This document shows positions 1 through 64,000 of a DNA stretch of 64,000 bases, piece by piece. The notes under the pieces are model-generated. The model was not told the DNA's origin and did no database searches. It worked only from the letters and a program-made list of their open reading frames with translations. This stretch comes from Bacteroidota bacterium (GTDB lineage: Bacteria > Bacteroidota > Bacteroidia > Bacteroidales > UBA12481): contig JABHCC010000104.1 of the NCBI GenBank assembly GCA_018669475.1, forward strand, positions 1 through 64,000, in the 5' to 3' direction. The first letter of the stretch is position 1. The number at the start of each line of letters is the position of its first letter. Made by a program: the position numbers and the translations under genes.

Positions 1-776
1 ATACTATAATATGCAACTTGTGGCTCTGCTAACATGATACCAATAATGAAAGTATCTGAGCTTTTCAGCAGATTACTTCCTATCAGGGTACCCAGGCTAT
101 ACTTCCCAAAATTGAATTGTGCCTTCAGTGATTTTGATGTTGCCTTTACGATAGTTTTTATGCCTGACCATTTCTTACTCACAGCAAAAATTGAAGCTAG
201 TAGTTGAGAGCCTATATGACACCAAACAACAGTTACTATAGGCAATTTTAACCATAGCCAATTCAAAATCAGAAAAAGAAAGAACACGAACATATTGACA
301 AACCTGAGTTGCAATATAGCTGTAAAACGTCTGTCAGCCTGTAGAATAGATAATCCTGTATTTAGAGGCAGAACCACCACAGCCAGAAGCGGATACCACT
401 TGAAGAATAGTCCAAAACCCTTTTCGTCTATAGCATCAGAGAACAGCATATAACTTGGTACCAGAATCACTATTACTGCTATGGTCACTGCAACTGACAA
501 TACCCATCCGGCACCAATAATTCTATTTCTTTCAGTTTCATCTTCTGTACCTGCAACAAATCTCACCAGGGGTGTCCCGGTAATTCCCTTACGAATCATC
601 TCAAAGAGAGCCATACCTGACAAATACAAAACCCATTCACCAAAAACATCCTTTGGATAACTTCTTGCCAGAATAAAAATATTTGCGAATCCAAAGAAAG
701 CAAAAACCATATTCCCTATTAAGGAAATAGAGTTATCAGACTTGAGTATTTGACTTATCTTAGTTTTTATGCCCAT
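1..776 (-). CDS. Polysaccharide flippase (Wzx-like), 3' end cut by window
   Basis: This is the N-terminal ~258 residues of a polytopic membrane protein read on the minus strand; its 3' end lies beyond the left edge. The visible protein starts MGIKTKISQILKS and contains repeated hydrophobic segments of about 20 residues separated by short charged loops, the pattern of MATE-fold oligosaccharide flippases that move undecaprenyl-linked repeat units across the inner membrane. The start codon overlaps the stop of the upstream copolymerase gene by one base (TAATG), so translation is probably coupled. Its place after a transferase, a TolC-like protein and a Wzz-like protein supports a Wzx role. The assignment rests on topology and context, not on a decisive motif. 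Confidence 0.75.
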   Translation of the reverse strand, partial: MGIKTKISQILKSDNSISLIGNMVFAFFGFANIFILARSYPKDVFGEWVLYLSGMALFEMIRKGITGTPLVRFVAGTEDETERNRIIGAGWVLSVAVTIAVIVILVPSYMLFSDAIDEKGFGLFFKWYPLLAVVVLPLNTGLSILQADRRFTAILQLRFVNMFVFFLFLILNWLWLKLPIVTVVWCHIGSQLLASIFAVSKKWSGIKTIVKATSKSLKAQFNFGKYSLGTLIGSNLLKSSDTFIIGIMLAEPQVAYYS

Positions 777-3505
777 TAAAAAGTTTGTACAGGTTTGAGA
801 TCAGAGTTGATCACTCTTTTAATAAACTTTCTGATCCAACTGCGCTTTTTTGGAATTTCGCCAATAATACCTTCCAGATTATCGACATTGGTCCCATTAA
901 GCATGCTAAAAACAGTCTGTTTAGAGTTGGCTTTAAACACATTCAATACTTCATCATCAGCCTTATTCCAGGTACGTGTCGCCCTGCAAATCAATAAAGA
1001 CAGATCAGCAGATACAGCCAGTTTAGCCGGATATTCGCTACTCAATAATGCGGGGAGCTCAAGAAAAATATATTGATAACCTTTTGTCATGAAGGTGAAG
1101 TTCCTGAGTAATTCGTTAATACTACGGATACTCATGAAATTATCTGGTACCGTGTATTCAAAATCCCAAACATTTTCTTCATTATCATTCTTATCAAGCT
1201 TTCTGAAATTTTCCTCATATTCTTCCAGGTCTGGTCCTTCGGTAGGTTTTACATACAGCACCTTATGTCCGACCGACCTGAATTTTTCAACCAGCTTGGT
1301 TCCGATATAAGTTTTCCCTTCATTTCTGCGTGTACTCATTAATAACACAAGGAAAGGCATATCTATTTGTTTGGCCAGTTTAATTTCTTCAAGTTTGATT
1401 CTTTGAGTTATCATTTCTATCAAACGCGGACCAATAACTCCGTAATTAATTTTGCCGTCAGTTCGCCTGGGAATTCTGGGATAAGCACCAATTAATTTTG
1501 ATTTTGTGAGTTCTTCAGCCCGCTCAGGGAATTTTATCGAATTATCAATGAATTCAAGCATAATAATGAAGCCGGCTGTTAAAACAATTCCTGCCATAAA
1601 TGCTGCAATAAGCATGAACATCCTTTTGCTTGGATTTGGCTTGATAGGAAAATAGGCTTCAGCAGTTGTTTTAAAAGTACTTTTCTCATTATTTTTCTGC
1701 TTCATTAAGCTCAGACTCAAGCTATGCCAGTGATCGAGATATTCTTCCTGTGCAAGATTAATTTGACGTTCTATCTTAGTAAGTTCCGACCCCAATGGTG
1801 CAAAGCGATCATATTTCTTTACGAAATTGCTCTTCTGCTGGGTTTTAACATTATATCTTGCCCTACTCTCCTCAACTTTTATAGCCTGGTTGAGCCACAT
1901 AGTTAAAACCGGCTTCATAGCAATACCTTCTGTGGTACGTGATTTTTGATAAGCCTCATCCATTGCTTCTTCCAGTTGACTCTCAATATCAAAGGCCTGC
2001 CTTTTAAGAGTTGTCAGAACATCCACATTAGGATTGGGTTTTATCTCTTCCATTCCAATCAGTCGGGTTGTCTGTCCGAGATCATCTCTGAAGCGCAGGA
2101 TATCAGATCTCTGAGTCAGCCCCTTTGCATATTCATCCAACTCTGATTCTAATAAGGACAGAGCAACTTTGGCCGCCGACAGAACTGCACTTTCTTCATA
2201 CCAATCCTTGTCGAGAACTTCATTTTGCTCAGCAATAAATTTTGTTTGCTCATTATAATTGATGATACGATTAACCTCTCTGAAATTCAAATTCAAATCT
2301 TCAAGACTATCAAGTCGATGCTTTGCAGCATTAACCTGAGCTCTGAAATAATCGCTCACCATTGAAGTTTGGGAACTTTTTATTGATTGATATGTATTTT
2401 GGTATACTTCGTTGATAATGATTAAAGTTTGTTTACACACGCCAGGATCGTGACTTTCATAACTCATCTTCACCAAATCAGAGTTTTGCATCCGGTTGAC
2501 CTTAACCTTTGAAATCTTTGCTATTCCATAAACAGGATTTGACGATTGCAGAGTAGTATATATATAGTTCTTCTCATCCTTACTCTTGTATTGCATAAGA
2601 TTCCTGACAGTGGCCTGGTAAGCTTCAACATGAGCAACAGCATCCTGATAAATATTTTCAAAATTGTCAGAAATTGAGTCCATACGCTTCACAGGATCCT
2701 TTTGCTGATTAATTGATTGCGGTGTTGTATTTTTCTCAACCGGCACTTCCACCTCAACTTCAATTGGAACTTGTTTTGTTACTATCGTATCAACATAATA
2801 GCTTTCATTTTCCTGGCCTACAAGCAATCGTTGTCCTCCATGCAATGGAAGTTTTAATGATTTATTTAGCTTGTTAAGTTGTTCAAGGCTCAAAGAAAAT
2901 TTTCTGGCAATAGATACCGGATAATCTCCTGCTTTAACAGTATAATACTTAGGAGTGGGACGATACTTCTTAATCTTTTCAGTGACCTGTCGGTTTTCTA
3001 ATCGGGTTTCAATCCTCTTTTCTGTTTCGCCTGTCTGTTCAGGAATATCCTCACTAACTATATTTTCAACATTTTGACTTTGAATATCATAGCCCTGATT
3101 TACTAAATTACTAAAGTCGCGGTGTACTAATGCTTTAATCTCTTGAGGTGCCTCTTGTTGAATAGCATCCCAGGTTTCTTTTGAGCAATAACGAGAATCC
3201 GGCTGCTCAAGCATCAAATGCTGAGCCATAAGTCTGATAGCTGTTTCTTCCTGAGTTTGTCGGTTCCGAATGATATTAAGAAGGTTATCAAACTTGGCGT
3301 TTGTTCCAAATAAATCGTAGCGAAAATCTGATCCTGATTCTATATTGTAACCTGTTGCTAATCCGGTATAGATTTCCATTTCAGAAGAATATGACTCAGG
3401 CTGGTCACGAGTCATGACGTACACAAGTACGGCCATAAGTACTCCTACCCCTCCGATAAGGATAATATTCTTTATTAACAGCCTGAGGAAATAGATCAAA
3501 TTCAT
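776..3505 (-). CDS. Wzz/BY-kinase-like polysaccharide copolymerase with internal LysM domain
   Basis: A 909-residue inner-membrane protein for exopolysaccharide chain-length control and export. It has TM1 at about residues 12-31, a long periplasmic region, TM2 at about 628-651 and a cytoplasmic P-loop domain at about 718-890. Within the periplasmic part, residues about 187-230 (YYTVKAGDYPVSIARKF, then GGQRLLVG) form a LysM peptidoglycan/glycan-binding module, flanked by charged linkers. Residues about 390-600 are coiled-coil-like. The ATPase core is degenerate: STRRNEGKT replaces a usual Walker A, VLYVKP stands where VLxID is expected, IFLELPAL where the Walker B Asp sits, and the C-terminus has no tyrosine cluster. 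It overlaps the TolC-like gene by 4 bp. Known family: Wzz/PCP-2a; loss of kinase activity is inference. Confidence 0.88.
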   Translation of the reverse strand: MNLIYFLRLLIKNIILIGGVGVLMAVLVYVMTRDQPESYSSEMEIYTGLATGYNIESGSDFRYDLFGTNAKFDNLLNIIRNRQTQEETAIRLMAQHLMLEQPDSRYCSKETWDAIQQEAPQEIKALVHRDFSNLVNQGYDIQSQNVENIVSEDIPEQTGETEKRIETRLENRQVTEKIKKYRPTPKYYTVKAGDYPVSIARKFSLSLEQLNKLNKSLKLPLHGGQRLLVGQENESYYVDTIVTKQVPIEVEVEVPVEKNTTPQSINQQKDPVKRMDSISDNFENIYQDAVAHVEAYQATVRNLMQYKSKDEKNYIYTTLQSSNPVYGIAKISKVKVNRMQNSDLVKMSYESHDPGVCKQTLIIINEVYQNTYQSIKSSQTSMVSDYFRAQVNAAKHRLDSLEDLNLNFREVNRIINYNEQTKFIAEQNEVLDKDWYEESAVLSAAKVALSLLESELDEYAKGLTQRSDILRFRDDLGQTTRLIGMEEIKPNPNVDVLTTLKRQAFDIESQLEEAMDEAYQKSRTTEGIAMKPVLTMWLNQAIKVEESRARYNVKTQQKSNFVKKYDRFAPLGSELTKIERQINLAQEEYLDHWHSLSLSLMKQKNNEKSTFKTTAEAYFPIKPNPSKRMFMLIAAFMAGIVLTAGFIIMLEFIDNSIKFPERAEELTKSKLIGAYPRIPRRTDGKINYGVIGPRLIEMITQRIKLEEIKLAKQIDMPFLVLLMSTRRNEGKTYIGTKLVEKFRSVGHKVLYVKPTEGPDLEEYEENFRKLDKNDNEENVWDFEYTVPDNFMSIRSINELLRNFTFMTKGYQYIFLELPALLSSEYPAKLAVSADLSLLICRATRTWNKADDEVLNVFKANSKQTVFSMLNGTNVDNLEGIIGEIPKKRSWIRKFIKRVINSDLKPVQTF

Positions 3506-4284
3506 AATGAAGGATTCATCCAGTCGGCAAGGTCATCGCGACCAACCAATTCGTAGAGCAAATATAATGCTTCCCGGTATTCTTTTTTTGACAGAACCAA
3601 TTCTTCATGTGCTTTTGAGGAAATTTGTTTTACACGCGCATATTCAACAATATCAACTTCACCTGATAAATAACGCTTCCGTGCCTCATTGATATTAAGT
3701 TTTTGAGCCTCTAAATGATCAGCTTTTATACTAATAATCTCTTTGTATGTACTAAGATGATTCCATAAGCGTATCACTTCTTGTCTGATTAGCTGCCTTA
3801 ATTCATCAGCCCTCGCATCTTCAAGAGCTATTCGTGCTTCGCCGGCTCTAATAACATTCTTATGACTGATAATATCAAAGATGGTGAAATTTATTCTTGC
3901 TCCAATATGATATCTTGAGGATATTGACACATTATTATTTATAGCTGTTCCTGTTGGTGAAATAAATACATTATCAATTGACCCATAGCGAAACTCTGTA
4001 AAAGTTTCCAGATAATCGGACCATTGTAACTTAGCAACTTTCAATTCCCATTCTCGTATTGTTTTGTCAATTTCTTTAGTTTTCAATAAAGGAGAGTAAT
4101 AGAGGGCAGAATCAATTAGCATACCCAGAGGTGGAATCAGATCATGGTCAACACTAAGATATGCACTGTTATTTTTCTCCATTGATCTCATGCGAGCATC
4201 CACCCTTTCTTCTGTGGTCTGACTAAACCCACTCATTGAGACACATATAAGCAGAATTGCGATAAAGCTTAAAAGTTGTTTCAT
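3502..4284 (-). CDS. Short TolC-family outer-membrane protein
   Basis: A 260-residue exported protein with an N-terminal signal peptide (MKQLLSFIAILLICVSMSGFSQ). The rest is helix-rich with heptad-like stretches, and a segment around residues 125-170 (ARINFTIFDIISHKN, then RAGEARIALEDARADELR) resembles the membrane-strand/helix transition of outer-membrane efflux proteins. Full TolC proteins are about 420-480 residues with two repeats; this one is about one repeat long, so it may need to oligomerise differently or be a reduced export partner. It lies 20 bp after the sugar transferase gene and its last 4 bp overlap the copolymerase start, pointing to polysaccharide export. Classification as OEP/TolC is likely; the transported substrate is inferred from context. 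Confidence 0.72.
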   Translation of the reverse strand: MKQLLSFIAILLICVSMSGFSQTTEERVDARMRSMEKNNSAYLSVDHDLIPPLGMLIDSALYYSPLLKTKEIDKTIREWELKVAKLQWSDYLETFTEFRYGSIDNVFISPTGTAINNNVSISSRYHIGARINFTIFDIISHKNVIRAGEARIALEDARADELRQLIRQEVIRLWNHLSTYKEIISIKADHLEAQKLNINEARKRYLSGEVDIVEYARVKQISSKAHEELVLSKKEYREALYLLYELVGRDDLADWMNPSL

Positions 4285-4304
4285 TTTCTTTATGAATATT
4301 GTTT

Positions 4305-5534
4305 CTAAACGTCTTCAGTTTGCATTAAAGCTTTAACAGTACGAAATAATATTTTTATATCACCCCAAAAAGTGAAGTTTCTTGCATATTCATTGTCAAG
4401 GCCCTTTCTCTCCTCATTTGACATGTCATCTTTTCCACGCTTTGTTACCTGCCATAGTCCGGTAATACCAGATGGTGCCAGAAACCTTTCCGTCCAATCA
4501 TCTGATGTCAATAACTCGGCCTCATACAAGGGAATTGGTCGATTTCCCACAATTGACATTTCCCCCCGTAATACATTCAATAGCTGAGGAAGTTCATCAA
4601 TACTGGTTTTGCGAATGAATCGGCCTACTTTAGTTACTCTCGGGTCATTTTTAATTTTAAAAAATGTTTCACCCAATTTTTCACGTTTAATTTGCAAATA
4701 TTGATTTTCACAAACTTCCCGATCATTGATATACAAAACTGATGAGCATTTGTGACCAAGTCTTTCGCATTCGGGACATGGTTTATCAAAAGCGTTATCC
4801 TCAGGTTCATTAGTTTCTTCAGTGTATTGATTCAAATGCTTTAACTCTTTGAGTTTAGCATCAGCACCAGTATACATTGATCTGAATTTAAAGAATGGAA
4901 ATATTTTATAGCCAGCGCCAACGCGTTTAGCAGCATAAAAAACCTTTCCTTTTGATTCTAACCTGATGGCCAGAATAATAAAGATAAACAATGGAGATAA
5001 AAACAGAAGAACCCCTGAAGCAAAAACAATATCAAATAAACGCTTTATAAACGGAATCTTAATCTCTGCCTGTTTTGATTCTACTAAGCTTAATACGGAT
5101 TGCTTTTTCTTAAATGGCATCAGGAATCCCAATCTGACAACAAGCTTTTCTAGATCCAGAGGTCGATTATAAATATCATCAACACCAATTTTAAAAGCTT
5201 TGAGCATTTCAGCTTTTTCAACTCCTCGTCCGCTAAGAATAAAAGGAATCGTCTGGTACCTGACTTTATTCATTAACTCAGTATGCAAAGCATAACCATT
5301 CATTCCGGGCAGAAAAATTTCAGACATTATAGCATCCGGCAGGTCATGATCTTCAAGCCATCTTATTGCCTGAAAACCATTCTCAACAACTGTTAATTTG
5401 AAGTTATCAGTATTAGATGCAAATTGATCAATGCTTTCCTTATCTGTTCCTATGTATAGAACCGCGACTTGTGAAAGTTCCACTTTTTCCATAATCATAG
5501 AATTACTCATTATGATGCGATAAAACGATTTCAA
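4305..5534 (-). CDS. Receiver-domain/sugar-phosphate transferase fusion (initiating glycosyltransferase)
   Basis: A 409-residue fusion. Residues about 22-137 form a response-regulator receiver fold, but the phosphoacceptor site reads DAIMSEIFLPGMNG, so Glu72 replaces the usual Asp, and the conserved Lys is Arg124 (YNRPLD). Residues about 162-405 are a bacterial sugar transferase of the WcaJ/PglC type with a hydrophobic hairpin (about 166-190), the FKFRSM motif and RKTSIDELPQLLNVLRGEMS, which attaches the first sugar-1-phosphate to undecaprenyl phosphate. An insert at about 250-277 carries four cysteines (C253, C256, C263, C276) that could bind metal. The annotated start overlaps the upstream regulator by 32 bp; an in-frame ATG at 5510 would give an 8-bp overlap and is equally plausible. 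Confidence 0.9.
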   Translation of the reverse strand: MKSFYRIIMSNSMIMEKVELSQVAVLYIGTDKESIDQFASNTDNFKLTVVENGFQAIRWLEDHDLPDAIMSEIFLPGMNGYALHTELMNKVRYQTIPFILSGRGVEKAEMLKAFKIGVDDIYNRPLDLEKLVVRLGFLMPFKKKQSVLSLVESKQAEIKIPFIKRLFDIVFASGVLLFLSPLFIFIILAIRLESKGKVFYAAKRVGAGYKIFPFFKFRSMYTGADAKLKELKHLNQYTEETNEPEDNAFDKPCPECERLGHKCSSVLYINDREVCENQYLQIKREKLGETFFKIKNDPRVTKVGRFIRKTSIDELPQLLNVLRGEMSIVGNRPIPLYEAELLTSDDWTERFLAPSGITGLWQVTKRGKDDMSNEERKGLDNEYARNFTFWGDIKILFRTVKALMQTEDV

Positions 5535-5880
5535 TTTTCAGAGACAACTCTTCAGGATTAAATGGTTTTATCATAAAATCATTCGCTCCGAGCTTATAGC
5601 ATTTAACTCTCTCAGAGCTACTGTCAACCCCTGATAACATCATAATCGGTATATCTTTGAAATACCCACTGGATCTAACATTTTTCACATAGTCATATCC
5701 ATCAAGAACAGGCATTTCAAGGTCAACTATCATAAGATCCGGAATATTCCCTGTTTGAAGCCAATCGAGTCCTTCCTGACCATTGGAAACAGCTGTAACC
5801 TCATATGTGTGACTTAAAAACTTTTCGAGCAAGGTCCGAATTGTTATTTCATCATCGACAACTAAGATTTTCTTTTTCAT
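5503..5880 (-). CDS. Single-domain response regulator (CheY-like)
   Basis: About 125 residues consisting only of a receiver domain. All key residues are present: the acidic pair in ILVVDDE, the phosphoacceptor Asp in DLMIVDLEMPVLDG, the Thr/Ser position in MMLSG and the Lys in MIKPFNPEE. I chose the ATG at 5880 (MKKKILVVDDE) over the upstream one at 5916 because the domain begins immediately and because this ATG is the 3' end of the dispersed leader repeat. It is the first gene of the exopolysaccharide operon and overlaps the receiver-transferase fusion. A canonical receiver beside a degenerate one suggests a regulatory input to polymer initiation, but the partner kinase is not identified. 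Confidence 0.92.
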   Translation of the reverse strand: MKKKILVVDDEITIRTLLEKFLSHTYEVTAVSNGQEGLDWLQTGNIPDLMIVDLEMPVLDGYDYVKNVRSSGYFKDIPIMMLSGVDSSSERVKCYKLGANDFMIKPFNPEELSLKIEIVLSHHNE

Positions 5881-6000
5881 CCGTTTATGTTTATTAATTG
5901 CTCCTGATTGAATCATGCGAGCTCACATAACAATAAAACAATAAAACATTTAAACCCATGAGTGTCAAGATACTATTGTTTTTGGTCATGCTCGGCTCAT
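5878..6000 (-). repeat. Dispersed leader repeat, divergent copy F
   Basis: Read on the minus strand this begins with GAGCCGAGCATGACCAAAA, keeps the middle block TTATGTGAGCTC and ends AACATAAACGGATG, whose ATG is the start of the response-regulator gene. The two inner CGGATG/CATCCG boxes found in the better copies are not recognisable, so this looks like an old, diverged member. Assignment rests on three separate matching blocks in the right order. Confidence 0.6.
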
Positions 6001-6208
6001 TGATCAATTTTGAATTGACAATTTCTACTGCAATTAAAATATAATAAATATTAATATGAAATACCTTTTATCTCTTTTTTTATTAAAAACCTACTGTTCA
6101 TCAAATATTAAGTATTTCAACAATTAATTGTTAATTCCTTTCAATAAATATTCTATAACTTGAGCATATAATTAATAATATTGTCAGATAAATGTAACTT
6201 AAATAACT
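5881..6208. promoter_or_regulatory. AT-rich divergent intergenic region between EPS and sugar-nucleotide operons
   Basis: This 328-bp noncoding stretch separates the leftward exopolysaccharide operon from the rightward ugd operon, so it must contain both promoters. The left 120 bp are the diverged dispersed repeat. The right part is very AT-rich; I see no clear TAnnTTTG box, only TAATATTG-like sequence about 30 bp before ugd. No stable hairpin or small ORF is evident. Confidence 0.5.
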
Positions 6209-7522
6209 ATGAGAATTTCAATTGTTGGAACTGGTTATGTGGGCTTAGTAACCGGAGCTTGTTTTGCTGAAGCCGGCATTAACGTCACATGTGTCGATAT
6301 TGATCAGAAAAAAATTGACATGCTGAATAATGGCAAAGTTCCCATCTGGGAACCTGGTCTTGATGACATGATACAGCGAAATGTTGCAAAAGGACGCCTC
6401 GTATTCACAACAAATATTAAAGACAACCTTGATGAGGCAGAGGCAGTGTTTATTGCCGTTGGTACTCCTCCCGACGAAGATGGTAGTGCTGATCTGAAAT
6501 ATGTTTTGGCTGTTGCCAGAGATATCGGAAAATACATGAGTGATTACCTGGTAGTTGTGACCAAAAGCACAGTACCAATTGGAACATCATTAAAGGTGCG
6601 AGACGCTGTAAAAGAAACCCTGGGTGCAAGAAACAGCGATCTGGATTTTGATGTAGCCTCAAATCCAGAATTTCTCAAAGAAGGAAGTGCCATTGCAGAT
6701 TTCATGAAACCTGACAGGATTGTTGTCGGAGTTAGTACATCTAAGGCCGAAAAAGTGATGAAGCGCCTGTACAAGCCATTCCTGCTCAATGGTCACCCAA
6801 TATTGTTTATGGATATTCCTTCGGCAGAGTTAACTAAATATACTGCAAACTCAATGTTGGCAACCAAAATCAGTTTCATGAATGATATTGCCAATTTATG
6901 CGAAATTGTAGGTGCTGATGTTGATATGGTAAGAAAAGGAATTGGTAGTGACACCAGAATTGGTCATAAATTTATTTATCCAGGTGTTGGTTATGGTGGA
7001 AGTTGTTTCCCAAAAGATGTTAAAGCCTTAATTAAAACCGCCGGTGAGAATAATTACGACCTTAGAGTATTGCAAGCTGTTGAAGAAGTAAATTACACTC
7101 AGAAGCAAGTACTTTTCGGAAAGATTAACACTCATTTTAAACAAAACCTGGCAGGAAAGAAATTTGCTATGTGGGGATTGGCCTTTAAACCTAATACTGA
7201 TGATATGCGTGAAGCGCCTGCTTTGGTGGTCATTGACCAACTGGTAGAAGCCGGTGCCTCTGTGGTTGCTTATGACCCTGTGGCAGTAGAAGAAACGAAA
7301 CGACGTATTGGAGACAAAATCACTTATGTAGATGATCCATACGAAGCACTAATTGATGCTGATGCCTTGCTATTATTAACTGAATGGTCAGAATTCAGAA
7401 TTCCTCGTTACAGGATTATGGAAAAACTTCTCAAGAATAAGCTTGTCTTCGATGGACGAAATGTTTTTGATCCGGTAGAAATGAAAGAATTTGGATATAC
7501 TTATTATGGAATTGGTCGCTAG
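6209..7522 (+). CDS. ugd: UDP-glucose 6-dehydrogenase
   Basis: A 437-residue cytosolic enzyme that oxidises UDP-glucose twice with NAD+ to UDP-glucuronate. The Rossmann motif GTGYVGLVTGACFAEAG lies at residues 7-23, the catalytic region GYGGSCFPKD holds the nucleophile Cys266, and the C-terminal UDP-binding domain has FKPNTDDMREAPA. Length and motifs match the bacterial family fully. It is the first gene of a seven-gene operon, with the UDP-glucuronate decarboxylase 31 bp downstream, so its product probably flows to UDP-xylose as well as being used directly for acidic polysaccharide. Confidence 0.97.
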   Translation: MRISIVGTGYVGLVTGACFAEAGINVTCVDIDQKKIDMLNNGKVPIWEPGLDDMIQRNVAKGRLVFTTNIKDNLDEAEAVFIAVGTPPDEDGSADLKYVLAVARDIGKYMSDYLVVVTKSTVPIGTSLKVRDAVKETLGARNSDLDFDVASNPEFLKEGSAIADFMKPDRIVVGVSTSKAEKVMKRLYKPFLLNGHPILFMDIPSAELTKYTANSMLATKISFMNDIANLCEIVGADVDMVRKGIGSDTRIGHKFIYPGVGYGGSCFPKDVKALIKTAGENNYDLRVLQAVEEVNYTQKQVLFGKINTHFKQNLAGKKFAMWGLAFKPNTDDMREAPALVVIDQLVEAGASVVAYDPVAVEETKRRIGDKITYVDDPYEALIDADALLLLTEWSEFRIPRYRIMEKLLKNKLVFDGRNVFDPVEMKEFGYTYYGIGR

Positions 7523-7553
7523 ACATTTTTATCTTTATTAAATATATAATTAA

Positions 7554-8522
7554 ATGAACAAGATATTAATAACCGGAGGGGCTGGTTTTATCGGCTCACA
7601 TTTGTGTGAAAGACTGTTAAATGAAGGTAATGAGGTAATTTGTCTTGACAACTATTTCACAGGCTCAAAGCGTAATGTGGTTCATTTGCTCGACCATCCT
7701 TTCTTTGAAATAGTACGACATGATGTTACAATGCCATACTTTGTTGAAGTCGACCAGATTTACAACCTTGCCTGTCCGGCATCTCCAATTCATTATCAAT
7801 ATAATCCCATAAAAACGGTAAAAACATCTGTTTTAGGAGCAGTTAACATGCTCGGTTTGGCAAAACGTATCAGAGCACGAATACTACAAGCCTCAACCAG
7901 TGAGGTTTATGGTGACCCTGAGATTCATCCTCAGCCTGAATCTTATTGGGGCCATGTTAATCCTATTGGTCAGCGTTCTTGTTATGATGAGGGAAAAAGA
8001 TGTGCTGAAACTTTATTCCTCAATTATCATCAACAAAATGATGTTCGCATTAAGATTATCCGGATATTTAACACTTACGGACCACATATGCATCCTCAGG
8101 ATGGTCGAGTGGTTTCAAATTTCATTATGCAGACATTAAGAAATGAAAATATCACCATTTATGGCGACGGAAATCAAACCAGAAGTTTCCAGTATGTTGA
8201 TGATTTGCTCGAAGGAATGACCCGGATGATGAATTCAAGAGAAGAGTTTACAGGTCCTGTAAATATTGGAAACCCTGGAGAGTTTACTATTAAGGAATTA
8301 GCTGAGAAAATTATTGATCTTACAGGCTCTAAATCGAAGTTAGAATTCTTGCCCCTACCCCAGGATGATCCGACTCAGAGGAAACCGGATATTACTCTTG
8401 CAAAAAAAGAATTGGATAATTGGGAACCAAAAATTCAGTTACAAGAGGGTTTGAAAAAAACAATTCATTACTTTGATGACTTATTAAAAAATAATCTTGT
8501 TGGTTCATACGGAAGGAAGTAG
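7554..8522 (+). CDS. UDP-glucuronate decarboxylase (UDP-xylose synthase), SDR family
   Basis: A 322-residue extended short-chain dehydrogenase. The NAD motif [15 protein letters not shown] is at residues 8-22, the catalytic Tyr/Lys pair is in SCYDEGKR, and the diagnostic UXS segments are present: [31 protein letters not shown] and [14 protein letters not shown]. These set it apart from dTDP-glucose 4,6-dehydratase (RfbB). It converts UDP-glucuronate from the preceding ugd product to UDP-xylose. It ends 3 bp before rfbA, so the two are probably translated from one message. Confidence 0.95.
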
Positions 8523-8525
8523 CAT

Positions 8526-9407
8526 ATGAAAGGAATTATTTTAGCTGGGGGTGCTGGTACCCGTCTCTATCCAATTACAAAAAGCATCTCAAAACAGATA
8601 TTGCCGATCTATGATAAACCGATGATCTATTATCCCTTATCTGTTCTGATGCTTGCAGGATTAAAGGAAATTTTGATTATCTCAACTCCAAAAGATCTTC
8701 CACTATATATTGATCTTCTTGGTGATGGTTCTCATTTAGGCATATCAATTGAGTATGTTGAACAGCAATCACCTGATGGATTAGCACAAGCATTTCTCTT
8801 GGGAGAAACATTTCTGAACGGTGAAAGTGCCTGCCTGATTCTGGGGGATAATATATTCTATGGATATAGTTTTGGGAAGATTCTTTCAGAAGCTGCAGAT
8901 TTATCTCATGGGGCTAAAGTTTTTGGTTATTATGTAAATGATCCTCACCGCTATGGAGTAGCTGAATTTGATTCAAAGGGACAAGTTCTTGGACTTGAAG
9001 AGAAGCCAGAAAAGCCAAAATCAAATTACGCAGTCACCGGCTTATATTTTTATGATAATACTGTTGTTGAAAAAGCCAAAAGTCTTAAGCCCTCTCCTCG
9101 TGGTGAACTTGAAATCACCGACCTGAATAAACTTTATCTTGCTGAAGGCAGTTTAAAGGTTGAATTACTTGGTAGGGGGATGGCCTGGCTGGATACTGGC
9201 ACACATGAGAGTCTGTTACAGGCATCAAATTTTATTGCTACAATCGAAGAGCGTCAAGGCTTAAAGGTTAGTTGTCTTGAAGAAATTGCCTATTTTAAGA
9301 ATTATATTACAAAAGAACAGTTACTTAAATTGGCAGAGCCACTTAAAAATAATCAATACGGGCAGTATCTCTTTCGAATTGCATCAGAAGAAAATCACCC
9401 AAGTTAA
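8526..9407 (+). CDS. rfbA: Glucose-1-phosphate thymidylyltransferase
   Basis: A 293-residue nucleotidyltransferase making dTDP-glucose from dTTP and glucose-1-phosphate, the first step to dTDP-L-rhamnose. It has the N-terminal signature [17 protein letters not shown] at residues 8-24, [14 protein letters not shown], the metal site ILGDNIFYG, and [20 protein letters not shown]. Length is exactly that of RmlA. It sits between the UDP-xylose synthase and rfbC with gaps of only a few bases. Confidence 0.97.
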
Positions 9408-9416
9408 ATCTTGTTT

Positions 9417-9974
9417 ATGAAGATTATTGAAACTGGAATGCCAGGATTACTGATTCTGGAGCCAAGAGTATTTGAAGATAGCCGAGGATATTTTTTCGAA
9501 AGCTACAATGTTAAAACCTGGCAGGAGCATGGTATCGAACAGGATTTTGTTCAGGACAACCAGTCAAAATCTAATTATGGAGTTGTTCGGGGGCTACATT
9601 ACCAGTTGGCTCCTTATTCACAAACCAAAATGGTTCGGGTATTGCATGGTGAAGTATTAGATGTAGCAGTTGACATTCGTCAAGGTTCTCCGACTTTTGG
9701 AGAATGCTATTCAATTATTTTGTCTGCTGAGAACAAAAAACAATTACTGATTCCAAAAGGTTTTGCGCACGGTTTTTCTGTAATCAGTGAATCAGCCATA
9801 TTCTATTATAAATGTGATGAAGTTTATCATCCTGAAGCCGAGAGAGGAATCCTCTATAAAGATTCGAAACTGGCAATAGACTGGATGATCCCTAAGCAAC
9901 ATCGTATTATCTCGGACAAAGATGAAATACATCCGGTATTAACTGAGGCTGAAATGAATTTCAGATTTGACTAA
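9417..9974 (+). CDS. rfbC: dTDP-4-dehydrorhamnose 3,5-epimerase
   Basis: A 185-residue cupin-fold epimerase of the dTDP-rhamnose pathway. Visible family motifs are FEDSRGYFFESYN, the catalytic His segment VVRGLHYQ, QTKMVRVLHGEVLDVAVDIR and IPKGFAHGFSV. I start it at ATG 9417 (MKIIETGMPG) rather than an in-frame TTG two codons earlier, because RmlC proteins begin this way. It lies 9 bp after rfbA and is followed by an 8-bp-period repeat before rfbD. Confidence 0.96.
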   Translation: MKIIETGMPGLLILEPRVFEDSRGYFFESYNVKTWQEHGIEQDFVQDNQSKSNYGVVRGLHYQLAPYSQTKMVRVLHGEVLDVAVDIRQGSPTFGECYSIILSAENKKQLLIPKGFAHGFSVISESAIFYYKCDEVYHPEAERGILYKDSKLAIDWMIPKQHRIISDKDEIHPVLTEAEMNFRFD

Positions 9975-9986
9975 TGTCAATGAGAT

Positions 9987-10026
9987 AAATGAGGAAATGA
10001 GGAAATGATGAGATGATGAGATGATG
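9987..10026 (+). repeat. 8-bp-period tandem repeat running into the rfbD start
   Basis: About five imperfect units of the form AAATGAGG / AAATGATG / AGATGATG run from 9987, and the array enters the first codons of rfbD. Every unit supplies an ATG. Since 8 is not a multiple of 3, gain or loss of a unit would change which ATG lies in frame upstream and the leader length. Confidence 0.8.
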
Positions 10027-10914
10027 AAAATGAGGAAAATCATTATAACAGGAGCAAAAGGACAGTTGGGTCAATCACTCAATAAGCTAATCAGGCATTT
10101 CCCTGATTTTGAATTCATCAATACAGACCAGGCTGAACTCGACATTACCAATCTGGAAGAAGTAAGAGCTTTTATTGGGAATAACCCGGCATATGCTTTA
10201 ATTAATTGTGCCGCCTATACTGCAGTAGATAAAGCAGAAGAAGAGGAAGAGCTGGCTTTTTTGATAAATGAGAAGGGGCCACACAACCTGGCCATCGCCT
10301 GTAGAGAAACTAAAACCGTATTGATTCATATTTCAACTGATTATGTATTTTCAGGCCAGGGATTTCGTCCTTACCCCGTTGATACAGAAGTAAAACCTGA
10401 ATCAGTATACGGTAGAAGTAAAGCTGCAGGAGAAAATGCCATTCAGAAAATTAATCCGGCAGGTTGTATTATTCGAACTTCATGGTTGTATTCTGAATAT
10501 GGTCAGAATTTCGTCAAAACAATGCTAAGATTAGGGCATGATCGCAATGAACTTAATGTAATTGCTGATCAGATCGGGACACCTACATATGCTTCTGATT
10601 TTGCAGATGCAATATTAAAGATGCTTTCTCATCCGGAGAAAAAATTCGATCAGGAAAATGGAACTTCATTGTATCATTATTCAAACACCGGTTGTGCATC
10701 CTGGTTTGATTTCACTATTGCTATTATTGAAATAGCGGGATTGGATTGTAAGATTAACCCTATTCCAACAGAAAATTATCCTTTACCTGCTAAAAGACCA
10801 TTTTATTCAGTATTAAATACTGATACTACTAAAGATCAATTTGGACTGGAAATACCCTATTGGCGTAGCAGTCTTACAACATGCATTAAGGAAATAATAA
10901 AAAACACCGAATAG
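10021..10914 (+). CDS. rfbD: dTDP-4-dehydrorhamnose reductase
   Basis: A 297-residue SDR enzyme completing dTDP-L-rhamnose synthesis with NAD(P)H. It shows IITGAKGQLGQSL near the N-terminus, INCAAYTAVDKAEEEEE, STDYVFSGQG and the catalytic YGRSKAAGE. The true start is uncertain: ATGs at 10021, 10024 and 10030 all lie in frame within a repeat (MMKMRKIIITGAKG); the last would give the most typical N-terminus. It is followed within 3 bp by the phosphohexomutase gene. No rfbB is present in the visible cluster, so dTDP-4-keto-6-deoxyglucose must be supplied from elsewhere. Confidence 0.95.
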   Translation: MMKMRKIIITGAKGQLGQSLNKLIRHFPDFEFINTDQAELDITNLEEVRAFIGNNPAYALINCAAYTAVDKAEEEEELAFLINEKGPHNLAIACRETKTVLIHISTDYVFSGQGFRPYPVDTEVKPESVYGRSKAAGENAIQKINPAGCIIRTSWLYSEYGQNFVKTMLRLGHDRNELNVIADQIGTPTYASDFADAILKMLSHPEKKFDQENGTSLYHYSNTGCASWFDFTIAIIEIAGLDCKINPIPTENYPLPAKRPFYSVLNTDTTKDQFGLEIPYWRSSLTTCIKEIIKNTE

Positions 10915-10916
10915 TA

Positions 10917-12665
10917 ATGACACAGGATCTGGAACTTCTGAATACAGTGCGTTTAAAAGCACAAACATGGACTAGCGAACTCTTTGATAAGGAAACACGA
11001 GATTCGGTCAAGGATATGCTCGAGCATGATGAAGAGGCTTTAATTGAGGCTTTTTATAAAAACCTGGATTTTGGGACTGGTGGTTTAAGAGGAATAATGG
11101 GGGCTGGCACAAACAGGGTTAATAAATACACTATTGGAATGGCAACCCAGGGACTTGCCAACTATTTGTTGACCAGTTTCATGGACCTTGATCAAATTAA
11201 GGTGGCAATAGCATACGATAGTCGCAATAATAGCAGATTTTTTGCTGAAACAACAGCTCAGGTATTTGCTGCCAATGGAATTATGGTGTATTTATTTGAT
11301 GCCTTGCGTCCTACGCCCGAGTTATCATTTGCAATTAGAGAATTAGATTGTCAATCAGGTGTTGTTATAACTGCGTCACACAATCCGAAAGAGTATAACG
11401 GTTACAAAGTATATTGGGATGACGGAGGCCAGATAATCAGTCCGCATGACAATGCAATTATTTCTGAAGTCGGAAACATTAAAAGTATCAGTGAAGTTAA
11501 GTTTGAAGGCAATTCTGACTTAGTGCATGAAATTGGATCAGAGATTGATCAAAAATATCTTGATCAATTGCTTAGTTTAAGTCTGAATCCTGATATTATC
11601 AGGGAGCAAAATGGATTAAAAATTGTGTATACTCCAATTCATGGATCTGGTGTAAGCTTAGTACCTGACACTTTAAAGGCCTTTGGATTTGGAGAAGTGT
11701 ACAATGTTCCCGAACAAGACATTACCGATGGTGATTTTCCAACTGTATTCTCTCCAAATCCTGAAGAAAAAGCAGCTTTAAATATGGCTATTGAACGGGC
11801 CCGGGAGCTGGATGCTGATTTGGTAATGGCAACCGATCCTGATGCTGACCGGGTTGGAATTGCAGTTAAGGATTCAGATGGAGAGTTCATTTTGCTTAAT
11901 GGAAATCAAACAGCATCATTACTGATCTATTATGTTCTACACCAGTGGAAAGAAAAAGGGATGGTGACCGGAAAAGAATATATCGTCAAAACCATTGTGA
12001 CTACCCCTTTGCTAACAGAGATTGCTAATTCTTTTGGCGTGAAATCTTACGAAGTACTGACAGGATTTAAATATATCGCCGACATTATCAAGCAGAAGGA
12101 AGGCAAGGAGAAGTTTATTATTGGGGGTGAGGAATCATATGGATATCTGGCTGGTGAATTTGTTCGGGACAAAGATGCAGTAATATCATGTGCACTTATT
12201 GCTGAAGCAGCCGCCTGGGCTCTTTCCAGAAAATCGAATTTACTTGATCTGCTTAATCAAATATATCAGGAATTTGGCTTGTATAAAGAACATCTGAAAT
12301 CGATTGTTCGAAAAGGAAAATCAGGTTCAGAAGAAATTGCTGGTATGATGGAAAGACTGAGGAATCAGCCTCCTCAAACTTTGGCTGGATCTGATGTTGT
12401 TATGATGTCTGATTTTCAAAAAGGAAAGTCATTTGACATGATTTCTGATCTGAGATATGATATTACCTTACCCAAATCAAATGTTTTGCAATTTCTCACG
12501 GCGAATGGGTCAATTGTCTCAATAAGACCTTCAGGTACAGAACCAAAAATTAAGTTTTATTTTTCATGTCGTGAAAAAGCGTCTAAATCTGTTGAAATGG
12601 AGCAATTGCATAAAACCCTAAACGAGCGCATTGAACAACTAATTAAAGACATAGGAGCAGAGTAA
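10917..12665 (+). CDS. Phosphoglucomutase/phosphomannomutase (alpha-D-phosphohexomutase)
   Basis: A 582-residue cytosolic mutase interconverting hexose 6- and 1-phosphates, supplying glucose-1-phosphate for the preceding nucleotide-sugar enzymes. All four family loops are visible: the phosphoserine loop VITASHNPKEYNGYK (about residue 158), the metal loop ATDPDADRVGIAV (about 305), the sugar loop GGEESYGYLAGEF (about 403) and the phosphate loop RPSGTEPKIKFYF near 540. The length fits the long PgcA-type subgroup common in Bacteroidota and Firmicutes. The gene starts 3 bp after rfbD and ends 4 bp before yjbQ. Confidence 0.95.
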   Translation: MTQDLELLNTVRLKAQTWTSELFDKETRDSVKDMLEHDEEALIEAFYKNLDFGTGGLRGIMGAGTNRVNKYTIGMATQGLANYLLTSFMDLDQIKVAIAYDSRNNSRFFAETTAQVFAANGIMVYLFDALRPTPELSFAIRELDCQSGVVITASHNPKEYNGYKVYWDDGGQIISPHDNAIISEVGNIKSISEVKFEGNSDLVHEIGSEIDQKYLDQLLSLSLNPDIIREQNGLKIVYTPIHGSGVSLVPDTLKAFGFGEVYNVPEQDITDGDFPTVFSPNPEEKAALNMAIERARELDADLVMATDPDADRVGIAVKDSDGEFILLNGNQTASLLIYYVLHQWKEKGMVTGKEYIVKTIVTTPLLTEIANSFGVKSYEVLTGFKYIADIIKQKEGKEKFIIGGEESYGYLAGEFVRDKDAVISCALIAEAAAWALSRKSNLLDLLNQIYQEFGLYKEHLKSIVRKGKSGSEEIAGMMERLRNQPPQTLAGSDVVMMSDFQKGKSFDMISDLRYDITLPKSNVLQFLTANGSIVSIRPSGTEPKIKFYFSCREKASKSVEMEQLHKTLNERIEQLIKDIGAE

Positions 12666-12668
12666 TTT

Positions 12669-13085
12669 ATGAAATCATATCGCAAAGAACTTTGGTTTAA
12701 CATTTCATCCCGCAGAGGTTTTTTGAACATCACCCCTACGATAAGTGAATGTATAAAGGAGAGCGGGATACAAGAGGGATTTGTTTTAGTCAATGCTATG
12801 CATATCACTGCCAGCGTCTTTATCAATGATGATGAGAGAGGTTTACATCATGATATGGATATATGGCTTGAGAAACTTGCCCCTGAAAAGCCCCATTCTC
12901 AGTATAAGCATAATGGCTATGAAGACAATGCTGATGCCCACTTAAAACGCTCCGTTATGGGAAGAGAAGTTGTTGTCGCCGTAACAGAAGGGATGTTGGA
13001 TTTTGGGCCCTGGGAGCAAATTTTCTATGGAGAGTTCGATGGTAAGAGGAGAAAAAGAGTTTTAGTTAAAATCATAGGAGATTAA
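12669..13085 (+). CDS. YjbQ family (UPF0047) protein
   Basis: A 138-residue protein of the YjbQ/UPF0047 family, whose E. coli member can replace thiamine-phosphate synthase weakly. Conserved elements are [16 protein letters not shown], the histidines in [29 protein letters not shown] and [11 protein letters not shown]. It is last in the sugar-nucleotide operon, where a link to polysaccharide synthesis is not obvious. Its final 14 bp overlap the end of the convergent helicase gene on the other strand. Confidence 0.9.
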
Positions 13086-14496
13086 AAAACTCATCCCGAA
13101 AGTTTACCAGATATACTTTTTCTGTTGCTCGTGTTATTGCTGTATATAACCAACGGTAGTAATCCAGGTTAAGTTTCTCCTCGGTAATGTAACCCTGGTC
13201 AATATAAATATGATTCCATTGACCCCCTTGTGCTTTGTGACAAGTAACGGCATAAGCATATTTCACTTGCAAAGCATTAAAAAACTGATCTTCTCTAACA
13301 GCATCCGTTCGATGCTTTTTTCCTTTAACATGCTGATAATCCTGCATTACTTTAAAAAAGAAATCACGCATGCTATCCCTGTCCAACGCTGGCCCATCTG
13401 CGGTTAGTGTATCCAATAAAAGCCATGTTGTAAATTCCAGATCTCTGTAATCCTGCAAACAAACCTCAACACGAGCAAAGCGCAAATCGTATAGTTCTTT
13501 ATATTCTAACACCCTTTGTATCTCAACAATATCTCCATTAGCAATGAAGTCAATCTCTTCCTCGTCTTTAAGACAATAATAATTGTTCTTTACTATCATA
13601 AGCTGATCCCCATTTGACAGCTCTTCTTCCCGCCAGAGAATCCTGTTTCTAATGCCTTGGTTATAGTTGTTTGCCTGTTTATTTGACCTGCAAACAATCA
13701 TAGTTTCATCCATTCCCGGCTTATCATAAGACGATTGTATTTTATCCAGCAGATCTGCACCTGACAGTCGAACAAAATCCGGAAAGTCATTCGTGTTAAG
13801 CCCGGGATACACCTTATATGTAAGGTCTTTCATTCTTACTCGAAGCATTGTTGCATTATCCAAAACACCCGATTGTTCAGATTGTCGCACAACATCAGTA
13901 AGTTCGAAACTATTCACTTCAAAACCATACCCTTCAAGAATCGAAGGAACCAGGGCTTCGCTTATATCCAGGCCTACAGGAGGTAGCTGAGCACTGTCAC
14001 CTATCAGGATCAATTTACAATTGAGGCCTGAATACACATAACTTATCAAATCGTCGAGCAGTCGTCCGCTTCCAAAAACAGATAACTCAATAGACTGGCT
14101 AGATATCATTGAGGCCTCGTCTACAATAAAGAAAGTATTCTTATGAAGATTCCTGTCCAGTCCAAACTCCGCAAATCCTTCAAGTATCTTTTTTTGCCGA
14201 TAGATCTTCTTGTGAATTGTAAATGCCGATGCACCGGCAAATCTCGACAACACTTTTGCTGCTCTTCCTGTTGGCGCAAGAAGTACGGATTTTCGTTTGT
14301 TTTTTTTCAAACTTCTGACCAAAGAGGCAATTAAGCTTGTTTTCCCTGTTCCGGCATATCCGCGAAGAACAAATATCTCATCCTGAAAATCACTTTCCAC
14401 AAATTTGCATAGCCCTTCTATAGCCTTTATCTGACCAGTTGTAGGTGAATGTCCGAGTTCGTTTTCTATTTCAATCTGTAATTGCATGATTCGCAT
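13072..14496 (-). CDS. RecD/Pif1-like superfamily 1 DNA helicase
   Basis: A 474-residue ATP-dependent helicase. The Walker A motif GYAGTGKT is at residues 47-54 and Walker [10 protein letters not shown] near 124-132; motif III is [13 protein letters not shown] and the C-terminal UvrD/RecD-type motif [17 protein letters not shown] precedes [14 protein letters not shown]. It is much shorter than RecD of RecBCD (about 600) and lacks an N-terminal RecBC-interaction domain, resembling standalone helicases annotated as exodeoxyribonuclease V alpha-like in Bacteroidota. A second ATG at 14487 is possible. It is monocistronic and converges on yjbQ. Confidence 0.9.
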
Positions 14497-14542
14497 TTAT
14501 AAAAAACCTGAATAGACGGATAAGTTATTTCAAAAACATTTA

Positions 14543-14550
14543 TAAATTTG
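14543..14550 (+). promoter_or_regulatory. Putative -7 box (TAAATTTG)
   Basis: TAAATTTG matches the Bacteroidota primary-sigma -7 consensus TAnnTTTG and lies 25 bp before the ATG at 14576. A clear -33 TTTG at the right spacing is not seen, so the call is tentative. Confidence 0.4.
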
Positions 14551-14575
14551 CACAAACTTAATCAAATCAGACCAG

Positions 14576-15175
14576 ATGAAAGCGGTTAAAACTATTGTAC
14601 AAATTCTCTTGTTTTTCACAATTGTGGCACTTGGATACTTCATTTACATTGGCGTTATGAAACCTATTGATTTCGCGAATGGAAAAGAAGCACGCTACAA
14701 GGTTGTTGTTCAGCGTTTGAAAGATATCCGAACTGCACAGATTGCTCATAAATCAGTTTATGGCAAATATACCAGTAGCTTCGACACGCTGATTCATTTT
14801 GTTAAAGAGGATTCCTTCCCTGTCGAATTTGCTGAAGGAAGTCTTGATGACTCTTTAGCAGTTGCTATGGGTTTAGTTGTGAGGGATACATTCTATGTTC
14901 ACATTCTGGACTCCATATTCCCTCCTGGTTATCCAACTGACTCTTTAAGGTACGTTCCTTTTACTGATGATGTTCAATTCGAGTTAAAATCAGGTTTCAT
15001 CATGACTGCCTCCAAAGTAGAAGTGCAGGTCTTTGAAGCCACAGCTCAGAATTTTGATATTTTGAATGGGATGGACAGGCAGTTGATTATCAATCTAAAT
15101 GATCTCACCGATTTCCCCGGCCTTAAGGTAGGTAGTATTGACGAAGCGAATAATAACGCAGGTAACTGGGAATAG
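14576..15175 (+). CDS. Membrane-anchored protein with pilin-like N-terminus, unknown function
   Basis: A 199-residue protein with one N-terminal hydrophobic helix (about residues 7-27, IVQILLFFTIVALGYFIYIGV) followed by a soluble extracytoplasmic domain. The helix continues into an amphipathic stretch (YKVVVQRLKDIRTAQIAHKSVYGKYTSSFDTLI) that resembles the alpha-1 helix and first turn of type II/IV pseudopilins, but no prepilin peptidase site is visible. I do not recognise a named family. A TAnnTTTG box lies upstream and a strong terminator follows 20 bp after the stop, so it is probably transcribed alone. Confidence 0.8.
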   Translation: MKAVKTIVQILLFFTIVALGYFIYIGVMKPIDFANGKEARYKVVVQRLKDIRTAQIAHKSVYGKYTSSFDTLIHFVKEDSFPVEFAEGSLDDSLAVAMGLVVRDTFYVHILDSIFPPGYPTDSLRYVPFTDDVQFELKSGFIMTASKVEVQVFEATAQNFDILNGMDRQLIINLNDLTDFPGLKVGSIDEANNNAGNWE

Positions 15176-15195
15176 AAAATATTATTTTTTGAAAG

Positions 15196-15231
15196 TAGCT
15201 TCACCTGTTTTTGGTGAAGCTATTTTTTTTT
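15196..15231 (+). terminator. Rho-independent terminator
   Basis: A perfect 10-bp stem (TAGCTTCACC / GGTGAAGCTA) with a 7-nt loop is followed by nine Ts. It lies 20 bp past the stop of the pilin-like gene and isolates it from the DUF3822 gene. Confidence 0.92.
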
Positions 15232-15271
15232 GTGACTTTTAATGGCTGACCGGCTGACTTAAAAAGCTAAT

Positions 15272-15290
15272 ATGAATCGAGCATGACAAA
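15272..15290 (+). repeat. Dispersed leader repeat, shortest copy G (5' box only)
   Basis: ATGAATCGAGCATGACAAA differs from the 5' box of the dispersed repeat by one base. Here the inner ATG (15283) is itself the start codon of the DUF3822 gene. It could be chance given only about 19 bp, but the match includes the exact ATG position. Confidence 0.45.
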
Positions 15291-16134
15291 AAACATAGCT
15301 ATCATTGATGAAACTTTTGATATCAATATCACATCTAGCTATCATTTAGCCATTCAAGTGAGTTCAAAGGGTGTATGCTTCGCAATTCTTGATACGGTAA
15401 GAGTTAAATTCATTGCATTTAAAAATATTTGGTTCGGAGAAAACCTGGAGGATGAATCACTTTTTGATAAACTGGATGCCCTCTTTCTCACTGAAGGGTA
15501 TCTGAACAGAAATTACCGGCATCTGTTTTTTAATTTTATATGTAGAAAAGCAACCCTTATTCCTGCTCCAATTTATGTTGATGATGACAAAGAGTCTTAT
15601 CTTGATTTCATAGATTCAAGCTCTGACTCAGAAATAGTTCTCAGCAAGTTGATTCCGGGTGTTGATGCATTTCTTGTTTATTCAATGCCTGAAAAAGTTT
15701 ACCAACTCGCCAATCATCATCTGGATGATCCCAGTTTTTTCCATCAGGCCAGTCCTTTTATTGAAAATGCTATAATATCATCTAAAGGAAAATCTTCCGC
15801 GAACAGAGTTTTTATACAAATCAATTCAAACTTTGCGGATCTGCTTGTAATTGAAGGTGGAACTCTGAAATTATATAATACTTTTTCATTCAAGACACTT
15901 AAAGATCTTATTTTTTATATCCTTTACATTTACGACCAATTCAGACTTCCCACCCAGCAAACACCACTTAGGTTATCTGGGTATTTCACAAGTGAATTGC
16001 TTGACCAGTTAGGCCGTTATATTCGTCGCATTGAATATGAAGAGTTTAACAGAAGCTTTACTTACAGTTATACTTTTAATGAATTGGAACAGCATAGCTA
16101 TACTAACCTTATAAATATGTTTCGTTGCGAATAG
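15283..16134 (+). CDS. DUF3822 family protein
   Basis: A 283-residue cytosolic protein resembling the DUF3822 family of Bacteroidota, which is commonly found directly before rsmD as here. It has the pattern of an ASKHA/actin-like fold: a repeated short beta-strand organisation (for example FIQINSNFADLLVIEGGTLKLYN) and a C-terminal region LRLSGYFTSELLDQLGRYI reminiscent of PilM/FtsA-like proteins. No catalytic residues can be assigned. Its last 10 bp overlap the TTG start of rsmD, implying coupled translation. Family assignment is from recall of sequence style and synteny; function is unknown. Confidence 0.82.
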   Translation: MTKNIAIIDETFDINITSSYHLAIQVSSKGVCFAILDTVRVKFIAFKNIWFGENLEDESLFDKLDALFLTEGYLNRNYRHLFFNFICRKATLIPAPIYVDDDKESYLDFIDSSSDSEIVLSKLIPGVDAFLVYSMPEKVYQLANHHLDDPSFFHQASPFIENAIISSKGKSSANRVFIQINSNFADLLVIEGGTLKLYNTFSFKTLKDLIFYILYIYDQFRLPTQQTPLRLSGYFTSELLDQLGRYIRRIEYEEFNRSFTYSYTFNELEQHSYTNLINMFRCE

Positions 16135-16658
16135 TACATGGAGAACATAGTGGAAGAAGGATTCACTTACCCAAATCCTTAAGAGCCAGACCAACCACAG
16201 ATCAGGCCAGAGAGGCTCTTTTTAATATTCTGGTAAATCGTTTTGATTTCGAAGAGCTTGAAGTTCTGGATCTATTCTCGGGAACAGGTTCAATTTCATA
16301 TGAATTTGCTTCGCTTGGCTGTAAACATATTGTCTCTGTGGATATCGACAGGTTCCACGTCGCCGCTATTCAAAAAAACTTTGATACACTGGAATTTAAC
16401 AATGTAATGGTAATTCGCTCAGATGTTTTCAGATTCATTAAACAGTCTTCAATAAAATGTAATCTGATTTTCGCTGACCCTCCTTTTGACCTACCGGATT
16501 TCGCCAGCATTCCGGATAAAATTATTCAGTCAGATTTATTAAAACCCGAAGGTCTCCTCATTCTTGAGCATGGCCCCAAATACTCTTTTGAGAATCATGT
16601 CAACTTCACAGAATTGAGGAAATATGGTAAAGTACGATTTAGCTTTTTCAGCATTTAA
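16125..16658 (+). CDS. rsmD: 16S rRNA (guanine966-N2)-methyltransferase RsmD
   Basis: A 177-residue SAM-dependent methyltransferase that modifies G966 of 16S rRNA. It opens MRIVHGEHSGRRI, continues RPTTDQAREALFNIL (the RsmD signature), has the SAM-binding LDLFSGTGSISYEF near residue 47 and the N-methyltransferase motif ADPPF near 121. The start is TTG at 16125: it yields the standard RsmD N-terminus, and no in-frame ATG lies nearby. The gene overlaps DUF3822 by 10 bp. Confidence 0.95.
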   Translation: MRIVHGEHSGRRIHLPKSLRARPTTDQAREALFNILVNRFDFEELEVLDLFSGTGSISYEFASLGCKHIVSVDIDRFHVAAIQKNFDTLEFNNVMVIRSDVFRFIKQSSIKCNLIFADPPFDLPDFASIPDKIIQSDLLKPEGLLILEHGPKYSFENHVNFTELRKYGKVRFSFFSI

Positions 16659-16701
16659 CTTAATTTAACTAATTCGGGTACACATTATATTTCTCAAGAA
16701 T

Positions 16702-16709
16702 TAAATTTG
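16702..16709 (+). promoter_or_regulatory. Putative -7 box (TAAATTTG)
   Basis: A second exact TAnnTTTG match, 31 bp before the ATG of the first M28 peptidase. No convincing -33 element was found. Confidence 0.4.
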
Positions 16710-16740
16710 TTAGGAATATTTTACAAAAAGTTATCCTAAT

Positions 16741-18375
16741 ATGAAGAAGATTCTTACCCTTATTCTGCTCCTTGCAGCAGTTTCGAGTGCATTTTCACAA
16801 GATCAGGCTAAAAACAAAGCATTTAATGAAATAACCAAGCATGTCATACAGGGGCAGATGGAATTTCTGGCTTCCGACTGGATGGAAGGAAGAGAAACAG
16901 GAACAAAAGGTGCCTATATGGCTTCAGATTATATTGCAAGTATGTTTAAGGCCTTTGGATTGAAGCCTGGCGGTGATCCTGTACGTTCTTCAAATAGAGG
17001 AAGACGACCTTCGAACCCATCAGGAAACATTGCTAAACGAACTTACTTTCAAAACTTTAATCTTCTGGAATTCAGGCCAGGTGACACGCAGAAATGTTCA
17101 TTAATTGATATTTTTGAAGGTGGCTATAATGCTGTACATCTGAATTACGGAATTGACTTCACTCTAACGCCAGGAGTACAGGCCGTCACTGTTCAAAGCC
17201 CTGTTGTATTTGTTGGATATGGATTTAAAGGAGAAGGATATAACGATTACGAAACTGTCGATGTGAAAGGAAAAATTATCCTTAGGATTAATGGTTTTCC
17301 AGGACATAATAATCCCGACTCGAAAGCTTATAAAAAGTTTAGCGGCGACAGTCCGTATGCCAGATATATGATTAACAGGCAAAAGGATGAAGCAGCAATT
17401 CAAGCTGGTGCAGCTGCAATAATAGATATTTCGGCTGGTTCATCTGTTCGGGGTGACCCAAGTAACGTACCTTTCAGATATACTGATCAACGAACCAAGT
17501 ATGAAGGAGATGAGCCTTTCAGAACTGCCCCAAGAGTAAGATTATCTTTCCCTGATAAATCAGCACAAGGAATAACAAAAATCAACCTGTCGGCTAAAGC
17601 AATGACACAATTGCTCGACAATATTGGATTAGATATTGAAGCTTTTGAAGTCCAATCCCAGAAACTTAAAACCAATTCAAAAGTACTGGAAAATAAGGTA
17701 GTAAATATTGAAACATCTGTAGTTACACGTCTTATTCAGGCTAGAAATGTAATTGGCATAATCGAAGGTAAGAATCCTGAATCATGTATTGTTGCTGGTG
17801 CCCACTATGATCATTTAGGTACTGTTAGAGATTTCATCTATAATGGTTCTGACGACAATGCTTCTGGAACCGTTGGCATTATGACTATAGCGAAAGCAAT
17901 GGTTGAATCAGGGATACAACCAGAACAAACACTCGTATTTTGTTCCTGGACTGCCGAAGAGAAGGGTTTAATCGGATCAGCGTATTATGCTGACCATCCT
18001 CTTATTGAAGATATCAAATGCTATATGAACTATGATATGATTTCAAGAGTTGCACCAGATGATCCAAATAAGAACAAATGCGATTTTCAATTCACTTCAA
18101 CTGTACCAATCTTAAAAGAACTTACTGAAAACCATATCAGAGATTATAATGTCAATTTAGATATGAAATACAAAGGTTCTGAAGTTCCGGCTGGAGGTAG
18201 TGATTTCTCCTCTTTCTCGAGAAAGGGCATTCCAATTTTCTTATTACATGGAAAGTTCACGCCAGATTATCATCAGTTTACCGACCATGTAGAAAAGGCT
18301 GAATGGACTTACATGCGAGATATCATCAGAGTTGGATTTTTAAATTTATATGAATTAGTAAATTATAATTGGTAA
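16741..18375 (+). CDS. Secreted M28-family metallopeptidase (copy 1)
   Basis: A 544-residue exported zinc aminopeptidase. A signal peptide ends near residue 19 (AAVSSAFSQ). A PA-like insert domain occupies the middle (about residues 130-330), and the catalytic M28 domain shows the zinc ligands: GAHYDHLG (about 353), GSDDNASGT, the general-base pair CSWTAEEKGLIGS (about 402), YDMIS and a terminal HQFTDHVE (about 511). All five ligand positions are intact. It is followed 18 bp later by a paralogue with the same architecture. It probably releases N-terminal amino acids from peptides outside the cytoplasm. Confidence 0.94.
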   Translation: MKKILTLILLLAAVSSAFSQDQAKNKAFNEITKHVIQGQMEFLASDWMEGRETGTKGAYMASDYIASMFKAFGLKPGGDPVRSSNRGRRPSNPSGNIAKRTYFQNFNLLEFRPGDTQKCSLIDIFEGGYNAVHLNYGIDFTLTPGVQAVTVQSPVVFVGYGFKGEGYNDYETVDVKGKIILRINGFPGHNNPDSKAYKKFSGDSPYARYMINRQKDEAAIQAGAAAIIDISAGSSVRGDPSNVPFRYTDQRTKYEGDEPFRTAPRVRLSFPDKSAQGITKINLSAKAMTQLLDNIGLDIEAFEVQSQKLKTNSKVLENKVVNIETSVVTRLIQARNVIGIIEGKNPESCIVAGAHYDHLGTVRDFIYNGSDDNASGTVGIMTIAKAMVESGIQPEQTLVFCSWTAEEKGLIGSAYYADHPLIEDIKCYMNYDMISRVAPDDPNKNKCDFQFTSTVPILKELTENHIRDYNVNLDMKYKGSEVPAGGSDFSSFSRKGIPIFLLHGKFTPDYHQFTDHVEKAEWTYMRDIIRVGFLNLYELVNYNW

Positions 18376-18393
18376 CCAATAAAATAACACTGC

Positions 18394-20046
18394 ATGAAAA
18401 CTATCAGAGTACTACTTATTTTTACTTTCCTTGTAGCCTCATTTACCCTGATTCAGGCACAGGATACCGGTAAGGATACCGGATTAGAAGCAATAACTAA
18501 AGGCGCTATTCAAGGTCAATTGGAATTTCTTGCCTCAGATTGGACTCTTGGAAGAGAAACTGGTGCTGAGGGAGCTTACATGGCTGGTGATTATATTGCC
18601 AGTATGTTCAAAGTTTTTGGATTGAAGCCTGGAGGAGACCCTAAACAAAGAAGTTACAATATGAGAAGCTTCCGCCGTGGTGGAGGTACACCACCACCAC
18701 CTGAACAGAGCTATTTTCAAAACTTTAATCTCGTTGAAACCTGGCCAGGTGAAAAACAGGAATTCAGTGTTGTATCAAAAAAAGATGGAGGATATAAGTC
18801 TGTAGATTTTAATTACCAAACTGATTTCTCATTAAGCCCGGGTCAAACCGGAATCGAAGCAGAAGTTCCTGTTGTATTTATTGGATACGGTTTAAAAGAT
18901 GATGCTAAAGGTTATAATGACCTTAAAGGATTAGATCTTAATGGAAAGATAGTAATCAAACTATCAGGCTTTCCAGGACATAAAGCTCCAGGGAGTATAA
19001 CTTATGAAAAATTCAAGCCTGAAGAGCAAAGCAATCAAGCAAATCGATTTAGACGTTATGGAGGTAGCAGGAATACCTGGGCTAATGAAGCAGGCGTTCT
19101 AGGGATAATAGAAGTGAATCCCAACCGGGATCCAACAGTTGTATGGGTTAAAAATATTCCATACAAAACAGAAGGAAGATCCAGAAGTGGTGTTAGTAAA
19201 TCCCTAAGACGAATGGGTGATCAGCTGAGTCAAAGAGCTGCAACCTTTCAGGTAACTCAAAGAGTCATTAGCGAAATCATTAACGGACTTGATTTTGATA
19301 TCGAAGAACTTGAAAATAAGATTGCTGAGACAGGTAAACCTGCTTCAATGGAACTTCCTGGCAAATTTATTCGGTTCAAAACTTCAGTAAATTCTCGTAT
19401 TGTGCGTTGCAGAAATGTTGTAGCCGTTCTGGAAGGAAAGGATACAACAAATGCAATTGTAATTGGCGGACACTATGACCATCTGGGAGAAAGAGATGGA
19501 TACATTTTTAATGGGGCAGATGATAATGCATCAGGAACAGTTGGTGTGATGACAATCGCTAAGGCAATGGTGGCTTCAGGAGTTAAACCAGAGAAGACAA
19601 TAGTATTTTGTGCCTGGACAGGAGAAGAAAAAGGTTTGATTGGATCGGGCTATTTCGTTGACAATCATTATGACTGGAATATACTCTGCAATCTTAATTA
19701 TGATATGATATCTCGGAATAGTCCGGGTGAAGATCAGGACAAGAAAATTTCAATGACTTTTACAAGCACTTTCCCTGTTTTTCAGGAGCTTACTCAAAAG
19801 CATAATGATGAATACGATTTGGGCTTCGATATTAACTTCAGAGGCAGTGAAAGACCAGGTGGTGGAAGTGATCATGCTCCCTTTGCCCGTGCAGATATTC
19901 CTGTTTTCTATTTCATGGCTGGATTCCCTCCGGAGTATCATCAGCCAGAAGATCATGTAGAATTAGTCTTATGGGACAAAATGCTGAATATTATTAAATT
20001 AGGATATCTCGATATTTATGAACTAGCAAATATGAATTGGGAATAA
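18394..20046 (+). CDS. Secreted M28-family metallopeptidase (copy 2)
   Basis: A 550-residue paralogue of the preceding gene, with signal peptide (about residues 1-22), shared N-terminal block QGQLEFLASDWTLGRETG, PA-like insert and M28 catalytic residues GGHYDHLG (about 357), GADDNASGT, CAWTGEEKGLIGS, YDMISR and HQPEDHVE (about 516). The insert domain diverges most (an RRYGGSRNTWAN segment and a PPPPE stretch near residue 100), suggesting different substrate specificity after duplication. A terminator-like hairpin follows between this gene and the convergent barrel gene. Confidence 0.94.
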   Translation: MKTIRVLLIFTFLVASFTLIQAQDTGKDTGLEAITKGAIQGQLEFLASDWTLGRETGAEGAYMAGDYIASMFKVFGLKPGGDPKQRSYNMRSFRRGGGTPPPPEQSYFQNFNLVETWPGEKQEFSVVSKKDGGYKSVDFNYQTDFSLSPGQTGIEAEVPVVFIGYGLKDDAKGYNDLKGLDLNGKIVIKLSGFPGHKAPGSITYEKFKPEEQSNQANRFRRYGGSRNTWANEAGVLGIIEVNPNRDPTVVWVKNIPYKTEGRSRSGVSKSLRRMGDQLSQRAATFQVTQRVISEIINGLDFDIEELENKIAETGKPASMELPGKFIRFKTSVNSRIVRCRNVVAVLEGKDTTNAIVIGGHYDHLGERDGYIFNGADDNASGTVGVMTIAKAMVASGVKPEKTIVFCAWTGEEKGLIGSGYFVDNHYDWNILCNLNYDMISRNSPGEDQDKKISMTFTSTFPVFQELTQKHNDEYDLGFDINFRGSERPGGGSDHAPFARADIPVFYFMAGFPPEYHQPEDHVELVLWDKMLNIIKLGYLDIYELANMNWE

Positions 20047-20069
20047 CAAACCTGAAACAAACCAAAAGT

Positions 20070-20106
20070 ATAAGGGGGGACACATTGTGTCTCCCTTTAT
20101 TTTTGA
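20070..20106 (+). terminator. Bidirectional terminator-like hairpin
   Basis: TAAGGGGGGACACA pairs with TGTGTCTCCCTTTA with one irregularity and is followed by ATTTTTG. It sits between two convergent genes and could stop both transcripts. Confidence 0.7.
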
Positions 20107-20113
20107 TATTGCT

Positions 20114-20611
20114 CTATTGCTCGCGGGTTTCCGGTGTATAAATAATTCCAGCCGTTAACATCCCCTGATGATAATTACCGGTTGTATACCTGGCCTCTCC
20201 AAAGGCTGTCATTGTATCAGTGAATTCAAATTGCACACCTCCTCCAAAGCTAAACCCAAAGCCAAAATTCAGGTCGACATCAAAGGGGCTGGTATCTAAA
20301 TCGAAATAATTCTTTAAAGTAAGTCCTGCCAAGGGATATACGGCTATAACATCTTCTTTATATACAAGATAATGTACATGAGCGCATATTTCTGTCAAAT
20401 AACTGAATCCATACTTAAATGAAGGTCCAATATCAACTTTTGGGGCCAAAATCAGATCATCAGTTAAATTATACTCACCCCTGATATCAATACCTAAATG
20501 ATAATATGAACCAAAATTAATTCCACCTCCGAATCTCAATTGAGCCATACTTTGAGAGGCAGATAAGCCTATAACTAAGCCTAATAACAATAAAAATACT
20601 TTCCTTTTCAT
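20114..20611 (-). CDS. Small outer-membrane beta-barrel protein
   Basis: A 165-residue protein with a signal peptide (cleavage after SQSMAQ, near residue 23) and then alternating hydrophobic/polar strands rich in Gly, Tyr and Phe (LRFGGGINFGSYYHLGIDI, LNFGFGFSFGGGVQFEF), ending with a strand-like segment. The length and pattern suit an 8-stranded OmpX/OmpW-like barrel. No specific family can be named. It is 39 bp downstream of a lipoprotein gene on the same strand. Confidence 0.75.
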   Translation of the reverse strand: MKRKVFLLLLGLVIGLSASQSMAQLRFGGGINFGSYYHLGIDIRGEYNLTDDLILAPKVDIGPSFKYGFSYLTEICAHVHYLVYKEDVIAVYPLAGLTLKNYFDLDTSPFDVDLNFGFGFSFGGGVQFEFTDTMTAFGEARYTTGNYHQGMLTAGIIYTPETREQ

Positions 20612-20649
20612 AGTAACTTATATTAAGTTTTATTCAAAAAATATGCTCA

Positions 20650-21201
20650 CTATCTGATCCAATAATAACGATCGGTTCTTTCGCCAATACCTTTCAGCCA
20701 GCTTATTATTGTCCCGGCTTTATGATGGCTATTAGTCACACTAATATCTCCGGATGTAGCCAATACCTGCTTCTTGTATTTGTTCATCTGCTGGTTCCAA
20801 ACATAAACATATAAGCCTCCAATTCCTGCATCAGCCATGAATGTATCTGATGTGTCGATTCTCCCATTTAATAAATCAAAGCGCTCATTGAAGTGATTCA
20901 GAATATCATCTTTTGATATAGCAAAATAGCTTGTATCTGTCTGTGATAAATTTGATTCTAAATCCTCTTTAGAAATATATCCTTCATCATCCGTAAATTT
21001 CCAGTTGCCAGGAGAAGTAAATCCTTTCACTTCACCATTCTCATCAATCATCCACCCCATGTGGGTATAGATCCATGCATGATTGACATATTCATACTCA
21101 AAAAGGACAGCTTGCGTTATATCCGTATTCACTTCTGATTTCTTACAGCCAAAAACTACCATCCCCAACACTGATATTGCTAAAATAATTCTCATCATCA
21201 T
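20650..21201 (-). CDS. Lipoprotein of unknown function
   Basis: A 183-residue lipoprotein; the lipobox GMVVFGC places the lipidated Cys at about residue 19. The mature part is acidic and Tyr/Trp rich (HAWIYTHMGWMIDENGEVKGF, then WLKGIGERTDRYYWIR) and matches no family I know. The start may be any of three consecutive Met codons. It lies between a larger lipoprotein gene 69 bp upstream and a barrel gene downstream, so the three may form an envelope operon. Confidence 0.75.
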   Translation of the reverse strand: MMMRIILAISVLGMVVFGCKKSEVNTDITQAVLFEYEYVNHAWIYTHMGWMIDENGEVKGFTSPGNWKFTDDEGYISKEDLESNLSQTDTSYFAISKDDILNHFNERFDLLNGRIDTSDTFMADAGIGGLYVYVWNQQMNKYKKQVLATSGDISVTNSHHKAGTIISWLKGIGERTDRYYWIR

Positions 21202-21269
21202 ATTATAATTTCAGGCTATGAGGCAAAAACCATACCGTTACCTATTAATACTAGTACGGTCACAAAATA

Positions 21270-22703
21270 TTAGAAAACAACACTGGTTTTACTTTCATAT
21301 GTAATACCATCGATTTTATCTGTCACAACTGTTATCACATCCCTGACACCTTCCTTGCCCCCAGGAATATCTGAAAAAGAGATTGTTCCTGTTTGAAGAA
21401 ATTCTGTCCTTACAGGTGAGGGATTATAACCATCTGACCCAGAAACAGTAAGGGTCACCCAAACACCTCCTTCAACTGGGCAAACAACGTCGCATGATAC
21501 CGAGTAGTTTCCACCAGGGGAAGGGTTCCCCGAGATTTTAATGATGCCCAAATAAAATTCGCCACCAACATCCCATGAATATGACCCAGGATTATTCGGA
21601 TCAAATGAAGTTAATTCAGTTGATTCTGTTCCATGACCCGGAATACTTACATCCAGTTTATAGACATATGACACGCCTGGTGTAAAAGCTTGATAGATCT
21701 CGTAGCCCGACAAACAAGCGGTTTCGTAGTTGCCTGATTCAGCTAATTGCTCTCTCAGCTTACAAAAATCAGGGAATCCGCCAACAATATAAGGACAAAC
21801 GGCAGACGCCGCAGTTAGCAAAGTTGGATCCAATTCAGTTTTTGCTGATATCTTCTTATTCATCTTATCGCAGATGACTCCGGGAGGATGTGCTTCTCCA
21901 GAAAAATTCTCATTTGACAAATTATAAGCAAAACACACATCTGTCAATCCCTTCATTATTGAATTACACAATTTATTTGCATTGGACTCTTGAGATTGTG
22001 AGGGAATATTGAACGAATAATTCCCTGTTTTGTCTCCATCACTCGTGTAGTTTGCCCCTGTGATGGGAGGTTCAATAGTGAGCGTAACACTGGCATCCTT
22101 AACCAGTTCTCCACATTTAAAAATCTCAAAACTCATATTCCCAACCAATCCTTTGTGCGCTTTTGTCACAGCTTGGTCACTATGATTAACCAACAATTCA
22201 GGTTGGATATTACCTCGATCGCTGGGTACTATACTATTTGATTCCCAAGAAGAATTGAAATCTCCTGGAGAAAATAATACAGAAACAGTTTCCTCGCCTG
22301 TTGGCCATATTATAGTTATAAGCATGGCTGTATCAGAGGGGTAATGATATTCATAAACGAACCCATTCGGTGCAGTAACTCGTTCTGGCAACAAATCATC
22401 ATTCAACATAGTCACATAATAATCATCATCACCAGGATACTTAGTATAGAAATAGGTTATTCTTTCGGTTGCCCCTTCTTCGTCTTTTTCACCAAAGAAA
22501 ACAAATTCAGTATTGTCCCCAGTTGATACTTTGGCAACTGTAGGGTCAGTAGGATTGGTAAAAACCTCCATCTCTTTGATCTCTGATGAGGAGCCAAGAC
22601 CATAACTCTCTAATGTATCAGAATAGCCATAATCATTAATTTCCTGGCATGCATTCAGCATAACTATCACAAAGATTAGTCCTAAGTAATTAAGTCTTTT
22701 CAT
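21270..22703 (-). CDS. Large lipoprotein of unknown function, start codon inside dispersed repeat
   Basis: A 477-residue lipoprotein with signal MKRLNYLGLIFVIVMLNAC (lipobox Cys at residue 19). The mature protein is beta-rich and Gly/Asp/Ser-rich with several cysteines between residues 190 and 330 and an Ig-like C-terminal part (VWVTLTVSGSDGYNPS). No family recognised; surface exposure is plausible but not shown. Its ATG is the last three bases of the long dispersed repeat copy A, which therefore supplies its whole translation initiation region. Confidence 0.78.
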   Translation of the reverse strand: MKRLNYLGLIFVIVMLNACQEINDYGYSDTLESYGLGSSSEIKEMEVFTNPTDPTVAKVSTGDNTEFVFFGEKDEEGATERITYFYTKYPGDDDYYVTMLNDDLLPERVTAPNGFVYEYHYPSDTAMLITIIWPTGEETVSVLFSPGDFNSSWESNSIVPSDRGNIQPELLVNHSDQAVTKAHKGLVGNMSFEIFKCGELVKDASVTLTIEPPITGANYTSDGDKTGNYSFNIPSQSQESNANKLCNSIMKGLTDVCFAYNLSNENFSGEAHPPGVICDKMNKKISAKTELDPTLLTAASAVCPYIVGGFPDFCKLREQLAESGNYETACLSGYEIYQAFTPGVSYVYKLDVSIPGHGTESTELTSFDPNNPGSYSWDVGGEFYLGIIKISGNPSPGGNYSVSCDVVCPVEGGVWVTLTVSGSDGYNPSPVRTEFLQTGTISFSDIPGGKEGVRDVITVVTDKIDGITYESKTSVVF

Positions 22704-22802
22704 CCGTTTATATTTATTTTATTTGTCGGATGGAGCTCGCATAACAAAAACAATCATCCGGTTCTGTGTTAAAATATTTTCCCTTCGTCATGCTCGGTTC
22801 AT
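22701..22802 (-). repeat. Dispersed leader repeat, full copy A
   Basis: Read on the minus strand: 5' box GAACCGAGCATGAC near 22800, box 1 CGGATG (22755-22760), middle block TTATGCGAGCTC, box 2 CATCCG (22727-22732) and box 3 CGGATG (22701-22706) whose ATG starts the lipoprotein gene. Boxes 1/2 and 2/3 are perfect 6-bp complements, so two alternative hairpins are possible. Confidence 0.9.
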
Positions 22803-22898
22803 AATGAATTGATTAATCAAATTAGATATAAGTATATGTCAAATAATTAAATCCATTCACATTCAGGAACCTAAAACCAAACAGACTCAAGGACTGAT

Positions 22899-23138
22899 TC
22901 AAGCCTCTATCCCAATCAACTCTCCATCCTTATTCATCTCAATCCTCTTATGCACCCGATTCCTTCTTGCCATCAATGCAGATGGCAGGGATGCATCATC
23001 ATCAAAGAAGCTCAGAGTGACTAACCAATTCTTATTTTTCCCTTTGTTTGTAGCTGCTTCAACTCTTAAACCTTCCAAGATGGGTCTGAATACGGCGAGA
23101 TGCTCTTTTGCTTTATGTATTGCTTCGATAGCGTTCAT
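22899..23138 (-). CDS. Small conserved-looking protein, unknown function
   Basis: A 79-residue, soluble, basic protein starting MNAIEAIHKAKEHLAVF and ending NKDGELIGIEA. The pattern of an N-terminal amphipathic helix followed by the strand NWLVTLSFFDDD suggests a small alpha/beta domain. Codon use resembles the neighbours, and no overlapping better ORF exists, so I regard it as real. I do not recognise a family, and it has no obvious operon partner. Confidence 0.65.
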   Translation of the reverse strand: MNAIEAIHKAKEHLAVFRPILEGLRVEAATNKGKNKNWLVTLSFFDDDASLPSALMARRNRVHKRIEMNKDGELIGIEA

Positions 23139-23181
23139 TGAATAATAAATTTGTATGAAGTTAAGGAAAAAGAATTAAAGC

Positions 23182-23211
23182 GGGAGACGGGAGGGATGGG
23201 AGGCGGGAGGG
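23182..23211 (+). other. G-tract cluster, potential G-quadruplex
   Basis: Six runs of GGG separated by loops of 1-4 bases occur within 30 bp, an extreme composition for this AT-rich genome and a textbook intramolecular G-quadruplex pattern. It lies in noncoding DNA beside minisatellites and the tRNA-Asp gene. Confidence 0.75.
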
Positions 23212-23220
23212 TTGCAAGGT

Positions 23221-23303
23221 TACGTGGGGTTATGCGGGGTTACGCGGGGTTTACGCAAGGTGACGCCATCGTGACGCCATCGTGACGCTGTCGTGACGCT
23301 GTC
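23221..23303 (+). repeat. Noncoding minisatellites (10-bp and 11-bp units)
   Basis: Three 10-bp units TACGTGGGGT / TATGCGGGGT / TACGCGGGGT (23221-23250) are followed by four 11-bp units: GTGACGCCATC twice, then GTGACGCTGTC twice (23260-23303), with a decayed fifth. The pairwise identity of adjacent units suggests recent slippage. No coding frame passes through. Confidence 0.9.
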
Positions 23304-23351
23304 GTCACGCCAAGTCGTGACTTCGGTTTCGGACCCTTGACTTCGGACCTC

Positions 23352-23393
23352 TTAAAAAAAATAGCCCCTTCAAGTACTAGACTATCAGGGGCT
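23352..23393 (-). terminator. Rho-independent terminator of tRNA-Asp
   Basis: On the minus strand AGCCCCT and AGGGGCT form a 7-bp stem with a 17-nt loop, followed by ATTTTTTTTAAG. It begins 15 bp after the tRNA 3' end. Confidence 0.9.
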
Positions 23394-23407
23394 TTTCTCT
23401 CTACTCG

Positions 23408-23481
23408 CGGTCACGACGAGACTCGAACTCGCGACCTCCGGCGTGACAGGCCGGCATTCTAACCAACTGAACTACATGACC
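23408..23481 (-). tRNA. tRNA-Asp (GTC)
   Basis: A 74-nt cloverleaf on the minus strand: acceptor arms GGTCATG/CGTGACC (one G-T pair) with discriminator G, D-arm with AGTTGGTTAGA, anticodon stem-loop CCGGCCTGTCACGCCGG with anticodon GTC, and T-loop GTTCGAGTC. CCA is not encoded. It is the only tRNA in the window and is followed by its own terminator. Confidence 0.97.
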
Positions 23482-23580
23482 GAGTTGATGTGGGTGCAAA
23501 AGTAAACAATTTTTTATACCAACAAGCCTTTTTTAAAAAAAAATCGGAAAATGATATTCAGAATCCGGAATTCAGAATTT

Positions 23581-23683
23581 CATCCGTTTATATTTGATTT
23601 TATTTATCGGATGGAGCTCACATAACAAAAACAATCATCCGTGTGGTTGTTAAATATTTTTCCTTTTGTCATGCTCGGTTCAT
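23581..23683 (-). repeat. Dispersed leader repeat, full copy D without a following gene
   Basis: A complete copy with all three boxes (23636-23641, 23608-23613, 23581-23586). Unlike the others, the terminal ATG opens only a three-codon frame (Met-Lys-Phe-stop). It begins 5 bp after the stop of the phosphoesterase gene and ends about 100 bp before tRNA-Asp, which is the next gene on that strand. Confidence 0.9.
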
Positions 23684-23687
23684 CTGC

Positions 23688-26465
23688 TTATTTGTTCTTT
23701 CGCCATTCGTCTAGTTCCTTGCTCTCCCTAAGCATATCCTCTACTTTGTCAATCTCCGGACTATCTTCAAGAGCATCCCAATTGAAGTTTTCGTCGAATG
23801 GATCAAGTGCCTTTTGAGGGACGAAAATCCTCGGATCAGCCTTTAAAGCATAATACGGGGAATAGTCAGGACTTGATTGAAAAAAATCAGCAAGATCAGT
23901 AGCCCCGGTATCATATTGATTCAAAGTGGGTATACCAAAGATATTCCAGAAAGTTTTGAATAGGCTACCAAAACTATAATGGACATGCGATACATAATTC
24001 TTTTTTGCATATGGGGATATCACAATTAAAAGGCTCCTGTGTGCATCTACATGGTCTACCCCGCCCTGGGCATCATCTTCGGTTATGACAATGGCCATGT
24101 TTTTCCAATAAGGAGTGTGAGAAAGGAATTCAACTAATCGTCCGATAGCCAGATCATTGTCAGCCATGTAACTCTCACGGTAGGGAAATCCGGCCTCAGG
24201 ACGATTTCCTGCCCCATGATCGTTCGGAACAATGATGGTCAACATCTGAGGTAATTCGTATTTACCATCTGACCATCTGAGCTCATATTCTTCGATAAAC
24301 ATGTCAATTCTGAACTGGTCTGGGATTGCCATGTTATATGTTGGGAACAGCTTTGATGTTTTATCGTAAATAGGTGCAGGCATCGGATAATTTGCCAAAT
24401 GCTTAATTCCTGAATGCTTATACTCCTGTTTATATGACCCTGGTTCGAACATTGTACCAAAACCAAAATTGAATAAGCGAACATCATGTCTCTCAAGATG
24501 GTCCCACATTGATCCGGCTTCATTATAGTCCTCCGGATAAATGGCCCCTGCTGCCCCGACAAAACTAAGGGCACCCGGTGCTTTTGAATCAGCCCGATAA
24601 TTTCGATTCCCACCATAACTGGCCGGAGTAGTGGCCTCAACCCATTCATTAGGGTAGGTATTGGCCAGCCATCGATGCCCATCAGCCGACACATCCGAAT
24701 CCACATAGAAATTGTCGCCAATTCCAAATTGAGACGCCAAAGCCAGATGATTTGGCATTACAGCTACGTCTTCATGAGAGTCTCCATTGGGATTATCTAT
24801 TTTCTGATGCAAACCATAACGTGCAATAGTAGGATCACCCTTTCCTCCTGGAACCTGACCAAAGACTTCATCATATGTTCTGTTCTCTTTCGAAACAAAA
24901 ACGACATACTTTATTGGTGATTCTTTCTCTCCGCCGTATAGCGGTATCGGATTGTCTTTTCTCCAATCGAAATCAGCAGAGTTTACATCAGTAAATGTGT
25001 AATTATTTCGCTCAACATCTTTCGAGTATTCCTTTAACTGTCGATCTGAAGGTACTGGTATCACTGACACACTGCCTCTCATCAAACTTCCGATGTAACT
25101 TCCATAGGGACCAGCTTCAAAAGCTTCACCTCCGTTTGGTCCACTTCCAAATCCCTTTGCATTAGTAACGACAATATGCCGTCCATCCGGAGTAACAGCC
25201 AGTTTTGACGGAAACCATCCGGCAGGAATATGACCAATTAATTTTAGTTCGGGAATATCTATTACACCGATAGCATTGATACCAGCCTCGGCAACATACA
25301 GACGTTTCTGATCGGGCGAAACAGCTAATCCGAAAGGAATCATTCCTCTGAATCGATCAACTCTTGAATCAAGAGGCAATTGGATTGTTGCGACCACAGT
25401 GTCGAGCTTCGGGTCAATTACAGATATATTGTCATTGCTGCCATTACTTACAAAAACATACTCATCAGTAGCCGCAATAGAATTCGGGCTTGCTCCACCA
25501 ACTGCTGGAATATCTTCAACCATTTCTCCTATTAATGTTCCGGTTTTGGTTTTAGCAACAACAGATGGCCCGCCAGAAGCTTTCAAATCAATTGTCCAAA
25601 CAGAGAATGATTCAGGGGCATTCGGGTCGCCTAAACCTGGAATGTTAAGACTGTCAGTGTAAATGCCATCGCGGGCTTCCTTGCTATTGTATGCAAATGC
25701 CGGATAATCAATACTTGTAGCGCTGATGCTATCCGGATTCAGGCTGGCAAAACGAGAATACTCAAACATGCCCACATTGGCAACATAGACCCGGTTTTCA
25801 TCCGGAGATAAGCAAATTCCAAAAGGATATCTGCCTGTTGATGTTCGGTGTAATACTTCCTTGCTGACCAGATCAATTTCCAGCATAAGAAAGTTAATCT
25901 GATCAACTACATAGAGGCGATTACCAAGCTCATTAATAGTTAAATCCCCAAGGTAACCATGAGTATAATCCTTGCCGTTTATCTCTGCAGCACAATCAAT
26001 GTAGCCTTTTGACTCCCGGGTATCCACATCGAACATATATATTCGGTTTGCCTGGCCACCAGCAGCATATATAGTCTGATTATCAGGAGATATTGCAATC
26101 CCCATGAAAACAGATGCAAGAACGCCTTTATCAGTTGTAGGGCTATCTGGTATTTGGAAAATATCTGGATCGCCAGTCAATATATCTTTCAAGATACTTA
26201 TAGACAATGGATTAGTTCCTGAATTTGCAGTTATTGCTATGGACCCGTCACTACTCAGTACCAGGCCAAAAGGATGAGGCGCAATCCTGTAGGTTTTACC
26301 AGCCGGCTGAACCAGTCGTCCATTTGGGATCACAGTCATACCATTAGTATCCATATGAGTATATTGATCAGAGGCAGGTGCCTGAGCAACATAGAGCTTA
26401 TCAGGATTATTATTGCAGCTCAGTGTGAGTGAAATAATTGCAAGGAGTAATAAGTTTCTTATCAT
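23688..26465 (-). CDS. YncE-type beta-propeller / phosphoesterase lipoprotein
   Basis: A 925-residue lipoprotein (lipobox LTLSC, Cys about residue 17). Residues about 60-470 hold YVTN-type propeller repeats (for example YPFGICLSPDENRVYVANVG and IPFGLAVSPDQKRLYVAEAG). Residues about 525-900 form an alkaline-phosphatase-superfamily phosphoesterase domain, with VVFVSKENRTYDEVFG, SADGHRW, IIVPNDHG and ITEDDAQGGVDHVDAHR supplying likely metal ligands. This two-domain architecture is widespread in Bacteroidota; substrates are unknown, probably phosphate esters or phospholipids outside the cytoplasm. The next gene upstream, DPP IV, lies 51 bp away with a 7-bp repeat between them. Confidence 0.9.
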   Translation of the reverse strand: MIRNLLLLAIISLTLSCNNNPDKLYVAQAPASDQYTHMDTNGMTVIPNGRLVQPAGKTYRIAPHPFGLVLSSDGSIAITANSGTNPLSISILKDILTGDPDIFQIPDSPTTDKGVLASVFMGIAISPDNQTIYAAGGQANRIYMFDVDTRESKGYIDCAAEINGKDYTHGYLGDLTINELGNRLYVVDQINFLMLEIDLVSKEVLHRTSTGRYPFGICLSPDENRVYVANVGMFEYSRFASLNPDSISATSIDYPAFAYNSKEARDGIYTDSLNIPGLGDPNAPESFSVWTIDLKASGGPSVVAKTKTGTLIGEMVEDIPAVGGASPNSIAATDEYVFVSNGSNDNISVIDPKLDTVVATIQLPLDSRVDRFRGMIPFGLAVSPDQKRLYVAEAGINAIGVIDIPELKLIGHIPAGWFPSKLAVTPDGRHIVVTNAKGFGSGPNGGEAFEAGPYGSYIGSLMRGSVSVIPVPSDRQLKEYSKDVERNNYTFTDVNSADFDWRKDNPIPLYGGEKESPIKYVVFVSKENRTYDEVFGQVPGGKGDPTIARYGLHQKIDNPNGDSHEDVAVMPNHLALASQFGIGDNFYVDSDVSADGHRWLANTYPNEWVEATTPASYGGNRNYRADSKAPGALSFVGAAGAIYPEDYNEAGSMWDHLERHDVRLFNFGFGTMFEPGSYKQEYKHSGIKHLANYPMPAPIYDKTSKLFPTYNMAIPDQFRIDMFIEEYELRWSDGKYELPQMLTIIVPNDHGAGNRPEAGFPYRESYMADNDLAIGRLVEFLSHTPYWKNMAIVITEDDAQGGVDHVDAHRSLLIVISPYAKKNYVSHVHYSFGSLFKTFWNIFGIPTLNQYDTGATDLADFFQSSPDYSPYYALKADPRIFVPQKALDPFDENFNWDALEDSPEIDKVEDMLRESKELDEWRKNK

Positions 26466-26494
26466 GATGAATTGCTAATTGGTGAATGGTGAAA

Positions 26495-26522
26495 GTTATA
26501 GCTTATAGGTTATAGGTTATAG
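26495..26522 (-). repeat. Four 7-bp tandem units at the 3' end of the DPP IV gene
   Basis: GTTATAG, CTTATAG, GTTATAG, GTTATAG in direct succession. The last unit overlaps the stop codon region (26517-26519) of the DPP IV gene, and the array fills half of the 51-bp gap to the next gene. Confidence 0.8.
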
Positions 26523-28751
26523 ATTTTTCTTCCAGAAATCTTCCATTTGCATTCTTAGGTGGAAAGTTGTGTTTTCTCGTTCATTTATTCCGTGTGATCG
26601 CATTGGGTATGACAGCTGGTAGAATATTTTACCATGCTTAACCAATCTATTCACCAGCCATTCAGTGCTTTGGTAATGAACATTATCATCGGCAGTACCA
26701 TGAACGATCAGCAGATTCCCCTCCAGCTTATGAGCATGATTGATGGGTGAACCGTCCTCATATCCATCAGGATTAGTTGAAGGAAGCCCCATATATCGTT
26801 CCTGATATATCGTATCATAAAGCTTTTGGTGTGACACGAAAGCTACAGCGATACCGGTATTGTATACCTCAGGGAAACGAAAAATGCAATTCAGAGTCAT
26901 CTGACCACCACCCGACCATCCCCATATACCAACGCGGTTTTCATCAACAAAATCATACATATCCATTATTTTCAGTGCTGCATCGCGCTGATCAAATGAA
27001 GCTGTTATGCCGATCTTCTCATATACACACTTACGCCATTCTGCTCCTCTCGGAGTTTTTGTACCCCGATTATCAACACTCACAACCAAATATCCCTGTT
27101 GTGCCATGTACTGATGGAAAAGGTCTCCTCCACCCCAATTATCCTGAACAGTTGATCCGGCAGGCTCTCCATACACGTAAAAGATCACAGGATACTTGTT
27201 TTTGGGATTAAAATCTTTTGGTTTGATCATCCATGCATCAAAAACGACTTCACCAATATCTACTTTGAAAAACTCCTTAGGATTTAATCCAAGTAAATCA
27301 TATCGCTCTTTGGCTTCCTGATTATCTTCAAGAATCCTCATATTTTTATGCCTGGGAATACTGACGAGAGAAATCACAGGAGGCGTAAGGTGATTCTGGA
27401 AGGTATGGATTGCCCATTTTGCATTTGGAGACATCTGATAAGCATGCTGCCCCTGTAATTCATCCGGACTAATCCTTTCGGGCTCAGATTTGCCATTAAT
27501 TTTACTGCGATACAGGTAGCGCTGAGTAAAATCATCAGGAGAAGCAATATAATACACATATCCACCCTTTTCGTCAATACAATTAATCTTTACAACATCC
27601 ATGGGCTCATGTATGATATCGTGCATCTCAGTACCGTCCCTGGATACGAGGTATAAATGCATCCAACCATCTTTCTCGCTGGTCCAGGTAAAATACTGCT
27701 CTTCGTCCATCCATTTGATATTGTCATGAATATCGAGCCAGGCATCGTCTTTATCAACAAGAATGGTCTTAAGGTCCATAGTATTCACATTACCAAGCCA
27801 TACCGTATTGGTATTCTGAAGTCTGTTAAGCTGTTGAATCATCACCTCATTTGATCTGGGGATAAAATCCATTCTGGGTAAGTAATTATTTCTGGGATCG
27901 CCAGGCACATCGAACCATCGTGATTCACCGCCCTGAGCTGGAACAACCCCAACTTTTACGTGAGAATTTGGAGTACCGACCTTTGGATATGGAAGGGGAA
28001 TTATCTCGGGGTAAATAGAATCAAGATTATTGATAATAGAGAAGGTACCTGTACCTCTTGTATCTGACTGCCAGTATGCTATGTTTCTGCTATCAGGACT
28101 CCACCTGAATCCGTCTCTCGCAGAAAACTCCTCTTCATAAACCCAGTCAAAGGTGCCATTGACAATGTACTCACATCCATCCGAAGTTAATTGTATGATA
28201 TTTCCACTTGCCAGATCTTCTACATAGATATTGTTTTTGCTCACATATCCCACTTTATTATCATCTGGTGAGAACTTAGCAAACATCATGGTAGTGCGCT
28301 CCACAGACCTTCCTAAGCTTACTAAACTGCCGGATTTTAAATCCAACACCCAGTAATCCCCTCTTGTATGTTGACGCCATACCCGACGGGTATTTGTGAA
28401 GATCATCATCTTAGTGTTATTATGAGACCAGACATAATCCCTGATATTCAGAGGCTTTGATTCACCAGGAGGTATTAATGCAGAAGCTTTGACCAGAACA
28501 GTACGATCCCCGGTTTTTGCATCATATCTCACAATATCTCTTCCGGCAATATCCTTATTCCATTCCAGTGTGGTATATCCATCTCCATCTTTTAACCATC
28601 GTACCGGACCATAGCCTTTTAGTCCGAATTTTCCCGTATAAATATTCTCTAAAGTCAGTTCTGTTTTTTGAAGTTGTGCTTTAACGTTATTAACATTTAC
28701 TACTGTTAATAAGATAATTACAACAATGCTTATTCCTATTCTATTTTTCAT
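26517..28751 (-). CDS. Dipeptidyl peptidase IV (S9B)
   Basis: A 744-residue exported serine exopeptidase removing Xaa-Pro dipeptides. A signal peptide ends near NNVKA (residue 25). The N-terminal propeller includes the double-Glu substrate motif DWVYEEEFSARDGFRWSPD (about 208-226), diagnostic for DPP IV. The C-terminal alpha/beta-hydrolase shows the nucleophile in GWGWSGGGQ-like sequence (GIWGWSGGGQM, about 607), Asp in HGTADDNVHY (about 686) and His in MRSHGINERE (about 719). All active-site elements are intact and the length is typical. It precedes the phosphoesterase and follows the GH78 gene by 9 bp, so the three probably share a transcript. Confidence 0.95.
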   Translation of the reverse strand: MKNRIGISIVVIILLTVVNVNNVKAQLQKTELTLENIYTGKFGLKGYGPVRWLKDGDGYTTLEWNKDIAGRDIVRYDAKTGDRTVLVKASALIPPGESKPLNIRDYVWSHNNTKMMIFTNTRRVWRQHTRGDYWVLDLKSGSLVSLGRSVERTTMMFAKFSPDDNKVGYVSKNNIYVEDLASGNIIQLTSDGCEYIVNGTFDWVYEEEFSARDGFRWSPDSRNIAYWQSDTRGTGTFSIINNLDSIYPEIIPLPYPKVGTPNSHVKVGVVPAQGGESRWFDVPGDPRNNYLPRMDFIPRSNEVMIQQLNRLQNTNTVWLGNVNTMDLKTILVDKDDAWLDIHDNIKWMDEEQYFTWTSEKDGWMHLYLVSRDGTEMHDIIHEPMDVVKINCIDEKGGYVYYIASPDDFTQRYLYRSKINGKSEPERISPDELQGQHAYQMSPNAKWAIHTFQNHLTPPVISLVSIPRHKNMRILEDNQEAKERYDLLGLNPKEFFKVDIGEVVFDAWMIKPKDFNPKNKYPVIFYVYGEPAGSTVQDNWGGGDLFHQYMAQQGYLVVSVDNRGTKTPRGAEWRKCVYEKIGITASFDQRDAALKIMDMYDFVDENRVGIWGWSGGGQMTLNCIFRFPEVYNTGIAVAFVSHQKLYDTIYQERYMGLPSTNPDGYEDGSPINHAHKLEGNLLIVHGTADDNVHYQSTEWLVNRLVKHGKIFYQLSYPMRSHGINERENTTFHLRMQMEDFWKKNL

Positions 28752-28760
28752 ATCATAAAA

Positions 28761-31523
28761 TTATTTACTTATCATGTGCACCTGGTAGTTTCCTGAACCT
28801 AACTCTACTTTTCGGTCGGCTGGAAGAGGTTCAAGCTTCTCATCATCAATGTATACCTCTGTCATATAACCATTTGGCAAAATAAATGTAGCTGAAGTAT
28901 TTGCGGGTATTTGAATATTCAAATCCAGCAGATTGTGCTGAAGGGTCCAGTCCAGTGCGATCGGACCATTAATGGAATGATAAGATCCTGATACAGAGGT
29001 AAAATCTCCACCTATCTTTGGTGACAGGATAAAATGCCTGAAACCAGGACTTTCCGGATCAGGCTGAATCCCAAGCAGGTGGCGATACATCCACTCTCCC
29101 ACCGATCCGAAGGTATAATGGTTGAATGAATTCATTCCGGCATTTTGAAAACCCCGACCTTTAACGAAAGCATCCCATCTCTCCCAGATAGTTGTGGCCC
29201 CTTGTTCAATTGAATAGCCCCATGATGGCATTCGGGTGCTCTCAGCCAGCTGACAAGCCAGTTCATGATATCCGATTTTGCTCAACTCATCCATCATGCA
29301 AATTGTACTGATAAAACCAGTTGACATACGCTTATCATATACATTAAGTGCTTTAACCATTTTTCGGGCCATAATTGGACGCATATTATGCGGTATAAGA
29401 TTAAAACTGAGAGCAATAGCATATCCAGCCTGAGTATCTCCGAGAATTGTACCATCTTCAGATACATATGCTCTCATAAATTCTTCATTAATATTATTTG
29501 CCAGCTCACTATATTCTTTATGATCGCTTTCTTTTCCAAGTATCCTGGCGGCTTCAGCTAATAAGCGTGTTGATCGCACAAAGAAGGCTGTATTAAAAAC
29601 TGCAGGAGGAACTTCGCCTTTATCATTAGGATAACCCTCTGCAATAATGGTGTTACCATTGAGCCAGTCATTATATGCATGACCAGCTACCTGTGTATAA
29701 AGTAAATCAGGATTATGCAGGTGAATCCAGTCTACATATTTTTTCATCGATTCATAGTGACGCTCAAGAATCCTTATGTCTCCGTAATTTTCATATATTC
29801 TGAAAGGAACAATTACCCCTGCATCAGCCCATCCGGGAGCATTAGAGAACCTTGAATGAATTGGCATTCCCCGGGGTGACACATCAGAAAATTCACCTGT
29901 CTCAAATTGAGCATCCATAATATCTGTACACCATTTTGTATAGAAGGCTGACATATCATGGTTATATATACCGGTTTGAGCAAATACCTGAGCATCACCC
30001 ATCCAGCCCATTCGCTCGGAACGTTGCGGACAATCGGTTGGAATTGAGATCTGATTCCCCCATTGTGTCCATCTGATATTCTCCCAAAGCTTATTCAGCA
30101 TTGGATTTGAACATGAAAAAGTTCCTGTTTCCGGAGTTGCAGACACGATTACCTGTCCTAGAATATTTTCCAGATCAGGTGAAGATCTGAAACCTTCAAT
30201 TTGCACATATCTGAATCCATGGAAAGTAAAAACCGGTTCAATCCAAACAGCTTCATTGTCTTTGAGAATATATGTATCGATCTGCGGTGCATTTCTAAGA
30301 TTATCTCTGTAAACAAAACCATCCTCTCGGAGCATTTCGGCATGCTTCAATACAATTGTATCTCCTGCTTCACCTTTCAACTGTAGCTTTAACCAACCAA
30401 CCATATTCTGACCCATATCAACAACATACACCCCACTAACAGGCTCGCTAATTGTAAGTGGTTTCACCTGCCGGATAATTTTCACTGCCTGGTCGGGCTG
30501 GGCTACCAGCATATTATATTCTGGCTCCTCAACAGTTACAGCTCTCCATCCGTCTTCACTAAAACCGGGTTCTTGCCATGCGTCCTGCTCATAATTAAAA
30601 TCGTAGGTCTCACCAATAAACAGATCTGCCTCCCTCACCGGACCATCATCAAAATAACTCCAACTCTCATCTGAGCAAATGGTTTCACGACTTCCGTCAG
30701 TATACCAAATCTCCAATTGTCCGATAAAACGCAGGTCTCGTCCGTACCATCCTCTCCATGGATAGTCTGGAAATGAAAAATCAATTGAGCCCAAACGGCC
30801 GGCATACCAACCATCCGATAGGATAACTGAGAGACAATTCTGGTTATTTTTTATTTCATGAGTAAGATCATACACCTGATATTGAATACGCTTGGCATAG
30901 TCGGTCCATCCTGGTGCTAAAACCTGATCACCTATCTTATCTCCATTAAGAAAAACCTCATAAACACCTTTTGCTGAGGCAAATAAATAGGCTTTACTGA
31001 TTGTTTTGTCATTATTAAACTCTTTTCGCAGTAGTGGAGAAGGCGGAATAGTAAAATCTGTGTACTCTCTCTTATCCACAGGTTTTCCTATCCATTTGGC
31101 TGACCATGTTTTGGCATCCATACCGGTATGAAAACTTGCGATTTGGGACCATTCGCTTTTTTGTTCATTCTTATCCCAAAGTCGAACACGCCAACAATAA
31201 CTCGTATTTGGCAGAAGTGCCGATCCTTCATAATTAATCTGATTAGTCTGATTACCTGGCACTTTACCGGTATTCCAGCTTTGAAGGCTACTTCCACCAA
31301 GAGATTTCTCATCCATGCTAAGCTGGATTTCGTATGCTGTTTGCACAAAACCAGAGTCCTGAGCTATTACTTCCCAGCTGAAACGGGGGCTCTGTGATTC
31401 AATGACAAGCGGATTCTCAAGATATTCACACCTAAGGTTCACAGCATCGAAGTTCACCTTTGTCTGGCATGCGCTTATGATTAGCAGAATTGCAAGAAAT
31501 AGATATGTTGTAACTCTTTTCAT
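28761..31523 (-). CDS. Alpha-L-rhamnosidase (GH78) lipoprotein
   Basis: A 920-residue lipoprotein (lipobox IISAC, Cys about residue 19) cleaving terminal alpha-L-rhamnose. The N-terminal domain begins VNLRCEYLENPLVIESQSPRFSW, typical of GH78, followed by beta-sandwich domains; the catalytic (alpha/alpha)6 barrel carries TDCPQRSERMGWMGDAQ (about residue 500), holding the acidic residues of the family, and EQGATTIWERWDAF (about 785). The length is usual. It is downstream of a terminator that separates it from the oxidoreductase gene. It may recycle rhamnosylated glycans from the environment. Confidence 0.94.
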   Translation of the reverse strand: MKRVTTYLFLAILLIISACQTKVNFDAVNLRCEYLENPLVIESQSPRFSWEVIAQDSGFVQTAYEIQLSMDEKSLGGSSLQSWNTGKVPGNQTNQINYEGSALLPNTSYCWRVRLWDKNEQKSEWSQIASFHTGMDAKTWSAKWIGKPVDKREYTDFTIPPSPLLRKEFNNDKTISKAYLFASAKGVYEVFLNGDKIGDQVLAPGWTDYAKRIQYQVYDLTHEIKNNQNCLSVILSDGWYAGRLGSIDFSFPDYPWRGWYGRDLRFIGQLEIWYTDGSRETICSDESWSYFDDGPVREADLFIGETYDFNYEQDAWQEPGFSEDGWRAVTVEEPEYNMLVAQPDQAVKIIRQVKPLTISEPVSGVYVVDMGQNMVGWLKLQLKGEAGDTIVLKHAEMLREDGFVYRDNLRNAPQIDTYILKDNEAVWIEPVFTFHGFRYVQIEGFRSSPDLENILGQVIVSATPETGTFSCSNPMLNKLWENIRWTQWGNQISIPTDCPQRSERMGWMGDAQVFAQTGIYNHDMSAFYTKWCTDIMDAQFETGEFSDVSPRGMPIHSRFSNAPGWADAGVIVPFRIYENYGDIRILERHYESMKKYVDWIHLHNPDLLYTQVAGHAYNDWLNGNTIIAEGYPNDKGEVPPAVFNTAFFVRSTRLLAEAARILGKESDHKEYSELANNINEEFMRAYVSEDGTILGDTQAGYAIALSFNLIPHNMRPIMARKMVKALNVYDKRMSTGFISTICMMDELSKIGYHELACQLAESTRMPSWGYSIEQGATTIWERWDAFVKGRGFQNAGMNSFNHYTFGSVGEWMYRHLLGIQPDPESPGFRHFILSPKIGGDFTSVSGSYHSINGPIALDWTLQHNLLDLNIQIPANTSATFILPNGYMTEVYIDDEKLEPLPADRKVELGSGNYQVHMISK

Positions 31524-31606
31524 ATTGATCGCTTATTAAATGGATTACTAATAATTTTGTTTGTGAAACAAGCCTTTAAATTACCAATTCCTACACTATG
31601 AACCAT

Positions 31607-31636
31607 AAAAAAAGGCCATACATAGATGGCCTTTTT
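31607..31636 (-). terminator. Rho-independent terminator
   Basis: AAAAAGGCCAT and ATGGCCTTTTT form an 11-bp stem with a 6-7 nt loop including terminal A/T runs, usable in both directions. It is 22 bp past the stop of the oxidoreductase gene and separates it from the GH78 operon. Confidence 0.88.
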
Positions 31637-31657
31637 GTGTATTATACTGCAACAGAA

Positions 31658-33007
31658 CTATAGTTCCCAACCATTTCGGTATTCCCTGCGGATATATTTG
31701 TTGGCATCCTCATTGTTTGTAACAGTCATATTCTCACCATCCCAGAGTAATCTTTCTCCGGGTACGCGGATAGCCAGATTACCCATTAGAACCATTTCAG
31801 TAAGTGGTCCTGAATAATCAAAGTTCGAACTTGCGGGTTCCCCACCCTTACAAGCTTCAACCCAATTCATCTCATGACTGGTTTCGATTCGTTTGAGTGT
31901 TTTGGGTAAAGTTTTATATTCGAGGAATCTTTCCTCAGGAAACATTTGCACATCATCTCCGTAGGTTGAACAAATTATCACTCCTTTTTCACCAATAAAC
32001 ATTGAACCACCACCCATTGGAATTTTTGCACCATCAAGTTCAGCTGGCCATTCAGGCAGGATTCCGCCATCATACCATTTCAGCTTAACCGGAGGCATTC
32101 CTTCTCTTGCTGGAAATTTATAAGTGATCATTGTAGCTCTTGGGTATGTTTCATTGTTTTCGAAACGCTTCCACATTTGCTGCACATCATATGATCTGGA
32201 TCCTTGCACCCAAATTGGATATTTTAGTTTCATTGCATTAAAGACCGGATCAAGAACATGACAACCCATGTCACCTAAAGCACCTGCACCAAAGTCATAC
32301 CATGCCCTCCAGTTGAAAGGCAGATATGTTGGATTATAGGGTCGCTCAGGAGCTGTTCCCAACCACAGATCCCAATCAAGAGTATCAGGTACGGGAACTG
32401 TATCGCTCGGCCGATCAATTCCCTGTGGCCATACAGGACGATTTGTCCAACTATGAACTTCTTTAACATCACCTATTGCTCCTGCCCATATCCATTCGGC
32501 TAAACGTCGCGTTCCTTCACCTGATCGCCCCTGGTTACCCATCTGTGAAGCTATATTATACTCTCTGGCTGCCTCTGTAAGCTTTCTGGCTTCAAAAACA
32601 TCATGTGTCATAGGCTTCTGAACGTATACATGCTGTCCTCTTTTTATTGCTGCCATTGCTGCAACGGCATGAGTATGATCAGGAGTTGCAACAATTACTG
32701 CATCAATAGATTTCTCCTTATCAAGCATCTTTCTGAAATCCTTGTATTGCTTGGCTTTCGGAAACTTTTTGAATGTTCCGGCGGCACGCGCAAAATCCAC
32801 ATCACACAGGGCAACAATATTTTCTGATGTAACCCTGCCTATATTACCACCTCCCATACCTCCAGATCCGATAGCTGCTATATTAAGCTTGTCACTTGGG
32901 GCAGTAAAACCTTTACCACCCAGAACATGTCTGGGAACTACCATCACACCAGCTGTTGCAACACCTGTTTTTGTAAGGAAATCTCTTCGAGATACTGTTT
33001 TTTTCAT
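31658..33007 (-). CDS. Tat-exported Gfo/Idh/MocA family oxidoreductase
   Basis: A roughly 449-residue NAD(P)-dependent oxidoreductase. The N-terminus MKKTVSRRDFLTKTGVATAGVMVV is a twin-arginine signal. The Rossmann region has IAAIGSGGMGGGNIG, then IVATPDHTHAVAAMAAIKRGQHVYVQKPMTHDV with the EKP-like Lys motif (QKP here), and a C-terminal Gfo/Idh domain with DMGCHVLDPVF. I start it at 33007, not at the upstream in-frame ATG (33058), since this places the Tat motif at the N-terminus and coincides with the 3' end of repeat copy B. Periplasmic members act on sugars or glycosides; the substrate is not evident. Confidence 0.92.
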   Translation of the reverse strand: MKKTVSRRDFLTKTGVATAGVMVVPRHVLGGKGFTAPSDKLNIAAIGSGGMGGGNIGRVTSENIVALCDVDFARAAGTFKKFPKAKQYKDFRKMLDKEKSIDAVIVATPDHTHAVAAMAAIKRGQHVYVQKPMTHDVFEARKLTEAAREYNIASQMGNQGRSGEGTRRLAEWIWAGAIGDVKEVHSWTNRPVWPQGIDRPSDTVPVPDTLDWDLWLGTAPERPYNPTYLPFNWRAWYDFGAGALGDMGCHVLDPVFNAMKLKYPIWVQGSRSYDVQQMWKRFENNETYPRATMITYKFPAREGMPPVKLKWYDGGILPEWPAELDGAKIPMGGGSMFIGEKGVIICSTYGDDVQMFPEERFLEYKTLPKTLKRIETSHEMNWVEACKGGEPASSNFDYSGPLTEMVLMGNLAIRVPGERLLWDGENMTVTNNEDANKYIRREYRNGWEL

Positions 33008-33108
33008 CAGTTTATATTTAATTTTATTTGTCGGATGGAGTTCGCACAACAAAAACAATCATCCGTGTGAGTGTTAAAATATTATTCCTTTTGTCATGCT
33101 CGGTTCAT
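33005..33108 (-). repeat. Dispersed leader repeat, full copy B
   Basis: Box 1 CGGATG (33060-33065), box 2 CATCCG (33032-33037) and a variant box 3 CTGATG (33005-33010) whose ATG starts the Tat oxidoreductase gene. The 5' box GAACCGAGCATGACAAAA is intact. Box 2/box 3 pairing has one mismatch here, while box 1/box 2 remains perfect. Confidence 0.9.
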
Positions 33109-33194
33109 TTTATGCTGTTTTTCTGTTAGGAACTTTTAAAGATAGGGAGTTTTGGAGAATAGTAAAATTTATGATCTTTGTTAAAAGCATTATC

Positions 33195-34466
33195 ATGAAA
33201 AAAATTGATCGGATTAGGTTTTATTTTGTCTTATTACTGGTTTTCACAGGAATTTCGACCTTGTCGGGATATTCTTCTAACATAACAGAGGCCAATCCTG
33301 ATATTCCAGACAATAAAAGCTTGCCTTTCATTATTCAGGAGATTCAACTAAGTGAAAATTCCGAAATTAGTTTATTGACTTGTGGCCCCGGCGATGCAAT
33401 GTATTCAAAATTCGGACATAGTGCATTGTGGGTTATGGATCCGGAGAATAGAATTGATCTTATTTTTAATTACGGAACCTTTGATTTCAGTGACTCAAAT
33501 TTTTACTACCTTTTTCTCAGGGGAATTGCCAATTACCGCTTATCTATCACAAACTTTCAGGGCTTTGTTGAAGAGTATGAGACTGAGAACAGGTTTGTGA
33601 AGAAGCAAATACTTAATCTTACCTCACTAGAGAAACAAAACTTATACAGAATTTTGATTGATAATTATCAACCTGAAAACAGGTATTACAGATATGATTT
33701 CCTTTTTCTGAATTGCTCATCAATTATTCGGGATCGTATATTTGATGTTACCAACGGACGTTTTACACTCTCTCAGGACTCAGCAAAGACATTTACTTTC
33801 AGGGAGCTTCTGGAACCTTATCTTGAACAAGGATGGGTTTATTTGGGTATAAATCTGTTATTGTCACACAAGGCTGACAGGGAAGCCAGTAATTGGGAAA
33901 CAATGTTTCTTCCTGATCATATGTATGAACAGTTCAGTTTGGCCAAGACAAATAATTCAATACAACTTGCCCCTGACAGAAATGTGAGTACAATGGTTCT
34001 TTCGACCAGAGAAGCCCCAAAAAAACGCAAACATACATTAACAACATTGCTGGTTTTTCTCGTTTTTGCTCTAATTCTAATAATCAGCAATAAAAGACTG
34101 GCAGATAAATCATGGCATAAGGGTATTGATTTTGCGATCTTCTTTTCTACCGGATTAATTGGAATCCTTGTTGCTTTTATGTGGTTCTTCTCTAAACACG
34201 AAGTGGTTCATCAAAATTTAAATTTAATGTGGGCATTCCCACTGCACCTGATTTTTGCTTTCATTGTATTATTTCCAAGGCTAAGACTTTTTCAGCAATG
34301 GTATGCCCGAATATTTTTAGCTCTTGGCATACTCTTTTATATCCTTGCGATTCTTGGTGTTCAGGTGGTGCCAACTGGTGTTCTTCTTATTGCAAGTATC
34401 GTCTTAATCCGCCTGTACAGAATTTCTTTTATTCTTCCAGTAACTGATAAGATAAAGACTGAGTAA
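33195..34466 (+). CDS. DUF4105 family membrane protein
   Basis: About 423 residues. I begin at ATG 33195 (MKKIDRIRFYF), which gives a normal signal segment; the longer frame from 33096 runs back toward repeat B and adds an unlikely leader. The extracytoplasmic domain has the DUF4105 hallmark ISLLTCGPGDAMYSKFGHSALWVMDP and FNYGTFDF, with further conserved NYRLSITNFQGFVEEYE and FLFLNCSSIIRD. The C-terminal third contains about four or five TM helices (residues ~310-420). The Cys/His motifs suggest a papain-like fold, but activity is unproven. It converges on the next gene with a 5-bp gap. Confidence 0.88.
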   Translation: MKKIDRIRFYFVLLLVFTGISTLSGYSSNITEANPDIPDNKSLPFIIQEIQLSENSEISLLTCGPGDAMYSKFGHSALWVMDPENRIDLIFNYGTFDFSDSNFYYLFLRGIANYRLSITNFQGFVEEYETENRFVKKQILNLTSLEKQNLYRILIDNYQPENRYYRYDFLFLNCSSIIRDRIFDVTNGRFTLSQDSAKTFTFRELLEPYLEQGWVYLGINLLLSHKADREASNWETMFLPDHMYEQFSLAKTNNSIQLAPDRNVSTMVLSTREAPKKRKHTLTTLLVFLVFALILIISNKRLADKSWHKGIDFAIFFSTGLIGILVAFMWFFSKHEVVHQNLNLMWAFPLHLIFAFIVLFPRLRLFQQWYARIFLALGILFYILAILGVQVVPTGVLLIASIVLIRLYRISFILPVTDKIKTE

Positions 34467-34471
34467 GGAAA

Positions 34472-35041
34472 TTAACAGAGGCTCCATACTTTTTTTGTTT
34501 TTGGTGAATAACTAGCTGACCTGATATCCCTGATCCGGTTAAATATGTCGTCTATTATCAGTATTCTGGCATAGCTGTCAGCCTGATAATAGCTCAGATC
34601 CAGAGCAGCTGAGTTTGTGATTGATCTGAAATTAAGTATTACAGGAAGTTTCTTGAAAACAAACCATCCCGGCTGATCAAAATCCCACTTGACACCTGAA
34701 CCCTCAAGGCGCAAGGTCAATTCTTCCCAGGTTTCAATTTCTTCTTCTGTCCAGTACATCATTCCGGTACTAAATCTCAATCCGATTTTCAATTCATCCT
34801 GCATTTCAATGCAAAACCTCAATTCATGAGATCCGATCCTGCCAATGTTAAAAGACAGGCCATAGAATCCTGATTGCTCTTTGTGGTGATGACTGTTAGC
34901 TAAACGATTCCACACCTTTTGCCTGCTCGTGAGGTGACTGATAGTTTCCCACTCCGGATGATGACCGCTCTTTTGAATAACTGTAAATAAATCTAACCAA
35001 AATCGTTTTTCCAGCTTAATTCTTTCTTCAATCGTTTTCAT
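34472..35041 (-). CDS. Small unknown protein, possibly DUF4268-like
   Basis: A 189-residue soluble protein starting MKTIEERIKLEKRFWLDLFTVIQKSG. The arrangement (helix, then GLSFNIGRIGSHELRFCIEMQ, IGLRFSTGMMYW, WEELTLRLEG, KWDFDQPGW) recalls the DUF4268/nuclease-associated beta-sheet fold, but I cannot confirm membership. No catalytic motif is visible. Its ATG is supplied by repeat copy C, and the WYL regulator is transcribed divergently from the same 220-bp region, which may control it. Confidence 0.75.
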   Translation of the reverse strand: MKTIEERIKLEKRFWLDLFTVIQKSGHHPEWETISHLTSRQKVWNRLANSHHHKEQSGFYGLSFNIGRIGSHELRFCIEMQDELKIGLRFSTGMMYWTEEEIETWEELTLRLEGSGVKWDFDQPGWFVFKKLPVILNFRSITNSAALDLSYYQADSYARILIIDDIFNRIRDIRSASYSPKTKKVWSLC

Positions 35042-35147
35042 CTGTTTATATTTAATTTAATTTAATTTGTCAGATGGAGCTCGCATAACAAAAACAATCA
35101 TCCGCGTGAGTGTTTAATAAATTTTCCTTTTGTCATGCTCGGTTCAT
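35039..35147 (-). repeat. Dispersed leader repeat, full copy C with compensatory base changes
   Basis: Box 1 CGGATG (35099-35104), box 2 CATCTG (35071-35076) and box 3 CAGATG (35039-35044). Relative to other copies, boxes 2 and 3 both changed so that they still pair perfectly, and box 1/box 2 keeps a G-T wobble. The AATTT-rich spacer between boxes 2 and 3 is expanded. Box 3 ATG starts the 189-residue gene. Confidence 0.9.
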
Positions 35148-35181
35148 ATCTTACCTTTATTACTTTCTGATACAAATAAAA

Positions 35182-35214
35182 AACAGCTGACCGTAATGTA
35201 TTTACGGTCTCTGT
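35182..35214. promoter_or_regulatory. Long inverted repeat upstream of WYL regulator (operator or minus-strand terminator)
   Basis: The core GACCGTAA (35189-35196) and TTACGGTC (35202-35209) form a perfect 8-bp palindrome arm pair with a 5-nt loop, extended by AACAG/CTGTT outside a short bulge. On the minus strand the hairpin is followed by a T-run (TTTTTTATTTG), as in an intrinsic terminator. Alternatively it may be an operator for the WYL protein whose ATG is 48 bp away. Confidence 0.65.
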
Positions 35215-35261
35215 TGATATAGATGTTTTTTTTTGCGTCCAATGGAAAAAATATTTGAAAA

Positions 35262-36278
35262 ATGGCATTAAATAAATATGCAACAATACGCTATCGTGTG
35301 ATAGACAGATGCTTGAGATCACGATCTCATCCATTCCCATCTAAAGAATTATTAAGACAAGCATGTGAAGATGAGCTTTACGGGACTTCAAGCGGAGAGC
35401 ATATTTCCATTTCCACCATAGAAAAAGACCTCTGGGCGCTAAAAAACGAATCGAGTTTGGGATATGCACCAATTGTATATAACAAGGCTGAAAACGGCTA
35501 TTTATACTCAAATTCTGAATTCAGTCTTGATTTACCATTAACCAAAGAGGATATCGAATTGATCAGATTAGCCACAACTACTTTGGTACAGTTCAAAGAC
35601 AGTCAGGTATTTTCAGATCTGGAAACTGCAATTGAGAAAATCCAGGGAAGGTTGAATGTTTATCAGCATATGGGTAAAAAAGACAGTGGGAAGATTATCC
35701 GTTTTGAATCGGCGCCAGCATTCTCAGGCAGTGAACATTTGGCGTGTTTACTTGACAATATTAGAAACAATCATGAAATTAAGCTCAAATATGTTCCATT
35801 TGCTGATGAGATACAAAGGGAATATACGGTTCAACCCTATTTACTTCAGGAACATAAGAACCGATGGTATCTGATCTGTTATGAAGTGGGTTCTGATAAA
35901 TTCAGGACATTAGGCTTAGACAGAATTCAAGGTATTGAGAACCTTGGAAAGGAGTTTTCCCCAAAGGAAGAATTCAATCCGGAGGTTTATTATCGTTACT
36001 CGTTTGGTATTGGAATATACTCTGGAAAACCAGAGAGTATTAAACTATGGGTTGAGACTATACAAGCCAAATATTTAAAAGCTCAGCCTATTCATGAGAC
36101 ACAACAAATTGTGCAGGAAGAGGAAGATGGAGTTATTATCACTCTAAGTTTGATTCCTTCTCCTGAATTTATCATGCATATTTTGAGTTACGGGCCCAGG
36201 ATTAAAATATTAAGCCCTGACACCATCCGGCAGGAGGTAAAAAATCTTCATCAAAAGGCCTTAGATCTGTATATGTGA
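35262..36278 (+). CDS. WYL-domain transcriptional regulator (YafY-like)
   Basis: A 338-residue DNA-binding protein. An N-terminal winged-helix region (about residues 1-85, ISISTIEKDLWALKNE) is followed by a WYL domain (about 160-235) with KNRWYLICYEVGSDKFRTLGLDRI and a C-terminal WCX-like region. WYL proteins often sense nucleic acids or nucleotides and regulate stress, defence or DNA-repair genes. It is divergent from the 189-residue gene and the intervening palindrome is a candidate autoregulatory site. Its stop is directly adjacent to the end of the convergent PKD lipoprotein gene. Confidence 0.92.
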   Translation: MALNKYATIRYRVIDRCLRSRSHPFPSKELLRQACEDELYGTSSGEHISISTIEKDLWALKNESSLGYAPIVYNKAENGYLYSNSEFSLDLPLTKEDIELIRLATTTLVQFKDSQVFSDLETAIEKIQGRLNVYQHMGKKDSGKIIRFESAPAFSGSEHLACLLDNIRNNHEIKLKYVPFADEIQREYTVQPYLLQEHKNRWYLICYEVGSDKFRTLGLDRIQGIENLGKEFSPKEEFNPEVYYRYSFGIGIYSGKPESIKLWVETIQAKYLKAQPIHETQQIVQEEEDGVIITLSLIPSPEFIMHILSYGPRIKILSPDTIRQEVKNLHQKALDLYM

Positions 36279-38594
36279 TTATTGTACTGTAACGAAACGA
36301 GCCTTGGTAGCTTCAAGACCTCCTGAATCACGGATCATCATTTTTACGACATAGGTACCTGGCTGAGTCCACTGATAGGTAATAGTTTTAACACTAGAGT
36401 ATTCTGTATCGTATGGCTCTTCGTTATCCCAGTCCCATTTCACTTCGAGTTCTGAGGTGTCGTCTTCTTTATCTGTGGAGATAGAAGCATCGAATACAAA
36501 TTTCGTGTTTATTGTACCAATAGTGGGATTAATTGTAAAATCAGCACTTGGCGGAGTATTTGGATCGTTAACAATAACATCCCTACTGAATGTATTTGAA
36601 AAACCATCAGTATCAAGCACTTCAATCACTACTGTATAGGTGCCTGTACGAGAATATTCATGAGTAATAGTTTTTAACAAGCGGTATTCTGTATCCCAGA
36701 TTCCGTTGTTCTTCCAATCCCATCTTACCTGAAGCTCATCAATGCTATCCTCAACATCAGTACTTCCTGAAGCATCAAAATCGAACCGGGTTTCTATAGA
36801 GCCAGTTTCCGGACTTACTGTAAAAAAGGCAGTAGGTTTGATATTGGCATTTTCAACTTTCAACAATTTGGTTGTTGAGCCGGTAAGAGCATCTGAATCT
36901 CGTACTTCTAGTTTCACCACATAATCCATGGCTGCATCATAAACCCATGTTTTCGCCTTTGAAGTTTCAAAATGAGTATCCCATTCTCCATCATTCTGGA
37001 AGTCCCATCTCACTTCAAGAGTAGACAGGGGATCCTCAGCATCATAACATCCAGAGGCATCAAAGGTGAAAAAATCAGCCACTTTTCCGAACTCAGGACT
37101 AATGGTGAAGGCTGCGATTGGAGCAGAGGATGTACTATGGACCTCTATCGTTTCAGTGCTGATACTTGTTGAATTCTGAGAGTCTTTTACCTCTAATTTT
37201 GCCTCATAAGTATTCGCAAGCACATATCTGTGATACTCTACCTTGTCAATACTATACTCAGTATCCCATGTTCCATTACCGTCAAAATCCCAGCGAACCT
37301 GCAGGGATGTACTATTATCTTCACGATCGCTGGATGCATTTGCATTAAACTTGAAATCAGTAGATGTAAAACCTGTTGACGGTGAAATATAAAAAGAAGC
37401 AACAGGCGACTCATTTTCAAGTACACCTGAATTGTAAAAGAGGGATTCAGTATCTGCAGTATTTTGGAAAATAGCGACAGGCATTTCTTTGAAAACTACA
37501 GCATCGGAAATCACTTTTGCATTATAATCAAATTCACTACTGATTGTCCATTCAGGCCATTCAGCTTTTGCCTCAATACTGGTTGAAATATTTTTTTCAA
37601 TAAGCGGACCACTTTGGCCGCAGAAAACCGGGATTAATCTGCTTGTTAACCTTACATTAGTTTCAACTGTGTTGGTATGATTCCATTCTGGCAATTCAGC
37701 TTCTTTTGTTTGAAAATCATAAGTACTTATAGTTTGCCACAGATCACTTGTTGAGAACTCTGCTGTGAAATCCGCACTCCCTCCAAGTTCTACATCCATA
37801 TCAAAAGATGATGTTCCTGGCATATACCATTGAAAAACAATCCAGTCTTCTACTTTGAAATGTACAGGAAAGTCACTACTCTCATCCGAGGTATATATTC
37901 TTGTTCTCAGCAGGAGGCTATCCTGCAAAACTTCACCATCAAGGGCATAAAACCCCAAATTAGCATCGAATAACAAGTTTTGATTCCATTCCAGCTGAAA
38001 AGAACGTGTTTCGGTACCACCAGCCCACTTGGGTCCCATGTATGAGAAAACTTCTCCATCAGCCTGTTCCCACAGGCTGAGATTGTTGACTCTTACCCGC
38101 CCAATAATAATCACACCATCGAGAATCTCAATATCAACATCCTGTAAGGTCAGAGTATCATTGCTCAATGAAACATCTGTGCCCAGGATTGTTTCGTATC
38201 CGTTTCCAAGGCTTCTCAGTGTATCTCGTATGGCCATGTAACTGAATAATTCATTCAGATGAACCGGTTCAAGTTCAAGCCCCTTTAGTTCTCCCTCAGA
38301 TAAAAGATTGATAATCCTGCCATATATAGCCTCATCTGATGAATAGTACGCTATCATATCACCCTTTGAGAGTGTTGGCCAATTATTTGCTGAAGCAAAA
38401 TAACTGATATCACCACTCCTGTGGTCAAAAGATATTAAGGAGGTATCCAGAATAAAAAGACGATCGACCAGACTCGTTTCCAAGGGACTACCCTGAATTT
38501 GTTTTATCTCAGGATCAATTCTCTCACAATTCAAACTACAAATCAGCATCACCGCAGCAATAAGATATATCCGTATGTTCCTGATTTTAACCAT
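36279..38594 (-). CDS. PKD-repeat surface lipoprotein
   Basis: A 771-residue lipoprotein (lipobox CSLNC, Cys about residue 23). Residues about 25-400 are a beta-rich region of unknown type; residues about 403-771 comprise four PKD-like Ig domains of about 92 residues each, with repeated signatures such as ASGSTDVEDSIDELQVRWDW and KTITYQWTQPGTYVVKM. PKD domains usually mediate protein or glycan contacts outside the cell. It is the last gene of a four-gene cassette: its ATG directly follows the stop of the 130-residue lipoprotein. Confidence 0.88.
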   Translation of the reverse strand: MVKIRNIRIYLIAAVMLICSLNCERIDPEIKQIQGSPLETSLVDRLFILDTSLISFDHRSGDISYFASANNWPTLSKGDMIAYYSSDEAIYGRIINLLSEGELKGLELEPVHLNELFSYMAIRDTLRSLGNGYETILGTDVSLSNDTLTLQDVDIEILDGVIIIGRVRVNNLSLWEQADGEVFSYMGPKWAGGTETRSFQLEWNQNLLFDANLGFYALDGEVLQDSLLLRTRIYTSDESSDFPVHFKVEDWIVFQWYMPGTSSFDMDVELGGSADFTAEFSTSDLWQTISTYDFQTKEAELPEWNHTNTVETNVRLTSRLIPVFCGQSGPLIEKNISTSIEAKAEWPEWTISSEFDYNAKVISDAVVFKEMPVAIFQNTADTESLFYNSGVLENESPVASFYISPSTGFTSTDFKFNANASSDREDNSTSLQVRWDFDGNGTWDTEYSIDKVEYHRYVLANTYEAKLEVKDSQNSTSISTETIEVHSTSSAPIAAFTISPEFGKVADFFTFDASGCYDAEDPLSTLEVRWDFQNDGEWDTHFETSKAKTWVYDAAMDYVVKLEVRDSDALTGSTTKLLKVENANIKPTAFFTVSPETGSIETRFDFDASGSTDVEDSIDELQVRWDWKNNGIWDTEYRLLKTITHEYSRTGTYTVVIEVLDTDGFSNTFSRDVIVNDPNTPPSADFTINPTIGTINTKFVFDASISTDKEDDTSELEVKWDWDNEEPYDTEYSSVKTITYQWTQPGTYVVKMMIRDSGGLEATKARFVTVQ

Positions 38595-38987
38595 CTAATT
38601 TACATGAATCTCCAATGTTGATATAATATTCACTTTAAGCTTCTGATGAGTGACAATCTCTTCCTTAATATTGTTTAGTGTATCCTTTTCCACATAAACA
38701 TAATAAAATACTTCCTGTAAATTCAGGAAAGTAACTTTACCGTTTTGATCAGTATTCTTCCATACCTGAACCGGATTCTCCAGCATGCTCCATTCTTCCA
38801 GACTGGTATACAGACTTACCCTTGCTCCGGCAACAACATCATTATATTGGTCAAGAACTTTAACTTCAAGAGCCGGAGGAGTATCTATTTTCACACAAGA
38901 CACCAGCATAACAGAGATCAAAGCCAAGCAGCCCAAGAGCTTCAAGGTAAAGTTGGATACAGTGTATGCAGATTCTTTAAAACTCAT
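38595..38987 (-). CDS. Small lipoprotein with carboxypeptidase-regulatory-like domain
   Basis: A 130-residue lipoprotein; signal with lipobox VMLVSC places Cys at about residue 31. The mature 100 residues form an Ig/transthyretin-like fold: LEVKVLDQYNDVVAGARVSLYTSLEEW, TDQNGKVTFLNLQEVFYYVYVEKD. This resembles CarbopepD_reg-type domains found at the surface of Bacteroidota. It sits 8 bp after the barrel gene and abuts the PKD lipoprotein, so all are likely co-transcribed. It may be a periplasmic or surface accessory to the barrel. Confidence 0.8.
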   Translation of the reverse strand: MSFKESAYTVSNFTLKLLGCLALISVMLVSCVKIDTPPALEVKVLDQYNDVVAGARVSLYTSLEEWSMLENPVQVWKNTDQNGKVTFLNLQEVFYYVYVEKDTLNNIKEEIVTHQKLKVNIISTLEIHVN

Positions 38988-38995
38988 ATCTCATT

Positions 38996-40225
38996 TTATT
39001 CCAGACTATTTATTGACATAATCACACTCAACCTTACTGACATTATTTGCAGGTAATTACGGCTTTCGGGATCCATCCAAAGAGGATTGTACTTACCTAG
39101 GTATCTCTGAGTACTAAACTGCGCATCATCCATCTTATCCAGAGCAGACAAGGCCTGAGAATAATTAGCATCCAATAAAAGATTAATATTACGGCTAAGC
39201 TTCATTCGCACTCCTGCCTGCACTTCAGCTCCTATAAAAGACTTTCTTATCCTGTTCATCCATTGACTGTCAGAAATAACATCCGTTTTACGGATATCAT
39301 AATTAGTATTTACGGCTGATGAGACAGTGCTGAGCCACATTCTCTGAGACCAATACAATCCGGCTCCGGCAATCAGATTAAACCTTCCTTTCCAGTTTGT
39401 TTTACTATACAATTTTATAGGAAATTCATATTGATAAAGGCTGGTATTAAAAGAAACCTGGTTAAAATTGGGATCTCTTCCCTGAAGAGGGTTAAAACTA
39501 TTTAACTCTAGACATGATTGAGCAAAACTTGTGCGTATCCCAGCTCCTAATCCAAGTTTACTATTAATCCAAACCAAATACATTAGATTAATACTACTTG
39601 CAGCTTGCACTTTATTTGTAAAACGATCATCCTGTTTTATCCATGGGCCTGTCACCCGCGAACCGGAAAAGGCAGTTGTGACCCAAATTTCCTGCGGATA
39701 ACTTTTAGGTAATGAAATGCCATAGATTTGAAATAAACCAGCAGAATTGCCATCCCAGTTAAAAGCAATGGTAAAAGATACATCCTGGCTGTGCTCATAA
39801 ACTTTTCCTTCATAATATGCAGTCATTTTCAGATGCACTTTCACAGGAATTAAATACCTGTTCCCAAGACTCTGTCTTGCCTTACCAATTTTGATTGTTT
39901 TATCACTAAATCCAACAGTCATACCTTCAGGATACAACTCTATCAGCTTGTTGCAATAATTCATTACAGAAAGACTCTGTTGAGCGCTATCAGCATACAA
40001 ATTATTTATGACTCTGACATTTGGATTAGAAAAGATTGCCAAAAAATCTTTTGTTGAACCTGATGGGTCAGAAGCTTCAATATTTCCGAGTTTAACTATA
40101 TATTGTTCGAGCAGTTGTATGATTGGATCTTCAACATCCGATTTTGACACAAATTCCTGGCCACTAGAAGTACCAGTCGTCCATATACCCAACAGAATCA
40201 ATATTAATAATCGAAGATATCCCAT
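38996..40225 (-). CDS. Outer-membrane barrel protein with periplasmic N-domain
   Basis: A 409-residue exported protein (signal peptide to about residue 22, TGTSSGQ). Residues about 25-185 form a soluble alpha/beta region (IIQLLEQYIVKLGNIEASDPSG, then VKVHLKMTAYYEGKVYEHSQDVSFTIAF), and about 190-409 contain alternating-pattern strands (LVWINSKLGLGAGIRTSF, FNLIAGAGLYWSQRMWLS, GVRMKLSRNINLLLDANY) typical of an outer-membrane barrel, ending near LSVIMSINSLE. No family recognised. It lies second in the cassette, 91 bp after the MPN-domain membrane protein. Confidence 0.78.
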   Translation of the reverse strand: MGYLRLLILILLGIWTTGTSSGQEFVSKSDVEDPIIQLLEQYIVKLGNIEASDPSGSTKDFLAIFSNPNVRVINNLYADSAQQSLSVMNYCNKLIELYPEGMTVGFSDKTIKIGKARQSLGNRYLIPVKVHLKMTAYYEGKVYEHSQDVSFTIAFNWDGNSAGLFQIYGISLPKSYPQEIWVTTAFSGSRVTGPWIKQDDRFTNKVQAASSINLMYLVWINSKLGLGAGIRTSFAQSCLELNSFNPLQGRDPNFNQVSFNTSLYQYEFPIKLYSKTNWKGRFNLIAGAGLYWSQRMWLSTVSSAVNTNYDIRKTDVISDSQWMNRIRKSFIGAEVQAGVRMKLSRNINLLLDANYSQALSALDKMDDAQFSTQRYLGKYNPLWMDPESRNYLQIMSVRLSVIMSINSLE

Positions 40226-40316
40226 ACATGTAAGATAGTAAAGCTTTGGAAAATGTGGGACAAAAATAGCAAATTGGTCGTGTTAATAAAACAGTGTGAT
40301 TTTAACAACCTGCACT

Positions 40317-42998
40317 CTAACGAGTAGCCTTGCGGGCAGAAAGGATTAGGTTCAACAGATTAAACTCCTCTGTTTCAATTACATTGTTATTCATTTCAAG
40401 TGAATGTTTGCGGCTAAAGACTCTTAATTCATTGGTAGAAATGTTAACAAGTACACAAACTTGATAGGATTCGGAAAAATTATTCTCATGGTAAGGGATA
40501 GCTTCCTTAAGTGATTCTGATGCCTCAGTATCACCGAAATAAAGCCAGCCAATCAGATTAGATCCGGGAATCTCACGAGGTAAATCACCATTTGTTACTT
40601 CCACAAATCGGTTAATAAAAACTATATATTCATCTTTACCATTACTACTATTTGTCGTTTCAACATTACCATAGAAATAACCTGCAGCCACATTTGATAA
40701 CAATTTCAGATCCACAATTTCACGGTCCTTCTGAAGGTTGACCAGAATATCAGGCAGAATGCTGACTTTTTGAACAATAGAATCACACCAGTTATCATTA
40801 AGGTTAACACTGATATATTCGCTAAGATCATGTTTAACAGGACTGTCAGCAGGTGTATTTAATGGAGGATTCAAAGCATATTGATACAAATCTTCTAAAT
40901 TGAAAAGATTTTCCTTTACCGGAGAAGCTTCAAAGAAACCTGATTTGCGTCTCAGAAACATGGATGCGGCGAGAGTGGCTGTACCAGGATTAACCAATAT
41001 AGCTATTTGCCATTTTTCTCTAAAGAAAGTCCGATGAATCTTCATCAGTTCTTCATTCATCTCCAGAGTAGCATTATTGACTGCTGAATACCAGCCCAAA
41101 AGAACCGATGTTTTGTTTTGACTAACAACTCTGTCGAGTTCATCAACCAAATCTTCTCCACTATCAATTCCGCTTTCAATACTATCCCGAATAGTTGATG
41201 AAAAAACAATCTGATCAATCATCAGGATACTTTGACCAACATCAATTCCTGTAGCTTTATATTGTCTTCCGAATAAAAATCCCCCAAAATCGAGTGGCAC
41301 TTTCCGGCTGATAGCTCCTTGTACTACCTGATTGATTGCTTTAATTGCTCTAAAACTGAACTGTATTTCAGCAACAACCTGATCGGGTATTTTTGCCGGT
41401 ATTAGAGGATACAAATCATTTGTTCTTTGAGATTCATCATCAAAGTCGTCGAGTAAACTCAGCGAACCCTTCATCCCTTTTCTGCGAATACTATCCGAAT
41501 CAGTATTTACACCAACTGCCCTTTTTCTATTTCTTGCTATTTGTTGAACAATAATCAGCAAAATCAGGATCAATAATCCGCCACCACCATACCAGAGTAC
41601 CCTATAGTCTCCTCTACTTGCTATTTTATCAATCTTTTGCCTATGCCGTTCAACCTGAACATCAGTTTGGTCAAAAGCTGAACTCGCAATGAGAAATGAC
41701 TCTTCAAATTTTCTGTGTTCAATATCTATTTCGGCTACCGGACCTAAACTTGCAGTGCGACTCAGATATTGCAAATAAGATTCCTGATGACTCACTCTGA
41801 TTGAGCTCAATTGAGCCTTTAACATATTGTGAATTCCAACAAGTGAGTCCAAACTTCCATTATCAACTGCCATGGCGGGTAATTGGTGCAACTCGGGTTC
41901 CAGAGCAAGCATATTTACATTGTGATTTACAAGAATCTGTTTTACACTATCGAGCTGGATCTGAAAAACTGGCAAGTAATTGTTTGATAACAAAATCCGT
42001 TCCGCATCAAAATTGGCAGGTATATCATGTACACCAATATTATTGACCAGATTTCTGATTTGTATTCTGTAATCGATAAAGGATCTTTTAATTGACCCCA
42101 CTTCAATACGAATATTTTCCGTCTGGAGGAAATACCCTGATGAAGAATCCGGTGGAATATGGTCAGAGTTGATCAGATCTCTGGCATAGCTTATTCGTGG
42201 CAGAATAGAATCAACATCAGCAACTATTTGTGCTAATTCAGTATGCTTTATTTGTAATTCATCAGAAATCCTCCGAATCCGAACAGAATCTCCCGCTTGC
42301 AAACCTGCAATTTCATTACTAAACGATGAAATCAATATTTCAGGTGACAGTGAGTCACTCTTTCTTCTTATTAAATCTTTGGCGTGACTGAGTGAAGCAA
42401 GATAGCTATTAAGCTCTTCGCACTTCTCACGAACAATAATGGCTGCCTGATCTTCAGGCTGGGTGGCTGAATCATCTTCATTTTTCAATAAAATATCAAA
42501 AGGGACTTCCAGATTAATTTTTGTCTCTGACGGTAATCCCAGCGAAAAGGTTCTTCCATTTGAGATATCTGATTCACTGAAAGCATACTGAAACGAAAAG
42601 GATAAGAGAATATTTGTCGAAAGATTATCAACAATGTTAAAAACTAATTCAGAATTCTCCTGAAAAAAGATTTGATAGACTGCCTGATCAGCGAATGTTT
42701 CACAATTTATTGCCGGAGAAGGATTGATTTCTAAGCCGATATATGACAAGTACAAAAATGGCAGATTGCCTGATGCGGGTATTCTGTATCCATCATCATT
42801 ATACCACTCTACCGATAATTTAACTACGAGTTGTTCAAGTGAGGGGGATGGATAATAGCTCATTACAACGACCCCGGCGCGCTGATGATCAGGATCAGAC
42901 AACCAGGTAAAGTGATAACGGCTTTCCTGTGATTGCAAAGCTAAACCACAGAAAATCATTACTAAGCCGAGAGAAATTGTTTTTATTCCAGAGTGCAC
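40317..42998 (-). CDS. Membrane protein with periplasmic coiled coil and two degenerate MPN/JAB domains
   Basis: An 893-residue protein with a signal peptide (about residues 1-23), a beta-rich region (25-170), coiled-coil-like helices (about 185-460), a single TM (about 467-488) and a cytoplasmic tail. The tail has an MPN/JAB-like domain at about 541-690 (LDFGGFLFGRQY, LLGWYS at 633-638, HRTFF, WQIAILVNP) and a second at about 765-865 (AAGYFYGNVE, LIGWLY, YHENNF, YQVCVLVN). In both, the interval from GW to the conserved His and final Phe is identical, but the JAMM His-x-His, Ser and Asp are gone (GWYSAV and GWLYFG replace GWYHSH). I infer non-catalytic scaffolds. First gene of a four-gene envelope cassette; function unknown. 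Confidence 0.82.
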   Translation of the reverse strand: MHSGIKTISLGLVMIFCGLALQSQESRYHFTWLSDPDHQRAGVVVMSYYPSPSLEQLVVKLSVEWYNDDGYRIPASGNLPFLYLSYIGLEINPSPAINCETFADQAVYQIFFQENSELVFNIVDNLSTNILLSFSFQYAFSESDISNGRTFSLGLPSETKINLEVPFDILLKNEDDSATQPEDQAAIIVREKCEELNSYLASLSHAKDLIRRKSDSLSPEILISSFSNEIAGLQAGDSVRIRRISDELQIKHTELAQIVADVDSILPRISYARDLINSDHIPPDSSSGYFLQTENIRIEVGSIKRSFIDYRIQIRNLVNNIGVHDIPANFDAERILLSNNYLPVFQIQLDSVKQILVNHNVNMLALEPELHQLPAMAVDNGSLDSLVGIHNMLKAQLSSIRVSHQESYLQYLSRTASLGPVAEIDIEHRKFEESFLIASSAFDQTDVQVERHRQKIDKIASRGDYRVLWYGGGGLLILILLIIVQQIARNRKRAVGVNTDSDSIRRKGMKGSLSLLDDFDDESQRTNDLYPLIPAKIPDQVVAEIQFSFRAIKAINQVVQGAISRKVPLDFGGFLFGRQYKATGIDVGQSILMIDQIVFSSTIRDSIESGIDSGEDLVDELDRVVSQNKTSVLLGWYSAVNNATLEMNEELMKIHRTFFREKWQIAILVNPGTATLAASMFLRRKSGFFEASPVKENLFNLEDLYQYALNPPLNTPADSPVKHDLSEYISVNLNDNWCDSIVQKVSILPDILVNLQKDREIVDLKLLSNVAAGYFYGNVETTNSSNGKDEYIVFINRFVEVTNGDLPREIPGSNLIGWLYFGDTEASESLKEAIPYHENNFSESYQVCVLVNISTNELRVFSRKHSLEMNNNVIETEEFNLLNLILSARKATR

Positions 42999-43069
42999 GC
43001 AGTGTCAGTCTAAATTGTTGCCTAAAAATAGAAAAAAATAGCTTACTCAAACCATGGCAATAAGTGATA

Positions 43070-46000
43070 TTAGGAATCCATGTCCTTTATTGCTGCAGCA
43101 GTTGCAGTCATCACATCATCCTTGACTAAATTATCAGGAGAGCCGGCAAAAACAACCCGTCCTCCATTATCTCCAGCTCCAGGACCAAGTTCAATAATCC
43201 AATCTGCTTTTGAAATGAGCTCCTGGTCATGATCAATACTGATTATCATGTTACCCTGAGACGCCAAATCCCTCATTAATTCACAGTATCCTCTTAAACT
43301 AATTGCATCTAGTCCCTGACCAGGTTCATCAAATAAAATTACTTTCTTTTCTGTGCCCATATCAAGCAATTGACGCATTAGCACTAGTCTTTGTCTTTCA
43401 CCGGGGGATAACTTATGCCCATGCTGACCAGCGATCAGATACCCCAATCCCAGGGAACTCATTATTCTTCTAGCTTTATCTTTGCCTTGAAAATCAGGAA
43501 GAAAATCGAGTATCTCACTCAATGTCATTAACATACACTCAGTAATCATTCTTTGATTATAAGTATACTCTGAAACTGTTTTATTGTATCCTGTGCCCGA
43601 ACAATCCACACAGCTATTCACAGCAGTTCCCAAAAAGTCAAGTTCAGTTTTCTCAAAACCTCGACCCTGGCAACTTTCACAGCGTCCTCCTTTTGAGGTT
43701 CTTTTAAAATAAGCTGGTTTACGTCTATATTCTCTTCCTTTATCCGAATCTGAATAACATTTGAATAAAACCGTATCCAGACCCAATTCCCTGATTGGCA
43801 TTCGATACCAATTCCAAATAATACCAGTATTAAGATTATCAATTATTGTAAAGTTATCATGAGTAATGCTCATTTCCTCACAATGAATACCAACTCCCGA
43901 CACCAGGCTGGTGGCAATAACATCATTCAACAAAGTAGATTTCCCGCTGCCTGAAACTCCACAGATTGAAATCCACCCAAGAGGTAAATCCAGGCATTCA
44001 ATATTCAGATTTCTGAAAGCAACTCCCCTCATTCTTATAAACAATACATTTGACAAAAAATCAGGTCTGGCAACATTTTTAAACTCTCCTTTTGCCATCG
44101 TGTTGGAATTGTTCTTTTGTCTGTATTTATGAATAATTTGCCCTCCTTGTTTACCTCCACCGGGTCCGAGTTCAATAACAGAATCAGCCTGCTCAATCAG
44201 CCATGGATTATGATCAGTAAAAATAATTGCATTTTGCTGCCTGACTAATTCTGCGAAAATTTCTTGTAAGTATTTCAGGTTGGCAGGGTGTAAGGAGTTT
44301 GAGGGTTCATCTAAAATGAAAAGTATATTATTCAAACCAGATACTAATTGCCCAGCTAAACGGGTCCGCTGATATTCTCCTGCAGATAAACTATGGGTTG
44401 ACCTGTTTAAACTCAGATAGCCCAGCCCAAGTTTCATCATAAATGACAATACCTTTTCCATTTCATCAAGTACGGCAAGAATCAGTCGTTTCGGCCCCGG
44501 TTTAAATCGGGATATTATATTATTATTACGGACTTCAGAAAGGGATAGTTGCAGGTCTGAAATGGTACAGGAGAGCCAATCAGCAAGACTTTTGCCAAGA
44601 AAGGTATATTTCAATCGATCGGCTTGAATTCGAAATCCCTGGCAATCAGAACAAATAACCGGACTGAGTATATCTTCCATGGTCTTTTGGCGACTAGTTC
44701 CTGCCTTTTTTTGATAATCAGCCTGAATTAATGGTATAAAACCCAACCACTTACTATTGAAAATATGCTTTCCTGCAAGATTCTTACGCTGGTATTTCCA
44801 TTCCACAGAATATTCAATATCACCAGTACCAAACAAAATAAGATCCTTTTCTGTTTCGCTAAAATCTCTCCAGGCAGTCTGAATTTCTATCTGATGTTTA
44901 CTTGCCATACTCTGGAGTATAGCCATATATTGACCTTTTGGCTCAGAAAAAAAGGCACCCGTCCGACTCCCCTTCATAGCTCCGTTCAACAGAGATACTT
45001 CCTGATTGTTGATAAGTTGCTCTTCTTTAACTTCCATTTGATAACCCAGCCCATGACAAGCAGAACAAGCTCCTGCCGGATGTAAAAATGAGAAATGGTT
45101 TGCCCACAATTTTGACTTTGCTGACTTATCGTCCACAGAGAACCTCGAAAATAATAATCGAAGGGATGAGCTTATTCCCAATAAAGTAGCAATAGTGGAA
45201 TACTTAACATTTACAGGTTTTGTACTTCTGATTCCAATTGCCGGCAGCAAACCCTGAATATCTTTTACCTCACCCGATTCTTTGCCTCCCAGAAGTGATC
45301 TTACGTAAGGAGAAAATGACTGAGCAAATAAATAGTTTGAGCTCGCCAATATTGTATCGAAGGCCAGACTTGTTTTTCCTGACCCTGACACTCCTGTAAT
45401 AACTGTAATCCTGTTATGGGGTATCTCAATATCTATATTTTGTAGATTATTGGTGTTCACCCCTTTCAAAACCAACTGTTTATCAAGAGGATGTTCCTTT
45501 TTTGAAGGAAGTTTAAATGATTGAAATATCTTATTGGATTCATGTATAGATCTGGCCATCAAAGAGTTTTGCGACAATAGGGAATCTGCCCTACCTTGAA
45601 ATACTACTTCACCCCCTTTCACTCCTGCCCCGGGACCCAATTCAATAATCCAATCAGCTAATTGAATAATATACGGGTCATGTTCCACAAGAACCAAAGT
45701 ACTACCCTTCTCAACCAATTTCTCAAAGCCCCTCAATAATATAGCAATATCAGCATAATGCAGTCCATTTGATGGTTCATCCAATAAGTATAAACAGTGA
45801 TGTGACCTGCCTTTAATCAATTCTGCTACCAGTTTTATTCTTTGAGCTTCCCCTCCGGATAAGGAAGAAGAGCTCTGACCCAATTTGATATAACCCAACC
45901 CCATATCACGCAATAAAACAAGATATTTCAGAATTTTTGCATGATCAAAAAAGACCTCTACTGCCTGATCGATTTCCAAATCCAGTATCTGGGCAATATT

Positions 46001-47971
46001 CTTACCCCTCCAAAGAACCTCTAATATTTCAGGCTTGAATCTTTTTCCTAAACAGGTATCACAGGGTGCTTCAGTTTTTCCAAGGTAGCTTAAACCAATC
46101 TCGATCTTGCCAGCTCCAAGACAAGCCGGACATCTTCCTCCCTCCACATTGAATGAAAAGTTACTTTTTGTGAATCCTGCTTCCTTTGCTTCAGGCAATG
46201 ATGCATATAAATCACGAATCTTATCAAACAACTTCGTATATGTTGCCGGATTACTTCTGGGAGTTCGTCCTATCGGAGCCTGATCAATCCATATGGTTTG
46301 TTTTACCGGATCGGGCACTATAACCTTATCAACTGGCACATTCGAACTTCCATTAAAATATTGTTGAAGGATATTATATAACAAGCTTGATTTTCCTGCA
46401 CCTGATACTCCGCATATGACATTTAGGGCTCCAGTTCTCAGTTTTAATGAAATAGATTTTAAATTATGTGCTCTGGCACTAATCACCTCAATAAAACTAT
46501 CAGAATAATTATTGCTGTTGGTCCATGACAATTCCTTTATACCTGAAAAATATTCCCAGGTTTGACTTTTTGCCAGCAAGGACGGGGATCCGACCAACTC
46601 TGTCATATATCCTTCCACAACTATTTCTCCACCACGGAATCCAGCTTCAGGACCAAACTCAATCCAATAATCAGCTTGTTGAAAACTAAAGAACTTGTGA
46701 TCAATACATACAATGGTATTTCCTTTTTGCTGCACATCCTTAAGCAAACTGAGAAGATTATTATGATCTGCCGGATGTAAACCCACTGTTGGTTCATCCA
46801 ATGTATAAATCAATCCTGACAAACCTGATTGCAACAGACTTGCCAGTTTTACACGCTTACTTTCTCCACCTGATAAAGACCGGCTCTCTCTGTTCAAACT
46901 GAGATACCCAAGGCCTAGCTTACAAAGAGCAGTACTCAGCTGAATTACTGAATTAATAATTTCCCTTTCACCGCCTGATAATTCAGTGGAATTGACCAAT
47001 GATAGCTCTTCAGCAAAACTATCTACTGATAATTCAGCCCATTCACCAATATGACGACCCTGCCATTTCACATCCAGGGAGCTTCTTTTCAGACGATATC
47101 CTTCACAAACCGGGCATCTTCTTGATTTGGTGTATTTAAGAATATTTGCATTTCTATCCCGCTTCAGAATTTCCTCCATTATGGTCAATATACCCCGATA
47201 ATAACCTTCGTCCCTGGGCTTCGCCGTAATACCAGTCCATTTCATTCTGGATTCTAGGGTATGCTTACCAAAGGGCACCTTAAGAAGAGTACTCCCGTAA
47301 AAAATAATGTCTTTTTCGAATTCCGATAATTGATCCCATGGTTTGTTTATAGAAAATCCCTCAGCATGACAAACCGTTTCCAGAACATCCAATGTTACCT
47401 GAGAGTAGATTACATAACCAGTTGGGGTTGTTAAGCTTAGCGCTCCATTAAGAAGTGATTTCTCCGGATAATCAATAAAAGTATCAGGGTCAATATATTC
47501 CTCTTCTCCTAAACCCTGACAGTGTTCACAAGCACCTGCGGCAAGATTAAAAGAAAAATGAGATCTGCTCAATACAGATCTTTCAGTCTTATTAATGAGC
47601 CCATATCGTGAAAAAAGAAGTCTTAAATGATCATACAAACCACTAAACGTGCCTATACTTGAACGAATTGAATGTGTGCCAGTAAGCTGATCAAGAGAAA
47701 TGACCGGACTCATCCCTGTTATCTTATCAACATCAGGTGGATGAATACCAGCAAGTACTGTTCTTATGCGAGGATTTTGCTGTTCTAAAAACCTGCGCTT
47801 CCCTTCGCTTGCAATAACATCATGAACCAAAGAAGATTTCCCTGATCCTGAGACTCCGGTAACTAAAATAAATTTGTTTTTTGGGATTTGAAGATTGATA
47901 TCCTTCAAATTATTTTCCCGAGCACCTGTGATTATTATGGCATCATCCCACGATGCTGTTGAGTTTCTCAT
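43070..47971 (-). CDS. Double-length UvrA-like ABC ATPase (four nucleotide-binding cores)
   Basis: A 1633-residue soluble protein equal to two UvrA-type chains in tandem. Walker A motifs are at about residues 39-46 (GVSGSGKS), 521-528 (GVSGAGKS), 860-867 (GVSGSGKT) and 1338-1345 (GVSGSGKS). ABC signatures are at about 366 (LSGGESKR), 704 (LSGGEAQR), 1195 (LSAGEYQR) and 1521 (LSPGERQR), with matching DEP Walker B sites. Zn-finger Cys pairs CxxC(x)G recur (for example 148-151, 286-289, 614-617, 1431-1434). Each half is about 815 residues, the size of UvrA2 proteins without the UvrB-binding domain. It overlaps the 93-residue gene by 29 bp. DNA-damage or drug-tolerance role is inference. Confidence 0.93.
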   Translation of the reverse strand: MRNSTASWDDAIIITGARENNLKDINLQIPKNKFILVTGVSGSGKSSLVHDVIASEGKRRFLEQQNPRIRTVLAGIHPPDVDKITGMSPVISLDQLTGTHSIRSSIGTFSGLYDHLRLLFSRYGLINKTERSVLSRSHFSFNLAAGACEHCQGLGEEEYIDPDTFIDYPEKSLLNGALSLTTPTGYVIYSQVTLDVLETVCHAEGFSINKPWDQLSEFEKDIIFYGSTLLKVPFGKHTLESRMKWTGITAKPRDEGYYRGILTIMEEILKRDRNANILKYTKSRRCPVCEGYRLKRSSLDVKWQGRHIGEWAELSVDSFAEELSLVNSTELSGGEREIINSVIQLSTALCKLGLGYLSLNRESRSLSGGESKRVKLASLLQSGLSGLIYTLDEPTVGLHPADHNNLLSLLKDVQQKGNTIVCIDHKFFSFQQADYWIEFGPEAGFRGGEIVVEGYMTELVGSPSLLAKSQTWEYFSGIKELSWTNSNNYSDSFIEVISARAHNLKSISLKLRTGALNVICGVSGAGKSSLLYNILQQYFNGSSNVPVDKVIVPDPVKQTIWIDQAPIGRTPRSNPATYTKLFDKIRDLYASLPEAKEAGFTKSNFSFNVEGGRCPACLGAGKIEIGLSYLGKTEAPCDTCLGKRFKPEILEVLWRGKNIAQILDLEIDQAVEVFFDHAKILKYLVLLRDMGLGYIKLGQSSSSLSGGEAQRIKLVAELIKGRSHHCLYLLDEPSNGLHYADIAILLRGFEKLVEKGSTLVLVEHDPYIIQLADWIIELGPGAGVKGGEVVFQGRADSLLSQNSLMARSIHESNKIFQSFKLPSKKEHPLDKQLVLKGVNTNNLQNIDIEIPHNRITVITGVSGSGKTSLAFDTILASSNYLFAQSFSPYVRSLLGGKESGEVKDIQGLLPAIGIRSTKPVNVKYSTIATLLGISSSLRLLFSRFSVDDKSAKSKLWANHFSFLHPAGACSACHGLGYQMEVKEEQLINNQEVSLLNGAMKGSRTGAFFSEPKGQYMAILQSMASKHQIEIQTAWRDFSETEKDLILFGTGDIEYSVEWKYQRKNLAGKHIFNSKWLGFIPLIQADYQKKAGTSRQKTMEDILSPVICSDCQGFRIQADRLKYTFLGKSLADWLSCTISDLQLSLSEVRNNNIISRFKPGPKRLILAVLDEMEKVLSFMMKLGLGYLSLNRSTHSLSAGEYQRTRLAGQLVSGLNNILFILDEPSNSLHPANLKYLQEIFAELVRQQNAIIFTDHNPWLIEQADSVIELGPGGGKQGGQIIHKYRQKNNSNTMAKGEFKNVARPDFLSNVLFIRMRGVAFRNLNIECLDLPLGWISICGVSGSGKSTLLNDVIATSLVSGVGIHCEEMSITHDNFTIIDNLNTGIIWNWYRMPIRELGLDTVLFKCYSDSDKGREYRRKPAYFKRTSKGGRCESCQGRGFEKTELDFLGTAVNSCVDCSGTGYNKTVSEYTYNQRMITECMLMTLSEILDFLPDFQGKDKARRIMSSLGLGYLIAGQHGHKLSPGERQRLVLMRQLLDMGTEKKVILFDEPGQGLDAISLRGYCELMRDLASQGNMIISIDHDQELISKADWIIELGPGAGDNGGRVVFAGSPDNLVKDDVMTATAAAIKDMDS

Positions 47972-48224
47972 ATCCGGCTTTCAATCCTTTCACCAAATCA
48001 ATACGTATTGATTTAAAATACTTCCGAGAATTGCCATTCTCCTCTGGATCGTACTGATTTATCCGAACTATCAAACTTTCTTTAAGATGAATTGAATCAT
48101 TTATAATTTCTTCAAATCCTGATAAATCCATCTCCGGATTTTCATAAATGCAACCATAGCAATCAGCTATAATTTCAAAAACTAAATAATCGATGTCCTT
48201 TTTTAAGTCTTTCCGACTAGCCAT
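47943..48224 (-). CDS. Small helical protein upstream of double UvrA, unknown function
   Basis: A 93-residue, mainly helical acidic protein: MASRKDLKKDIDYLVFEIIADCYGCIYENPE, then SIHLKESLIVRINQYDPEENGN and KSIRIDLVKGLKAGYEKLNS. It resembles a conserved Bacteroidota hypothetical family, but I cannot name it. Its 3' end overlaps the start of the double-UvrA gene by 29 bp, so the two are translationally coupled and probably functionally linked. Confidence 0.8.
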   Translation of the reverse strand: MASRKDLKKDIDYLVFEIIADCYGCIYENPEMDLSGFEEIINDSIHLKESLIVRINQYDPEENGNSRKYFKSIRIDLVKGLKAGYEKLNSIVG

Positions 48225-48336
48225 AACTTTGTTCTGTATTGTTAACTAAATATAGAGCTTTTTTTAATATGTGCTACAATATTTGTTAATAGTTCTCGCT
48301 TCGTGCACAAATAGCCTGCAATTGCCGGGCTTTATT

Positions 48337-48567
48337 CTAATAGAAATACAATGGGCGTAAACCTTCAGGTACCTGTTCAAATTCACCCCTTACAAAGGCA
48401 CCAACTACGATATCATTGAACAAATCAGCATTCACTTCATACTCATACTTATCATTTCCCTGCCTGTCAAACTTTTGCTCAAACTGTACGCTTACAAAAT
48501 ACTTTTTTCTTCCAAATACACCGTATTTGTTGCGTTTTCCAATAACTTTACCTGTTCTGTGTGTCAT
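48337..48567 (-). CDS. Small basic protein, unknown function
   Basis: A 76-residue protein starting MTHRTGKVIGKRNKYGVFGRKKYFVSVQF and ending FVRGEFEQVPEGLRPLYFY. The beta-strand spacing and basic loops suggest a small OB- or SH3-like barrel. It lies alone between the 93-residue gene and the divergent permease. The distinct hydrophobic patterning and absence of a better frame support it, but no family is recognised. Confidence 0.65.
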   Translation of the reverse strand: MTHRTGKVIGKRNKYGVFGRKKYFVSVQFEQKFDRQGNDKYEYEVNADLFNDIVVGAFVRGEFEQVPEGLRPLYFY

Positions 48568-48755
48568 GGCTTTAATTTTTAATTATTCTCTGATAACAGG
48601 TAATCAAACGATGAACCATAAGTGCAATAAACATCTTACTTCGCTCTCTTCCTGGCCTTTAGCACACCCTACATACAAAGTGGTTATTCCATTATCTGGA
48701 AATGCATTCCGTTTATCACGCATAAGTTGTAAAAATAATTTGCAAATATATTAAA

Positions 48756-50078
48756 ATGACAGAACTCAGAAAGGAGCTAAGTCTATACGGTCTAACTATG
48801 ATCGCGATAGGCTCCTGTATCGGATCAGGTATTTTCTTAACTCCATCTCTTATTGCCGCATACCTACCCAATGTTTGGTTTATAATGGCAGTTTGGCTTA
48901 TTGGAGGCTTAATTACACTTACAGGTGCTTTAACCTTTGCTGAATTAGGCTCCATCTTTCCACAAGCTGGCGGCGTATACATTTACCTGAAACAAGCATA
49001 TGGCGATTTTGTTGGTTTCTTATATGGATGGGCTTACCTAACAGTAATAAATACTGGTGCTCTTGCAGCTTTGAGTATCGCTTTTGCAAGCTATCTGGGT
49101 TTCTTCTTTCCTCTTGAAGGACAATTGACTACGATAGTTGCTATATCAGTAATTATTCTAGTGACATTGATAAATTTATTCAGAGTAAAATTTTCAGAAT
49201 ATTTTGCAAATGTATTTAGTGGATTTAAGATTATTGGAATTTTGGCAGTTATTGCAGTTGGATTATTTGCTGGAGATGCTAACCTGAATGACTGGAGTCT
49301 TCAGTCGATAAAGATGGAAGGTAATATTGGAATTAAAGCATTTGGACTCGCTCTGGTAGGTGTGTTATGGTCTTTTGGTGGTTGGCAACATACCAGCTTT
49401 CTTTCTGGTGAAGCAAAGAACGCTGCCAGAAATGTTCCCAAGGCTATGGTAATTGCAGCGATTGTGGTAACTGTAATTTACATATTAACCAATATTGGAT
49501 ATCTGCACCTTATGCCGATTGTTGAATTGTCACAATCTGATTCGCTGGCAGCTGATGCCATCTCAAAAGTTATCTCAATTGGTGGTGCACTGGTCGCCGT
49601 TCTTATAGCAGTATCAGTTTTTGGAACAGCAGGTATTTATACGATGACCTGTCCCAGAATATATTACGCAATGGCAAATGATGGACTATTTTTCAAAGGA
49701 ATGGCTAAGATTAGTCCAAAATATCATACTCCTGTTAACGCAATTCTGGTTCAATCAGCACTCGCAATTGTAATATTACTTCTTTGGGGTACTTTCGAAG
49801 AAGTAATTACTTATGTAGTTTTCACTGATTGGATCTTCTTCGCAATGGCAGCCACGACAATTTTTGTTTTCAGAAAACGATACCCAAAGGTACATAGACC
49901 TGTCAAAACTTTTGCTTATCCTGTCACTCCTATTATTTTCATTATTATCACAACTGGTTTTGTGATAAATACTTTCTTTGAAAAACCTGCTCAGGCATAC
50001 GCTGGTCTCGCACTATTGATTATTGCCTATCCTATATTCAGATATTTTAAGAACAAATCAAAACAATCGAACAAATGA
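48756..50078 (+). CDS. APC-family amino acid permease
   Basis: A 440-residue inner-membrane transporter with 12 predicted helices. The N-terminal motif ELSLYGLTMIAIGSCIGSGIFL (residues about 6-27) is the unwound TM1 substrate site of APC/LAT transporters, and PNVWFIMAVWLIGGLITLTGALTFAELGSIFP follows as expected. AAGIY/TCPRIYYAMANDGLFF near residue 300 is also conserved. It overlaps the downstream PLP enzyme by 4 bp, which suggests that the permease imports an amino acid handled by that enzyme, perhaps a sulfur amino acid. Specificity cannot be read from the sequence. Confidence 0.93.
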   Translation: MTELRKELSLYGLTMIAIGSCIGSGIFLTPSLIAAYLPNVWFIMAVWLIGGLITLTGALTFAELGSIFPQAGGVYIYLKQAYGDFVGFLYGWAYLTVINTGALAALSIAFASYLGFFFPLEGQLTTIVAISVIILVTLINLFRVKFSEYFANVFSGFKIIGILAVIAVGLFAGDANLNDWSLQSIKMEGNIGIKAFGLALVGVLWSFGGWQHTSFLSGEAKNAARNVPKAMVIAAIVVTVIYILTNIGYLHLMPIVELSQSDSLAADAISKVISIGGALVAVLIAVSVFGTAGIYTMTCPRIYYAMANDGLFFKGMAKISPKYHTPVNAILVQSALAIVILLLWGTFEEVITYVVFTDWIFFAMAATTIFVFRKRYPKVHRPVKTFAYPVTPIIFIIITTGFVINTFFEKPAQAYAGLALLIIAYPIFRYFKNKSKQSNK

Positions 50079-51235
50079 CTGAAGAGGAAATAATACTTCA
50101 CCATGGGGAGAATGAGCCTGAGTTTATAAATGCTTTTTCTCCACCTGTTTACCAAACCAGTAATTTTAGATTTCAAACTGTTGATGCGATGAGGCATGCT
50201 CTACAGAGCGAAAAGGAAATTTCAGTATACTCAAGAGGCAATAATCCGACAGTAAGACTATTTGAGAAAAAAATGGCCTCACTTGAGAAGACCGAAGATG
50301 CCCTGGCTTTCAGTTCCGGAATAGCTGCCATAACCTGTAGCATATTAAATAGTGTTAAAGCTGGTGACCATATTATTGCTATTGAAGAAGTATATGGATG
50401 GACAAAAGTGTTTTTTGATCAGTATTTACCAGGATTCGGTATTACGACAAGCTACTTCAATGGAAATGATTTATCCGAGTTAAACTCAATAATACAAGCT
50501 AATACTAAACTGATATACCTTGAAAGCCCCAGTTCATGGTTTTTTTCTATCCAGGATTTAAAATCTATTAGTGAAATAGCAAGGTCAAGAAATATCCGAA
50601 CCATTTGTGACAATTCTTTTGCCAGTCCGCTTGGACAAAATCCATCACAATTTGGTATAGATCTCATCGTTCATTCAGCTTCAAAATACCTGGGCGGACA
50701 CAGTGATCTTGTTGGGGGAGTAGTTTGTGGCCCATCAGAAATCCTATCAGGGTTATTTAAAGAAGAGTATATGAACCTTGGGGCAATCATGTCTCCTAAT
50801 ACCGCCTGGCTTCTTATCCGTGGTTTAAGAACCCTTTCAATAAGACTTAATCATCTGGAAAAAACCAGAGAAACTATTTCAGCATTTCTCCTGCAACATC
50901 CAAAAATAGAAGGTATCATTCACCCTTTTGAACCTGATCATCCTAATCATGAACTAGCTAAAAGGCAAATGAGACTTGGCGGAGGACTGGTTTCAGTATT
51001 TCTAAAAACGAATGATCCCGCTCAAATTGAGAAATTTTGTAATAGCTTAAAGCAATTCACTCTTGCCGTTTCCTGGGGAGGACATGAATCTTTAGTTTTT
51101 CCAGCGGTATCGCTCATGGTAAAACAGGAACACTCCGGTTTACCAATTAATATGATCAGGTTATATGTCGGATTGGACGACCCCCGTGATCTAATCAATG
51201 ATTTGGATAATGCCCTATCCCTTGGTTTTCTTTGA
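50075..51235 (+). CDS. Trans-sulfuration PLP enzyme (cystathionine gamma-synthase/lyase family)
   Basis: A 386-residue cytosolic PLP-dependent enzyme of the Cys/Met metabolism family. It has YSRGNNPTVRLFEKKMASLE, FSSGIAAITCSIL, YLESPSSWFF and the PLP-Lys region VHSASKYLGGHSDLVGGVV (Lys about residue 204), with the C-terminal RLYVGLDDPRDLINDL. It could be cystathionine gamma-synthase, beta- or gamma-lyase, or methionine gamma-lyase; motifs do not decide. Its start overlaps the permease stop (ATGA) and its end overlaps the convergent gene by 21 bp. Confidence 0.93.
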   Translation: MTEEEIILHHGENEPEFINAFSPPVYQTSNFRFQTVDAMRHALQSEKEISVYSRGNNPTVRLFEKKMASLEKTEDALAFSSGIAAITCSILNSVKAGDHIIAIEEVYGWTKVFFDQYLPGFGITTSYFNGNDLSELNSIIQANTKLIYLESPSSWFFSIQDLKSISEIARSRNIRTICDNSFASPLGQNPSQFGIDLIVHSASKYLGGHSDLVGGVVCGPSEILSGLFKEEYMNLGAIMSPNTAWLLIRGLRTLSIRLNHLEKTRETISAFLLQHPKIEGIIHPFEPDHPNHELAKRQMRLGGGLVSVFLKTNDPAQIEKFCNSLKQFTLAVSWGGHESLVFPAVSLMVKQEHSGLPINMIRLYVGLDDPRDLINDLDNALSLGFL

Positions 51236-52138
51236 GTCTGCCTTGCGTTCAATCAAACTTTTTGGAAGAGTTGCATCAGCATTATCCTGTAAAACCATCC
51301 GGAGGAAATAAGTGCCATCCAGAGAAGCCATAACACGAACCCAAAGCGTTTTTTCATCATCTGCAGGCAAATTAAAAATCAGCTCTCTCGACCTACTTTT
51401 TATTATTGTACCCTTAGCTTTAAGAGTAGAGCGATAATAACTTTCGAGTACTTCAACTGTTGATATACGCTTATCTACCTGCCCTTGCTCATTTATCACG
51501 TTAATCTTAAGATCCCAATAAGGTCCCATCAAAGTTTGCTGATAGGAGATTTTATCTTTTGATACATAATTAATATTAAAGTGATTGAATTTGCTATATC
51601 TCGATCTGGCGATCACTGATCCCGGAATGAAGTTAATACGTGGCGGAAGCTCAACTGATTCAACATATTCGTCATACTTACATTCAGCCTCAACATCAAA
51701 TTCAAGCTTATTAACAAACACTCTCTCTTCAATCAATTTTAGTCTGTAAACTTTGTCACTTGTGAGAAGAACTTTCCCCCATAAGTTTCCTCCCGTCTCA
51801 CGTGGTATTGCAAAATGAATGCTACTGGTATCCTGAAAGAACAGTTTCGCACCGAGATCATTAAGTTGCTGAGTCATAAAATCCTGAATCCGTCTTTTTT
51901 GTCTGAATACTGAATCAAAAGAATAAGTGACTTCCCAATAATGCCCGGTTGATTGGCGCTCATTTTCACCGGTTTCATCCTTGACAGTGATATAATTAAA
52001 ATAGTGGTTTTTAAATACTTTTCCAGGATGATCCTTATAACCCTTGATCATAGGAGGATTTGGATTCAGATAGTCCTGAGCAATTAATGAGCCTGTAGTT
52101 AGTAGTACAGCCAACAGTATTCCATACGTCTTTTTCAT
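51215..52138 (-). CDS. Exported protein of unknown function
   Basis: About 307 residues. I start at ATG 52138 (MKKTYGILLAVLLTTGSLIAQ), which gives a clean signal peptide; an in-frame ATG at 52195 adds 19 unlikely residues. The mature protein has two similar halves with HYWEVTYSFDSVFRQKRRIQDF and GPYWDLKINVINEQGQVDKR, and each half ends with a strand-rich segment (LWGKVLLTSDKVYRLKLIEE; LWVRVMASLDGTYFLRMVLQD). This suggests an internal duplication of an OmpA-associated lipoprotein-like (DUF-type) domain. No family is assigned. Confidence 0.78.
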   Translation of the reverse strand: MKKTYGILLAVLLTTGSLIAQDYLNPNPPMIKGYKDHPGKVFKNHYFNYITVKDETGENERQSTGHYWEVTYSFDSVFRQKRRIQDFMTQQLNDLGAKLFFQDTSSIHFAIPRETGGNLWGKVLLTSDKVYRLKLIEERVFVNKLEFDVEAECKYDEYVESVELPPRINFIPGSVIARSRYSKFNHFNINYVSKDKISYQQTLMGPYWDLKINVINEQGQVDKRISTVEVLESYYRSTLKAKGTIIKSRSRELIFNLPADDEKTLWVRVMASLDGTYFLRMVLQDNADATLPKSLIERKADSKKTKG

Positions 52139-52173
52139 ATCATCCACAATTTGGCTACAATAATAAGAAAAAA

Positions 52174-52197
52174 TCTTGCCGAAAACCGACGGCAAGA
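52174..52197 (-). promoter_or_regulatory. Terminator-like hairpin in divergent leader
   Basis: TCTTGCCG and CGGCAAGA form a perfect 8-bp stem with an 8-nt loop. On the minus strand it is followed by TTTTTTCTT, the form of an intrinsic terminator, but it stands 36 bp before the start of the exported-protein gene with no upstream gene on that strand. It could be an attenuator or end a small RNA. Confidence 0.6.
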
Positions 52198-52319
52198 CTT
52201 TGTTTTATTTTCTCAGTTTATTTGTTTGATCACCGCTGCATTTCAGCAGGTAAAAGAAATGATGCAATTTGGGTTTTGAGTAAATTCACAGTCAACAATT
52301 AGTATATTTACCAGCTATC

Positions 52320-52973
52320 ATGGATCGCAAATTATTCGTAACTGAGGATGGTTCTCATAGTCTTAAGGTTGAAGGATTGGATGAAACCTATCATTCAAAA
52401 CATGGTGCAATTCAGGAATCAGAACATGTGTTTATACAAAAAGGCCTTGATAACTTTGCCGGAAAACACATCAGGATTCTTGAATTGGGATTTGGTACAG
52501 GCCTGAATGCTTTTCTTACTTATATTGCCACCCGGAACAGGAATCTAAATGTGCTCTATACAACTATAGAAAAGTATCCACTGGCTGCTGAAGAATATGA
52601 GCAACTTAACTACCCTGCCCTTTTAAAACAATCGGGAGATGCATTTCTTCAAATGCATACATCAGGTCAAGATAAAACTATCGAAATATCTGGTGCTTTT
52701 CATTTCCGGAAAATTATTGCTGATTGTCATGACCTTTCTTTCAAAAACAATTTCGATCTTGTGTATTATGATGCATTCGGGCCAGAGGTTCAACCTGATT
52801 TATGGGAGTTCAGCACTCTGAAACTCTTTTATAATGCCTTAGTACAAAACGGGCAGCTAGTCACCTACAGTGCCAAAGGCCAGGTTCGAAGGAATTTAAA
52901 AGAATGTGGATTTACTGTTGAACGAATTGAGGGTCCACCAGGAAAACGTGAAATGCTAAGAGCATGCAAATAG
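52320..52973 (+). CDS. mnmD: tRNA (mnm5s2U34) methyltransferase, MnmD-like
   Basis: A 217-residue SAM-dependent methyltransferase corresponding to the N-terminal (DUF752) domain of MnmC without the FAD oxidase part; standalone forms are called MnmD. It begins SHSLKVEGLDETYHSKHGAIQESEHVFI, has the SAM site ILELGFGTGLNAFL (about residue 57), YYDAFGPEVQPDLW (about 149) and QLVTYSAKGQVRRNLKECGFTVERIEGPPGKREMLRA. All MnmC-MT motifs are present. It precedes, by about 55 bp including repeat copy E, an unrelated gene. Confidence 0.93.
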   Translation: MDRKLFVTEDGSHSLKVEGLDETYHSKHGAIQESEHVFIQKGLDNFAGKHIRILELGFGTGLNAFLTYIATRNRNLNVLYTTIEKYPLAAEEYEQLNYPALLKQSGDAFLQMHTSGQDKTIEISGAFHFRKIIADCHDLSFKNNFDLVYYDAFGPEVQPDLWEFSTLKLFYNALVQNGQLVTYSAKGQVRRNLKECGFTVERIEGPPGKREMLRACK

Positions 52974-52981
52974 GTTTTACT

Positions 52982-53030
52982 ATGAACCGAGCATGACAAA
53001 AGGAAAAATATTTTAACACACACACGGATG
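52982..53030 (+). repeat. Dispersed leader repeat, short copy E joined at box 1
   Basis: ATGAACCGAGCATGACAAAA, then GGAAAAATATTTTAACAC and ACACACGGATG. Relative to full copies this ends at box 1, whose ATG (53028) is used directly as the start codon of the downstream gene; boxes 2 and 3 are absent. It starts 8 bp after the mnmD stop. Confidence 0.85.
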
Positions 53031-53552
53031 AACAAACTGATCTTTCTGCTGCTAGCTATTACTCTCGGAACGGCAATTTTACTTCCGGTGTCCTGTCAGG
53101 CTCAATATGAAAATCATCTTATACTAAGAAAAAGCTATAAGAACAAGCATCATTATCTGACAGGGGATTCCATCCGCTTCAAGCGAAATCATCTTGAAAC
53201 TCCGGTTATTGGTCAGCTGGAGGCTATTGGAGAGGATTTTATAGTTATTCGCAGTGAGGTATTCCCAATTAGTGAGATTAACACTGTCTATTTCTACCGT
53301 AAATCATTCAATTTCAAAACAGGTGGGTCCATATTACAACTGGCTGGTCCTGCATTCTTGCTTATGACCGGATTTAACGCACTGATAAATTCAATCAGGC
53401 CTATATGGTCGCGCAGTAATTTAATAACATCAGGAAGTTTATTAGCTGCTGGCCTGGTGTTACCACTTTTTCAGGTCAGAAAATATAAAATTGGAGAAAA
53501 ATTTAACCTTCGGATCGTACCTTCAGATCCGGAGACCCACAATAGAAAATAG
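53028..53552 (+). CDS. Exported or membrane protein of unknown function
   Basis: A 174-residue protein with a signal peptide (MNKLIFLLLAITLGTAILLPVSCQAQ). A short extracytoplasmic domain (RKSYKNKHHYLTGDSIRFKRN, VIGQLEAIGEDFIVIRSEVFPISEINTVYFYRK) has strand pattern reminiscent of PH/SH3-like domains and is followed by two hydrophobic segments (about 100-120 and 133-150) and a basic tail. Family unknown. The start codon is the ATG of repeat copy E. It converges on the TonB receptor gene with a 6-bp gap. Confidence 0.78.
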   Translation: MNKLIFLLLAITLGTAILLPVSCQAQYENHLILRKSYKNKHHYLTGDSIRFKRNHLETPVIGQLEAIGEDFIVIRSEVFPISEINTVYFYRKSFNFKTGGSILQLAGPAFLLMTGFNALINSIRPIWSRSNLITSGSLLAAGLVLPLFQVRKYKIGEKFNLRIVPSDPETHNRK

Positions 53553-53558
53553 ATCAGA

Positions 53559-55958
53559 CTAAATACTTGCTCTGACAGTTAGCATGAAATTGCGTCCGGG
53601 AGAAGCTATTCCTGAGCTATAAGGTCTGTAGCGTGTATTAAGAAGGTTTTCAATCCCTGCATTTATTTGTATTAACGATTGAAGTTGGTAAGCCACATTA
53701 ATATTTAAAGTATACCATCCGGGAGAAAATAATTCTCCATTTTCATCTAGCGTATACATATATTCTTTTGCCAATTCTGATGGAGACATTTGATCGTGAA
53801 TCTTTGTTCCATTATATCTGATAAAAAAATCTCCCTTGAATTTATTTTTTTGATAGATCAGATGACTTGCTCCAAAAACAGGAGCAACATGCCTTAAAGG
53901 GACTGATCCGGAATCTTCACCATATGTGGCAGTTATGCTTGATTTGAGAAACAGGTTACTAATTACATTCCAGTTTATTGAAGCTGACACACCGTATACA
54001 TGAGCCCAATCAGCGTTCACGATTGCTTCAACTTTACTAAGTTCACCATCGTAAAATATGGAATCCTGGCCGTTGAAACTATAATCACGACGTACCATTG
54101 CATCAAAGAGGTAAGTATAGAAAGCGGTCACATCCAGCTTTGCTTTGTCTCCCAAAAGTTTAATTACGCCAATATCAGCGTTTATTGCATATTCAGGACG
54201 GAGGTCTCCATTTGGTACTATAACATTACCAGGCTCAGAATCAAAAACCTTTCCTACATCATCAAGATTAGGGGCACGAAAGCCTGAAGACAAATTGGTA
54301 TTGAATTGCCAATCGTCACTTGGCACCCAGGCAACTCCAATACTACCATTGAAAGCCATATTACTAATGGCAATCTCATTATACGGAAAACTAAAGAATT
54401 GTTTACTTATAAACTTGGAGTTCAGGCTAACATAATTGGCCCTAAGACCTGTAACCAACGTTAATCTATCAGAAATATAATTCTTCAATCCCGAATAAAC
54501 TCCCGAGTTAAGATATAAAGTACCACCATCTGGATATCGACTTGATTCAGACATTAATTCATCTGTATAAACATTTCTGGACATCCCAAGAGAAAAGACC
54601 CTGTTGGAGGTCCATTCAACTCCATAGAATAGTTCATTCTTTGCATTGATTTTCTTGTCTAAATCAACATTAATACTGCCAATATCCAGATATTCATATC
54701 GCTCTCTGATCCAGTCATCTCCCAGCCTTCGATCATGCCGGCTTTCTGAGTAAGCCTGATATGCCAAGGTCACTCTAACCTGATCAAATAAAGGAGTAGT
54801 ATCAGTAAGTTCGGCACCCAAAGTATGCATAAGCCATTTATGAGGTCCATAATACCACTCTGCATATTTTGGCTTATCATCCGACATTTGAAAGAGTCTG
54901 TCGTACCTGGGCACTTCACTACTGCGGGAATAATGAAAAGCATAAATAATATCAAGAGATTTGCTAGGCCTGAACCTGAATTTCTGCATCAGATTCATCT
55001 GACTATAGCCTGATCCAACCTGCTTATTTGGTTTTGTATTGAGAAAAATAGAATCATGATCATTATACACCCTGACATACATAGGTAATTCATAGTCAGG
55101 AAATCCTCCGACACCCATAATCTGGTCGTCAAAATCAGAAAAACTCACACTTGATAACATGCCCCATCGTTTCTTTCCGTAACTAAAATCAAGGTGACCT
55201 GTTTTTTCCATGTTTGCAGAGCTAAAGCGTGACAGTGCATTAAGTCTCAAATATGCATCATCAGAGGTTGACAATTTTACTTGTCGCGTATGAAAATCCA
55301 TCACTCCACCTATAGCATCACTACCGTATATTACGGAACCAGGCCCAAAGATTACTTCTGAATTATCCATTATCTGAGGATCCATTGTAATAACATTTTG
55401 CAGGTTACCTGAACGGTATATCGCATTATTTAGTCTTACTCCATCTACTACCAACAAAACACGATTAGCTGAAAAGCCTCTGATCATAGGACTTCCCCCT
55501 CCTAACTGACTTTTTTGTATATAAACCTGGTCTGATAATCCTACAAGGTCAGCTGCGGTTTGAGGATTATAGAAATTGACTTCTTTACTGCGAACTGCTT
55601 CTATCTTATTCGGAATTTCACGTTTGTTCTGTTCCCATCGATTTACTGAGACCAGTACTTCATTAACTCTCAGAAGATCTTCTTCAAGATATATGACGCC
55701 ACCGAAAACCTTAACCTCACTGAGAGAGAAATGTGCCGACTTATATGATCGATGCTGAAACCTGATAGAATCCGAAGTTTCAAAAATCAGAATATCAGCT
55801 TCTCCATTCTCATCTGTAACAGTAGATTTCTCATCTGAAAATACAAACACATTAGGAATCGGCTGTAAATTATTCGCATCCAGGACTTTTAAATTCTGAG
55901 TATACGAATTTATCGTTACACACAGGAGCAATACAAGAGTAATAAAAGGAAACTTCAT
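53559..55958 (-). CDS. TonB-dependent receptor
   Basis: About 799 residues. I start at ATG 55958 (MKFPFITLVLLLCVTINSYTQ), a clean signal peptide; six codons upstream is another ATG. An N-terminal CarbopepD_reg-2-type domain (LKVLDANNLQPIPNVFVFSDEKSTVTDENGEADI) precedes the plug (about 120-225: SQLGGGSPMIRGFSANRVLLVVDGVRLNN, YGSDAIGGVMDF) and a 22-strand barrel ending LNTRYRPYSSGIASPGRNFMLTVRASI. The plug style resembles heme/haemoglobin and vitamin-type receptors, but no SusC-type features or SusD neighbour are seen. Substrate unknown. Confidence 0.95.
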   Translation of the reverse strand: MKFPFITLVLLLCVTINSYTQNLKVLDANNLQPIPNVFVFSDEKSTVTDENGEADILIFETSDSIRFQHRSYKSAHFSLSEVKVFGGVIYLEEDLLRVNEVLVSVNRWEQNKREIPNKIEAVRSKEVNFYNPQTAADLVGLSDQVYIQKSQLGGGSPMIRGFSANRVLLVVDGVRLNNAIYRSGNLQNVITMDPQIMDNSEVIFGPGSVIYGSDAIGGVMDFHTRQVKLSTSDDAYLRLNALSRFSSANMEKTGHLDFSYGKKRWGMLSSVSFSDFDDQIMGVGGFPDYELPMYVRVYNDHDSIFLNTKPNKQVGSGYSQMNLMQKFRFRPSKSLDIIYAFHYSRSSEVPRYDRLFQMSDDKPKYAEWYYGPHKWLMHTLGAELTDTTPLFDQVRVTLAYQAYSESRHDRRLGDDWIRERYEYLDIGSINVDLDKKINAKNELFYGVEWTSNRVFSLGMSRNVYTDELMSESSRYPDGGTLYLNSGVYSGLKNYISDRLTLVTGLRANYVSLNSKFISKQFFSFPYNEIAISNMAFNGSIGVAWVPSDDWQFNTNLSSGFRAPNLDDVGKVFDSEPGNVIVPNGDLRPEYAINADIGVIKLLGDKAKLDVTAFYTYLFDAMVRRDYSFNGQDSIFYDGELSKVEAIVNADWAHVYGVSASINWNVISNLFLKSSITATYGEDSGSVPLRHVAPVFGASHLIYQKNKFKGDFFIRYNGTKIHDQMSPSELAKEYMYTLDENGELFSPGWYTLNINVAYQLQSLIQINAGIENLLNTRYRPYSSGIASPGRNFMLTVRASI

Positions 55959-56019
55959 AGGCTGACAATCGTACAACTATTATGCCGTATCTGCCCGCAT
56001 CTATTGTACAACATAAAAA

Positions 56020-58155
56020 CTATTCTTTTATTTCGAGGAGATCAAAGATGAATGCATATTCCAGTGCAACATCCTTATATCTTTTGAACCTTCCACTTGC
56101 TCCTCCATGACCTGCTTCCATATTTATATGTAGCAATAAGAGGTTGTTATCGGTTTTTAGCTCCCGAAGCTTTGCAACCCATTTAGCAGGCTCAAAATAT
56201 TGTACCTGAGAATCATGTAAACCAGTAGTTACAAGAATAGCTGGATAGTCTGTTGAATATACCTGATCATAAGGAGAATAAGAGAGCATATAATCATAAT
56301 ACTCTTTATTGTTGGGATTACCCCACTCATCATATTCACTGGTAGTTAATGGAATTGATTCATCTAACATTGTTGTGACTACATCAACAAAAGGCACATT
56401 TGCAATAACTCCTTTATACAGATCAGGACGCATATTTAAAATGGCTCCCATCAATAAACCTCCTGCACTGCCACCTTTCGCAAAGAGTTTTTCAGTACTG
56501 GTATACTTTTCAGTAATTAAAAATTGCGCACAATCGTTAAAATCTGTGAAGGTGTTTATCTTCTTGAGTAATTTTCCATCCTCATACCAATAACGTCCCA
56601 TTTCCTGTCCTCCCCGGATGTGAGCAATTGCGTAAACAAACCCCCTGTCAAGCATACTCAGACGATCAGAGCGAAATGACGGACTCATACTCGAACCGTA
56701 TGATCCATAAGCATATAGCATTGCCGGATGAGTTCCATCTTTCTCAAAGCCCTTCTTGTATACTATTGAAATGGGTATTTTAGTCCCATCTTCAGCACTA
56801 GCCCATTTTCGCTCAGTTTGGTAGTCCCCCGGAGAATACCCTCCAACTACTTCATCCCTTTTCAGCAAAGTCTTCTCTCCTGTATCCAGGTTATAGTCAT
56901 ATGTTGAATTTGGTGTTGTAAGGGAGCTATATGAAAATCGTAGTATATCAGTATCGAAATCACGATTAACTGATGTTCGGGCCGAGTAAGCTTCTTCTTC
57001 AAATGGCAGGTAGCTGTCTGATCCATTCTTGTGACTAATTATTCTGATCATTGGCAAGCCATTGCTCATTTCTGATAAAACCAAATAGTCACTGAACAAT
57101 ACCATGCTATTCAGTAAAACATCAGCCCGATGAGGAATTACACTCACCCAATTTTCCTTAGCAGTTTCTGTAACAGGAGTTTTCATCAGTTGAAAGTTCT
57201 CTGCATCAAGATTAGTCAGAATGTAGAAATGGTCTTTATAGTGATCAATGCTATACTCAAGATTACTCTCACGTGAATGAAAAACACTGAAAGATCCATC
57301 CGGATCATTTGCATCCAGATAGCTAAACTCACTTGACAGGGTGCTAGTTGAACTGATGAATAAATAATCACCCGACTTTGACCTGCCAACTCTAACACTA
57401 AATGTTTCATCAGACTCATAAAAAATATTCCAATCCATATCGCCAGCTTCTCCCAAATGATGTCTGAAGATAGATTCTGACCTGAGTGTCACAGGGTTTT
57501 TACGTGTATAAAAGAAAGTCTTGTTATCATTTGCCCAGGCTACGCCTCCTGTGGTTTCTTCAATAGCATCTGAATAAATCTCACCCGTGACAAGATTTTT
57601 CACATAAGCAGTATATTTTCTGCGACTTACGGTATCAACGCTAAAAGCCAGAAGGGTATTATCAGGACTTACTGACATTCCTCCAATAGCATAATAGGTG
57701 TATCCTTTGGCCAGAATATTAACATTCAGGAGTATTTCTTCCTTTCCATCAAGGCTTCCTTGTTTTCGACAATGCACAGGATACTCGCCTCCTGCAATAA
57801 ATCGACTGTAATAGTAATACCCATTGTCAAGGTAAGGAACCGACTCATCGTCCTGCTTTATTCTACCAACAATCTCCTCGAATAAATCATTCTGGAAAGT
57901 CTCCGTACTGGCCATAACCATTTGGGTATAGTCATTTTCAGCATTTAGATAATCGATTACCTCCGGATTCTCTCTTTGATTGAGCCAATAATAATTATCG
58001 ATTCTGGTATCACCATGTTCAGTCAATTCAGTGGCTTTCTTAGCCACTACAGGAGGATCTGAAAAATCAGTTTGTTTCTTTCCTGTAGGATTTTGGCAAC
58101 TTGCTATCATTACAATGGCAATTAATAGGGATAGTATTTTTACCTGCTTGTTCAT
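56020..58155 (-). CDS. ptrB: Oligopeptidase B-like S9 peptidase, lipoprotein form
   Basis: A 711-residue serine peptidase of family S9A. A lipobox (IASC, Cys about residue 20) puts it outside the cytoplasm. The propeller starts near DNYYWLNQRENPEVIDYLNAEN, and the hydrolase domain includes YGSYGSSMSPSFRSDRLSMLDRGFVYAIAHIRGG, the nucleophile motif FAKGGSAGGLLMG (about 556), the SPYDQV region and the His motif MEAGHGGASGRFKRY (about 681). It cleaves after basic residues in the known family; here the exported form may act on external oligopeptides. No operon partner is clear. Confidence 0.92.
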   Translation of the reverse strand: MNKQVKILSLLIAIVMIASCQNPTGKKQTDFSDPPVVAKKATELTEHGDTRIDNYYWLNQRENPEVIDYLNAENDYTQMVMASTETFQNDLFEEIVGRIKQDDESVPYLDNGYYYYSRFIAGGEYPVHCRKQGSLDGKEEILLNVNILAKGYTYYAIGGMSVSPDNTLLAFSVDTVSRRKYTAYVKNLVTGEIYSDAIEETTGGVAWANDNKTFFYTRKNPVTLRSESIFRHHLGEAGDMDWNIFYESDETFSVRVGRSKSGDYLFISSTSTLSSEFSYLDANDPDGSFSVFHSRESNLEYSIDHYKDHFYILTNLDAENFQLMKTPVTETAKENWVSVIPHRADVLLNSMVLFSDYLVLSEMSNGLPMIRIISHKNGSDSYLPFEEEAYSARTSVNRDFDTDILRFSYSSLTTPNSTYDYNLDTGEKTLLKRDEVVGGYSPGDYQTERKWASAEDGTKIPISIVYKKGFEKDGTHPAMLYAYGSYGSSMSPSFRSDRLSMLDRGFVYAIAHIRGGQEMGRYWYEDGKLLKKINTFTDFNDCAQFLITEKYTSTEKLFAKGGSAGGLLMGAILNMRPDLYKGVIANVPFVDVVTTMLDESIPLTTSEYDEWGNPNNKEYYDYMLSYSPYDQVYSTDYPAILVTTGLHDSQVQYFEPAKWVAKLRELKTDNNLLLLHINMEAGHGGASGRFKRYKDVALEYAFIFDLLEIKE

Positions 58156-58211
58156 AAGTATAGGATATGGTTAACAAGCAAATATAATAAGAAAACAAAT
58201 CGGTACGGGTA

Positions 58212-59933
58212 TTAATCTACCTTCTCCGGAATCTTAATGTCAGGATGCTCCTTTGCGAAATCCACCCAATAGGTCTTCACAGTTTGTCTCATTTCCTTAT
58301 GAAGGCTGAAGATTCCGATCAGGTTTGGTATCGTCATAAATGCAATCGTGATACCAGAGAGCGTCCAAATAATGCTTGTATCAGTAAAAGATGCCAGGAA
58401 GAATCCTATTACATACAGAATTCTGTAGTAAATAACAGATTTTGTTCCAAATAAAAAGGTCATTGCTCTTCCGCCGTAGTACGACCAGGAGATCGCTGTA
58501 GAAAACGCAAACAAAAGTAGGCCGATACTTACTATATATTTACCCCAATCTCCCATCCAGCTCTTTTTAAATGCTTCGGTGGTCAATGGAGCACTATGTA
58601 TCAGCGATTCACCCGTTATTTCATAGTTTCCTTCACCAAATCTAATTGAGCCATCTTCAACCGGAACCAATCCATTGTAATTGTCTCCATCCTTTAGAAA
58701 AAGAATATTTTCAGCAAGACTTCTGGCGTGCAGTAGTGTTACATCTCCTTGTATTTCACCATTTACAATCTGAATATTACCATTAAACCCTGGAGTTTCC
58801 TCCTTGTTATTAAAATAATCTGATAAAAGGGCAACGTCATCAGCATTAGATTGCTGATACTGTCCATCAAGAACTATGACATCAGCCATCTGGAAAGAAT
58901 TATGAATTTTCTCTGTCCAGACGCCGGAAGATAAAATAACCAAGCCTGTCAGAGTACAAATAATGATAGTATCAATAAAAGGTTCCAGTATAGCAACCAA
59001 ACCTTCTGATACTGGCTCATGCGCACGAGCAGCGGCGTGTGCTATTGGTGCAGAACCCTGACCAGCTTCATTTGAAAACAATCCCCTGTTAACACCTCTG
59101 TTGAAAGCAAATGCAAAACCTGCTCCAAGAAATCCTCCTGCAGCTGCGGTACCAGAGAAAACATCCTCAAACACAGAAATAAAACTTGGTATGATATTTT
59201 GATAATTGAATCCAATAACCAATAATGCTCCGACAAAATATATCAATGCCATTCCGGGAACAAGCTTCTCAGTAACCTTGGCAATTCTTTTAATACCACC
59301 GATAATTACGAAACCAAGCAATACTGCTAAAACACCACCGGTAACAATTTCCTTTACTCCAAAAGTCGCACTTACTGAACTAGCTATGCTATTAATTTGG
59401 GGAAGATTACCAGTACCAAATGAAGATAACACAGTTGCAATTGCAAAGAATATTCCCAGCCACTTACCAGTTTGAAGCAATTTTCCACTTGGCAACTTAA
59501 TATTAAGTCGCTTTTTCATATAATACATAGGACCACCTGAAACCATTCCGTCCGGTGTAAAATCCCTGTATTTATGCGAAAGAGTCACCTCCACAAATTT
59601 CGTGCACATACCAACCAGAGCAGTCATTAGCATCCAAAATAAGGCTCCTGGCCCACCAAGATGAATCGCAAAAGCCACTCCCGCGATATTTCCAGTACCA
59701 ACTGTACCTGATAAGGCCGTAGTAAGGGCCTGAAAATGTGATGTATCACCTTTATCCTCTTTCCGATCAAATTTGCCTCTGACGATTCTCAGACTATGCT
59801 TCAGGTATCGGAATTGGGGAAACTTGAGATAAATGGTAAAGAAAAGACCTACTCCCAATAGCAGAAATACAAACCATTGAGATCCTCCGATGAATCCATC
59901 AATTGAAGTCAGAAAGTCGTTTATTTTTTGCAT
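58212..59933 (-). CDS. Alanine/glycine:cation symporter with extra extracytoplasmic insert
   Basis: A 573-residue inner-membrane Na+- or H+-coupled transporter of the AGCS family. Hallmarks are [18 protein letters not shown] (about 73-90), [30 protein letters not shown] and [25 protein letters not shown] (about 278-302). Family members are about 450-490 residues; this one has an additional, beta-rich, acidic insert at about 343-455 (starting [18 protein letters not shown] and ending near [10 protein letters not shown]) between two TM helices. The rest is collinear with the family. The insert may form a soluble domain in a loop. The gene is monocistronic. Confidence 0.93.
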
Positions 59934-60035
59934 GACCGGTAATTTTTTGCGTGCATAAAAATGGCCTAATTATATATAAGGAACAAATTGCATAAGCTGT
60001 TCCCGAACATTTATTTTGAATAATTTGACTCTTCT

Positions 60036-62525
60036 TCAAAATTCAAGATGAATAAGGGTAATTCCTGTCCCCCCAAAGCGGATATCTTCATCCTGAAATT
60101 TAGATACTACGTCAACAGTGGATAGATACTGTCTGATAACCTGCCTCAATATACCATTACCCTTTCCGTGCAGTACCCTTAAGTCTTTTTCTGACAACAT
60201 GATAGCCTCATCTATCATATTCTGGACTTTTTCTACTGCTTCATCTGCCCTTTGTCCTCTGATATCAACATTAGGAGAAAAATTCAATCTTCTGTTATCA
60301 AGGTCAAAAAAAGCTGAACTAGCTGTTCCAGTGGTTTTATAACCCAATGAGGATTTGTATTCCTTTTCTGATATAATTTCAAGGTCCTCTCTGGGCATCG
60401 TTGTCATCATCTCGCCAATACTTAACAATATTGAGCTGGGATTTACTTTAAGAACCTCCCCAACAGTACCCTGTTTCCATATTCTTACCTTCTGGCCAGG
60501 TATTATGCTAAGTTCTTTCTTTTTCTCATCAACATCCGGAATTATTTCTGCTTTAATCCCTGTTTTCCTTCTTACCGATTGTTGCTTTCTCTTTAATTCG
60601 TCTACATCCCTTCCTATATTATCCTCCTGCTGACTAAAATCCTTCGCTACAGAATCTTTGAACGATTCCAGTGACTTTCTGGCTTCCTTGGTTTTTTCCT
60701 TTTCCGCCTGATGAGTTCTTATTTCATGAATTGTATTCTCAATCCTTTTATTAATCTTATTCAGCAGATCTTCAGATTCTTTACGTGCATTTTTAACATC
60801 TTGTTTGCGCTGCTTCTCCATATCTTTTATCTGCGCCTCATAATTTAATATGAGATCCTCAAGTTGCTTTTCAGATTTTCTGATTTTTTTTCGTTTGTTC
60901 TCCCAGTATCTTTTGTCACGTGAGATTTCCCTGAGATGCTTATCAAACATAATAGTATCCGTTCCAACCTCATTCTTTGCCTCATCTAAAATAGCATCGG
61001 GTAATCCAATTTTCCGTGCAATCTCAAAAGCAAATGAACTACCAGGTTTACCAATCTCCAGCTGAAACAAAGGCTCAAACTTTTGGGCATCATATAGCAT
61101 AGCTCCATTAATAATACCTGGCTCATGGGCTGCAAAATGTTTTAGATTAGAGTAATGGGTTGTAATAACTCCATACCCTCCTGTTGCATTAAGCTGTCTG
61201 AGCATAGCCTGAGCAAGAGCAGCTCCCAGCTGGGGCTCTGTACCTGTTCCAAATTCATCAATCAACATAAGACTATCAGGCCCTGCTGAGCGAAGAAAGT
61301 ACTTCATATTCAGCAAATGTGAACTGTAAGTACTCAAATCGTTTTCAATTGATTGTTCGTCTCCTATATCAATGAATATCTGCTCAAAAATACGTGTTAC
61401 TGATCCTTCAGCAAGCGGTGGCAACAAGCCACATTGAATCAGATACTGAACCAGCCCCACCGTCTTCAAACATACCGATTTCCCTCCTGCATTGGGCCCT
61501 GATATCAGTAATATCCTGTCATCCTGGTTGAGTTGAATATCCTGAGCAATAACTTTCTTTCCTTCCTTTTTGAAAGTCAATACCAACAATGGATGACGTA
61601 CCTGCCTCCAGTCAATAAGCTCCTCGTCAGCCAGAGCTATTGCTCTCCCCTCCCATTCCTTTGACAATTTTGATTTTGCACGGATAAAATCAAAGGCAGC
61701 TATCAACACAGGCCATGTGAGAATATCATCAAAATATGGTCTTAAAGAATCGGTGAGTGTCTGCAAGATTTTAATAATTTCCCGACCTTCAGCAATTTCA
61801 AGTGCCCTGATCTCATTATTCAGTTCAACCATTTCAACCGGCTCGATAAACACAGTCTTCCCTGTAGCTGATTCATCATGAATTAATCCACTGAGTTTTC
61901 GCTTATTTGCAGCAGGAACAGGGATAACAAGTCTTCCCTCCCGGATGGTTGGACTAGTATCCTGGTCAACCCAGCCATCAGATTGTGCCTGATCTACAAT
62001 TCTCTTGATTCTACGGCTCAGGTTATTATTCTTTTGCGAAATTGATTTCCGAATTGATAAAAGATCTTGTGATGCATTATCTCTTATCTGGCCGGTTTTG
62101 CTAATTATTTGATCCAACTTATCCTGAATAAACGGAAATATCTGGATGCTTTTAGTTAGATATTTTAGTCTGGGATACTGCTCTGGCTTTGTTTTAGAAA
62201 AGAAAGTAAGAATCTTCTTAACTGATCGATAATTCTCCCGGATGGAAACAAAATCTTCAAGGTTTAAGAAAATACCAGGAACAGAAGCAGTTTTCAATGC
62301 TTCTCGCAAATCTTGCGTAGGATACCATTCAAAGCTCCTCTCAAAGCTCAGAAGCTCAGTAAATTCCTGAGTTTCTTCGAGCTTTATTCTTATCTCAGCA
62401 ATATCGCTTGAGAAAGAAAAGGAATAACATTCTTCTTTCCCTAAACTGGTATCACAGTATGAACTGAGTCGATCTCTGATTAGATCGAAACCAATTTTCT
62501 TTTCCAGGTTTTTAGGATATATCAA
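60036..62525 (-). CDS. mutS2: Endonuclease MutS2
   Basis: An 829-residue MutS2 protein that suppresses recombination and rescues stalled ribosomes in known species. It has the MutS core with the P-loop ISGPNAGGKSVCLKT (about 343), LIDEFGTGTEPQLGAALAQAML and THYSNLK, a coiled-coil region (about 500-640), the KOW-like IPGQKVRIWKQGTVGEVLKV segment, and a C-terminal Smr nuclease domain with DIRGQRADEA and VLHGKGNGILR (about 745-829). All domains are intact and the length is normal. The downstream neighbour on the same strand is the AGCS symporter about 100 bp away. Confidence 0.95.
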   Translation of the reverse strand: MIYPKNLEKKIGFDLIRDRLSSYCDTSLGKEECYSFSFSSDIAEIRIKLEETQEFTELLSFERSFEWYPTQDLREALKTASVPGIFLNLEDFVSIRENYRSVKKILTFFSKTKPEQYPRLKYLTKSIQIFPFIQDKLDQIISKTGQIRDNASQDLLSIRKSISQKNNNLSRRIKRIVDQAQSDGWVDQDTSPTIREGRLVIPVPAANKRKLSGLIHDESATGKTVFIEPVEMVELNNEIRALEIAEGREIIKILQTLTDSLRPYFDDILTWPVLIAAFDFIRAKSKLSKEWEGRAIALADEELIDWRQVRHPLLVLTFKKEGKKVIAQDIQLNQDDRILLISGPNAGGKSVCLKTVGLVQYLIQCGLLPPLAEGSVTRIFEQIFIDIGDEQSIENDLSTYSSHLLNMKYFLRSAGPDSLMLIDEFGTGTEPQLGAALAQAMLRQLNATGGYGVITTHYSNLKHFAAHEPGIINGAMLYDAQKFEPLFQLEIGKPGSSFAFEIARKIGLPDAILDEAKNEVGTDTIMFDKHLREISRDKRYWENKRKKIRKSEKQLEDLILNYEAQIKDMEKQRKQDVKNARKESEDLLNKINKRIENTIHEIRTHQAEKEKTKEARKSLESFKDSVAKDFSQQEDNIGRDVDELKRKQQSVRRKTGIKAEIIPDVDEKKKELSIIPGQKVRIWKQGTVGEVLKVNPSSILLSIGEMMTTMPREDLEIISEKEYKSSLGYKTTGTASSAFFDLDNRRLNFSPNVDIRGQRADEAVEKVQNMIDEAIMLSEKDLRVLHGKGNGILRQVIRQYLSTVDVVSKFQDEDIRFGGTGITLIHLEF

Positions 62526-62560
62526 AATACCACAGATTTGTTCGCCCCAAAAATAACAAA

Positions 62561-64000
<1,440 letters not shown>

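Follow-up and report, generated by a model that had tools for sequence, protein, structure and literature searches.

Seven loci in a stretch of Bacteroidota DNA (the window, the whole 64,000 nucleotides that were analysed) share a repeat that commonly ends on a gene start codon. We consider it highly probable (about 0.88) that this repeat is a mobile element, non-autonomous and some 85-140 bp long, with the target ATGAA, whose insertions at start codons spare the gene and turn the unit into its 5' leader. All seven loci listed by the first-pass annotation of the window carry the repeat: four hold full units, one a diverged unit, one a short form and one a remnant (Table 1). That annotation had placed six of the seven on gene starts. 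Five of these begin at the terminal ATG of the unit, the sixth begins at an internal ATG instead, and the copy at 23581 departs from the pattern. About 100 bp downstream of that copy is a tRNA gene.

Table 1 Copies of the repeat unit, example hairpin arms and a neighboring tRNA gene in the window.
Feature	Position	Strand	Relation to genes or structure
Full unit with terminal ATG	22701-22802	minus	start codon 22703-22701 of 477-aa protein at 21270-22703
Full unit	23581-23683	minus	terminal ATG opens 3 codons only; non-start insertion
Full unit	33005-33108	minus	terminal ATG (33007-33005) is start of GFO/IDH/MocA oxidoreductase, 449 aa
Full unit, 109 bp	35039-35147	minus	terminal ATG is start of 189-aa protein at 34472-35041
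Diverged unit, 123 bp	5878-6000	minus	terminal ATG (5880) is start of response regulator at 5503-5880, 125 aa
Short form, 46-bp unit	52982-53030	plus	ATG at 53028 is start of 174-aa lipoprotein-like protein
19-nt 5' remnant (18/19 match)	15272-15290	plus	internal ATG (15283) is start of DUF3822 protein, 283 aa
Hairpin P1, 5' strand example (about GCATGACAAAAG)	33087-33098	minus	pairs with TTTTTGTTGTGC stretch further into unit
Hairpin P2, example	33005-33039	minus	CATCCG...CTGATG, one mismatch in this copy; start codon in 3' arm
tRNA gene	23408-23481		

In gene orientation the unit reads ATGAACCGAGCATGAC...CATCCG...CGG and then ATGA or, at greater length, ATGAACCGAGCATGAC...AACACACACGCGGATGATTGTTTTTGTTGTGCGAGCTCCATCCGAC-(A/T-rich)-ATATAAACGG and then ATGA. 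It extends from ATGAA, across two hairpins, up to just before a second ATGAA, and in tandem units the ATGA closing one unit is also the ATGA opening the next. The short form of ~46 bp lacks the segment between two internal copies of CGGATGA, and short forms also end on start codons. No transposase gene is found inside the unit, and terminal inverted repeats are absent when the unit ends are read directly (ATGAACCGAG against TCATCCGTTT, the reverse complement of the other end). Anaerophaga DSM 12881 also contains longer units (L334-L339, 216-570 bp) whose 5' end is identical to that of normal units and which stand in tandem with them; these hold an inner AGATTCTTCGTCG...TCATTCTGAGCG palindromic repeat, and inspection of these arrayed units revealed no gene of transposase size. 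Another dispersed repeat of ~165 bp (L158:1673-1841 in DSM 12881) is present in dozens of copies in both Anaerophaga strains, and its tail, judged by its text, resembles the 3' end of the unit.

The genome from which the window derives (5.56 Mb) carries at least 142 copies, as identified with a 105-position sequence model from 150 scored candidates. With this first model, 14 of 99 relatives carried the element at lower sequence similarity, and a structured model identified carriers in 41 of 295 sampled genomes of the order, representing 31 of 183 genera. A pattern scan of named genomes added Anaerophaga thermohalophila (two strains), Thermophagus, Marinilabilia, Draconibacterium and several Bacteroidota MAGs. 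The repeat is spread through many marine and sediment Bacteroidota, including named Marinilabiliales. The unit pattern matched none of the viral contigs, and carriage as phage cargo was rejected on that basis.

We compared 28 probe matches between Anaerophaga DSM 12881 and Valhall, two strains that are ~92% identical. The cleanest pair (L194 vs L283) has flanks that are 91% and 92% identical on the two sides. In short form, with a slash at each junction, the empty site reads ...GCGAT/ATGAACAAAC and the filled site ...GCGAT/ATGAAACGAGC...ACTG/ATGAACAAAC; over a longer stretch, Valhall reads TCGTGCGAT/ATGAACAAACAACAACTGG and DSM 12881 reads TCATGCGAT/ATGAAACGAGC...TATACTG/ATGAACAAACAACAACTGG. 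This is a single insertion, or a precise loss, and its junction coincides exactly with the start codon of a 284-aa ORF. Another clean pair (L157 vs L286) is located at a non-start ATGAA that, with the flanks joined, lies antisense within an ORF, and a third (L182 vs L282) differs by an extra, different unit within a tandem. Many other Anaerophaga sites are shared, bear remnants, or have upstream sequence too diverged to judge. Identical copies were found in two further genomes: G263 has seven units, and G225 (a closed, complete chromosome) has three, that are 100% identical, lie between unrelated flanks and end exactly at ATGAA. The repeat is mobile, since strains differ by empty and filled sites and identical recent copies occur between different flanks. 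This supports the first-pass proposal of a mobile or spreading cassette, including the insertion/empty-site pairs between strains that it had named as support. Copies in the window's own genome have a median identity of 91% to the consensus, with no identical pair, and are old, while those in G263 and G225 are new.

The sequence that follows the terminal ATG identifies the target. Position +4 is A in 112 of 116 copies and +5 is A in 113 of 116 (~97%), while of the native ATG starts in that sequence 35% read ATGAA, which argues that the pentamer is required by the element rather than being a property of the genes. The bases ahead of the target also depart from randomness, with T or G at -1, and the target may be longer than ATGAA. 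The first-pass annotation had further noted a common orientation relative to genes; orientation is indeed fixed, but it follows from the asymmetry of the target.

As the first-pass annotation had expected of copies elsewhere, most abut start codons: genome-wide, 97 of the 116 non-tandem copies that have a terminal ATG carry an ORF of 60 aa or more starting at it. For full-length non-tandem copies in the same genome the figure is 53/59 (90%), with four tandem copies among the script's ten non-starts set aside by hand, and at least one of the apparent failures is a real start missed by the ORF rule (metG). ORF calls and start assignments are mechanical throughout, and most of the genomes are MAG drafts. 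Outside the window's genome, copies coincide with starts in 14/27 cases in DSM 12881, 5/11 in BMS3Abin03 and 18/23 in the remaining genomes of the scan, and 34 of 40 units in the order-wide sample end on ORFs of at least 60 aa. In the fresh bursts the counts are 3/7 (G263) and 1/3 (G225), or 4/10 together. With crude ORF calling, the proportion of ATGAA sites outside coding interiors that are starts is ~61% in the window's genome, ~35% in DSM 12881 and ~37% in BMS3Abin03. In genomes with recent copies only about half of the copies lie on starts, a proportion near that expected by chance for ATGAA outside coding sequence, and the affinity for start codons as such implied by the first-pass annotation is mostly unsupported. 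We conclude that the start bias is due mostly to the target and to loss of coding insertions, strengthened over time by retention at starts. In the window's genome the observed 90% exceeds the ATGAA-matched expectation of 61% (p about 1e-6). This excess may not be fully explained by purging of coding insertions alone, which leaves selective retention or a real preference for starts as its source.

The same data bear on whether the copies could be MITEs derived from a DDE transposon, decaying in the ordinary way, avoiding genes and meeting start codons by chance. Such MITEs would share with the unit its short, non-coding and dispersed nature and its lack of a transposase, but the unit has no terminal inverted repeats, ends exactly at ATGAA in every group examined, and shows both fixed orientation and a start excess. 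This explanation is close to untenable, and it was rejected on the missing terminal inverted repeats and the exact target. The RU/ERIC, BOX and RUP repeats, which are MITE-like, are not known to end on start codons. These small enterobacterial and pneumococcal repeats are similar to the unit as ~100-bp dispersed non-autonomous repeats (PMC2759123, PMC3049150).

For the mobile element that we favor, insertion occurs in one orientation and leaves ATGAA at both ends, at the 5' end of the unit and as the first five bases after it. At a start codon (ATG AA.), insertion keeps the coding sequence and the host promoter intact and the unit would form the 3' part of the 5' leader; where the target ATGA is an operon stop/start overlap, both genes survive. 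Insertions inside genes are largely absent and presumably lost, which would let copies accumulate at start codons, more so with age. Single-strand or site-specific recombination machinery would be supplied in trans, and translation from the A/T-rich 3' end of the unit would be near-neutral.

Upstream sequences suggest how the host gene is expressed behind a unit. The Bacteroidota -7-box TAnnTTTG occurs at -40 to -21 of the unit's 5' flank at 0.103 per sequence, compared to 0.108 in native upstream regions, with few occurrences within the unit itself (0.065 per copy), suggesting that the promoter lies upstream and that transcription includes the unit as leader. Among the genes that follow units are metG, mnmA, hisB and aroC, so the leader must permit translation. 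The first-pass annotation had proposed that the repeat donates a translation-initiation region. The unit does take the place of the ~100 nt that immediately precede the coding sequence, and it may actively drive translation. At some operon junctions, the TGA of the upstream gene is the TGA of the unit's 5' ATGA, and both genes are thereby preserved. Units truncated at the 5' end are also found between co-directional genes (G000 C7:35243, C171:246229, C214:229972 and others), with the stop codon of the upstream gene within the unit; in these cases units are reshaping gene ends in operons. In G000, hisB and a gene read by eye as histidinol-dehydrogenase-like each begin at a unit (C59:37584 and C59:39953, L069) 2.3 kb apart, which is a repeated insertion in one his gene cluster.

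Contrary to the first-pass statement that no named repeat has this property, mycobacterial MIRU repeats are described as inserting at start codons (PMC12548453, citing Supply et al. 1997). They are the only named precedent that we found. A description of the ATGAA repeat itself was not found in the open literature searched, which is weak evidence given its limited coverage. As described in PMC12548453, MIRUs are short, mobile-looking repeats at start codons with ATGA junctions and tandem arrays, and they leave the downstream gene intact. The Bacteroidota unit likewise inserts at start codons or ATGA overlaps, as seen in the empty/filled pair and in upstream stops within the 5' ATGA, and forms tandem arrays with a shared junction. 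In contrast, the internal ORF that overlaps the downstream start by 4 nt in MIRUs is absent here, and conserved hairpins take the place of a coupled ORF. MIRUs also occupy mainly operon overlaps, whereas the Bacteroidota unit uses ATGAA both in intergenic space and at starts that follow promoters. The two belong to different phyla and were compared by description. Because the coupled ORF is lacking, we do not file the unit as a MIRU.

The same comparison raises the reading that the unit is a MIRU-like translation-coupling cassette, in which ribosomes translating an internal ORF would be brought to the gene where that ORF stops, at the terminal ATGA. In its favor, the unit resembles MIRU in inserting at start codons, in its ATGA ends and in its tandem arrays (PMC12548453), and its 5' end can read ATG AAA CGA GCA TGA, with a further ATGA overlap. 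In a wider sample of 78 units, however, the terminal TGA is not consistently reached by any ORF: 28 units have a stop codon immediately before it, and most of the remainder have no in-frame start codon. Unit length is not fixed modulo 3, and the frame of the 5' mini-ORF is not conserved (GAGCCATGA variants), which makes such coupling very improbable.

Two hairpins are conserved in the unit. In P1, GCATGA pairs with TCATGC around a variable loop, and in some genomes an extra C on one side is matched by an extra G on the other (GAGCCATGA...TCATGGCGAG). In P2, CATnnn pairs with nnnATG, where the ATG is the terminal (start) codon, and the three variable pairs change together (CATCCG/CGGATG, CATCTG/CAGATG, CATATG/CATATG and others). 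The named structure is paired in 97.1% of cells across 49 distinct sequences from the order. P2 shows 31 two-sided changes compared to 7.2 in shuffles, with none of 500 shuffles as high, and sliding the pairing partner abolishes the signal. The alignment used was fitted to the model, and a MAFFT alignment shows the same covariation. Folded as a single sequence, the consensus shows no unusual stability. The unit has no Rfam match at or above gathering score, whereas the first-pass annotation had named such a match as grounds for refutation; the best weak hit is a snoRNA (E 1.5), and the window itself returns only tRNA. A riboswitch or known structured RNA was rejected for want of such a match.

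These hairpins could instead belong to a conserved regulatory RNA leader, a translation attenuator kept by hosts since the start codon lies in P2, with mobility secondary. P2 always includes the start codon and covaries across the order, and the start fraction in the window's genome is high. In three Draconibacterium genomes (L148, L187, L196) a 443-aa gene is preceded by one and the same insertion, which is long-term retention at one start codon and also favors a role for the host. Against this, the genes downstream of the unit are functionally unrelated, as the first-pass annotation had observed in arguing against a ligand-specific riboswitch, and copies differ between close strains. In some genomes about half of the copies end without a gene yet keep the structure, and because these retain the same pairing, mobility alone can maintain the covariation. 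A regulatory leader as the primary explanation is therefore unlikely.

Movement of the unit requires an enzyme acting in trans. No mobilising gene was found, nor was an autonomous parent in the form of 5' and 3' halves paired around a transposase gene. The leading candidate, which we would place short of probable, is an HUH/Y1 transposase of the IS200/IS605 or REP/RAYT kind that mobilises the unit as single-stranded DNA in trans. This proposal supplies the enzyme step of the mobile-element explanation and does not compete with mobility. Opposite the gene, the strand reads TTCAT/...GGAA...hairpin P1...TTCAT/, and the internal TTCCAT could guide the ATGAA/TTCAT cleavage site. Like IS200/IS605-derived REP/PATE elements, the unit has no terminal inverted repeats, has subterminal hairpins (P1, P2), and has a fixed short target (ATGAA) adjoining one end, with the transposase presumably acting in trans in both. 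It differs from them in having neither a linked Y1 gene nor a GTAG/CGTC tag, in its length of ~100 bp, and in a target at start codons. TnpA-REP families with atypical flanking structures have been reported in Bacteroidetes, none of them there with an ATGAA target (PMC6006769).

Additional support for an HUH/Y1 enzyme comes from the conserved (T)TCCAT, complementary to ATGAA save one bulge, from a Y1_Tnp protein encoded in 19 of 21 carriers examined, and from two Y1 loci with a unit within about 1 kb. However, Y1_Tnp is also encoded in 14 of 20 non-carriers (Fisher p = 0.13), its tree has no carrier-specific clade, and it is missing from G267 (98% complete, at least 13 units) and from G002. 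The Y1 gene of the window's genome is not flanked by a unit. The lagging-strand insertion bias of REP/PATE elements is not seen in G225, where 17 of 35 units are on the leading strand, with origin and terminus placed from coarse GC skew. A broader and more doubtful reading is that the units form an order-wide, trans-mobilised family, not described before, in which the internal (T)TCCAT is a built-in guide for the start-codon pentamer ATGAA and pairs with the unit's own end in a hairpin that serves both as a DNA recombination substrate and as an RNA leader hairpin over the start codon.

The repeat illustrates a way for a mobile element to land safely on start codons, with the target restoring the start codon and the rest becoming leader. 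It is an independent parallel to mycobacterial MIRU, with strain-level empty sites. Leaders of dozens of genes per genome have been rewritten, housekeeping genes included, which amounts to a natural experiment on what Bacteroidota 5' leaders need for translation. The repeat also points to a recombination enzyme that can be sought directly.

Other features were observed in the window. A 1633-aa UvrA-like protein is encoded at 43070-47971 (minus), compared to about 940 aa for a normal UvrA; UvrA models match it in four stretches, and it resembles the long UvrA model NF001885 below the cut-off. A short-period repeat of the GGTTCTGGTACAG type with 12/18-bp spacing lies at 63018-63258 and encodes a Ser/Gly/Thr-rich stretch or its complement. 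Two adjacent, similar ORFs of 544 and 550 aa (16741-18375 and 18394-20046, plus) share DNA blocks that are 70-87% identical and represent a tandem gene duplication.
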